DNA of 64,000 nucleotides from Crambe crambe (lineage: Eukaryota; Porifera; Demospongiae; Poecilosclerida; Crambeidae): contig OZ004583.1 in NCBI GenBank assembly GCA_963924555.1, forward strand, positions 1,521,501 through 1,585,500. Direction: 5' to 3'. Of the stretch, positions 1 to 64,000 are shown in pieces. How positions within the stretch are numbered: the first letter of the stretch is position 1; every line of letters starts with the position of its first letter. The notes under the pieces were generated by a model, which was not told where the DNA came from, made no database searches, and saw nothing but the letters and a program-made list of their open reading frames with translations. Made by a program: the position numbers and the translations under genes.

Positions 1-699
1 CATTTGATAGTGTGTGATCATTTCAGGAATAGTCTTGAAGATAGTGTTTCTTCCTTGCAGGCAGTATCCCTCAGGACTCCGATTGATGGTGAAGTGTTTC
101 ATCCATCCTAGTAATCTTGCTGATAGGATGAGATCATCAGCAGATTGTCTCACCAAGAAGCAGTTGGAATTTTGTTCTTCTGTGTATAGTACTGATATAG
201 TCTCCTCTTCAGTAATCTCGCCATAATACCAGTGATACCTGGTGAGGTCTGCTGGAAACCCTTTACAGTAGACTCCAGTGGTGGTAGTCATGTGGTCTAA
301 GTTGATGTTAATTTTAGCTAAAAGTATTATTTTGGTCACACTATGGACCTTACCTGAATTATGATCTGCCTTCCTGCAAGCTGCTCCTAATGTTAGTGCT
401 TCACCACTTTCAGTAATGATAGGATTGTTGTGGTAGTAAGAAACCAACTCATTCAGATTACTGAAGCGCTCCTCTGATGACAGACTGCACCAGCCAGGTC
501 CACGTTTAATCACAATGTGGTAGATGTCTCCATGATGGATCAGAGAAAAGACAAGACTCCCTTTGCTCTCTCGAATGAGGAAGTAGTTGGAGCCACTGGC
601 TCTCAGTGCCTCTTCAGCTTGATCTCTAGTGAGCATTCCATGGTACCAATCTTTATCGGAGTCCACAAGACAACCTTTGGCATAGACATTAGATGCCAT
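1..699 (-). CDS. Tandem SH2-domain protein, 5' portion (runs off the window)
   Basis: Two exons are readable. Exon A is 699-354, with an ATG at 699-697 and an in-frame TAA seven codons upstream. Exon B runs from 296 to the window edge; the 57-bp intron has GT/AG borders and the phase (1) agrees. Each exon encodes an SH2 domain: WYHGMLT...YFLIRES with the phosphotyrosine-binding Arg, then WYYGEIT...CFLVRQS, followed by LGWMKHFTI and a helix ending ITHYQ. Both domains are preceded by a similar VYxKG..D stretch, so the unit looks duplicated within the gene. SH2 domains bind phosphotyrosine peptides in kinase signalling. The catalytic or adaptor part lies outside the window, so I cannot say whether this is a kinase, phosphatase, RasGAP or pure SH2 adaptor. 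The SH2 calls are secure; the identity is not. Confidence 0.8.
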   Translation of the reverse strand, partial: MASNVYAKGCLVDSDKDWYHGMLTRDQAEEALRASGSNYFLIRESKGSLVFSLIHHGDIYHIVIKRGPGWCSLSSEERFSNLNELVSYYHNNPIITESGEALTLGAACRKADHNSGKVHSVTKIILLAKININLDHMTTTTGVYCKGFPADLTRYHWYYGEITEEETISVLYTEEQNSNCFLVRQSADDLILSARLLGWMKHFTINRSPEGYCLQGRNTIFKTIPEMITHYQM

Positions 700-879
700 T
701 GACACACATACTATTGTTTACTCATAACATTTACTGATATTCACGATCTATGACCTGACACAACAGATTAGGTCCGTGTAATGTTTCCCATTCCATGAAT
801 AATTTGCATGGCATTTCACTTGGTCAGGTGACTGAACATGTAACTACAAAATAGCTCGAAGAAAAAAGAAGAAAGGATT

Positions 880-1140
880 CGTCCATGAAGAATCAAAGAT
901 AGGACAAAGACTCTGTTCTCTCGAATGAGAAAAGCAGTCGGAGCCACTGGTCCTCAGTGCCTCTTTAACTTGATCTCTCCATCATACCAATCTTTAACAG
1001 AGTCCATAGGACAGACTGGCATAGTCATTACAATAATTGTATGACAGTAAAATACTATCTCTTCATAATATGGTATCGACTTGATAACACATAGCTAACA
1101 GGACAATAATTAGGTCAGTGCAATGTTTCTCATTGCATGT
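880..1140 (-). pseudogene. Decayed duplicate of the first SH2 exon
   Basis: This segment repeats about 530-803 (first SH2 exon plus 5' flank) with scattered substitutions and small deletions. The minus-strand reading has CPMDSVKDWYDG where the live exon has CLVDSDKDWYHG. It then loses about a dozen bases around the GMLT position, shifts frame and meets a TGA; downstream FLIRE and VFVLSLI are still visible in another frame. It lies between MTMR14 and the live SH2 gene, immediately 5' of the latter, so it is a dead tandem exon copy and not an independent gene. Confidence 0.7.
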
Positions 1141-1391
1141 GACTGAAGTGACCCCCCTCCCACCTATTTAGAGACTTGTAAGGATAACACATAAACTGCT
1201 AGATAACACCACCTAAGTTGCTGTAGTGACCGCCCCTCCTCTCCGTGGAATACTGCACACATATTGACCAATCAGATGATTATAATTTGCATAGCATATA
1301 ATATATCCACAACTTGGTCAGGTGACCGGTTGTGTTGACATGTGACATATTATAGATATAAAAATAGCATAAACAAACGGGAAAAAACTTG

Positions 1392-4300
1392 CTAGTTATT
1401 TATGACACTGCTAGCTAGCTTTGAAAAAAAACCTGTAATTCCTGCTAATGGTCCATTAGACGTTGAGTTACCTGGTAACTCAGGAATTGAGGTTCTAAAT
1501 GCCTTCAAAAATAGTTCTCTAACTGCATTCAGTCTTTTTGTTCTTGTTGATTGACTAGATAGGTGTGAACTACAGGAGATGAAAACGAGTGATTATAGCA
1601 TAAGATAACGTATAGTGGGAACTTATTATTCCAGACAACACAAGTGACCTTGCTTAGGGGTTCAGTTTATTAGATGTATTACACTTTCTAACTTATCATG
1701 GACTGTTTAATTAATGGACTCCAGTGTTTCCCCCAGTATACTAAATGCCACCCTGTTTGGATATAGAACTTCACAGAAAGTGGGCTGGGTCTATGGCACT
1801 AATTGAATTATATTCTCATGAACATACTTAAGCACTCTGTTTGAAAGTACAGCTAGGAGAGACTCTGGACTTGTTTAATTATTACAGGAGTGACTTCACT
1901 TTAGTTTTACCAAGTCTAAAAATGTCTTTCTACCTAGACTCTTCTATTATCGCACTTTAGTCAACTTGGTCTAAATGTGGGTCAAGTGTAGGATACCAAC
2001 CTGGATTTGTCTGCAGGATCTGGACTGGATTGACAGCTATGATACGTACATCGCTGATTCACATGGTCCAATGATACCTGCTGCCAACTGTAATGATGTG
2101 TAGCTAACACGAGTGAGTCCCTATAATACTTTATCATTTTAGTTTACCTGCCAGTAGTGGAGAAGTGATGTTCAGGGGCAGTACACTTCCCATTGGGGGC
2201 ATCGATGGGTGTGGTCAGGGACGAAGAGGAGGAAGAGGAAGGGGTGTGGCACGATTCACTGTCCACACCCATCCAACTGTCAGCTGTATATACACACACA
2301 GATACAAAAATAATGGATGGAACTGAATTGAAACACCTTCCTGTACATACCACTGTCCTTTCATAGCAAACTGTACACATATCATGGAACTAATAATCAA
2401 AAAGACAGGGTCAGCCAGAACTGAAACAGCACTCGCCCACTGGTTCCCTATGAGCTCCACCAAGCTGCACCGCCGGGACGGGTTCCAGGGGCATAGCACA
2501 AGCCTGCCAGTGCATGAGTAGCGGCTGATCCATGCACTGGGGACTTGTGGGTCCCATGGACCAGCACTGGTCGGGCTGCTCCATGGATATCGCATGGGGT
2601 TCCAGTAGGGAATACTGGTCTGACTATGGCAGTACTAACCCATAGCCAGACACATTCACGTTCCATCGCAATGCCGACATCCACTCCCGTCAAGAGTAGA
2701 ACACACAAACGGCTATTTAAAGTCTTAAAACTATCACTACAGAAATGTAATGGGTTTCTTGTGTTGTTTAGACAAATAAGGAATGTAATTACAACTGCTA
2801 TGGACCGTAATCATGGAAGTCTAAATAATGCCCACCCCACTATAATACCCTAGGACCTGCATTATTTGCAGAGATTTATAATGTTCTAGCATACTAAGGT
2901 GTGAACTCTGCATAAAGTATTGTAAAAAGTAAAATTAATTCAACCCTATAAAGGGTGAATTAAGGTCAGGACAGTACAACTCCATTGCAGAGTGTCCAGG
3001 AGTTTCTGTCCCGAGCTCGTCAACAGACACTCCTGGACCGTTCTGCAACGGAGGTTGCATTCCCAGCCACTTAGAATAACCAACCATCCACTATTTTATA
3101 TCCCATATTTCAGGCCACTGAATAAACAGTGGGTTTGGGTACAGAAATAATTAATACTATCAGTTCAATCACTCACAACCATAATCATGGAATCTGCTGG
3201 CTCTTAACTAAGTAATTGTCGCTCATTCTGGGTTTCAACGATCTACTGTACACGTCCTGCAAGGACTTGGGGTGAAATAACCCCCCCCCCCCCCCCCCCC
3301 CCCCCCTCAAGGTGAAATCCTCATACTGCTAAATCCCTTCCTTACCCTGAACCCAAGGTCATACACACTATAATCATACTACCATATTGAATCAGTGGAT
3401 TTATATTGCACTGGTCTATTGGGTCCATATTTTTCAATTGTTTACCGTTAGATCCATATGAATGTGAAGAGTGGAAGTAGGATTGATTTGTCCTGCACTC
3501 TCTCTCCTTACTTGCTCTTGACGAGCTCCTCCCCTCTCTGGCTCCAGTAGGCATGGCATCACTTGAAGATGGCATTCCATTTAACCTGAAAATAAAGATA
3601 AACTTTGTCATACTATGTACCACACTCAGGTAATTACCGTGATAGCTTTGATCGTCTGTTGAGGACTGAGAAATCCTCTGTGGTGATATACTTCAAGAAA
3701 TCAAAGCAGAAATATAAAACCTACAAAAAGTAAAATCAAACTGCATGAACTTAGAGGTAAAATGAAACATCTCAGAGAGAACAATCGATATTCAGGACGC
3801 AATACAAAAAATCTCCCTATTAAGTGGAAACCTCTCTACGAAGGATGAAAATGGCTGGTCCCAAAGTGTAATTATAGAGGTTCCCTCCTACACAGCTAGA
3901 AGGTGTATTCTTACTTCCTCTCCTTTATCATGTCTCTCCTTCAGTTGGTGTCTGCACAAAGATGAATAAAAGATGATATCTCTAGTGTTCTACCCAGAAT
4001 TTTTGTGATGGAAAAAAAAAAGAGCCATTTCCTTTGATCATACCCATTACTTGGTAGATGCAGAAATAAACTCTTGTTCTGGAGGGTCCTTCATTGAAGG
4101 CTCATTGCAGTTACGATTGTAATGTTTTATCTATCTACATCTTACCCATATATCAGCCAGTCGTAGGCTAATGTAAAGTACAGCATTTCAGCAGGACACA
4201 GTGAGTTATGAGCTTTACCATCCTACACATGAAACACACAACCATTGTGAAACAAGCTTCTGAAGGACTCTATTTTTGGTCTATTTGTGCTCACATGATA

Positions 4301-5129
4301 TCTTGACCATTTGCTATTACTGCTCATAGAGTGGGTGATCAGCTCTCTGCTGGTGTTTTGAATTTGGTCAAGTAAGAGCAGGCATAGCAAATGATCAAGA
4401 TTTTAGCTGGAAATTTATGGATAGTTACCATTCATAAATCTCATAAAATAACAATACTCCAGATACAAAACTTCTGGAAGTTTATGGTCATAAACTTACA
4501 GCCCATAGTGACAATCTGAGCAGAGAAATGAAGAGGGGTGTTCTATCCCAGCCAGAGATGCAATGAATTAAGATACCTCCATCACCTGTGTGTGTGTGTG
4601 TGTGTGTGTGTGCATTCCAAGCAGTAAAATTCTGTAGCTTAAACAGCTTGCATCTTACATTCTGTGAGGTATTGTATCAGCATTTTCAAGTAGTTTTGTG
4701 TTATCTCGATCAGGTCCCATTCCTGTACCAGTTAACACTGTGAATCTCATACCAATGACAGTAGTAGAATGGAACAGAGCTATGGGGGTCACTGGCCTAT
4801 GGGGGTCACTGATCCATGGGGTAACCAAGCTATGAGGGTCACTAACCTGGTATCTGTTATAAGGCATGTCTATTGCACCTTCCAAGTCAGCCGGGACAGT
4901 CAATTCAGCATCCACAAAAGCCTTTGAGAAGATGTATATGCAACATTGAGTTGTGCATACAGAAGGGGGGGAACAAAGGAGAGCTCAGTAATGGTATTAA
5001 TGGTATCCATATTATTCTACTATGTATGTACCTGCTTCCAATCAAATTTGAGTGAGACAGCATTGTAACCATTATCCCTGTAGTCCTTGAAGAACTCACA
5101 TCCTGATGGCACAAAGGAGACAGACAGAG

Positions 5130-5204
<75 letters not shown>

Positions 5205-6203
5205 ATAACTGCACATTATATTGATATTTAGTTCATGCTGCACCTGGGTAGGGCATGGAGGCAATGCTGAAGTCAGAGTAGCGAGCCCACTTGTCTACTT
5301 TCTCAGACGAACACACACTGGCAAAACAGAAAACAAACACACAGTGATAGCAAATACCACCAGCAGTACCATGTCAAGTAAGGTCATGACATGTGCTGGA
5401 GTGCACAGAGGGCAGTTAATACTGTAACAGAGCAGTCAGAGACAAATTTGAGCATTTGTGACAATCTTGAGGAGCAAGCATACTAATAGTAACACTATTA
5501 GTACTGCACACACATAGAGAACTGAAGTCTAAGCTATAGTTATCCATAATTATTCTACTCACTAGATGCCATATTTGAGTTTCTTTTTTTCCACCATAAG
5601 GTCACAGATGAGGTCGACCCTGAGGGCCTTTAGTAACTGCACGTCCTGACCTCGCACCCTGTTCAGAAGCACCCAGTCCCTAGCACATGGTGGGTAGGAA
5701 AGGATCAGAGTAAAGGTTGTCATGCAGTTTCCTACTTATCAATACAGGCTTCCTCAATTACTGCATTGTCACAATAAAACTTTCCTATGGCACATACTAT
5801 AATATGTAGACGAGCCACTGAAAATAAGGACACCCTCTGTTCCCAGAAGTGTCTACATTAAGAGATTTTTTACAGACATTATCTTCTGGAGAGAGGATGA
5901 TTTCTGTACAATGACTGGTTCTAATCATTATGCCCTTGAGGCAATATATATCCTCAATTATTATGCAACAAATCATATATGTATAGCCTTACGATGATTC
6001 TGAAGTGCTTGACTCTGACTCTGGTGAGTTTTGGTTGGTGGGTGGAGTTGGCAGATCAGGTGGAGTTTGTTGACTCTTCTCTTCCAAGTCATTGCCTACA
6101 AATGTCAAATCCAGAGTCATAGTACAGTGGGACCTCCGAATAATGGACACACTTGGGACCAGCCTTTTGTCCTTTGTAAAGAGGTTGTCCTCTTTTGGAG
6201 GTC

Positions 6204-6234
<31 letters not shown>

Positions 6235-8006
6235 TGTATAGAGTAAGGTGCTTTTGGATTGTCCTGTGTTAAGAGGTTTGTCCTTTTTCAGATAGTGAAG
6301 ACTACAGTAGTAACTTCCCTTCATAGTCTAACCCAGGCTGAAATTGGTTCTAATGTACTTTACCTATGGTTGGTAGAGTCAATATCCAGTCAAACCCTGA
6401 GCGCCCATACAGCTCAGCCATGGAAGACAAAGTAGCAGAACGACAAATATTCTTTTAAAAATAATGGATTGGTTAGTGAATTCAGCACATTTGATCTTAA
6501 AGGTGGAATCTATCATGCTAGTTATGTACATGCATGAGAATGAAATGTGGATGCTGCATACATAAGGTCTAAGATAAACTCTGAAAAGAAAACAATCATG
6601 GACTGGTTAGTGGTAATATCACAAACACTTTTGCACTTTATCTACATAAACAAGAACAAGGAGGTTCCTATAGCATGTACTATAACTATATAACTAGCCC
6701 TAATCATGACCAACATGTACTGCAGCAAGGAAAGAAAAGAAAAAAACCCTTTAAAGACAAGAACCTCTACAAGCTATACATTTTGAAACTAACACCAGAA
6801 TACGGTTTCAATCAGCACCTAATGGGTTGATATTTCAGCCTTATGAGATTTGCAAATCGTACAGAAACAAGGGGAAACTGTAGTTTTCCCTGTACCCACC
6901 TTGTTCTCGAAGAGAATGACAGGCATGACAAACCTCGATCGACAGCGAGCAAAGCGTGCAGCTGGAATCAGTTCTCGTAACTTTGTAACACTGTTGATGC
7001 ATTTCCTAATGGAGAGAAAGTGTTGTGTAAAGGACAAGTGTAGAATACATCTCTATCATGTGCTGCTATTTTCACACATGATGTAAAAAATGTCTTCTAC
7101 TTTAAAAGATATGTGTAATGTATCTGCTCTTGAATTAGAGAGTACACCCTCTCATGTTTACAGGTACAATATTAAAGCAATAATTATCAAAACTAGTCAT
7201 AGTGTTATGTTATTCAGTCTAAAGGGAAGACAACAAGCTGAATATTTGTACCTGAACTCACTTATCATCATGTGATTGTTGTATTTCTCCTTCCTCCAGT
7301 TCCCTTGCTATCACAATCAACTCAGAAGGGTAATGAGCACACAGCTGACCCAGCTTGTTGTCGATAACCTGAAGACAGATATCACATGCTAGCACACCAC
7401 ATTCACCATGAAAAAAAAAACAAAAAAAACACGTCTCTAGGCTAGCAAAAGGGAACTGTTACTAACAGCAACAACAATAACAACAGCTGAATCATCACAT
7501 TCTACTTACATCGATTTTGTAGTCTCTGCCGACCAAGTGGATGCAGCGTTTATGGATGATCTCATACTGAAAGAGAAAGCACAAGAAGTAATGTAATAGT
7601 CAGAATACTACATTGGCATAGGAAGGTTTAGGGTGGCCCAGTGCCACAAACATTGAATAGATAGTTGCTATTTGCTTGTAGTTAGTTATTAGAATCCAAC
7701 ACCCGTTCCTAGCCTGTGGTTTTCCTACTAAATAGCCAGACAGTCAATACTTTTTTGGGGTGTGTGTTGGAGCTCTCCTGAGTTTACAGAGCTCAGCCAT
7801 GACCAGACAATACTGACCACAGAACCATTCAGCTAGTGGCTGACAATGGCCCAACACCTACTTATGCCACAAAGTACCCGCTCTATTCATCTCGCACTCA
7901 CCCTTCTGTCAACAGTCCTGGCTTTGTAGGCGCTCTTCACGAAGAAGTCCAGCAGTTCCTGCAAGCACTGTTCAGTTACAACACTTATTCCTTCACCTTC
8001 TGCCAT
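1392..8006 (-). CDS. MTMR14: Myotubularin-related protein 14 (phosphoinositide 3-phosphatase)
   Basis: Nineteen exons join in frame into 593 aa (human about 650): 8006-7902, 7566-7510, 7368-7262, 7005-6900, 6451-6364, 6095-5993, 5679-5563, 5317-5244, 5102-5032, 4921-4847, 4722-4659, 4576-4500, 4222-4146, 3951-3915, 3720-3638, 3585-3446, 2283-2148, 2087-2001, 1569-1392. The catalytic CX5R loop HCISGWDRTPLF is intact, with Cys about 328 and Arg about 334, so the enzyme should be active. Other family signatures are FARCRSRFVMPVILF, ELYGRSGF, SEKVDKWARYSDF, GCEFFKDY, WDLIEITQNYLK, LAYDWLIYG and FCFDFLKYIT. A Ser-rich linker precedes the conserved C-terminal helix (RLNAVRELFLKAF). Members dephosphorylate PI3P and PI(3,5)P2 and restrain autophagy and muscle Ca2+ signalling. 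It lies head-to-tail 204 bp downstream of KIN17. Exon edges in the variable 3' part are slightly less sure. Confidence 0.93.
2976..3059. other. Imperfect hairpin in a MTMR14 intron (miRNA-precursor-like)
   Basis: CCATTGCAGAGTGTCCAGGA is followed, after a loop of about 13 nt, by a near reverse complement (TCCTGGACCGTTCTGCAACGG). The imperfect stem is about 33-35 bp with a few mismatches. It sits in the 1.16 kb intron between MTMR14 exons 16 and 17. The size and mismatch pattern resemble a pre-miRNA, but a decayed fold-back repeat would look the same. Confidence 0.35.
3281..3306. repeat. Poly-C run
   Basis: 26 consecutive C in a MTMR14 intron. Similar poly-C/poly-G runs occur across the window (for example 16046-16068, 28777-28797, 33869-33885, 36595-36620, 44547-44579, 59159-59184). 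Run lengths in assemblies are usually unreliable. Confidence 0.9.
4279..4404. mobile_element. Degenerate copy of the TCTATTTGCATTCACC MITE family
   Basis: The segment starts GTCTATTTGTGCTCAC and contains the family core (GTGATCAGCTCTCTGCTGGTGTTTTGAATTTGG in two overlapping pieces shared with the better copies at 29534 and 47851). It ends in an inverted GCAAATGATCAAG. It is degraded and lies in a MTMR14 intron. Confidence 0.45.
5121..5201. repeat. (GA)n microsatellite in MTMR14 intron 8
   Basis: About 80 bp of GA. On the coding (minus) strand this is a (CT)n tract ending about 20 nt before the splice acceptor of the exon encoding GCEFFKDY, so it forms part of the polypyrimidine tract. Confidence 0.9.
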
Positions 8007-8024
8007 TCAATGCAGCTGTCCGGC

Positions 8025-8030
8025 CACGTG
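8025..8030. promoter_or_regulatory. CACGTG E-box just upstream of MTMR14
   Basis: A palindromic CACGTG lies 19 bp upstream of the MTMR14 ATG, inside the 204-bp gap to the KIN17 stop codon that must hold the MTMR14 promoter. CACGTG is the core of bHLH-Zip sites (MYC/USF/TFEB). The flanks do not match the full CLEAR palindrome. Binding is inference. Confidence 0.35.
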
Positions 8031-8209
8031 ATGGGGTCACAAAAGAGCTGTTCTTGTATTCCTTTATCTCTATCCGCTGTCTTCAGATAGCTAGAGAGGC
8101 TGCATTCCTATCACTTATCAGCATAGCCACATGACAACTGTTTACATTCGCGCGCGCCATAAAGTATAAGAATGAACTTTGAACTTTGAAATTACATCAT
8201 AGTGTATCT

Positions 8210-11200
8210 TTATGCAAGTTTTGATATGTCTTCATATGGTACTTTTTCAATAATCCTCCCTCGAGCTGCCCCCTACAAATCAACAAAGAATAAATAAACT
8301 TAATAATGAAAGGTTTCTTTGGCTCACTTGGTCTATTTTCACAGTAGCACAGTAATTATCAATGTCGATCGACTCGAGGAGAGCTCTCAGTCCTCTGTAA
8401 GCACCATTCACCACTTTCACAGGTTTTCCTGCATGAAGATAAATATTACATGATCACTGTTTGCAGCACAGACAAAATTGTAAGTTCCCTCATTTCCTCA
8501 CCTAAAGCTGGTAAGACAGTCTCCAAATACGCTTGGTCAATCTTGATGACATCTTTGGACTCAATCATCCGAATAACACCAGTATACAGGTCTTTAACTT
8601 CTGTCACCACTCCCTTTTTGCGATGGAACTTCTCGCCAAGTTTCTGATGCAGTACTTTGACAACTATTCCCTGAAACCATTAGAACAGGTTGTAAGCAAC
8701 TCCTTTGTACAAGAAGAGAAGTAGCCTTGTACATTGCAGCAAGTGTATGAATAAAATTAGTACTAACTTCTGTGAGCCAGTAATCCCTTCTATTCTGCTT
8801 CTCTTTCTTTCTTTCCTCCATCTACATAGTTAGAACAACAGTGCAAGGTACTGATTTTGTACTGTACCAACGTGTGAGAACTCACTTCTCTTATCTCCTC
8901 TAGAGCACTACGCTTCCTTTTCCTGCTCTCTGACTCCTTGCTGGGTTTCTTGTCCTTCTTCTTGTTACCACTTTCGCCCATTTTGAACACACTAGGGATA
9001 GCAGTTTGCAACCTATAGTAAGTACACACTATAAATCAGTGTCATGCAATCACCAATGTATAACAATTCCTTAGTTAGCACTGGCAAGGATCAAAGATGC
9101 ATTCTTCATTACTTATCGCTCATCCATAATGGGGCTCTATCCAGAGAACGAACAGTGCACTTCATATTATAGGTCAACAATAACATCCACTGTGTAGTTA
9201 TCGAATATCCTCTATCTAGATTTTGTCTGTATATCGTAGATAGAATGCTGCTACTCCATTACACCCAGGCAAGATCAATGCTCCAAATAACCCAGCAATA
9301 TTGTGCGGACATAGTGCCTGATAATAACCCTAATCCCATAGCTAATACAGACGAGGCACAAATTGACCAGACATGAGGGGGAAATGTCCTGTGTCAGGCT
9401 ATTATTTGAGCACTGAAGACTCCTGGCTGGGTATGAGATTATAGCCTACTGACTTTGAAGCTGGGAGTTTAGGTTTGGCAAATCCATCCACTGTTTCGTC
9501 TCGTCTGCTAGAACTTGAAGAAGAAGAAGACAGACCCGGATCAGCTGGTTCAGCAACAGATCCTCGGGAGCTTCCAGCCTGGTCATGTGATTGGTCAGTT
9601 AGAGACTCTCCTCTTGTAGTTTCACTGGCTTCTTGTGAAGAGGAGAGTGCAAGAGGGTTGGAATTTTCTCCCCCTTTGAAGTTGAGTACGACTATGTAGA
9701 TAGTAAAAGGAATATTAATGCATCAGAGGAACGATGGGTTTCAAAAACTTGACTCACTTTTCTCTTCTTCACTCTCGCGCTTCAACTCAGTATAGACTGT
9801 CTCTTCATCTTCACCCTAAGCAACAAAAAACACACAGATAATAATAAATTAGCTAAACATGCTTCACTGAAATTGGTTGCAATTATGACGACTAAGTACT
9901 GACTTTCTTTGAAGCTAGAGCTCGAGTCATCTGATCTTCAATGGCTTTCTGGATTCTCTCTTCATCATCTTTGTCCATTTTCTTCTTTTTCTCGGCAGCC
10001 TGCCAGGGAGAAATCAAGATAAAGATAAAGGACAAGATTAATGAATAAAGAATAGAATAATGTTGATGTATCAGTAGATATGTGCCAGGTGTAAAGTCTA
10101 GTTGCTCCTTTGCATGAATATGTGGACTCTCAAGTTTCTACCCTTTGTTTTACTCACAGCCTGCCTCGCTAAAGTTTCTGGGCTCTTGTCAATATACTTG
10201 ATGTACCATCCTTTCGAAGTGGGCTCAACCTCACATATTCCTATCACAGAGAACAATATTATAAGAGCTAGCTAAGTAGAACTCAACTGGCTAAGTACAG
10301 CTTAGAATTTTCATTTTATTCATCCTCATGCATATCCTAATAGCAGGGCTCATAATAACAAGTCAATTTCTTCATTTGTGTTACAGTAAACCTTGTAATA
10401 GTGTATCACTATGAGGTATGGACCGTGTGCATCTATGGTAATTCAGTTGTCCAAAAATATTCGGTGTTCTCTTACCTTCCCGTCCGAGAAACATCACGAA
10501 TCCAGTCAGAGTCTCCCACTAATGAAAGGCACAAAACACATTGTAAAGTTATCTCTTATAACAGAGCACTGTATACTGGGATACTTTTGAGAGTATAAAA
10601 AAAAATGTTCATAATCCCATAAATTTTTTTTTCCCTGATCAAAATGTCCACTGCTCACTATTGAAGCATTGTACATTAATGCACTCACACTGGTAGCATT
10701 CATGTGGTAGTGGTCCTTGTCTTTGATGTATTGCTGGTAGACTTCGTTGGCCAAGACTCGTCGTGTCCCTGGTGGGAAAGAGTGAGGGTCAACAAAAGGG
10801 GAAGGTCGGGGAAGGGTTGTATGTGAGTAAAGGTGGGGAAAAGTCAAAGGTGTGTACAAAATACTTACCATAAGATGTCCTTAACAAATGCATGAAGTCC
10901 CTGAAAAATTCACTGAAAGAAATAAAAGCAAAACATGAGATGTGTGTACTAAATAGTCACCAAGGATTAATATCTGCTAGAACACAGCTAACTTCAGGCC
11001 TTTAACTTTTGACCCAAAGGATAGCTAGTTCACTTACTGGGAGAATGCACCGACAAATTTCCTAGGGTTCTGCGCGACAAGAAGAAGTTGCCTCTGGTGA
11101 GATTCAGAGGACATGTGACACTTAAAACCGTTCTGTGGAGAAAAAAAATCCCTGATATCGTCCCATTATTTTTATAGGGCAACTCACTTCATCCCGACAC

Positions 11201-11301
11201 TGTTTCTGACACATCTGACAATACCATCTCAGTTTCTGTAGGCCCTTGGACTTTATCCTATTGGATATTGCCTTTGGGGAAAGGAAATCGTGCTTAGGCA
11301 T
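8210..11301 (-). CDS. KIN: DNA/RNA-binding protein KIN17
   Basis: Fourteen exons give 447 aa (human 393): 11301-11188, 11132-11038, 10912-10869, 10768-10689, 10518-10476, 10240-10158, 9999-9904, 9815-9758, 9691-9454, 8991-8886, 8821-8768, 8670-8502, 8428-8328, 8272-8210. Phases agree at every junction. The N-terminus LSPKAISNRIKSKGLQKLRW leads into a C2H2 zinc finger (Cys28, Cys31, His44, His50). It is followed by the winged-helix region (HMNATSWETLTGF), a lysine/glutamate-rich coil, and the C-terminal tandem SH3-like/KOW domain (DYWLTEGIVVKV ... KPVKVVNGAYRG ... YEDISKLA). KIN17 is a nuclear nucleic-acid-binding protein associated with the spliceosome and with DNA replication/repair. The extra length is mostly exon 9 (9691-9454), a Ser-rich low-complexity insert. 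It is divergent from the LKR gene. Confidence 0.95.
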
Positions 11302-11787
11302 CTCTCAAACCTAGGACAAACCTATTTTGCTGAGTTAGCGATTATCTATAATTTTATCAAGTAGGTGTGGCCGGCCGGCCAGCTAGGCGGGGTCTGACGT
11401 CATGACAACGTCGTCATGGGCGTGGTCTGATAACACACCCCATGATCGTCCGGTCACATTGTCGTCGTAGGTGAACAAAACTAGATTCCTTGAAGGTTAC
11501 ATGGGCTTCTCGATTTCCCATTACGCCGTCTTCTTGATGCCAACTTCAAAGTCCCACTGCAAAAAGACATACAAGAAGAAGTTCTCTCTCAAGAAATCTA
11601 AAAAAGGGAAAAAGACAGGTGAGTAGCTTTTAATCCTGACTTTTATAGTAGCAAAATAAACATTCAAGAGTGCTACCATTGGTGAATTCATGAAATTAGT
11701 TAGGAAACTGGTAAATGTCCAGATATTCTGAATTTCTGGATATTTTATGACCAATTACCCTATAATTAATAATTTTTAGAATAAAAG
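11302..11787. promoter_or_regulatory. Bidirectional promoter between KIN17 and LKR, with CRE
   Basis: The two genes start head-to-head. A perfect palindromic CRE, TGACGTCA, is at 11395-11402, in a GC-richer patch containing CCGGCCGGCC and followed by related ACGTCGTCATGG copies. CRE sites near the start are the classic target of CREB/ATF factors; use here is inference. Confidence 0.6.
11501..11618 (+). other. Probable LKR 5' leader exon with an upstream ORF
   Basis: An ATG at 11501 opens a Lys-rich reading frame (MGFSISHYAVFL...) that ends at a good donor (ACAG/GTGAGT, after 11618). Splicing to the acceptor TTTTTAG/AATAAAAG just before the LKR ATG would close the frame after one more codon at TAA, giving an upstream ORF of about 40 codons. 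It could instead be a separate micropeptide. I do not recognise the peptide. Confidence 0.35.
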
Positions 11788-14700
11788 ATGCTTTGTGCAA
11801 AGTTCTGGACAAGGATCCATCTTCCTCTGAGCCCCACCCACTGCGGGCATGGCATTTTTTCCAGGCCTTCTAGCTCTGCTGCTCTGAAGGGGAAAGTTCT
11901 TGCTATTCGTAGAGAGGAGAGCAGTGTGTGGGAAAGAAGAGCTCCTCTTGCTCCAGCACATGTCCAGGCTTTAGTAAAAGACGGGATAAAGGTCAATATT
12001 TAATAATATAATGTGCATTTTGGGGATGACTGTATAATTATTCTCCCTGACACAGAGAGATATGTTTCTCAATTACAGTTATCGACTTTAACTGCTAAAT
12101 ACATCTTAGCTTTGTCCATTGCTATACAGTTCTTTTGCACAGGAAGTCAGGCTGCCATCTATGGGATACTTTTTGCAGATTCTTGCAAGGAGCCAGGCCT
12201 TCTTTCTGTTACACAATTGTGTAGCTTCTGTGGTTAACTGCATGTATGTCTTGGTCTTCCTGGGTCTTTAGAAATCGAAGGAAACAGGAATGAGACTGAA
12301 GTATTTCTACATTTCCTTATGCATGCCATGCAGGTATTAGTGCAACCATCTAATCGTCGGGCCTTTTCCATGCGAGAGTATGAGAAGGAAGGAGCCATCA
12401 TAACTGAGGACATTTCAGGGGCAGATACAATTGTTGGTAAGTGGTAGAGGAGTGAGAAGAGTTGGAGACAATTAACAAAAGGCATTAACAGCCATGTGAC
12501 TTCTATTGAAGTCTTCTTTCGTATACATTAGGTGTAAAGCAACCTCCAATAGAGAACCTGATAGCAGACAAGACCTATGTCTTCTTTTCCCACACCATCA
12601 AGGCACAACCTGACAACATGCCACTGCTGGATGCTGTTCTGGATAAGGTGAGGGCAACTATTCTATTATTGTGGACAGACAATGATATAGCACTACAGCA
12701 TGTTTCCGCACCTTTGCCTTGCAAAGTCAGAGGTCTTAAAACCACAGTTGACACAGTGTACATTGATTTCTTTGAGCTACAGTAGTTTGCAGAACAGTTG
12801 TCATGCATCAGGCAGGGATAGGTGGTGGCTTTGAAGTATTTGTGGCTGGGGAACAATAAAATGTTTTCATAGCCCTATTGTTCTTAGCCACTAGCTACTC
12901 CAGAGCCACTGCCTATCTCTGACTTATGCATGACAACTGTTCTGCAAACTACTGTAGAGAATACCAAAACTACTGTAGAGAATACCAAAACTACTGTAGA
13001 GAATACCAAAACTACTGTAGAGAATACCAAAACTACTGTAGAGAATACCAAAACTACTGTAGAGAATACCAAAACTACTGTAGAGAATACCAAAACTACT
13101 GTAGAGAATACCAAAACTACCAGTTCACCAAATTGTTTTCATTTCAGGGTATTCGATTGGTTGACTATGAGTGCATCTTGGATGAGAATCGCCGCAGGAT
13201 TGTTGCCTTTGGGAAATATGCAGGGGTGTGTGGCATGATCAACATCCTCCATGGACTGGGAATCAGACTGCTAGCCCTTGGACACCACACCCCTTTCATG
13301 GTAGGTGGGATCAGTGGGTGGGATGGGGGTATGTGGCATGATCAAGGGAAAATTGAAGTGGTGAGGCCTTAGCTACATGTAAAATTAGTTGTGACCACGC
13401 AGGTGCAAACAAGCACACCATCTAGGGGGTCTGGGGGCATGCCCCCCCCCCCCCAAGGAAAATCATGGGGCGTCTTATAGATTCAATCTGGGATACAAAT
13501 ACCCTGTGCGCAGAGTCAACCCATGCCAGTGGCTAAAATATTTATCATTGTTTCAGAATCACAGTCATACACCAGCAACATGATTCACTTGATGAATCTT
13601 GCAACAAATGGCCCAAGCTTGAAATGCAACACACACAACTATTACCAGAGGTATAACCTCAGGCTAGAATGTAATTATGCTACAAGTTCCAGGTTTAGAC
13701 AGAGTGTAAAGGATTTGACAATTGTTTTCTACGCCCAGTACTGGGCTGACTGATAGCTGCTCAATAAGCAGATCATGATTCATAAATGGAGGAACCTATT
13801 GGGGGGACAGAGAAGCAGATTTTATGGATAATACCTCTCCAGATCTCTACCTCTATTTGAAGCTACTTACACTTATAGATTATTACTTGCCATGCATGCA
13901 GTAATTGAATTGATCACTACTATCTCATGTACAATACTTGTTAACACTACATGCAATCACTACAGTGTGCCATGTACTGCAAAGATTCAATAAAGGTTCT
14001 TATGCAATCACTACAGTGCCATGTAGTGCAAAGGTTTCAATAAAGTTTTTTTATGACCTCCCTAAGTAAACCTCCCTATTGGTCACCATAAGCAGTTTTC
14101 ACTGTTCTTGTTGTACTTTAGTACATAGGTTCAGCTCACAACTATGCCACGACCATTGCTGCCAAAGCTGCCATTTCTATTCTCGGACGAGAGATCGAGC
14201 ACTCCATGATCCCAGACTCCCTTGGACCAATGATCTTTACCTTCACTGGATCAGGAAATGTTTCACAGGTGACTTAAATATCAGGTATCTTTAACGGTGC
14301 TTCAGGGTTAGTGGGCCACTGTAATGATTAAAAGGGTTCTCCCCCCAATACTTTGAATACTCTGAGAGTAGGGGGTTCCACTGTATTCAATAGGTGTCAT
14401 ATAAAGCCACCACTACAGTAGTTATGGAGAGCTAAAGCTACTATGAATGGGAAGCTTAAAAGTATGAAGAAATAGCCAAAAATGAGTATCTAATGATTAT
14501 TTGATTGCTGTGTCAAGGATGAATGTATTATTATTATCTTCAGGGTGCTCAGGACATCTTTAGGGATCTTCCTCACGAATACGTCTCACCTGATTCCTTG
14601 AAAGATGTGGTGGAAAATGGCGGTGAGTATAATCATGAGTGAAATTTGGGATAAATATCACCTGTGTTGTAGTGAAAATGGCAAATCACACTTGGCATAT

Positions 14701-16361
14701 TGTAGATAATAATTTTAGGGCCTTCTTATCGATCTTGGCAGTCTTCATTCCATCACTGGACACTATACATTATACTAACAGAAACATCAGAAAAGTTCAA
14801 AATGTCACTTGGCTTTTTGATGACATTTGAGAATCAAAATGATTGTGTAGCAGTAGGAATCAAGCATTATGTGGCACAATTCAACAGCTACAAGAAGCAC
14901 AAGCAGGCAGGGCAGGGGGGCAGAAAAAACATTACAGCCCATACTAATGGCATCATAGTAAATTAGGGTGGCTTAGCAATGTGTAACCCAAGGCTACATC
15001 ATAATCATTTCACACACAATACTTTGTTCCAATTATTGGTGAGATAGGTAGTGAATCCTGTATAATTATGACCTGTATTATTATATTGATTTGTTTGCCA
15101 GACACACGCAAGGTGTATGGGACAGTGGTGGACAAGCATGACCACCTGGTGAGGATTGATGGGAGCAAGTACAGCGACCAAGACTTTGCTGCTAACCCCC
15201 ATCTCTACAGAGCCACTTTTAACGAGAAGGTTTGACCTTTAATACTACAATGTAACTTGCAATAGAACCCCCAATCACTCAAAATCCAGTAAAACCTCAG
15301 ATATTTGGAATCATGGTGATGTACATACTGTTGTAGATTTCAAGGTTTTCAAGCAGCACTTCAAAATCACCTACAAAATTTTGTGCCAATCACTGATCCT
15401 TTTCAGTAATCTCTTTTCTCTTTCCCCTCCAGATAGCTCCCTACACGACGTGTCTGGTAAATGGAGTATTTTGGGCCCCTGGAACCCCTCGCTTGATCAC
15501 TAAAAAGGAGTCGCGTGACCTGCACCCCTCGACATTCAACAGTGATGACCTGAAATACCAGGGGGTTCCCCAGCTGCCTCAGAGACTGCTGGCCATTGCT
15601 GACATTTCCAACGATTTCAACGTGAGTTCTCGCCCCTAATTAGGTGGGTGGGGATGCCTTGCCCCTTATTTGGTGGGTGGGGCGTACATCATGTACCTCT
15701 GAGAGAGCGGAAGATAAGTCTTCATTCCTTCTATGCAGGGATCACTTGAATTCGTTACCTTCAACACTACTATTGACAATCCTTTTATCCTCTACAATGC
15801 TCACACTGGGCAGATCTCCAATGAGTAAGTGTTTTACATGCTTCAAACTTAACTAACATACATTATGTGTGTGCTGCTAATAATATTACGCAATGGTGGT
15901 GATTGTTGTTGACTTTTTGCAGTATTTCTGGCAACGGGATCTTGTTCATGTCAGTGGACAACTTACCAGCACAAGTACCTCGTGAGTCCACAGAGTACTT
16001 TGGATCGAAGCTCCTCCCACTCATGCACGACTGTGTGAGTATCAAGGGGGGGGGGGGGGGGGGGGGGGGTGCCTGACATTCTAGCATTATAGTGGAATGT
16101 GGACACACTTTTAGTATATTCTTTATTGAGGTATTTGTCCTCTTTTGGAGTGTCTTAGTATCCTATGATTGTAATTGTACACAGTTGATGTTGAATGGTG
16201 AGCAGAGACTGGCGGATTGCAGAATTGGTGAAGCTGTAAAGAATGCAGTCCTAGCATTCAACGGTGATTTGACGGAGCGTTTCAGCTATATCAGCAGCAT
16301 GCGAGGAGGTGGCACAGAAGACTCACAAAATGGCTCAAATGCACTGAAAGACTTGATGTAA
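11788..16361 (+). CDS. AASS: Lysine-ketoglutarate reductase, monofunctional (N-terminal half of AASS)
   Basis: Eleven in-frame exons give 497 aa: 11788-11991, 12334-12436, 12532-12647, 13148-13300, 14122-14268, 14544-14622, 15102-15229, 15433-15621, 15739-15824, 15923-16034, 16185-16361. The first about 35 residues ([20 protein letters not shown]...) are basic and hydroxylated, like a mitochondrial presequence. Conserved LKR blocks follow: [79 protein letters not shown] and [11 protein letters not shown]. The enzyme condenses lysine and 2-oxoglutarate to saccharopine in mitochondria. In known animals LKR is fused to saccharopine dehydrogenase; here a TAA follows the linker helix ([13 protein letters not shown]...) and SLC35E3 starts 450 bp on. 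The donor of exon 1 (GTCAAT) is weak, though the frame supports it. Confidence 0.92.
12770..13118. repeat. Inverted repeat plus 21-bp minisatellite in LKR intron 3
   Basis: Arms at about 12774-12850 and 12890-12960 are imperfect reverse complements (shared core CATGACAACTGTTCTGCAAA). The right arm runs directly into eight near-identical 21-bp units (ACTACTGTAGAGAATACCAA plus one A) to 13118. The period is divisible by three, so the array stays open on both strands. It lies 30 bp upstream of the exon 4 acceptor. Confidence 0.85.
13301..14121 (+). other. LKR intron 4, no gene seen
   Basis: About 820 bp of AT-rich intron with a short poly-C run (13441-13454) and a duplicated phrase (ATGCAATCACTACAGTG at about 13954 and 14001). 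No coding signal. Confidence 0.6.
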
Positions 16362-16538
16362 ACGTTGACTTAATGATTATAAACCTCATTCCTCATTTTA
16401 TTCAATAGATAATTATTATAATTAATTAAGTGCATATATATATATGCGCATGAAGTACTCACGATCCTTACCTAATTAATGAAGTAAAGACTGCTTGCGA
16501 TCCTTACCTAATTACTACTGAAATCTCAGGCACAGGTT

Positions 16539-16587
16539 TTGTACCGTCGTGTATCTTGATGCCATGGACGATATCAAGAGTCTAAAG
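16539..16587 (+). other. Possible SLC35E3 5' leader exon
   Basis: The stretch ends at a good donor (CTAAAG/GTGAGA). The acceptor TTATAG/GTACTTG at 16752 would join it to the leader in front of the SLC35E3 ATG. It contains a short ATG frame (MDDIKSLK) that would close soon after splicing. No RNA evidence. Confidence 0.35.
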
Positions 16588-16782
16588 GTGAGAGATTCCT
16601 TCCACTTTCCTAGGCCTCTCTATTTATACTGTACCAATGTATGCGTGGCTAACTACCCATAAGTTAGTCGAGGCTCCAGTCCCATTATAAATACAAACTA
16701 CAGCTAGCTAGAAATGGCCACATAAAATATTATAACTACTCTATCGTTATAGGTACTTGAATGAAATAAATAGGACTCCTAG

Positions 16783-19793
<3,011 letters not shown>

Positions 19794-19840
19794 ATTGGAA
19801 TATTCTATTATTTTTAATGCACATGTAGCCAAAATGAAGA

Positions 19841-20025
19841 TAATTATTATATATGTGACAGTCGAGGGTAGAAATCAAACTTTATTCACGTTTTAGTCAA
19901 AGTTTACTTTTGTCGTGACTGATGCTTTACAATAAAAATTTCTGCTTTTCGAACTTTTTTTTTCAAAAGTAGAAAGCGTGAATAAAGTTTGATTTCTACC
20001 CTCGACTGTCACATATATTAATTAT
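19841..20025. mobile_element. Fold-back MITE 3' of SLC35E3
   Basis: About 48-bp, nearly perfect inverted arms: TGTGACAGTCGAGGGTAGAA at the left and its complement at the right, both continuing through a TTTATTCACG core. The loop holds AATAAAA and could supply the SLC35E3 polyadenylation signal. Confidence 0.75.
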
Positions 20026-20189
20026 TTGTTTGAAGTTGATTGGAGATCAGAGAGAGAGAGAGAGAGAGATGCTCGCAGTTAGAATTTTACACTGATAAGC
20101 TTATTCATGATTTTATATGAATATTTAATAGTTGCATATCAAGAAGGGGGTGTGGCTGGATACAATGCTAACTTATCTTTGTTCTGAGT

Positions 20190-20337
20190 ATGGAGAAGAC
20201 CAGTCCACACAGTAAAGAATCTCCAGGTGTAGAGATAGAGCTCAGGTAATTATATAGCTATTTCCAATTCCATGCATGAGATAGAAGCAGAGCTAGCTAG
20301 CAAGCTAATAAAAACTATGCACAGATAACCATAGCTA

Positions 20338-20429
<92 letters not shown>

Positions 20430-23400
20430 ATCAGCCAGCAATAATTGCCTGGTCTCATGCATAATCAGGGTAGAGGGACAGTTTCAACAGATAATAGATA
20501 AGAGATGATCTCACTCTCTCTTCAGATGCTAGGGATACAGGAGAATAGTTTCTTCTTTAAACAGAAGAGGCAGAAGAGATTCCAGCAGCGTCGGGTAAGG
20601 AAATTTGACAACAGCTACTCTCTCTTTGGAGACAAGAGGGAAGGGATTCTACTGTTTCCAGGAGAAAAAGACAACGCAAGTGTGATCACAGGGGGAGGGG
20701 CTAGCATTTGGAGGAATAAGGATAACGGAAGCATCATCACAGCTGGGGGAGTGTGGAGGTCCACAGAGAGCAAATTGGGAGTCACACGTCCTGCAACTGC
20801 AAGTATGATCAATTCAGATAGTGAAACACATTGCAGATGCTTAATCCTGATTAAAGATCAGAGAGAAGTGTCCTGAGTAGAGAAGCGTCCTGATTAGAGA
20901 GGTGTCCTGATTAGAGAGGTGTTCTGAATAGAGAGGTGTCCTGATTAGAGAGGTGTTCTGAATAGAGAGGTGTCCTGATTAGAGAGGTGTCCTGATTAGA
21001 GAGGTGTCCTGATTAGAGAGGTGTCCTGATTAGAGAGGTGTCTTGATTAGGGTGGTGTCCTGATTAGAGAGGTGTCCTGATTAGAGAGGTGTCCTGATTA
21101 GAGAGGTGTCTTGATTAGGGTGGTGTCCTGATTAGAGTGTTGTCCTGATTATAAGATGTGTAGGTTTAATTTTTCAATTGATTATGTCATTATAGCTAAT
21201 GATGTCTAATTTTAGTTACTCACTGTACAGGTAATGGAATTATTTTTTACCGTCTATTTATAGGTCGTAGGGTTTCTCTGGTTGATCCAGCGGTGGTATT
21301 TCCATCAATTGACTTGAGTGGACCAAGATTAGTAACATCAGATCAGCAAGTAGAAGAGGCCAACGAAACTCATTCCATTCTCAGCGAGAAGAAGCTCGAG
21401 TTCTTGCAAGAAGTCGAAGAGAAATCAAGCTCCAGGAAGAAGGTATACAAGTTAGGCTCCATTTGGAATCTAAGTGAAGCAAAATTCGCCTCAAGTGGAA
21501 TTCTGTCTAAACTGAGCAAAGCTTTAGTCATAGTTGAGGAAGACCACTTTGAGGAGATTATCTTGCCAGTAGATCTGGTGAGTGTTCTCTCCCAAAACTA
21601 CGAAGAGCTTGTGATCAATACCGTTATAGAGAAACGAGATTGGCAGACAGACTGCTATCACGATTTCCATTTCCAGTCCAGAAACAAGCATCCTTTTCTC
21701 ACGAACCTTCCCAAGGAACCAGTCCAAGCTGAGAACGCAGCAGCAGCACTCAGTTCTGTTATAGCTAATCAACAAGAAGAAAAGGTCTCAAAGAAACCAG
21801 CTCAAAGCAACAGTAACAAGAGAGGAAAGAGAGTCAGAATGAGTACAGAAGCTAAGGAGGATCCTGACAAGTTCAGGTCTCGGCCCCAAACGGCTAGAAG
21901 CATTGCATCCAATTTTTCCTTCAAATCGGACTTATCAGAGGATGGCAAGGAGTCTACGTTCACCTCTGACTTGGATCGCCTGCCTCCCGAGCTTCTACGT
22001 CCAGGCATCCTCCAGTACAGACGGGAAAGCACAAGGCCAAAGATAACCAGTAAGACACCGCAGACAAGGAGGGAGAAAGCTCGAAATCTACTCAAGGAGA
22101 GAGATGAGCAATTGAAGAGAGTAAAAAGTGAGGAAATGCAAACGTTTATAATACTTCATGGCATAATAGTGGTTGGAGCAAATCATAGAATTCTAGAATC
22201 CATTAATTTTAGTTACCCTTGGGCTTAACTATCTTTCCCCACCAGCATAGTAGTCATGTTTGGACTGACCTTATCAGTTATACAGAGTTGGCTGCCTTTT
22301 ATTGCATCATCATTATTTTTATGTTTCCAAACATCCACTAGCCAAAGTCCGACCACCCTCAGCAAAGGGGATGAAGGAGAAGAGACCAGCCACAGCCAAG
22401 GGGACCAAGGAGAAGAGACCAGCCACAGCCAGGCAGACTAGCCGTACTCTCCATGAGGACTCTGAAGATGCAGGTAAAACTAGCAACATAGTGCTAGTGC
22501 TATCACCATAGGGTCTTCCCCTTTATGCATTTTATCATGCAGGATATTATGAGTGTAGGGTTCATTTATTACACAGGGTTTCCCCCTTTAGAACCTTTAT
22601 AGGGGGTTTCCCCTTTGCATTACATTGATTGGGAAATTCTCACAGGAGAAATAAGCTTTCACATTCTTTAATAAGGAATAATTTCCCACTGAATGGTTGT
22701 CCCAAATGATAACAGTTGGGCTACCATCTGACTATTATGTATGGACTTAGAGTTCAATTATGCATCAACAGTAAGCAACTAGTTAATGGAATAGTCATAG
22801 TTCAGTTCCTGCTCTGTGTTGGAGTAATACTCTTCTGCATACTTGTGTTCATTGGAGGGCTCATCCCTCTCTCGGTACTTATAGCCCCTGGCAATACACG
22901 CATACGTGATGAGAGTTAGCAACCCGATGGCTATGTTTATAAGGTAGTAGCAAAACCCGCAACTTGGGAAGGAATACGGCCAGGATAGGGAAAATGGCAG
23001 TGTCAGTAAAGTTGCCATTAACTGAAAGAGTCCCTTGATGGCATACCACAGTCCGATTAGCATCCCCTTCATGGAGTGAGGGCTCTGGGAACAGATGAAC
23101 TCGAAGGAACCAATGTAGATCAGCATGTTCGAGAGAGCCGAGAGGGTGTGTTGCAGTATCAGAGACGTGGTAGCTTGGAAAGGAGTAAGTAGCTGAAATA
23201 ATGACGTGTCATTTTCATTCGTTTGGAACATGCATGGAATTGAGGTGTTCTTGGAATGGACCACTGTGTCCACAGTGAAAGTGACGATTAGGGACATTAT
23301 AACCAAAAGCATACCGATTCCCATTCTTTTCAGCATCCCTGGAATGTAGTAGGAGACGAAGGGACGGATGAGGCAAACGTAGAGAGGAATAAAAATTATA

Positions 23401-26400
23401 ACCAGCAGAGGAGAAAGCAGATTGCTATTAATCAGGACATGGGGTAGGTCAGTGTGTCTATCATCACCGAGACTCAAATTTGGACTACTATGGTCAGGTT
23501 CGAGGTTGTATGAATGAAATGGATGGTATGGGATATTGTGCTTGGCATATACCGAAAACATGGAACATGCGGCAAACTTCAAGAAAAAAACTGGCCCAAA
23601 GCTGAAAAGCACTCGGACTATACCGAAAAAGGTTTTCACATCTTCTACCTCTTCCGTTGTAAATGGTCCCCCGTATTTACTCTTGCCGAGGTCCAAGCCC
23701 GAGGGTAACTTGTCTTCGCAGTAAGTGAAGGCACTGCGGTGAATTGGGATCTTGTGATGCAGGCCAAACTTAGTGACCCTGTAGACTAATTTGTAGGGAT
23801 TGACTCTTCCGGGTTCGATATGAAACCATCTCTGTCTGTGACGAGCCACACACAGAGAAATAATAACAAAAATACTCACTAACAAAGGAAGAAGAAGGAG
23901 CATGGAGATCCCAGTGATGACATATGGATTGATGCCATTTTTATGGTGGTGTACACTGAAGTGTAAGATCATCTCTGACACAAGATTACCAATATGATAG
24001 ACCCACACAAACCAGTGTATGAAGAGGCTTTGGTCCTCTCCTGGTGAGTCATGGAGTTGGTCCATGCCGAATGGAACCACGTTGGCAGCAAAACCTGTTT
24101 TACCGACAAGCAAGATTGATCCAACTGTACCGGTTATGCCAGCACCGATGTAGTAGGCTTTGTCGTTGAAATTCAGTATCATCAACGTCACTCCAACTAA
24201 AGCAAACATCATTGTTGACAACACAATGTGCAAACTGCTGATCACAATCTTATAACGGCCAAATTTATTATCTGCCAAATATCCAGCGAATGGGAAGAAG
24301 CAGTGTATGAGAGAGGCAACTCCATAGTAAGAGATCAAAGTAGTCTCTTCTTTGATGTAAGGGTGAGGGCTGAACACCATTTGGCTAGTAAATTTCACCG
24401 CAAAGCTCCAAAAGAGGATCAATAGTGCTGATTCCGAAGTGATGCATTTGCGAGTGGTACGGTACCTCAGTGCCAGCACTGACCACTGAAAAAAAGGTCT
24501 CTTCTCTATCAGAGGACTGACTTCTCCCTCTTTTCCCTGTGAAGCAGGTTGTTCACTGCTGGATCGGTCAATATGATCCTCCATAGCTAAAATATGGCTA
24601 GCTTCCTTGAACACTGGTTGTAGCTACAAATGAAAAAGCTGCTCAATTTTATACACTAACTATGGTAACTAGCTAGCTGAATGTTTTGGAAACTTGAAAA
24701 GTCCCATTATGGAAGTTTCAATTACAATCTTTGCACTCTAATCCTCCCCCTTCGTACACACATGTGACAAAAAAAGAAGTATTTCTCTGGGGGAACTTAA
24801 TACATCTTTTTTTTCACATGTACGTACGTACGAAGGGGGAGGATTAGAGTGCAAACATTGTAATTGAAACTTTCATAATGGGACTTTTCAAGTTTACAAA
24901 ACATTCAGCTAGCTAGTTACCATCTTATCACATGATGTCATATCACATGATGTAGACATATTATGTATGCATGGACAAAATTAATGCAGATAGTAAACAA
25001 TTTAGCTAGATCCTTAGAGTCATTTAGGGAGTATTATGCTCCTCTCTCATTTGAATGTCCTTCATAATTATGAATTATTATTTTAGCTATTATATTTTTC
25101 AGCACTATACTCACAGCCAAAAACCACCATCAACTTTTCTGTGGAGAAAACAACTGAGAAAAATCAAAGTAAGTCGTCAAAATTCAATACAATGAAACCG
25201 GCTTACTGTGTCCAGCTAGGGAGGAAGAGTGGTCTCTTTGAGGAAAGTTGAAATAGCTGGAATAGGTGTTGTTGGGACATGGTGGAGTGGCCTTAATAGA
25301 GAGGGTGTTCTCATTACAGGGTGTAGCTAACTAGTTACTTTTAATATGCATGGATAAAAAAAAGTTAGCATTTTTTCCCTTCATTTTTTGACTTCATCAC
25401 ATGACTGTCACATGATATTGACTTGCTTGCAGATTGGTTGGTACATCCTGGGGGTGCAGAGGATCCCGAGTCCCATACCCTCAGAATGTGGGAAAAGAAA
25501 CTCAGGGAATTACACAGGAAGAGGTATGATCTGCATAAATTATCCTCTCTCCCCTTCCCTCCCACCCCTACATCCTTTTCTCCCTCACTCCCTCTCCTCC
25601 TCCCCCTACATCCTTTTCTCCTTCACTCCCTCCCCTTCCTCCCGCCCCTCCTCCCCTCCCCCTACATCCTTCACTCCCTCCCCTCCCTCCCCTTCCTCCC
25701 CCTTCCATCCTCCCCTCCCCTCCCCTCCCCTCCCCTCCTCCCCCTCCCCCCTCCCTCAATGAAGAATTATTTTGCCCTTTCTATAGGGAAGAGGCCAGTT
25801 TCATGGATAAGCAGAGGGGAGCAACCAAATCGCTGGTTGTGAAATTCTACAGCGACCCCCGGATCAGGACGTTGCGTGTTAAGCACCATCGAGCATTAAC
25901 AGTTCCCCTTCCAGCCTTCTTTAAGAAGCTGCCTCCCAGCATGGGTAGTTTTTCATCACATGTTGCGAATGAAGCTTTGATGATAGGGGAGGGCATGAAA
26001 CTGTTTGTGCTGACATTACCCGATGGATCGGGGCACTGCAGGTAAAGACAAGGGGGTGCACAGGTAGGGGGAGGGAGGGAGAGATGGAGGGAATGGAGGG
26101 ATGGAGGGACAGAAGGGGTGGTGGAAGGAAGATAGTGAGAGATTGTAGGCATGCATGGAGAGAGGAAATGAAGCAGATCAATGATTTCCTGCACAGTACT
26201 AATGGGGATAGCTAGCTACACTGCAGTTTAAGAGGCACCACAATCTCAGGATAGCTGTGGAAATTATCTGTTATTCTATCATATCAAAGTTACATGTCTG
26301 GACGTCAAGCTATAAGTTTGAGTCGCTGTGACAGCTCTGGTCCCCTGAGAGGAAGTAAGGGTCTTTACACCCTCGTCTTTGACGACGTGGAGGGCTCACC

Positions 26401-28765
26401 ACTCCTTGGGTACTTCACTCCCACGGGAAGAGCCTGCTGTTACTACTCCAATGGAGCCATTCATATGCTGTCCAATAGGAAAGGAGGTTCCCTTTTTGAT
26501 CAGGTGGGTTTTCATGTGATAGTCACATGACTGATAGTCACATGATAGAAAACTCTGTAGTAACTAAATTAGCTAATGTATCGTAATAGTCACATGATAG
26601 CAAACTCTGTGGTAACCAAATCAACAATACATGTATGTGGGTTAGAGATGCTTGCTGCATTCATCACCTCTTGCACAGGATGGTCATGTGATCAGAGAGT
26701 GGGAGTGGCCACCTTCGAAACTGAACCTGCCGGTCTCCATCTCGTTCCATTTGAATGTCCATATTTCTTTTCGCTGTACCAGTCAGACTAACATGGACCT
26801 ACGAGTCTCCGTCAAGGGGCAGGGGTACAAGTTCTCCGTGGGACCACTGCTGGAAGATTTACAAGAATTTCAAAAGACATCTGTATGACAATTATTTTAC
26901 TATCACTGTACATAATGTAGCTATGCGAGAATGACGCCCAAATTTAGCAACACAAGCCAACATAATCAGCCAAGAAACCAAATCTCATTTTTCAGAAATT
27001 CAGGCGTATAAATCCAAAAATTAAATGGCATACGTAGGTAAACTCTCAGCATGATTGACTGCATGTTTTTTGTTTGTTTGTTTTTTTCTTCTAGGACTTA
27101 GCAGAAGGAGATATGCAATCGGGAGCACACTTCATCTCTAAGGCAGCAAAGGTGAGTTAGAGGTACAACTGTAGCAGAGCTTCAGTTACGTAATTAAGAA
27201 TCTGCGTGTCCTGATAAGTCATTGATGTCCTGAATGATCAAATCATTGGGCAATATTGACTGGAAAATGTCCTGTGTCCTACTCACTGTTACCAGCAGCT
27301 GCTATAGGGGCTGCTGCTATGGCTACAAATAAATCTGTCACATGAAGAGATTGTTAGCTAAATTCATTGTGCCATATAATATATATATATATACACACTG
27401 TTACAGATTCGCTCCAGGGGAGGTAGCACGAGTGAAACAGAGTCTGTCTCAGGAAAAACAAGAAGAAAGAAGTCACATAGAGTAAGGAGTTATGATATTA
27501 CAACAGATCGAACTGTACAGTAGCTAACTAGCTAGTTAGTAATGTTTCCACTGTTCTCAATGTCAGCTTGTGTGGCTCCTTCTTCACTTGCAGGATCACT
27601 TCAAGTACATATCAGAGGATGAAGACTCACAGGTAAATGGATCTTTACCAAGTCTCCTAGCAAAGGGTGAGAAGTTCTCCAAACAGCTTGAGACCTTCCA
27701 TGGCAAAATCCACACCCTTGTCAACGATTGGATGAATTATTACTGCGAAAAAATGGGTATTGATAAACCCGACTCTCCCTCCTCCCGACCGGCATCTCGG
27801 GCTGGTGGTGCTCAACGCGGGTACTCATCTTATCAGGGAAGATTAGTCAAGAGTTCCATGAGTTATGCCACAGGTAGCCACTTATATCAATGGGTTCATT
27901 CAAAAAAACTGTCTTGGTATGTAGGTATGTCACATCCTCCTTCCATTCAGAAGTTACGCCACACCCGCTCCTTGACACACCCTCTTGTCTCCCGCCAAAG
28001 TTCCCGTGCTGCCAGTCCCCTTGTTCCCTTCAAGTTTGACCCCGCAGGAGGTGTTGAGGATGACACAGCAGACTCACCACGCACTTTCTCTCCTTTTCCT
28101 TCCCTTCGGCCACCCACTCCACTGGACCGGTGAGCCACATGATGACTCATTAAGGTTGCACTTTGCACTTTGTTCGTGGAAGATAAGTCTTTGCTTGTTT
28201 GATAGACATGAACTTTGTTCATAAAAGGAACCCTGTATCGATTGTCTTTGTAAAATCCATGCCACATTGGACTGAGCTTGTGCATTAAGGAACAGAACAA
28301 TTAATTTTGTTCATGAATGTCTTGATATCAAAGATGAAAAGCAGCTAGCTTTGTGGTATTTATTAAAAGCACACTTTGATAAATTCTAGCCTCAAGTCAA
28401 TACAATAAAGAAAAGATAGCTACACAATGTTTTTATTGTGTTTGAGAAGAAATTTTGACTTCCTGACTGTGACATGGTCTTGGTCCAAACATCCTGTCCT
28501 TGTATTTTTATCTTACTCTTGTGCAGGGTACAGCGTCCACTGTCAAATGAGCTTCACAGCAAACCATTCAGGGTTGGCAAAGCCAAGCCAGCTGCGAGAA
28601 CCAGCATTAGACCAGGCACTGGCTGCCCAGTGTATCCTTCATTTCATTAAGGAAGGATGGGGGGCTTCAAACTTTGGGTATTTCCATGCTTTAAGGGGAA
28701 GGGGTGTGTTTCAAGGGAAGAAGGATTTTCGTGCTTCAGCAGTTATACATAAGCTTCAAGGGGAA

Positions 28766-28797
<32 letters not shown>

Positions 28798-30770
28798 AAA
28801 GCAGCTGTTTGTATAGTTTAAGTCAATCACCTGTCGTCATTTTCCTTGACCTGCTCTTCAGTTCTCTCCATAATATGCTTTGGAAGGATCTTGAGACTAT
28901 GCCTCCATGCAAGTAAGTCACTCCCATCCTTTTCATGTGTAGCTATAGCTAGCTAGCTTCTTTTCCACAGGCTTTTTTCTTACTTAATTCAACCATACAG
29001 TGATAATAACATACATGCATGGTTACCAGTATAACTAACTTCACACACACATAACACAGGTGCGACAAACGCAGGGTTCCATTCATCTCAGACCTGGAGT
29101 TTGACATCTTCCTCCTTTCACATGTCCCGAAGGAGCAGCTCATTGTCATCAGTATCATCTCCAGCCTGTAAGAATCAGTAGCTGGCGATTTTTATTATTG
29201 GCATGGAATAGTGAAGCTGTATGCCAATCCTGGAACAGTGAAGTTGCATATCAATGTTTGCATGAACTATTAAATTCGAAACATACCAGAATGGTATTTC
29301 TTCCCCCCCCCCCTAGATTATATAAACTGTTGCTATAGGTATAACTAGCATTTTTCTATAATAATATCAACTTCATCTCACAGGAAAGAAGGGTCATGTC
29401 CTTATGAGCCCATGATTAATGCCACCTACACTCATCTAAACAGACTTAGGTTTTCACCATGCCTACAGGTTTGCCAAATGTTGAATAGCTAGCTAACTGT
29501 TACAACCATGTAGCTAGCCATATCTATAGTCAAAGTCTATTTGCATTCACCTTGCCCCTTGATCATTCACTATAACTGCAATAACTTTCTCAATTCTTAA
29601 CCAAATTTCTAGTTTAACATCAAAAGAGAGCTGATTATATCTGCTCTCTCTGCTGGTGTCTGAATTTGAAAATAATCAAGGGGCAAGGTGAATGCAAATA
29701 GACTCTAATTACTCCATATTATTGAATAGGCTAATTTCTATAGCTAATAAGCTCCATACAATGCCATTTCTCTATTTATGTAGAGCCTGCGTGATCCTTT
29801 TCGTCTGCTGAAGTACGACTTGGAGCAAGCCACGGCTGGAATCGGGCCGGAGAAACCGGGTCAGAGTAACAAACCACTTTTGGTGGAGAGGCATAATGCC
29901 TATGCGGGAATGATTTTAGTAAGCTGAACTTGTTAACAGTATATTCCTCATTAGATAGATAGTAGGTATTTTAACAGCATTAACATGGTATCAAATCTAT
30001 TTCTGTTCACTTGATCTCTCAATCATTCATTATGACTGTCTACTATAACTTCCTCAATTCTTCAAATTTCAAAAAAACCAGTTCATAGAGTGGATGATCA
30101 GCTCTTTTTTTTTTTTGTCAAGAATTGAGAGTTGGAGCAGATACCTATAGCTAGTGAATGATCAGGAATATCAGCTTTTATTCGTAATTCTGCTACTGTA
30201 CAGATGTATATGGGTGGAAAGTTAGTGTATGGAGACTATATGTTTAATGGATACAGTGGCACCAAGCGAGACTTCATGAAACAAGTGAGGCTAATAATAA
30301 TTAGTATCACCATAATAATGAGTACAACCCTTTAATTAACTTCCCTTACGTAGGTTCAGAACTGCATTCATCTGGGAAAGAAAGGACAGTTCTTGCCTTA
30401 CGACTTCAAATTCACTAAAAAAACTGGATCCAAGATCCTGGGTCCAAATACATGGGCCTATCCTGTGTCGGGAGTATTGCAAGACCTCATTCCATTCACC
30501 CCCGAGTCTGATTCACATTCCACTTCTAGAACTTCCAGTCCTCATTTGATCGATGTCAGAAAAATATCGAAAGTGATAACAGAGTCTGATGAACTTGAAA
30601 CAGATTTGGACGACTCTATGATGGGGTCACAGCTGATGGGGTCACAGCTGATGGGGTCACAGCTGATGGGGTCGCAACTGCTGGGATCACAGTTATTAGG
30701 ATCAATAACTGATTTGCAGTTGAGGAAAGCTCAATCTGTTGTACCAGGATTGAAAAACAAACATACGTAA
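20190..30770 (+). CDS. C3orf20-like FAM194-domain protein
   Basis: About 20 exons, roughly 1230-1250 aa. Readable exons: 20190-20245 (putative start, MEKTSPHSKESP), 20526 or 20549-20802, 21264-22127, 22342-22473, 25103-25168, 25433-25523, 25787-26041, 26290-26503, 26679-26882, 27095-27151, 27407-27481, 27594-27873, 27925-28129, 28527-28631, 28862-28912, 29060-29167, 29384-29468, 29784-29918, 30204-30284, 30354-30770. Phases agree from the second exon on; the first junction is ambiguous. The middle (25787-26882) is a FAM194-type domain: LTLPDGSGHCRYMSGR, GLYTLVFDDVEG, GYFTPTGRACCYYSNGAIH, DGHVIREWEWPP. The C-terminal half has CDKRRVPFISDLEFDIFLL, FRLLKYDLEQAT and LLVERHNAYAGMILMYMGGK, as in C3orf20. 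It ends with six GSQL(M/L) repeats. The function of this testis/cilium-associated family is unknown. Exon 3-4 has PATAKGTKEKRPATA repeats. Confidence 0.75.
20341..20426. repeat. (TC)n microsatellite
   Basis: About 43 TC units in the first intron of the C3orf20-like gene; a shorter (AG)n is at 20050-20079. Confidence 0.9.
20868..21150. repeat. 17-bp minisatellite (GTCCTGATTAGAGAGGT)n
   Basis: About 16 tandem units, most identical, in the second intron of the C3orf20-like gene. The unit shares TGATTA.AG.G with another 17-bp array at 56845. Confidence 0.9.
22779..24584 (-). CDS. POT/PTR2 (SLC15-like) MFS transporter, nested intronless gene 1
   Basis: One uninterrupted frame of 601 aa from ATG at 24584 (MEDHIDRSSS). 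It is multi-pass. It carries the MFS loop GYLADNKFGRYK and the POT signature region NVVPFGMDQLHDSPGEDQS (FGxDQ, as in SLC15 proteins), followed by IHWFVWVYHIGN. A long loop separates the halves and the tail is acidic. POT proteins move di/tripeptides or related solutes with protons across the plasma or lysosomal membrane. The usual ExxER motif of helix 1 is not visible (LLILFWSFAVKFTS instead), so coupling and substrate are uncertain. The gene lies wholly inside the 2629-bp intron 22474-25102 of the C3orf20-like gene, on the opposite strand. Its sister genes are at 37964 and 40939. Confidence 0.85.
   Translation of the reverse strand: MEDHIDRSSSEQPASQGKEGEVSPLIEKRPFFQWSVLALRYRTTRKCITSESALLILFWSFAVKFTSQMVFSPHPYIKEETTLISYYGVASLIHCFFPFAGYLADNKFGRYKIVISSLHIVLSTMMFALVGVTLMILNFNDKAYYIGAGITGTVGSILLVGKTGFAANVVPFGMDQLHDSPGEDQSLFIHWFVWVYHIGNLVSEMILHFSVHHHKNGINPYVITGISMLLLLPLLVSIFVIISLCVARHRQRWFHIEPGRVNPYKLVYRVTKFGLHHKIPIHRSAFTYCEDKLPSGLDLGKSKYGGPFTTEEVEDVKTFFGIVRVLFSFGPVFFLKFAACSMFSVYAKHNIPYHPFHSYNLEPDHSSPNLSLGDDRHTDLPHVLINSNLLSPLLVIIFIPLYVCLIRPFVSYYIPGMLKRMGIGMLLVIMSLIVTFTVDTVVHSKNTSIPCMFQTNENDTSLFQLLTPFQATTSLILQHTLSALSNMLIYIGSFEFICSQSPHSMKGMLIGLWYAIKGLFQLMATLLTLPFSLSWPYSFPSCGFCYYLINIAIGLLTLITYACIARGYKYRERDEPSNEHKYAEEYYSNTEQELNYDYSIN
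24662..24923. mobile_element. Fold-back element 5' of nested POT gene
   Basis: Arms of about 110 bp are near-perfect reverse complements (GGTAACTAGCTAGCTGAATG ... AATCCTCCCCCTTCGTAC), with a spacer of about 35 bp. There is no ORF. It sits 78 bp upstream of the POT start, in the host intron. Confidence 0.8.
29534..29705. mobile_element. MITE copy (TCTATTTGCATTCACC family)
   Basis: Terminal inverted repeats AGTCTATTTGCATTCACCTT and its complement, a core with CAATTCTTAACCAAATTTCT, and no ORF. It lies in an intron of the C3orf20-like gene; close relative at 47851-48062. Confidence 0.75.
30003..30171. mobile_element. Degenerate relative of the same MITE family
   Basis: Shares TCATTCATTATGACTG, ACTTCCTCAATTCTT and the GATGATCAGCTCT core with the better copies; both termini are eroded. 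Confidence 0.45.
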
Positions 30771-32227
30771 AGCTTAAACACTGATTGGATACATGCATCG
30801 CTGTTATCCACCCCTCCCCCTCCCCCTTCCCTTTCCTCTCCCTTTCCTCTCCCTATCTCTGCAGAGAACCAGTGAGACCTTGAAGATTTTACAATACACA
30901 CACCAAGTAATATAACACACAGTCATAAGAGAGAAGTAGCTACGTCGTATAGCTGAATAAAAAATTATATGATTTAGAGGAATGTCAGGATAATAACTAC
31001 TACAGTATACTACACAGTATACTACATAGTATACTACAAAGGATATCTACATAGGATACCTGTAACCACAGAGCACTGCATTCAGGTCAGTGGCGTATCT
31101 AGCGAGGTGCTCAGGGTGCTCGAGCACCCCCCTCAGCTGCTAGCTAGCTTTTTCAGTAGGCTCGCTTCTATAGTTATCTATCCTAAAGCTGATCATCTAG
31201 CAAGCAGTTTAATATTACACTCACAGAAAGAGCAGCATTGGGTCAGAGTTCAATAATCACATCGGTGAGGCGCATGCGCCCGGCACGTTTTTACCCTAAA
31301 TAATGCACATCTCGATCTAAAATTTCTGTGCTTCTTTATTCAGCCTGCACCTCACTTCTGATCCTGTACGCTGGTAAAGTAGGGTAGCTAATACTTAGGC
31401 CATCATCTGGGTATAATAAAGAGGATGTGGTTAATCAAAAGTGGGCGTGGTTCGAAAAAATTTCGCGCGCGCTAAGCGCGCGCATTCTCTATCTAGCACC
31501 CTCCTAGCTCAAATTCTAGATACGCCACTGCAGGTGCTTCTAAAACAAAGAAACTTGAATTCTGGTGGCTTAAAAATTAGGCAGCATTCTATTCCAGTAT
31601 TTCATTCCCTATAATAGCCACATGCCCTATAACCGGCAGCCTGTCGTGGTTACTATGCAACCTGTAACTATATAACCTATAATAATTCTACACAGTAAAA
31701 AATCTACAACTTGTTAACAGTCCATAACAGAACGAAACCCTAGGCACCGAATTGATCTGTAGGCAGTCCGTGGGGCAGCACGTGTCCAAATATGGACCTG
31801 TTACAGGCCTGAGTCCCATGTACAGGTCATAACTGGTATGTGGGGCAGTCCAGACCTGTGGATCATGTAGTAATGCCTTTGTCCACTGTAGGTTGGTTGT
31901 CAGGAAGGTTAGGGGAAATAACCATCGTCCTATGGTTTACACAACTGCATAGGACATACAGGTTTCTATTTCTCATTCCTTGTGGACAATCATCCTGAAA
32001 TCTGCAGTACCACTTCTGGGGAATACTACGTGGTCTGTGGGGTTAGGCTACATTGCCATGGTTATTATTAATCAAACCACACAATGATAACTTAAAAAAA
32101 CAGTCTACAATAGCTCTAACATCAGAGAAATAAAGAACAAAGAAAAACAAATGAACAAAGACTAGAGCATTAGCATGTTCAAATTATTGCTACAAAAATG
32201 ATTACGTTAGCTATAAAATTATAATAG
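30771..32227. other. Intergenic region downstream of the C3orf20-like gene
   Basis: No coding signal. It holds a pyrimidine-rich stretch (30812-30860), GTATACTACA tandem copies (30998-31040), a hAT-like element (31088-31530) and the left part of a segmental duplication whose partner begins at about 34270. Confidence 0.6.
31088..31530. mobile_element. Non-autonomous hAT-like DNA element with an empty paralogous site
   Basis: Ends CAGTGGCGTATCTAG and CTAGATACGCCACTG bound 443 bp, flanked by CAGGT on both sides (31083-31087, 31531-31535). The paralogous duplicated segment at about 34345-34360 reads GCATTCAGGTGTTTC with a single CAGGT and no insert, which fixes the borders and the duplication. 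CAGTGGCG-type ends are common in hAT-group elements; those usually duplicate 8 bp, so the superfamily is tentative. It contains GCGCGCGCTAAGCGCGCGC and no ORF. Confidence 0.8.
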
Positions 32228-33672
32228 TTACAGTGAAATCTTTAATATAACACCCATAATTCCAACAAATATGGAAAAATATGCAATATTGAATCCAAAA
32301 CTCAACTTGGCACAGAGAATCGATACCTTAAAAGTACAGTCTTGATCCTTTAAATACTGAATAAACATTTGCTTTTGGTCGATTGGGACGTTTGGCCAAT
32401 AGGCACTAGACACTTTTTTGATCAAACTGTAACGTGCAGCTGTTACGCTTGCAGCTCGGAAGCAAGGGTACAAGAAGAGAATACATGGTTGAGTGAAAAG
32501 AGAATGGTATAGGCAAGAGTCAATCGACATTTAATATTGTGCTCACCATGACACCGTATATCGTCTGGGTCAGGTCCATAGAGTTCCTTTATTACAACTT
32601 CTATAACATAGGCTATAGACAAGAATGCAGTAAGAGTGTAGAGCAACCAGTGAAGGGCAAACCACGTTCCATAAGGGTGAAGGGAAGTCTTTACTGTATG
32701 GGTGTACCATTTATCGATCACTTTTAGACTTTCAACATAAGTTTTGGATTTTCTCACTAAATCAATTCTATAATCTTTATTTTGCTTATGTTGGACCCCT
32801 CCCTTTGGATCTGCCCCTGAATGCCATGAATAAAACTGACATACCAAACCTCCAATGTCAATAAAACGCTTCCAAAAAACATCATGTCGATTATAAATCA
32901 TTGAAAACAGCGCAAAGAAGGTCGAAATACACAATCCAAATGTAAGGAGATTGAACCAAAGTATTGATTGGAAGTAAAAACTCTGTTTACTTCTTAGTAG
33001 AGTAGATTGTGAGTCACTAATATTATCATAAAATGGGTTCAGCAATTCAAGCTTTGGATCCCCATTACATGGATTTTTTGTATCTCCACATGCTTCCCAC
33101 ATTGAAGTTATTTTTCCTTTGATCCCAGCAACACAAACATGGAATTTACTATAATTTGGATAAAGCACAACTAATGTAATCCACATGTAAGATATCGTAC
33201 CAGAGAGCGATGATGCAGTGAAGACAAACTTTGAAAATCATCGAATTGAGAGGGACTCTCGGGCAGAGGGCTATACAACGAGTCGCTATGGACAGATACT
33301 TTTTTATCAATATACCCACAATATGCAAATATACAGCCAAAAATAATGACATAATTGAAGACAGATGAAAGTATATTAACCAATAAAGGAAAGGTGAAGG
33401 ACAACAGAGCTGCTACTGAACATTTCCAGATTGAACATTGCACAAATTGACCGGTTCACAGGCTCAAAAAATAGAATAACCATCGAGGCCTGACACTAAG
33501 GCAGAAACTTTTCACCTTTTCTGCAGTGCTGGTTACATTCACCTGCTGCTGTGGTGCTTCAGGTGCAGGCGTAATCAAGGGTTTCTTTTCACCTACAATA
33601 GGAGCACCACGTGTAGCTAGCTAGTTAGCTATGCATGCAGGTCTCTTACTTACCATTATTTTCCTCAGCCAT
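32228..33672 (-). pseudogene. Dead copy of the multi-pass membrane protein gene
   Basis: Parallel to the intact gene at 34754-36401 from a first exon (ATG at 33672, MAEENN) to the same C-terminus. Lesions: a Cys codon near 33463 has become TGA; a frameshift follows the FDDFQ segment near 33240; about 230 bp encoding WFCATLSCF...to the coiled linker is missing and replaced by about 100 unrelated bp containing GGGGCAGATCC, reminiscent of a hAT end; another frameshift lies near 32490. Long stretches (LHPYGTWFALHWLLYTLTAF) remain near-identical, so inactivation is recent. Confidence 0.85.
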
Positions 33673-34269
33673 TATTCGAGTCAGCTCATGGTCGATCAGC
33701 TATAATAATTATAATTATGCTCAATATGCTTCTTTTTTTTTATACCTAACAAAAAAATTTTTTTGGAACAATTTAGCTATGATGATTAAAATCTGAATAC
33801 ACAATTTAAAACAAACAAACCAAAAAACAGACGAACAAGTCAGTCAGTCAGACCACCCCATCTAGAGGGGGGGGGGGGGGGGGGGAGAGAGAGAGAGTTG
33901 GGAGTTGGGAGGCGATGTAACCATAAACAGGCATTGCCACACCGCAGGGTGATGGCTAGTGGTCCAAAGAGGTGCTTGGAGGAGTTGGAAGAATCAGTAG
34001 TACCCACTCTGTCTGTGGCATTGCCAATGGAGTGTACATAGCAACCTGGGGCGGTGCACTGATGGTGTCCCGACAGAATTTCCTTGTACTTCCATAACAC
34101 CGGAAGCAGAGACTCTTGGATATTGAAAATGTAACAGGTATCCACAATAGTGATATTAGGAGAACATCATTTTGGCTTGGACATAGTTTTGGGGGCATTT
34201 TAGTGAATTTGACTAGCCTCATAGTTTTACAATAAACAATAGTTATAACAAGTAATGTAGCACAGTCAT

Positions 34270-36617
34270 TGATGTTACCTACAGTATACTACACAGTATA
34301 CTACACAGGATATCTACATAGGATACCTGTAACCACAAAGCACTGCATTCAGGTGTTTCATAAAATTAATGTCAGAAAGAAACTTGAGATTCTGCTTAAA
34401 TTAGGCAGCATTCCATTCCAGTATTCCATTCCCTATATCCACATGCCCTGTAGGCCACCGGCCTATCATGGTTGCTATGCAACTTGTAATCATAGTAATG
34501 CCAAAATGGGAATTTACCTTTATTGTATACCACTTCTGGGGAATAGGTGGTCTGTGGGGTTAGGCTACATTGCCATGGTTATTATTAATCAAACCACACA
34601 ATAATAATTATGATAAAAAACAATCCACATGTAGTACCCCTAACATCTGGTTCCTCTGGGAGAAACAAAAGAAAAACAAATAAACAAAGACTAGAGCATT
34701 AGCATGTTCAAATTATTTGCTACAAAAATGATTACGTTAGCTATAAATAATAGTTACAGTGAAATCTTTAATACAACACCCATAATTCCAACAAATATGG
34801 AAAAATATGCAATATTGAATCCAAAACTCAATTCGGCACAGAGAATTGATACCTTAAAGGTACAGTCTTGATCCTTTAAATACTGAATAAACATTTGCTT
34901 TTGGTCGATTGGGACGTTTGGCCAATAGGCACTAGACACTTTTTTGATCAAACTGTAACGTGCAGCTGTTACGCTTGCAGCTCGGAAGCAAGGGTACAAG
35001 AAGAGAATACAATGATTGAATGAAAAGAGAATGGTATAGGCAAGAGTCAATCGACATTTAATATTGTGCTCACCATGACACTGTTCATCATCTGGGTCAT
35101 GTCCATAGAGTTCCTTTACTACAACTTCTATAACACAGGCTATAGACAAGAATGCAGTAAGAGTGTAGAGCAACCAGTGAAGGGCAAACCACGTTCCATA
35201 AGGGTGAAGGGAAGTCTTTACTGTATGGGTATACCATTTATCGATCACTTTTAGACCTTCAACATATGAAGTTTTGGTACAAGAGCTTTTCAATAAGTCA
35301 CTATACTTATTTTTTTTATCTTTCAAATTCTTCATTTTATCCAGTATATCATGTTGTAATAATATGTCAGGTTTTTTGCCTTGGGCAAAATCCTGTAGAT
35401 CTTTTTCTTCCATTTTAGCAATGACCTCAAAGCATGCAAAAAGATTGTAACTACATAAGTTTACCACTGCATAAGCCACTTTAGAAAAAATAAAGCAACT
35501 CAGAGTAGCACAAAACCATGAATAAAACTGACATACCAAACCTCCAATGTCAATAAAACGCTTCCAAAAAACATCATGTTGATTATAAATCATTGAAAAC
35601 AGTAAAAAGAAAGTCAAAATACTCGATGCAAATGTAAGAAGATTGAACCAAAATATTAAATGGAAGTAAAAACTCTGTTTACTTCTTAGTAGAGTAGATT
35701 GTGAATCATCATTATCACAAAATGGGTTTAGCAATTCAAGCTCTGGATTTTTTGTATCCCCATCGCGTGGATTTTTCGTATCCCCATCACATGCTTCCCA
35801 CATTGAAGTTATTTTTCCTTTGATCCAAGCAATGCAATCACGGAATTTACTATAATTTGGATAAAGCACAGCTAATGTAATCCACATGTAAGATATCGTA
35901 CCAGAGAGCGATGCTGCAGTGAAGACAAACTTTTGAAAATCAGCGAATTGAGGGAGACTCTCGGGCACAAGGCCATACAATGAGTTGTTATGGACAGATA
36001 CTTTTGTATCAATATACCCACAATATGCAAATATACAGCCAAAAATGATGACGGCATTGAAGACAGATGAAAGTATATTAACCAATAAAGGAAAGGTGAG
36101 GAAGAACAGTGCTGCTACTGACCATTTCCAGGTTGAACATCGCACAAATTGGCCAGTGCACACACTCAAAAAATAGAATAACCATTGAGGCCTGATACTA
36201 AGGCAGAAACTTTTCACCTTTTCTGCAGTGCTCTTTTCATCCACCTTTTCTGCAGTGCTGGTTACATTCACCTGCTGCTGTGGTGCTTCAGGTGCAGGCG
36301 TAAACAAGGGTGCCTTTTCACCTACAATAGGAGCACCACGTGTAGCTAGCTAGTTAGCTATGCATGCAGGTCTCTTACTTACCATTAATTTTGTCAGCCA
36401 TTATTAATTTTGAGTCAGCAATCAGCTATATATGCGCAATATGCGCATACCTTTTTTTTTTTAACAAAAAAAATTTTTTTGGAACAATAATTTATGATGA
36501 TTAAAATCTGCATACACAATTTAAAACAAACAAACAAAAAACAGACAAACAAACAAGTCAGTTGAGTCAGTCAGACCACCCCATCTAGAGAGAGGGGGGG
36601 GGGGGGGGGGGGGGGGG

Positions 36618-36656
<39 letters not shown>

Positions 36657-36990
36657 TGTAACCATAAACAGGCATTGCCACGCCACAGGGCGATAGCTAG
36701 TCGTCCAAAGACTTTAGAGGTGTAAAGAGGTGCTTGGAGGAGTTGGAAGAATCAGTAGTACCCGCTCTGTCTGCCAATGGAGCATACATAGCAACCTGGG
36801 GCGGTGCACTGATGGCGTCCTGAAAGGATTTCCTTGTACTTGCATAACACCGGAAGCAGAGACTCTTGGATATTGAAAACGTAACAGACTACAGGTATCC
36901 AGGGGCTTCACAATAGTGATATTAGGAGAACATGCTTGAACATATATAGTTTTGGGGGCATTTTAGTGAATTTGACTAGCCTCATAGTTT
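34270..36990. repeat. Segmental tandem duplication, unit 2
   Basis: Partner of 30998-34245. It contains the intact membrane-protein gene and, upstream of it, a poly-G run joined to a (GA)n tract (36595-36650) that matches a shorter one in unit 1 (33869-33898). Confidence 0.85.
34754..36401 (-). CDS. Unrecognised multi-pass membrane protein, intact copy
   Basis: Two exons: 36401-36383 (MADKIN, donor ATG/GTAAGT) and 36321-34754, joining in phase 1 to give 528 aa. A short cytosolic-looking N-terminus (APEAPQQQVNVTSTAEKV) precedes about eight hydrophobic segments: ALFFLTFPLLVNILSS, AVIIFGCIFAYCGY, SGTISYMWITLAVLY, LIFWFNLLTFASSILTFF, CATLSCFIFSKVAYAVV, WFALHWLLYTLTAFLSI, LAYTILFSF...CILFLYPCF and IAYFSIFVGIMGVVL. 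A Lys-rich coiled linker (about 20-40 residues around KDKKNKYSDLL) lies between segments 5 and 6. LHPYGTWFALHWLLYTLTAF is the best family tag. I do not recognise the family. The topology recalls chemoreceptor-like or channel-like proteins, but that is only a resemblance. A dead tandem copy lies downstream. Confidence 0.8.
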
Positions 36991-37963
36991 CGCCGGACAT
37001 ATCCTTAATGGCATTCATAAGTAATCTAGCTTAGGCCACATCAACTTAATTACTTGTTTATCATCCCCTCCTCTTCTGGACTTTTAATTTTATTTCTACT
37101 GAGCATGCGCATGGTGTGCTCTATTTGAAATTCAGGTGTGATTTTCAGTTGTTATTCTCAACAGCTTTTTTTGTTTTCATGACAAACTCATAATGATATA
37201 CTTGTTTGCTTTTTAGATCATGTAAAAAAGTTGCCATGGAAACCAATAAAAAATAAGCCCTCCTACTTTTTGAAGAAATTGGGATGATAAATAAGTGATG
37301 TGGCCTTAGTTTTAATGTGTTTGATCATGGAATCAGATCCAATGATTCAATCTCCACATCTCAGTGTGTTAACCACAAAATGACTTTCTCTCCATAGCCC
37401 TCAGCTCTTTTGTCAAATCACATGATGTCACAGCCTTTAGCCATCTTATCTTGCAGTGTAGCATAGTCAAGTATTTTCAGATCAGATCACTACAAAACAA
37501 AGTTGTAAAGTGGGTGGAACAGTTCCAGGATCTCTGAGCTGAGCAGGTCTGAATATATAGCAGTGCAGGCCATGGTCATTGAAGTGGCTCCTGTGATGAC
37601 CAGTCAACTGCATGACAGTGATGTGGGAGTTAATCAATAAATGAATACCTTTATGAATTCATGTGCACATGCAATGATTTGTGTATGTATAATTTAACTG
37701 TGCACAGATCTCTCACCTATAAACTGTTGAGGACTGCATGATAAAATTAGAGGGGGGATGGCCCAGGCCCACTGTGTACAAACCAACTCTATACTAGCTA
37801 TAGCTAGTCAACTCAAACCACAGGTGACTGCACAAACACAATGAAGATGCAATGTGATGGTAATTGTATAGGTGGTGGTGCTATATTATGTGGAGCACGA
37901 TGGTATGCTAGTTCCTACAATAATCATTCTTTAATTAAAATGTGGTATATCATGTTTTTAAGT
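36991..37963. other. Intergenic region, no gene seen
   Basis: AT-rich with no coding signal. It includes GTTGCCATGGAAAC at 37230-37243, an X-box-like match with one deviation, far from any gene start. Confidence 0.55.
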
Positions 37964-39790
37964 TCAATCATAATCTCCTTGTATGTTTGAGTAATAGTCT
38001 TCAGCGAATCGACGTACGTTGCATGGCTCATCTCTCTCTCGTTTCTTGTACTTCATAGCAACCCACACATAAACAGTGAGAGCAAACACACCTATAACTG
38101 TGTTCACCAGGTAGTAGACAAACCCACAACTTGGGAACAATAAACCATGGTGCTTCCATGTAAAGAATGGAATTGAAAGTATAGTTCCTATTAATTGAAA
38201 GAGTCCCTTGATGGCATACCACAGTCCGATTAGCATCCCCTTCATGGAGTGAGGGCTCTGGGAACAGATGAACTCGAAGGAACCAATGTAGATCAGCATG
38301 TTCGAGAGAGCTGAGAGGGTGTGTTGCAGGAGAAGGAATGTTGTATCCTGATAAGGAGGCGGAGGAGGAGGAGGTTCTTCATGGGCATCTCTAAACATGC
38401 ACATTACTTCCTTATTCCTGGAGTGGAGAACTGTATCCATGGTGAATGTGGCTATTAGAGAGAATAGAACCAAGAGCATACCAGTTCCCATTCTCTTCAG
38501 CATCCCTGGAACACGATGCGATACAAAGGGACGGATGAGGCAGAGGTAGAGGGGGATACAGATGATGATAAAGAGAGGGGTTACTAAACCATTGCTGATA
38601 AAAATATGATGCAACAATGTTTCATCATATTTGAACTCAGTGTGATTATCACTCATATTATTGACTGGATGATAGGGAATGTCATGACCTGCAAACAGTG
38701 GCAGTGCGGAGTTTGCTGCATAATCTAGGAAATATACAGTCCCGAAACTGAAAAGTACTTTGAGAATTCCGCAGAAGGCTTTGACGTCCTCCACTTCTTC
38801 TGTGGTGAAGGGTCCTCCATACTTGTTCTTGCCAAGGTTCAAGCCTGAGGGCAACTCATCCTCACAGTATGTGAAGGCACTGCGATGTACCGGGGTCCGG
38901 TGCTGGAAGGCAAACTTGGTGACTCTGTACACTAATTTGTAGGGATTTACTCGTCCAGGCTCGATCAGGAACCACTTTCTTCTATGTCGAGCCACACACA
39001 GGGAGATAATGAGAAGTGTAAAAACTGACAGTGGCATCAGCAGAAAAGACAAACTGATGCCTATATTTGTTCCATTACCAAAAGTATAGCTGATGAAAGA
39101 AAGGCCATATACTTGATTAAAATTCCATGGCAACTGTGAGATAAACAAACTGGCATAATAAATCCACACATACCAATGTATGAAGAGACTTTGGTCCTCT
39201 CCTGGTGAATCATGGAGTTGATCCATTCCAAATGGGATAGCATTGGCAGTGAACCCGATGAAACCAGCAAACAATATAACTCCCGATATGCCGAGGATAG
39301 GAACACCCAGACAAAAGAGTAACACCATTGCATCACCTCTTTTTCCAATAATGAAAGGAAACATGATGCCTGCACCCACTAAGCATAGAATTATTGCTGG
39401 AAGGATAGTGTGCAGACTGCAGATAACAGTCTTATACCGACCGTATCTTATATCTGCCAGGAGTCCAGCCAAAGGAAAGAAGCACAAAACGATAGATATA
39501 CCACCATATACGATCAATACTGAACTGGAAAACAGAGAAAAAGTTTGTACGTAATTATCAGGGTTTAACCCCAGACCATATGAAATTCCCACGGCAAAAC
39601 TCCAAAGGAGAATCAAGAGAGCTGCTTTGGAGGTGATGCACTTGCGAGTGGTGCGATATCTCAGTGCTAGGACTGACCGCCGGGAGGATATTTCTTTCTT
39701 TATCAGAGGAAGGACTTCATCAGTCCTGTGATGAGGTGAATCGAGAAGTTGTCCACTGTTAAGTCTTGATTCGGCGTCAAAGTCTTCCAT
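37964..39790 (-). CDS. POT/PTR2 (SLC15-like) MFS transporter, intronless gene 2
   Basis: A single frame of 608 aa from ATG at 39790 (MEDFDAESRL). It has the same architecture as the copies at 22779 and 40939: RYRTTRKCITSKAALLILL opening, MFS loop GLLADIRYGRYK, FGMDQLHDSPGEDQSLFIHW, the linker YGGPFTTEEVEDVKAF, and IYIGSFEFICSQSPHSMKGM with LIGLWYAIKGLFQL near the C-terminus. A Pro-rich insert (EEPPPPPPPYQD) is in the second large loop. The helix-1 ExxER motif of canonical peptide transporters is absent. Predicted proton- or gradient-driven solute transporter; substrate unknown. The 3' third is almost identical in DNA to the first copy, suggesting recent duplication or conversion. Confidence 0.85.
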   Translation of the reverse strand: MEDFDAESRLNSGQLLDSPHHRTDEVLPLIKKEISSRRSVLALRYRTTRKCITSKAALLILLWSFAVGISYGLGLNPDNYVQTFSLFSSSVLIVYGGISIVLCFFPLAGLLADIRYGRYKTVICSLHTILPAIILCLVGAGIMFPFIIGKRGDAMVLLFCLGVPILGISGVILFAGFIGFTANAIPFGMDQLHDSPGEDQSLFIHWYVWIYYASLFISQLPWNFNQVYGLSFISYTFGNGTNIGISLSFLLMPLSVFTLLIISLCVARHRRKWFLIEPGRVNPYKLVYRVTKFAFQHRTPVHRSAFTYCEDELPSGLNLGKNKYGGPFTTEEVEDVKAFCGILKVLFSFGTVYFLDYAANSALPLFAGHDIPYHPVNNMSDNHTEFKYDETLLHHIFISNGLVTPLFIIICIPLYLCLIRPFVSHRVPGMLKRMGTGMLLVLFSLIATFTMDTVLHSRNKEVMCMFRDAHEEPPPPPPPYQDTTFLLLQHTLSALSNMLIYIGSFEFICSQSPHSMKGMLIGLWYAIKGLFQLIGTILSIPFFTWKHHGLLFPSCGFVYYLVNTVIGVFALTVYVWVAMKYKKRERDEPCNVRRFAEDYYSNIQGDYD

Positions 39791-40432
39791 AATTAGCTAC
39801 ATGCACGAGCATGTAAACTAACACTTTTTAAGGTACAAAAGTTAACCAAAAGGTATATTAAATTTTATAGCAAGCTACCACAGCCACTTGTGTGTGATAT
39901 AAGTTACTGGGAGAAATACTATTATAAAAGTATATTGATTTTATCTAACTATAATTATGTACTATTGCATCATGTACTACAGGTCACACTATTAAGATAG
40001 TATACAGGTCCAGGGTAAGTAGTACCATATAAGTACTCATGCAGCTGTCATGAGGAAATCATGAGGCCATCCCCTAGCACTCTCAGTCTGCGTAATTTGG
40101 ACAACTATCACTTTTAAAGTTGCTTGATTGTTATTCTACATCAACAAAGGATTACTCTCACTTTCAATGTATATTTTTTAACACTGTTACACCTCACCTG
40201 GCATGTGTTGATAGGGCAGAGTTACCAGAGATTATACAAACATACCAGGAGGTCAAAGGGTCAGTTAAACACTCCTTATTGAGCACCAAAGTGGGTTTGT
40301 GGGCAGCTATATATGCTAGATGGTTCGACCACAAATTCACAACATACATTATCAGGATTTCATCTAAGGAGGGGGGGGGGGGGGGGGGGGGCACAGGGGA
40401 AGCTTCCCCTCCAAAACCTCCTCCTCCTCCCC

Positions 40433-40463
<31 letters not shown>

Positions 40464-40938
40464 AAAAAAATTGCCAAAAGAAAGAGTTTTAGGACAAAAA
40501 ATACTGCATTTAAAAAATATTTCCCCTCCAAACAGCTCAACCCCCCCCCCCCCCCCCCCCCCCCCCCCAAAAAAAAAGGAAGAGTTTTAGACTGCATTTA
40601 AAAATACTTCTAAGTAATTTAAGCATTTTTGGCTTGATGCTCTGTGCGGGAGGCCTCCCGCACCTTCCCCCTCACTGCCACACATTCCATGAGCTTCCCC
40701 TCCAAGGTGAAATTCCTAGATGAAACCCTCATCATAATTATTGTGTAGCCATTTTTAATGAGTGATGTCGTAAGGTAATGTCAGTGCGTGCTGCTGTTTA
40801 TACTTGCTCAATAAAAGATTGATACAGTATTCACTTATACAATGAATTAATGGAAATGATTTCCAAAATTTCTCCCAAAACCAATGTTTGAGCTACAATA
40901 GTGCTACAGCTATAAAATGAAATAAATATAATCACTGA
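39791..40938. other. Intergenic region with poly-G/poly-C blocks
   Basis: No gene. Poly-G (40371-40390), CTCCTCC then poly-C and poly-A (40430-40470), and a second poly-C/poly-A block (40542-40577) with a duplicated flank (AGAGTTTTAG...ACTGCATTTAAAAA) mark a local tandem duplication. Homopolymer lengths may be assembly artefacts. Confidence 0.7.
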
Positions 40939-42780
40939 CTAGTCATAATCATAATCCTCTTCTTGTTGCAAGTTGGAATAATAATCTTCAACATATTTAC
41001 GCACATTAGATGGTTCATCTCTCTCCCGCCTCTTATACCTCCTAGCAACCACCACATACACAGCGAGAGCAAACACACCTATTACTATGTTCACAAGGTA
41101 GTAGCCAAACCCACAACTGGGGTAAGAAATTCTCCAAGATAGCGAGAACGGCAGTGTTAGAACAATTGCTATTAATTGAAAGACTCCTTTGATGGCATAC
41201 CACAGTCCAATAAGCATTCCAGTCATAGAGTGAGGGCTCTGGGAACAGATGAATTCCCGTGAACCGACATAGATCAGCACGTTAGAAAAAGCCGATAGAA
41301 AGAGCTGTACTATAAGAGAACTTGTATCTTGAAAAGGAGGAGGTGGTGGAGAAGTAACTTCGCTGAACATGCACATGACTTCCTTATTCCTTGAGTGGAG
41401 AACTGTATCCATGGTGAACGTGGTTATTAGGGACATTAGAACCAATAACATACCAATCCCCATTCTCTTCAAAATCCCTGGAATGTAGTATGAAATGAAG
41501 GGACGGATGAGGCAGAGGTAGAGAGGAATCCAAAGGATAACCAGCAGTGGAGACAGCATGCCACTGCTGATCAGAATATGATGCACGAATGTTTCATCAA
41601 AAACAGACATAGTTCGATTATCGGTCATATTTAAAGAGTGATAAGGAATATCGTGGCTTGCAAATGCAGAAAGTGTAGAATTTGCTGCATAGTCCAAGAA
41701 AAATACGGTCCCAAAGCTGAAAAGTACTTTGAGAATCCCGTAGAAAGCTTTGACATCTTCCACTTCTTCTGTGGTAAAGGGTCCGCCATACTTCTTTTTG
41801 CCAAGGTTCAACCCCGAGGGCAGGTCATCCTCACAGTAAGTGAAGGCACTGCGATGGACTGGGATCTTGTGCTGGAAGGCAAATTTGGTGACCCTGTACA
41901 CCAATTTGTACGGATTTATCCTTCCAGGCTCGATCAGGAACCATCTCAGTCTATTACGAGCCAGACACAGCGACACAATGAGAAGCGCAATTACCAGTAG
42001 AATTATTAACAGAAACAAAAAGACAGCAAAGTGCAGCGCATGATAACTGCTTGGATAAAAAGAGAATTTATCTGATATACTTATCAAATTCCATGATAGC
42101 TGTGAGATGAAGGAACTGACATAAAAGACCCATACAAACCAGTGTATGAAGAGACTTTGGTCTTCACCTGGTGAGTCATGGAGTTGGTCCATTCCAAATG
42201 GAATCACGTTGGCTGTGAACCCGACGAAACCGACAAGTATTAACAATCCTGAAGCACAAAACATAGCTTTTCCCACCAACTTTATCATCACAACAACTCC
42301 ATCACTGCCTTGTCCATGAAACAATGAAGTGATGAGTGCAGCACTTACAACTGCAGCACCTACCAATCCTAGGACCACTGCTGGTAGGAGGCAGTACATG
42401 CTACAAACAACAGTCTTATACCGACCATATCGATTATCCGCCAAGAATCCAGCCAAAGGGAAGAAGCACAGAACTATGGACATACTACCGTATATGATCA
42501 ACGCTTTGTATGGCTCAATGTTAAAAGGAGACATGTAGATGCCGAGATTCAGTATGATTCCGTAAGCCAATGCCACTGTAAAACTCCATAACAGAATCAG
42601 CAGAGCTGCTTTAGAAGTGATGCATTTGCGAGTGGTTCGGAATCTCATTGACAGTATTGCTCCTCGCTGAAATGTGCTCTTATTCTTCTTCACTATCAGA
42701 GGAAGAATTTCATCATTTCTTCTATGTGGGGGACCAACAATTCGCTTGCTACTGGATTGATGAGTCACCATGGTCTTCAT
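40939..42780 (-). CDS. POT/PTR2 (SLC15-like) MFS transporter, intronless gene 3
   Basis: A single frame of 613 aa from ATG at 42780 (MKTMVTHQSS). The 15 bases upstream are also open but lack an ATG. Paralogue of the genes at 37964 and 22779, with MRFRTTRKCITSKAALLIL, MFS loop GFLADNRYGRYK, NVIPFGMDQLHDSPGEDQS, YGGPFTTEEVEDVKAFYGIL and an acidic tail ending EEDYDYD. It is slightly more diverged than the other two. No ExxER motif in helix 1. The upstream region (42925-42975) carries GATCGATCACGTACGTCCGA and GTGACGTC, possible promoter elements. All three copies lack introns in an otherwise intron-rich region, suggesting retroposition of an ancestor followed by tandem spread. Confidence 0.85.
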   Translation of the reverse strand: MKTMVTHQSSSKRIVGPPHRRNDEILPLIVKKNKSTFQRGAILSMRFRTTRKCITSKAALLILLWSFTVALAYGIILNLGIYMSPFNIEPYKALIIYGSMSIVLCFFPLAGFLADNRYGRYKTVVCSMYCLLPAVVLGLVGAAVVSAALITSLFHGQGSDGVVVMIKLVGKAMFCASGLLILVGFVGFTANVIPFGMDQLHDSPGEDQSLFIHWFVWVFYVSSFISQLSWNLISISDKFSFYPSSYHALHFAVFLFLLIILLVIALLIVSLCLARNRLRWFLIEPGRINPYKLVYRVTKFAFQHKIPVHRSAFTYCEDDLPSGLNLGKKKYGGPFTTEEVEDVKAFYGILKVLFSFGTVFFLDYAANSTLSAFASHDIPYHSLNMTDNRTMSVFDETFVHHILISSGMLSPLLVILWIPLYLCLIRPFISYYIPGILKRMGIGMLLVLMSLITTFTMDTVLHSRNKEVMCMFSEVTSPPPPPFQDTSSLIVQLFLSAFSNVLIYVGSREFICSQSPHSMTGMLIGLWYAIKGVFQLIAIVLTLPFSLSWRISYPSCGFGYYLVNIVIGVFALAVYVVVARRYKRRERDEPSNVRKYVEDYYSNLQQEEDYDYD

Positions 42781-43439
42781 GCACCAGAGTATCAACTAAT
42801 CTTCTCCCTCTGCATCTGCACCCAGAATTAAGGGAGTGGTAGACTTGACTGTTGCAGTACTGTAGTACTGAGCTCATCAAAAGGTCAAAGGACCCCATAA
42901 AAGCTAACCACGTGCGTGAACGTGATTGATCGATCACGTACGTCCGACGTCGACCCTTACCAATCTGTGACGTCCCTTACCATACTCCCCTGAGTACCTC
43001 CATTCAATGCACTCAATATGCAACATACACATCCAATTACAGCACAGGAAAAAATAACAGCAAGGGGTATGGTACTTTAATCTCATTCAAATGAATTTAT
43101 ATGCAGCAATGAATGTGCACTTACAAGTTAGATAGCTATAAAGCTGCAGGTTATTTCACATCCAGTATACAGATAATTGCATAACACCACTTACTTTTGC
43201 AAATTAATTATTAGTGGTATAAGTTTGGCTAATGTCCAATGTGAAATGTTTGATTCCATATCCTCTGCTGTTGTTCTTCGAGTCAAATTTGTTCTGTTGT
43301 CTTACATAGTAACATTTTTTTAAAGACTCCTTTGAAAAGAGAAGCAACATTAGCCAGGCAGCATTTTTGAGGGCTGATCGAATGGGAAACAAATTTTTCA
43401 AGACAAATGATGTAACAAGTTAATCTGCCACATAATACT

Positions 43440-44110
43440 AGCTAAGTGCAGTGGAACAACAACCAATCGAACATCAATTATGGAATTCCCGGTACATTCG
43501 ATCATTCGGGGAAAACCTCTTGAAAACAAGACCCTGCACTCACTTTGATAGCTATTTTAACATACAGGAGAAATTAAAAGTAGTTAATCTGCAATTATTA
43601 TGGACTTCTCTTTGTATTCAATCATATTCATGGAAAACCTCTTGAAACGAGAGCTGCACTCACTTTGATGATAGTTCTTCCCCCACCTTAAGAAGTAGTC
43701 TCACTAGCTAGCTACTAAACCAACATGTGAATTAGCATGGCCACAGCTACACTTGCTTTTGAGGAAAGATCTAAATCTGTTGTCTTCCTGTAGCTCAACT
43801 GTACAGTTCCATCAGGAGAAAATTAAAAGTAGTTAATCTTTAATAAGTTCTGTAATAATAATTTCCTCATATTCATGGAAAACCTCTTGAAATGAAAGCT
43901 GTCCCACTACTAAAATCAAACAACACTTAAATTAGCATGGCCATGCTTTTAGCTAATGCTACAAGAAGGAAAGCTTTTAACTATGCAGTTCAACAAGCAA
44001 TTATGGAGTTCCCTGTGTACCTCATCATATTCATGGAAAAACTCTTGAAACAAGCTGCCACTCACTTTGATAAGCCTTTCTTCCCACCATAGGAATACAA
44101 ATACACATGG
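43440..44110. repeat. Degenerate tandem repeat, about 120-200 bp spacing
   Basis: The phrase TGGAAAACCTCTTGAAA followed by GCTGCACTCACTTTGAT recurs near 43510, 43632, 43878 and 44034, with shared AATTAAAAGTAGTTAATCT spacers at 43571 and 43822. Confidence 0.7.
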
Positions 44111-44202
44111 ATTCACTAAGCCTTTCCTCCTGCTCTCTCCCTACCCCAACATAAGAAAATTTCCCAGCATGTAGTTAATCATGGCCACAAGTGTGTCCTG
44201 TA

Positions 44203-44205
<3 letters not shown>

Positions 44206-44259
<54 letters not shown>
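44206..44259. repeat. (TC)n microsatellite
   Basis: About 27 TC units. Confidence 0.9.
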
Positions 44260-44260
<1 letters not shown>

Positions 44261-44546
44261 ATATAGGTTCCTCTTACCCCCACCCATTCAGCTCCACGCA
44301 AAACATGATCTTCCTACTCCCTTAATACTAGTTAAGTTCCGAAAATGATAACTGATATCCTTCTAGTCTTGCTGATGAGGGTATGATCTGGGAAAAAGAC
44401 TAGACCGACCGACTAGCTAATCCTTGTAGCTATAGTGTTTGCAGCCAGTAACCATAGGAGGTATATTATTGTACTTTAAGAACCATCTTTATAATCAAAA
44501 TTGAGGATCAAGTTATAGAGAATATGATATGAAAATCTTCCTTAAA

Positions 44547-44581
<35 letters not shown>

Positions 44582-46257
44582 AAGAGAGAGGGAATAGAGG
44601 TCAGAAGATGCTATTGAATTTTTTGGGAATTTTGGGTGACCACAGTCAGGCACAGCCTGGCCAGCCCAGCAATTTTCCATACCACGTAGTTCAGATTCTT
44701 TCCAGAAGGTTACCTGCAGTTATGACTGGGCCCAGGAAATTGAACATCTGACACCCAGAAGAGGAAAACATTGGTATGCTAAACCTAGAGTCCCTCGTCT
44801 GATATATTAATAAGGAGATATTGAAAATGGCACCTACGTAGTAACATGAGAAATCATACCACGCACCTTTTATGCAGCTCTAATGAGTCATGAAACCAGC
44901 TAGTGTCAGCTGTACCTCAATGTGAGCTGCTAAATATTTTTGTATTGTGGGTGGCACCTTGTGCCCCTTTTGCCATCATGATGAGTCGACAGCTATGTGA
45001 TATGAGAATTAACATGGCACTCTTCCTTTGTTTGAAAGTAACTGGTTCATTTTCTTGAAGGATGCTAGCTAGTCATGGTACCTTATGTCATTCTTGATGT
45101 TATTCATTGAAAAAATAATAGCAGCGTGAAACTTGTAGGGGATACGCAAGGATACGGCAACGTTTCCATGTTTCCTATTCAAAATATCATAAAAAATACA
45201 CTGTTTAATGCAGTATCATGCACTGAGTGCTACATAATTACAATACAAGTGCAGTTAGGACAGTCTGACACAGGATAAAATTAAATATTCAGGCAAAAGT
45301 GCCAGTTTTTCCGGCCATTTTCCTGTTAATCTAACACTATATTATTAACTACAATAGAAAGAAGTGTTTGAAATCATGCGGTGCAAATTCAACGCTATAA
45401 TTGTATTTGTCCTTAAAGTCTATTTGCTCCCTCCCTTGATCTATGATAATCTGCTCTACCTTTCTAAATCCTCGACCAAATTTCTTACTTAACTAATAAG
45501 GGTGGTGGTGTAACACTGAAAGTAGTGAACGGTGTTTACTACAGCATAATTTTCCAACATAACATAGACTTTTTCTATGGGATCAAAGGAAATTAATGTG
45601 TTGCATCTTCAGTATGGAATAATAATTCTACTAGACTTATAACAGTTGCATATAAGGTTAGGGGGGATAAAGTAGGTAATTTATGAGGCTGCCAGTTATA
45701 CAAATTCTGGATTAGCCATAAGCAAAAGTTACGTAAATATAACTTTGTTCCCTTTGTTATTAACCTCATAATAGTTGGCATGTATGAAGTATAGGCCCAG
45801 TAAATATTCCATTCCAGAGATGAAACATAGCTATTTTCCATAATCATAGTCTCTATAATTATGATCTATGTAGTAATACCATTGACCACTACTTTTCAGT
45901 CCTTAAGACATCATCAGCAGAGAGAGCACTCTATGGTTATTAGATTAATTGAATGCTTTTGGCCACATGTGTGTGGATAGAGAGATGTCTGTGGTTTATC
46001 TCCCACAGTCTGGTCATGACGTCGGGGGCATTCCGGGCAGCTACGCAAGCATATGGGAACAACTCCCCTTCTGTAACATGACCCAGCTAGCTTCAAGAAG
46101 AGGTCAAAATAATAACTAGGTTAGTGTTTGTGTACAAGGCTGCTATGATTATACAGGATTGTTAGAATGAGGGACCTAAGAAATTTGATCACTTCATGTC
46201 CTATCAGTTGTGTAAACTTTGTATATAGCTAGAACAAGTTGTATCCATGGCAACCAA

Positions 46258-46371
46258 ACAGTAGTCGTGCAGGCAGTGGGAAATGCTTTTACGTTAAGGA
46301 GAGCTACGGGGCTTAGGTCTTGTAGCCCTCCTTAACGTAAAAGCATTTCCCACTGCCTGCACGACTACTGT
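46258..46371. other. Near-perfect 41-48 bp stem hairpin
   Basis: ACAGTAGTCGTGCAGGCAGT... to TTACGTTAAGGA is repeated as its exact reverse complement after a loop of about 25 nt; the stem is extended by GCTAC/GTAGC past one mismatch. It could be a small fold-back transposon, a long-hairpin siRNA source or, less likely, a miRNA precursor. It lies in the intergenic space 3' of the ZU5 gene. Confidence 0.7.
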
Positions 46372-46715
46372 CCATTGCAGGTTGGGCCACACTTTATTCC
46401 ATTATTTGGAGGTTTCATGATGTATGCGGGATCCAAAAGATCAGTGCACAGGTGGTGTCCATGAACATGATTAATATAAATAATTATAACGATAAAAATT
46501 ATATATAAACACAATTATAATATATTTTAGGAGATGATAATATAAAATATTTCATGCATTAAGGAATACTTGAAAAGCACCTGAAAATGTGCAAAAAGAA
46601 AGCAAATCCATGACATGAAACAACAACAACAACGACGACGACGACAGCAAGAATGAGTCAAAGTGCCTCATTTCATCCATACAAAAAGAGAGAGAGAGAG
46701 AGAAAGAAGCCATAT

Positions 46716-54201
<7,486 letters not shown>

Positions 54202-54422
54202 GGTTAGCTAGCTAAAGCAGTAACTTGTTCTTTAAGAAGACTTTTGGAGACTGAGATAATTCTGTGCCACCCACCCACAGCGAGAGGGTTATATGATATT
54301 CATTTTGGACTCTTTCCGCATTCTTTGCCCGTCTCCGCCCAGCCGCCCCGCCCGCGATCGAAGTAGTTGTCATAGCAACGAATCCGACAAAGCTGAACTA
54401 ACTGCATACACTGGCGCGTACT
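54202..54422. promoter_or_regulatory. Bidirectional promoter with RFX X-box-like site
   Basis: 221 bp separate the start codons of the ZU5 gene (-) and LRGUK (+). GTTGTCATAGCAAC at 54366-54379 matches the RFX X-box consensus (GTNRCC, spacer, RGYAAC) with one deviation and lies 43 bp upstream of the LRGUK ATG. The surrounding sequence is GC-rich (CGCCCAGCCGCCCCGCCCGC). RFX factors drive ciliary genes in animals; use here is inference. Confidence 0.6.
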
Positions 54423-57400
54423 ATGTCTGCCTCGGGCTCAGCGGTGAGCCCTTCGTCGTGGCGAGGTGTAGAACAAGGCCATGGACACTTAAACCATTCT
54501 GCCTACGACCCAGCCCAATCCTTTGCATACACTTCAGCATGTTCTGGTCCCAGAGCTGCTAGCATAACCACAGGCGACACACCTTGTGGAGGCCCTCCAG
54601 TGAGTACACACGTATTAAAAGAGTTCCACTCTGACTTGGTAGTAGCAGGCTACTCTCTAGCTATTAATTAGCTTTCATAGCTGGCACTTTTCTAATTAAT
54701 CCCCACCACGTGGTCAGCTCTAGATAATGTGGAAAGGCATGTTCTGCACAATTCAGTGAGGATATTTATAAAAGCTTTTTTTAAATGCAACAAGGTATTT
54801 CTCACTATGAATGTGTTTGATTATTTTGTATGCTCCTTCCATTCTACTCAGGATGGAGTACTAACATGTGAGTTGATTGAAGAAGGCCTCACTGATCTGA
54901 GACGAACTGGGGATGGCACTGCAATGACCTATCTCAATCTATCTCTATCGGTAATGGAAGGGAATTTCCAATAGTTATTGTTATCATTTCAGCTGCAACT
55001 GCAATAATTTCATTGTGAGATCAGAATGGGCCCTTAAACTTTCATTCCCTGTAGTTTTGAAGCAGCTAAGTTATTCTAATAACTCACGCTATATTGTAAT
55101 TCCATGTGCATAGCTCATGATACATATAATTTCTGTGTAATGTCTTACCAATTCGGGGCTAATCGCAGTTGACCTGACATTAATTTGGATGGCATATATT
55201 AAGAAAGTGGCTGGTCAAACTGTGTCCTGTGTAAATACCCGTGCCTATTTTGGCCCACTTGAATGTACATAATTAGCAGTGAATAAGACCATCTGTCAAC
55301 ATAAGCCAGTCGTACCTTTCAAAACCAATGACCTCTTGATTGTGACTGCTCCCAATTGGCTTTCCTGATCTTTATGCCCTAAAAAGATTTATGAATACTA
55401 CCGTGTGATGAGAATCATTACTTCCTCTATATGCACATTAGCAGGAACAATAGCTTTACTCCTTTAATGTTTAATGAATGGCAATGAATACTGATTACTG
55501 TGTCCGAGACTAGAGAAATAATGATGAGACCGTCATGATTCCGTTTCTCCAAACATCCCACTATTAAGGGTGATGGAGCATGAATTTCATAAGCGAAGAA
55601 CGTGACTCATGGTTATGAATACCCTTTGCAACCTGGTTATTTTTAGTGAGCATGGGCCTAGAGAGAAGACCTGTGGGGCCTGAAGGAAAAAAAAAAGCTA
55701 GTAACATTTCTTATTTATTACAAGTTGATTATTGGACTTTTGCAGTATTCTATTATGATAAAATTAATTTTGAGCATGTTCTGCATACAACAATTAAAAG
55801 ACTGTTGAAAAATAATCTCCTCTGCAAACATAGGTTTTCCATACCAAAGGGGGGGATAACCTTTTATTGCATTATGGAGGTTGAAAGTTCATTGTCAGGT
55901 TCAGCCACGATGCAATTCCGCTAATGATGTTTACTAGAGAGTGCAACAAGCGCTGCAGGAAATAGTGGTTTCATAAAAGGGCCCACAATAATGTGGGCAA
56001 TTATGTGAGGTCCATTTACACAAATGTGCTTGCCCAGTCGACTTATAGGAGTACGCTAATATTTATCTCGTACGTGTGTTCTACTCGCCCCACAATACTT
56101 GTGTTTCCCTAGTCAGAGAGAAAGCAATACTTGTGGACATTGCAAAGTAAACTGTGGGGGATCTAACACGGGGATATGTAAGTATCAGAAAAGATATTTC
56201 TAGATGACTAAGATCAACAGAAAATGATTCCAGGTGCATTATTTGCATAATTATACCACCAGTATGCTTACATTATTAATCTGGCCTCTGACATCACAAA
56301 CAAGCAACACATGTGGATGTGCATGCATGGGAATTACCTGTAACATGTGTGTATTTACACTGCACAATTGTTCCATTTGATGACCTCATCAATACTGTTT
56401 GATATGATGACCTCAGTGATACACATTAACCCCCCCACCCACATGGGTGGCCAGTAACTCCTCTATGTGTGTCTGATCCCGGGATAACCTCATTAAAGGA
56501 TTTGAACTTTTGATATGAAGGTCTTGGATTTGAATTCCAAACAATTTTGTTTTTTGTTATTTGCACAAGAGTGATAAATACTAAGTCGATTCCAAGAAAA
56601 GATGTTTTATCCCAGGGGGAAAACTATTTCAGTAATAAATTCTGCAGGCATTACTTAAGTGTTATGAAAACATTAATGTTGACACAACTGCATTATAAAC
56701 AAGTGGGCAATACAATAATTATTAGTTAAATAAATCTGCTAAATCCTTCCCCACTTTTTGAAAATTATTACTTCAGGACATATTAGGTATTGTATTGTAT
56801 TACTAAATTCTGACTTCAGATTGCCAAGTGAATGCTAACAGCAGTATGCTGTAGGAGCAGCTTGATTATAGGGACAGATTGTAGGGGCAGTTTGATTAAC
56901 TTGATTATAGGGGCAGCTAGATTATATAGGCAGCTAGATTATAGGGACAGCTTGATTATAGGGGCAGCTAGATTATAGGGGCAGCTAGATTATAGGGACA
57001 GCTTGATTATAGGGACAGCTTGATTATAGGGACAGCTAGATTATAGGGACAGCTTGATTATAGGGACAGCTTGATTATAGGGACAGCTAGATTATAGGGA
57101 CAGCTTGATTATAGGGACAGCTAGATTATAGGGGCAGCTTGATTATAGGGACAGCTTGATTATAGGGGCAGCTTGATTATAGATTATAGGGACAGCTTGA
57201 TTATAGGGGCAGTTTGATTATATGTCAACTACAGTTGTAAAGCTTGAATCAGTGATATTTTGCTGATAGTGAAACATTGTGTGTGTGTGTGTTTCAACAG
57301 ACACTTGTACATCATGATAATTATGTATGGAATCCAATTACAGTACCATCAAAGCTATAAATTTTTTTCACACCTCTATATTGTTTCAGCCGTCAAATCT

Positions 57401-60400
57401 TTTTTCCTCCTTGGGAATTATTGGTGTGCATAGTTTGGAAATAAATAATTAAACGCTACCTTATTAGGGCTAAAGGAATAATACTAGCTTGAGAGGCAAA
57501 ATTCAATTCCTTATAAGGTAGCCTTTAAGAAGTTTTGCACTTGTGTTCTGTGAGGATGTGAACTTATTACGCCTACTGCACAGCAGAGAGCATAATATTG
57601 GCAGCATTTGTCACTGACTGTGTGAAGTCGAGTTTTGAAAACCACTATGATATTTTTCCCATCCAGCAAAAATGTGGAAAATGTGTACTTTTAGTATTGA
57701 TCATTGGTGATGGTAGTATTGATCATTGGTGATGGTTTATGGAGGGCATACCTGACATTGAAGGAATAATACATTGAGGGGAAAATAATTCAGTGTGTTG
57801 TTTTTGATGATGTTAGAGCCAGTCGATCACAATATTTAGGCCTCTACCCATCATGAATACCAGGACCGTCTAGCATTCTGCTATGATAGTACTACCAGGT
57901 CATATGTGCTTATTTTGAAGAGGAATGAATTATTGCATGTTAAGCATTCTCACAGATAATATATCTAGGCAAAGAAACTTGTATGAATTCAGAGAACTGA
58001 TTGTAGCAAAGAAATTTGCCCTTATTTTAAAGATGGAAACATAATATTGCATTATAATAGTGGTTCATACTTCTTTTGAAAAAAAAAAAAAATTGGCAAG
58101 AAGTTATATGGAGTTAATCACCAGCTATCCCAACATAAAGCAAGAGTTGCCATGATGGTAAACAACATCAAAAATAAGTTTGAGTTCATTGCCTATTCAC
58201 AAGTATGTAAGTAACTTGGCTGGTACCCTTAGCAGTACACAGCACGTGGAGTCTCCATGCTTACCAACTTGCACTCAGCTGCCTAATTAGGTTATTAAAT
58301 TGCCCGGTTTGTTTATAGTGAGTACTAGTGCTCAGTGGGTGGGCTGCCGGCTTCATGATGTAGCCAGTATCACAGGCGCGTTTCACATAAAGAAGACCTA
58401 TGTAATTGAGATGATGTAATTGGTGGGTTGCTTCACAAGTCTACTTCCCAATTCTCAGGCTTGTGTGGTGAATTTAATTTTAAGGAAAAAAATGCTATAA
58501 TGCTGACTGATCATTTGAAGTGCAATGATGAATGACCATGTGACATGTTCCCAGAATATTTGAATCATACATACAGAGACTGCCTGTGTGGCTTAGCATT
58601 TACCAGTGATTTGAGACTGGTTTTGTTTGTAATATGATCAACCCAACCAAAGCATGGTAGTGATTTCAAGAATGTCACTGCATAAGGTTAAAGCTTTTTC
58701 CCCCCCTCTGTATTCCCAAGCATCTATGTAAGTAGATTGGTTTTCCTGAGCATATTCCATGATATAAAATCGTTACTTATAGGGGTATGGCTTGCAAGAT
58801 ATCAGTATTTTGTCATCCTACCGTCATATCCAGAGACTCAACCTGGCCTCAAATAACCTCACAGGTAAACCAACTCCTATTATTATGCCACATCAATTTC
58901 TAATGCATTGATATTGCTTTCTTTTCTTAGAGAGCTTTGACAATTCAATGAATAATTAATGTTTTATTTTTTATCTCAAAGTTCTATGATTTATGTAATA
59001 AATAAAATACTCATTCAGATTTGTCTTCTCTGGGAAACCTGGCACACCTGGTTTATCTCGATGTCTCCTACAATAAACTCACTTCCATCCTTGACTTTCA
59101 ACCACCGCCAAAGAACTTACAAGTATGTCAGTTTGCAGTGTAGAGAGGAGGGGAAGGAGGGGGGGGGGGGGGGGGGGGGGGGGGAGGGGGGAGGTGGGAA
59201 GGGATAAGGATAGTTTATTTGCTTGTTTGCTTGTAGGGAATATTATTAGAGTTCTGTTTTTATTGCCATGCAGGAGGTCAATTACAGTCATAACGAAATC
59301 GAGGAAATCTGTGATCTTTCTTGTCATCTCTCTCTCTCAAAATTGATCCTCGATTGTATCCTAATTAACTGTTATTATAGCTATACCAACCATAATTTTC
59401 CAAACTTCCTGAATCATCAGCGATGGGTTATTGGCAAATTAGCTTTGGAAATTTATAGCTGGTACAGTAGTACTAACTGGGAGTTCTTCTAACCAAATCT
59501 GACTTTGTGGTCACCCATTTAATATACAGACCACCTTTTTAAAACCAGTGAGCCATCAAGTGCATTCACCTCTATCACATTAACTAAATTAGTTGCATTT
59601 TTAAGAACTGAATGGGTTCTATATACACACAGGAGCATGTCACTGGTCTGTTCCAAAGGACTACATTTCCTGCTTTTAAGATCTATCAAGATAAGTCACT
59701 GGTTCAATGATTTAACCCTATTAATGTTACCTGCATACATAACACTCCCATAATGATGCTGTATGTGTCCTTGACATTATGTTTCATGTGCACATGAGCA
59801 GTTAACCAGATTACTGAAATTAGTGGTCTTTCGTCACTGCATCGCCTGACCCATTTAAGTCTAGCGGACAACAGGATAGAACTCATCTCCAATTTGCATC
59901 ATCTTTCAATCAAATTTTTACGACTGGTATGTGCATGTGCATGTGCATGTGCATATGCATGCATGTAGATGTGTCATGATGATTATTCTTCATGCTGTGT
60001 TTCTAACTGTTGTTAGATGTTGCCCCATAATACTTATACTAAACCTTGTGCAAATGAAGGGGAAAAAAATTAACTGGTAGACTCTATTTCAGCATTCTTC
60101 GACCTCCAAGTATTGCTCAACAATAACACAACACCTTGACTCGTTGTTATGTATTGGAGAACTATTCTTCTAAATCTTCCATCTGTCCCCTGCATAGAAG
60201 AATGAACTCTATACATAGCTAAAACCATAAAAGAGAGGAAAAAAGACCAGGAACAAGTAAGGGAAAAAACATTTCGTGAAATGAAAAAAGATGTAGGGAT
60301 GACCACTGCTCAAAAAGTAAGGAAACAAGAAGGATGGAAATGGGATCAATCTTTATTCTGTATATCCAGCCAACAATCTCTACATGTACGTATATTACTG

Positions 60401-62954
60401 CACTATAATCTGAAGCTACCCGATGTATATGTAGGAATTGTTGGCTGGATATACAGAACAAAGATTGATCCCATTTCCATCCTTCTTGTTTCCTTACTTT
60501 TTTGAGCAGTGGTCATCCCTACATCTTTTTTCATTTCACGAAATGCTTTTTCCCTTACTTGTAACTGTACAAGTTGATATGAATTTGATTGTTATATGTG
60601 AAAGCATCATGAAGTTACAGCCTTTGAAGAAGATGAATCTGATGATGATGAACGAATCATTAGATTTAGATGCCAATTGTCGACACTGTTCTGGAGGAGT
60701 TTGAGTGGACATATCATCTTCTGCATGTTTTCCAGATGTAAGCAGTTTTGTTGAGCCTGTAGCAAGAGTATTTTTCTAATGAGAGAAGCCACGCCCATTC
60801 TGGACTAACCCTACATAGAGAGTGCTACCACACTCTCTGATATGAAACATGAGCATTACCACATTTCACCGAATTCATGCATATCTTTTACAAGCAAACA
60901 GTGTAAGTGTCTTGTTTTTTGTTTTTTTTTCAACAAGAAAATATTTAGCATGCTCAGCTTTCTGCATATGTACACTTTGACTTTACATCTGTAAATGCAT
61001 CTGGTGCTCTTGTCCGATATGCATTTTTACCATCTGCTTTGTATCCATGCTCTCATGCCAAGGATAGAAATGCATGGAGAGAGCCCATACATGACAGATT
61101 TCTTTTTTTAATGACCTTGGATATTTGGCACTTGGAAATGCATGGAGAGAGCCCATGCACTGGTTCTATAGACAGATTCCTCTGTTTAATGACCTGATTG
61201 CTTTGATCGAACATTGAACCCATACAGACACTGTTACATATGATGCATTGCTTTATTGAGCCCATGCTACTAGTTATGGTACATGGCTCTTACTTTGAAG
61301 AAATTGAAGTGTTCATTCCTACTATACTGGAGGCCTGGGTTTCACCATCTAAATTTAATACAGTCCATAGTCGAATTAAAACATGTTGCGATGAAATTGT
61401 CCCAAACTTCTGTCATGTGTTCTATAATTGTTGGACCATCTCTTCACCGATTTCGGCCCCAAGGGTTACTAGTAATCTTATTATGGAGAGCATTAAAATG
61501 TGGTGAATGCTGTGCATGTTCTGATAAGGGAATAATTATATTCTCTGAGTTCCTATGATTTCCGTGTGGTGTATGATGACATAGACTGCTATATAGACTG
61601 AGTAATTGTCAGCAATTAAGCAAATTATGTGATATCACCTAGTGATTATTAGCAGGCCTTTACCCTTTAACGGTATTCTAATTAAGATCACTGTGTCAAT
61701 TTTGGATGGATGAATGATAATATGTGACCACCACCTGTCTACTAAGAATAGAGTCCATATAATTATGTAGGGTAGTTGATTTCATTTTGGAATATGTGAT
61801 TTGCATGTGAAATGCATGTACATGTAATGGCATTGGAGTCCAATTGTATTATTATGCATATACAATATGTTGTCCTTCAGTAGCGGGGTGCAAAAGTGGG
61901 AAGTTAGAGGTCAATAGATTGGTATCTTTGACAATAGATTGGTATCTTTCTGATCATGAATCTCATTAGCTTTTCCTTCTCACTTGAGATGATGTAATCA
62001 ATTAAAGGGGCATACTCTCTTTGAGTCAAAGCTTATACATAATTAGGTGCATCTCCCTCCCTCCCTCCCCCCTTCCTTATCTAGAGTGGAAATGCACTAA
62101 AGGTCATTACAAATCTTGAAACACTGTATCATCTCCAGGTAAGTGTGTTTATTGTTGTTGTTGTTGTTATTGTTGTTACTGTTATGGTAAACTCCCATAA
62201 TAGTTAAAGCCAGAACCTTAATTACCAGTACAGTACATGGTGTAAAGCAAAAAAAAATTTGAAAATAAAAGCAATAATTATTATGTACACGAACTATCTG
62301 CATGACATCGTACATATGTACCATATGTGTCTATACCATAGACTGTCCCTACACTATTGTTGTGTACAGATGTTAGGGACAGGTAGACTAGTAGTACTTT
62401 ACCTTTAGTAACACCTTGAATGTGTTCTTAATTAATCATCTCCACCTCTGTTTGGATAGGAATTCCTCTGTGAGTGCAGAGTTCAATGGATGTTTGGAAA
62501 TTAATCATATTCATTTCTTGTCGTGGTTTTTGCGTCACAAAGAATTTAAACTCTTATAGTTATGTAGTGGGTGCATTATAGTGGGTGCATTGTTGATAAA
62601 TTTCAATATCGGGTCAACAGGAACTTCCTCATGATCAGGGAGGCCAAGTGTTATGTAATAGAATGTAACATCACCTATGTAATTATAGTGGGACAGTATG
62701 ATGCACATTACTGATGGTCATTTCAATGACTATTCAGGCAAAAGGATCAAAGTTAAAGGAAAGAAAAAACCTCACTTGGGCACTCTGGGTCACATAATAT
62801 AGACTAACAGTATCAAATGGAATAGCATTATATTATGTATGTAATAAAAATGCCTTCTTTTCAGGTGATCGATTTATCAGGCAACAATATATCCAGCCTG
62901 AAAGGCTTGGAAGGTCATCCCTATCTCTCTGAAATCATAATGGATGACAATAAG
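54423..62954 (+). CDS. LRGUK: Leucine-rich repeat and guanylate kinase protein, LRR half (3' end outside window)
   Basis: Eight exons join in frame into 271 aa: 54423-54599, 54852-54950, 58783-58864, 59019-59122, 59274-59355, 59802-59926, 62085-62138, 62865-62954 (followed by a donor). DGVLTCELIEEGLTDL before the repeats, TYLNLSLS, YLDVSYNKLTSILDF, PPPKNLQEVNYSHNEIEEI, ITEISGLSSLHRLTHLSLAD, IKFLRL and VIDLSGNNISSLKGLEGH follow vertebrate LRGUK block by block, about six to seven SDS22-like leucine-rich repeats. The guanylate-kinase domain is not reached. In mammals LRGUK is needed for sperm head shaping and flagellum growth. The donor of exon 5 (GTATCC) is chosen by frame. The 3.8 kb intron 2 and 2.2 kb intron 6 are long for this locus. 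Confidence 0.85.
54951..58782 (+). other. LRGUK intron 2, no exon seen
   Basis: 3.8 kb of AT-rich sequence. It contains the 17-bp minisatellite (56845-57225) and several short open frames with no conserved content. A missed exon is possible, though exons 2 and 3 are in phase and contiguous by family pattern. Confidence 0.55.
56845..57225. repeat. 17-bp minisatellite (GCTTGATTATAGGGACA)n
   Basis: About 20 units, varying at T/A and A/G positions (AGCTAGATTATAGGGGC variants). Confidence 0.9.
59159..59184. repeat. Poly-G run
   Basis: Uninterrupted G of about 26 bp in LRGUK intron 4. Confidence 0.9.
60253..60562. mobile_element. Long fold-back element in LRGUK intron 6
   Basis: Arms of about 130 bp (ACAAGTAAGGGAAAAAACAT ... 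TATATCCAGCCAACAAT and complement) with a spacer of about 45 bp. Open frames on both strands are mirror images of each other and not genes. Confidence 0.8.
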
Positions 62955-64000
62955 GTAAGCATCAAGTCGTGACACAATTGATAAAAGATGATTTATTATG
63001 ACATAATAATAATGGGGAATTTTGTGGGGTAAAATTTCAAGGATTTACACTTAAAATCATGTTAATTGTATCCCATAAAAAATTTGCTCTATACTGCACC
63101 ATACCATAGCAATAACCCATGTAGCACATGGTAGGCATGTCCCCACATCCATGTGTTGAAAAGTAGCAATCCTGTTGGGAACACTTTCATGTGCAGGACT
63201 AGCTCGACTCTGTTGGCATGCATGTGCTGGAAAGGTATGAACCCTGTTTGCATGCCTGCACATGCCTGATGTGGTGGAAACATAGAAACCCAGGTCCCTA
63301 TTGGCATGCCTACACATGTAAGTAGAAACCCAGTTCTCTTTTGGCATGCCTGCACATGCATGTGCTGGGATAGTGTAGACCTATGTGCTGGACTTGCTAG
63401 ACATGCTAGGGATGCTGGTGAAAAATGTGATCATGCTTTTGTAGAAAACCAACTTGCACACACATAATGCTGAAAAGTATACGCATGCCTGCGCATGCCA
63501 TGTGTTGGAAAAGTGTGATCATGACCGTGCATGAAAAATATGATACATATTCACATGCTTGAATGGTGACACATAAAAGAAGGTCACCTGACTGTCTGCA
63601 ATGTGTCTGAGTATTTGTTACTTGGACCATTCAATAGCTAGACAATCCCCAGATCATTGTTGAACTGAGTGTGGTCTCAGGTGTACACTCAGAGATGAGT
63701 TGGTATCTTTTTAAATAAGGCAAACCTGGGCTGGCTAGATTTTATATACTACTTTATTGGAGAAAATATGGATTTCATAGTTTAAAAAAAAAATGCACAC
63801 AATTTTTTTTCCACGAAAATTTTCGCTATTGGAGTAATGGAGTTTCTTAGTGTGTTAGTATAATGTTATTATTATATTAGTCAGGTCATGATGAGTCATG
63901 ACCTGAGAATGCAGCTTGCTTGCTCTGCTTGCTTGCTAAATATATATAAGTGAGGGTTACAGTTCAGCTTGGGTGAATGGAAGTTCTTCCTTGGTGATTT
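62955..64000 (+). other. LRGUK intron 8 to the window end
   Basis: No further exon recognised. 63090-63560 holds a degenerate array of GCATGCCTGCACATGC-type phrases followed by GTGCTGGAAAAGTGT, about 50-70 bp apart. Confidence 0.55.

Follow-up and report, generated by a model that had tools for sequence, protein, structure and literature searches.

The LKR gene and its neighbourhood

The window analysed is a 64,000-nucleotide stretch of the Crambe crambe assembly (C5:1521501-1585500, where C5 is contig OZ004583.1). At window positions 11788-16361 on the plus strand it carries a gene for lysine-ketoglutarate reductase (LKR), one of the two activities of animal aminoadipic semialdehyde synthase (AASS), the other being saccharopine dehydrogenase (SDH). 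The gene comprises 11 exons that splice into a frame of 497 codons, running from an ATG at 11788 to a TAA at 16359-16361, and all of its introns have GT-AG borders (10/10). Its features are as follows, with window coordinates.

11788..11991, plus strand: LKR exon 1 with the ATG; presequence-like residues 1-36 at 11788-11895 (splice model)
12334..12436, plus strand: LKR exon 2 (splice model)
12532..12647, plus strand: LKR exon 3, encoding K105, H123, K126 and Q128; its 3' intron corresponds to human c.387
13148..13300, plus strand: LKR exon 4 (splice model)
14122..14268, plus strand: LKR exon 5; its 3' intron corresponds to human c.687
14544..14622, plus strand: LKR exon 6 (splice model)
15102..15229, plus strand: LKR exon 7, encoding the altered NADPH contacts D278, K279 and F296; its 3' intron corresponds to human c.894
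15433..15621, plus strand: LKR exon 8 (splice model)
15739..15824, plus strand: LKR exon 9 (splice model)
15923..16034, plus strand: LKR exon 10; its 3' intron corresponds to human c.1278
16185..16361, plus strand: LKR exon 11 (last), with the C-terminal helix, a 16-codon tail and the TAA
16312..16313, plus strand: site corresponding to human interdomain intron c.1406 (phase 2), at codon 482, read through (alignment extended by two residues)
16810..19787, plus strand: SLC35E3-like transporter, the next gene downstream, which bounds the LKR gene and lies outside the system

The human AASS LKR structures 8dda and 8e8u match the sponge LKR with E values of 2.3e-149 and 9.4e-149, in an alignment that covers sponge residues 35-480, as far as the end of the C-terminal helix, and the identity with the human LKR domain is 51%. 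Conservation extends to human residue 467, after which the frame reads across the counterpart of c.1406 and terminates following a 16-residue tail. The gene lies between a KIN17-like gene upstream on the minus strand (PF25095, E 2.8e-9) and a transporter frame downstream (Pfam TPT, E 4.2e-14), presumably SLC35E3, whose ATG at 16810 is located 448 bp past the LKR stop. The initial annotation of this DNA had described an intact LKR with a mitochondrial-type presequence, closed by a TAA just past the C-terminal helix and followed about 450 bp later by SLC35E3, and the exon structure, the conserved residues described below, the composition of the leader, the short tail and the position of the transporter ATG agree with it on each point. 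It had also considered an assembly break between 16.4 and 16.8 kb; the window contains zero N bases.

The catalytic and saccharopine-binding residues of human LKR (R39, K93, H111, K114, Q116 and R146; PMC13174811) are all kept in the sponge protein (6/6: R51, K105, H123, K126, Q128 and R158), and the same six are invariant in 32 of 32 aligned prokaryotic LKRs. The human contacts to the adenosine part of NADPH are T224, S266, R267 and Y284 (PMC13174811), and none of the four is identical in the sponge (T224 to S, S266 to D, R267 to K and Y284 to F). Because all four differ, cofactor use by the sponge LKR may be unlike that of the human enzyme; in prokaryotic LKRs the alignment is gapped at these contacts. 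The human regulatory C414 corresponds to Y427. The C-terminal helix, which in the human enzyme reaches into the adjacent subunit and is required for activity (construct 21-470 active, 21-451 inactive; PMC9490328), is present to its end in the sponge LKR. Residues 1-36 include five K/R and zero D/E, the earliest acidic residue being at position 43, and this composition is presequence-like and points to a location that is probably mitochondrial.

A separate SDH gene on the same contig

A search of the whole genome (143,139,886 bases in 119 contigs) with the SDH C-terminal family returned four exon matches, all on C5 between 1,663 and 1,667 kb. They belong to an SDH gene at C5:1662692-1671278 on the minus strand, with 12 coding exons, GT-AG borders in 11 of 11 introns, its own ATG and a product of 469 amino acids. 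The gene lies on the same 9.49-Mb contig as LKR, downstream of it and on the opposite strand, so that the two genes are convergent, with 124,831 bp between their stop codons. The claim in the initial annotation that the SDH half cannot be encoded downstream thus holds for the adjacent DNA and fails for the genome, where SDH is found 124.8 kb downstream on the minus strand.

Both SDH Pfam domains were found in the spliced protein (E 2.9e-81 and 1.8e-25); PF03435 had zero genome matches exon by exon, yet it matches the spliced protein at 1.8e-25. The best solved matches are human AASS SDH (5l76, E 1e-119, 46% identity), yeast Lys9 (2axq, E 8.3e-102, 42%) and 1e5l (E 6.9e-96, 40%), the last of which we take to be the SDH of the genus Magnaporthe. 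Human SDH contacts saccharopine and NADH through Y490, D512, I533, D604, P605, S653, R703 and R726 (PMC13174811). Six of these eight are kept in the sponge (D41, D133, P134, S182, R237 and R260), comprising both substrate arginines (R237 and R260) and four of the six cofactor contacts, while Y490 is replaced by F19 and I533 by V63. Only nine residues precede the first Rossmann strand, and by composition a clear presequence is absent. A basic open leader without an ATG lies upstream of the coding start, and an unrelated frame on the other strand starts about 300 bp upstream of the gene.

The initial annotation had proposed a genome search for a stand-alone SDH and for a second, full-length AASS. 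The former exists as the 12-exon gene on C5. The latter was absent from the assembly in the protein searches: the LKR protein matched its own exons only (11 of 11 matches), and so did the SDH protein (12 of 12). A hidden full-length AASS is therefore excluded as far as the assembly and these searches reach. Another AlaDh_PNT_N gene is located on C21 and was not among the matches of the LKR protein search. The step after SDH in the pathway is catalysed by aminoadipate semialdehyde dehydrogenase (ALDH7A1). Aldehyde dehydrogenases gave at least 15 genome matches (with 11 of 52 candidates scored), and none of the four genes read, which are only some of those in this genome, was recognised as ALDH7A1. 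A cathepsin-like exon with an active-site cysteine was observed on C9; its best solved match was fibroinase (3.2e-28) and its second silicatein alpha (5e-28), which agrees with a sponge origin of the DNA without proving it.

Relationship of both genes to human AASS

An exon table of human AASS lists 15 boundaries in the coding sequence, with seven more unlisted inside two-exon amplicons (PMC3626681). Ten of the 21 sponge introns coincide with listed human boundaries in both position and phase: four of ten in LKR (c.387, 687, 894 and 1278) and six of 11 in SDH (c.1655, 1875, 2016, 2184, 2280 and 2662). Four of the 21 certainly differ from the human ones (equivalent to c.168, 271, 1952 and 2550), and the remaining seven fall inside two-exon amplicons, for which the table gives no human position. 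Among 100,000 random intron placements the maximum was three coincidences (mean 0.11), and among 100,000 placements with phases kept it was four (mean 0.16).

Prokaryotic relatives were drawn from GTDB genomes, in which 320 stretches were pattern-matched, 209 contained an SDH relative and the best 80 were kept. An LKR was present in the same locus in 38 of these best 80, the other 42 lacking one within the flank taken. LKR preceded SDH in 36 of the 38, including the slightly overlapping L090, L099 and L103, and the order was reversed in L048 and L096. Single-protein pattern searches of genome_contigs and viral_contigs returned no relatives, nor did an LKR alignment search of viral_contigs; plasmid searches gave distant bacterial matches only, and in NCBIfam no family scored above its cut-off.

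The LKR tree (34 rows, with 32 of the 38 prokaryotic LKRs, six with a read frame shorter than 380 residues having been dropped) joined sponge LKR to human at 100/100. A careful SDH tree of 37 rows, with 33 of the 80 prokaryotic loci hand-picked for spread, joined sponge SDH to human at 98/97, and a quick tree of 83 rows, with 79 of the 80 loci (L067 omitted), did so with an SH-aLRT of 95. In the quick tree fungal and animal SDH failed to cluster together and the human branch carried a long-branch flag, while in the 37-row tree a grouping of sponge with fungal SDH was rejected at a borderline AU p of 0.047. Several stretches of the sponge SDH are closer to fungal than to human SDH; the simplest reading is that the human protein has diverged more there. 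Sequence, trees and the positions of the introns all mark both sponge genes as orthologues of human AASS.

Origin of the split and comparison with known systems

The most probable explanation, in our judgement, is that a fused AASS gene in an ancestor broke up into two genes, both of which would still be working. Fission is best supported because AASS introns are found in both halves and because fused genes have been reported from plants, animals and an oomycete: LKR-SDH genes are described as fused in plants and animals and separate in fungi (PMC3017810), and an oomycete table gives one protein for both steps (PMC2705460). The initial annotation had named fission beside an ancestral split and loss of SDH. 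The first has emerged as the strongest, and loss is ruled out by the complete, free-standing SDH gene, in which the substrate arginines are kept.

The break would have occurred in the intron separating LKR-coding from SDH-coding exons. The LKR half would then have run on through the old donor site, meeting a new stop after 16 codons, the SDH half would have acquired a promoter and a start codon of its own while keeping the 3' part of the interdomain intron in its 5' leader, and a rearrangement would have moved and inverted one of the two. The LKR product is predicted to convert lysine and 2-oxoglutarate into saccharopine, and the free SDH to convert saccharopine into glutamate and aminoadipate semialdehyde; saccharopine would pass between two separate proteins, like fungal Lys1/Lys9, not within one complex.

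The anatomy of the junction bears on this proposal. In human AASS an intron at c.1406, in phase 2, lies just past the LKR C-terminal helix (PMC3626681). The sponge SDH gene has a phase-2 AG acceptor 46 nt before V12, and the human acceptor is 40 nt before V483, a difference of two codons. Such an acceptor would be expected if the gene broke within the interdomain intron, and the match is suggestive only, because seven AGs lie within 120 nt upstream of V12, three of them in phase 2, and because a fusion through a leader intron would look alike. An RNA-level precedent for breaks near the interdomain is provided by plants, where monofunctional LKR transcripts are polyadenylated inside an intron and SDH transcripts begin in the interdomain (PMC3017810). 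No relics of the missing halves were found at E < 0.5 in the 165 kb that stretch from the window past the SDH gene, so that no direct trace of the break is left; 39 shared stretches were checked for duplicated flanks, and the 15 longest resemble dispersed repeats.

A different question is whether the two proteins still cooperate. It seems rather unlikely that they have parted functionally, with LKR mitochondrial and SDH cytosolic, and with saccharopine exported or SDH doing another job. The presequence-like LKR leader set against the nine residues before the first SDH strand would suggest such a separation, but the substrate arginines of SDH are kept, and the basic open leader without an ATG lies upstream of the gene's provisional 5' end.

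Separate genes could also be the original state. The animal ancestor would have had two intron-bearing genes that fused later, toward other animals, via a leader intron of SDH, with the corollary that the plant and oomycete fusions were separate events. Neighbouring LKR and SDH genes are separate in 38 of the 80 best prokaryotic SDH loci and fused in none of the 38, two of which are from Heimdallarchaeota; fungi have two genes (PMC3017810); and the junction fits either direction, fission or fusion. However, the fused genes reported from plants, animals and an oomycete (PMC3017810, PMC2705460) would then have had to arise independently several times with the two domains in one and the same order, and we regard an original split as quite unlikely and less probable than fission.

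That a misassembly or inversion parted one fused gene, or that transcripts of two loci are joined in the cell, is very unlikely: both halves do lie within 125 kb on one contig, but the 165,000 bases that hold them contain zero N, LKR has its own stop with the next gene 448 bp on, SDH has its own ATG behind the opposite-strand frame, and ordinary read-through is ruled out by the opposite orientation of the two genes. Horizontal transfer of one or both genes from another organism is highly unlikely, for although the identity of SDH with yeast Lys9 is near that with human and the fungal affinity is only weakly rejected, ten introns across both genes match human AASS to the base and both trees join the sponge proteins to human.

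An animal in which separate proteins carry the two steps would demonstrate that AASS need not be fused. A preprint speculates that the fusion keeps saccharopine from diffusing off (PMC13174811), and excess saccharopine damages mitochondria (PMC7253579); the sponge genes would provide LKR and SDH as naturally separate proteins to set against the fused enzyme. If the split is common to all sponges, or original, it becomes a character for reconstructing the early branches of animals. Were the original split true, whether AASS is fused or split would count as a rare genomic change, scorable in ctenophores, sponges and cnidarians, and its state would test which animals branched first. Among the papers listed by literature searches whose coverage excluded most subscription journals, we found no report of a split animal AASS and none on LKR and SDH or aminoadipic semialdehyde synthase in sponges.

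Human AASS (8dda, 8e8u and 5l76) shares with the sponge proteins the same domains, the catalytic and saccharopine residues, the LKR helix and ten intron positions. It differs in having one reading frame for LKR and SDH, as opposed to two genes and two proteins, and in its NADPH-adenosine contacts and C414. Fungal Lys1 and Lys9 are encoded by two separate genes, as in the sponge (PMC3017810). Lys1 matches the sponge LKR weakly (best E 2.7e-15, over about 140 residues), and Lys9 is 42% identical to the sponge SDH, but the tree joins the latter to human. A closest kinship with the fungal enzymes was rejected on the solved-structure matches, the identities and the SDH tree, the last at a borderline AU p of 0.047.

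Other systems resemble the sponge at the level of messages or gene order. Plant LKR/SDH yields monofunctional LKR and SDH messages, and poplar has a monofunctional LKR gene (PMC3017810; Tang 2002, title). The fused gene remains in plants, however, and the poplar LKR gene is frameshifted, whereas no fused gene was found in the sponge assembly. A free animal SDH is represented by the monofunctional SDH message of mouse and human (Papes 1999 via PMC7253579, PMC3017810), and a short SDH isoform is mentioned elsewhere (PMC12554910); unlike the sponge SDH, the mouse and human message arises from a fused gene. The prokaryotic LKR-SDH pairs, including those of Heimdallarchaeota (L075 and L076), have separate frames as in the sponge, but they are adjacent and intronless and are about 31-42% identical to the sponge proteins. 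A precedent for the splitting of a fused metabolic gene, in another pathway, is the fission of fused eukaryotic folate-synthesis genes (PMC4224340).

NADPH contacts and the 5' ends of LKR and SDH

In the lysine-ketoglutarate reductase (LKR) gene, three residues that in human AASS bind the adenosine part of NADPH are changed (window 15102-15229; human residue first: S266 to D278, R267 to K279 and Y284 to F296), and these substitutions may have altered the cofactor choice of the enzyme. Read from sequence, a lysine-rich ATG frame of 39 codons lies 5' of LKR (window 11501-11618), with a GT donor at its end. Splicing from this donor to the AG at 11778-11779 would close the frame at a TAA 3 bases before the LKR start, making it an upstream ORF. 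The stand-alone saccharopine dehydrogenase (SDH) gene, on the same contig (C5), has a leader at about C5:1671398-1671526, outside the window, with a candidate donor AG-GTGTGTG; splicing there would leave about 42 open codons in frame with the SDH start, several of them basic and none ATG.

Domains and exons on other contigs

An AlaDh_PNT_N domain match outside the window (C21:4055779-4056180; E 5e-43) sits within an uninterrupted frame of 1040 codons, possibly nicotinamide nucleotide transhydrogenase. Cathepsin L-like exons are clustered at C9:8658452-8681754, also outside the window; one of them is silicatein-like in sequence but carries an active-site cysteine.

Repeats in the window and around SDH

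A 472-bp repeat (90% identity) is common to window 31087-31530 and the SDH flank (C5:1678117-1678579), and a second, at window 20845-21151, recurs in an SDH intron (C5:1664883-1665236). LKR intron 3 contains an inverted repeat of 62 nt within the region 12777-13120.

Repeats of LKR intron 3 (window positions)
12777-12838 and 12896-12957: inverted-repeat arms, 89% complementary
12946-13120: adjoining tandem array, period 21 bp, 8.3 perfect copies

Together, the inverted repeat and the 21-bp array resemble a satellite-tailed foldback element.
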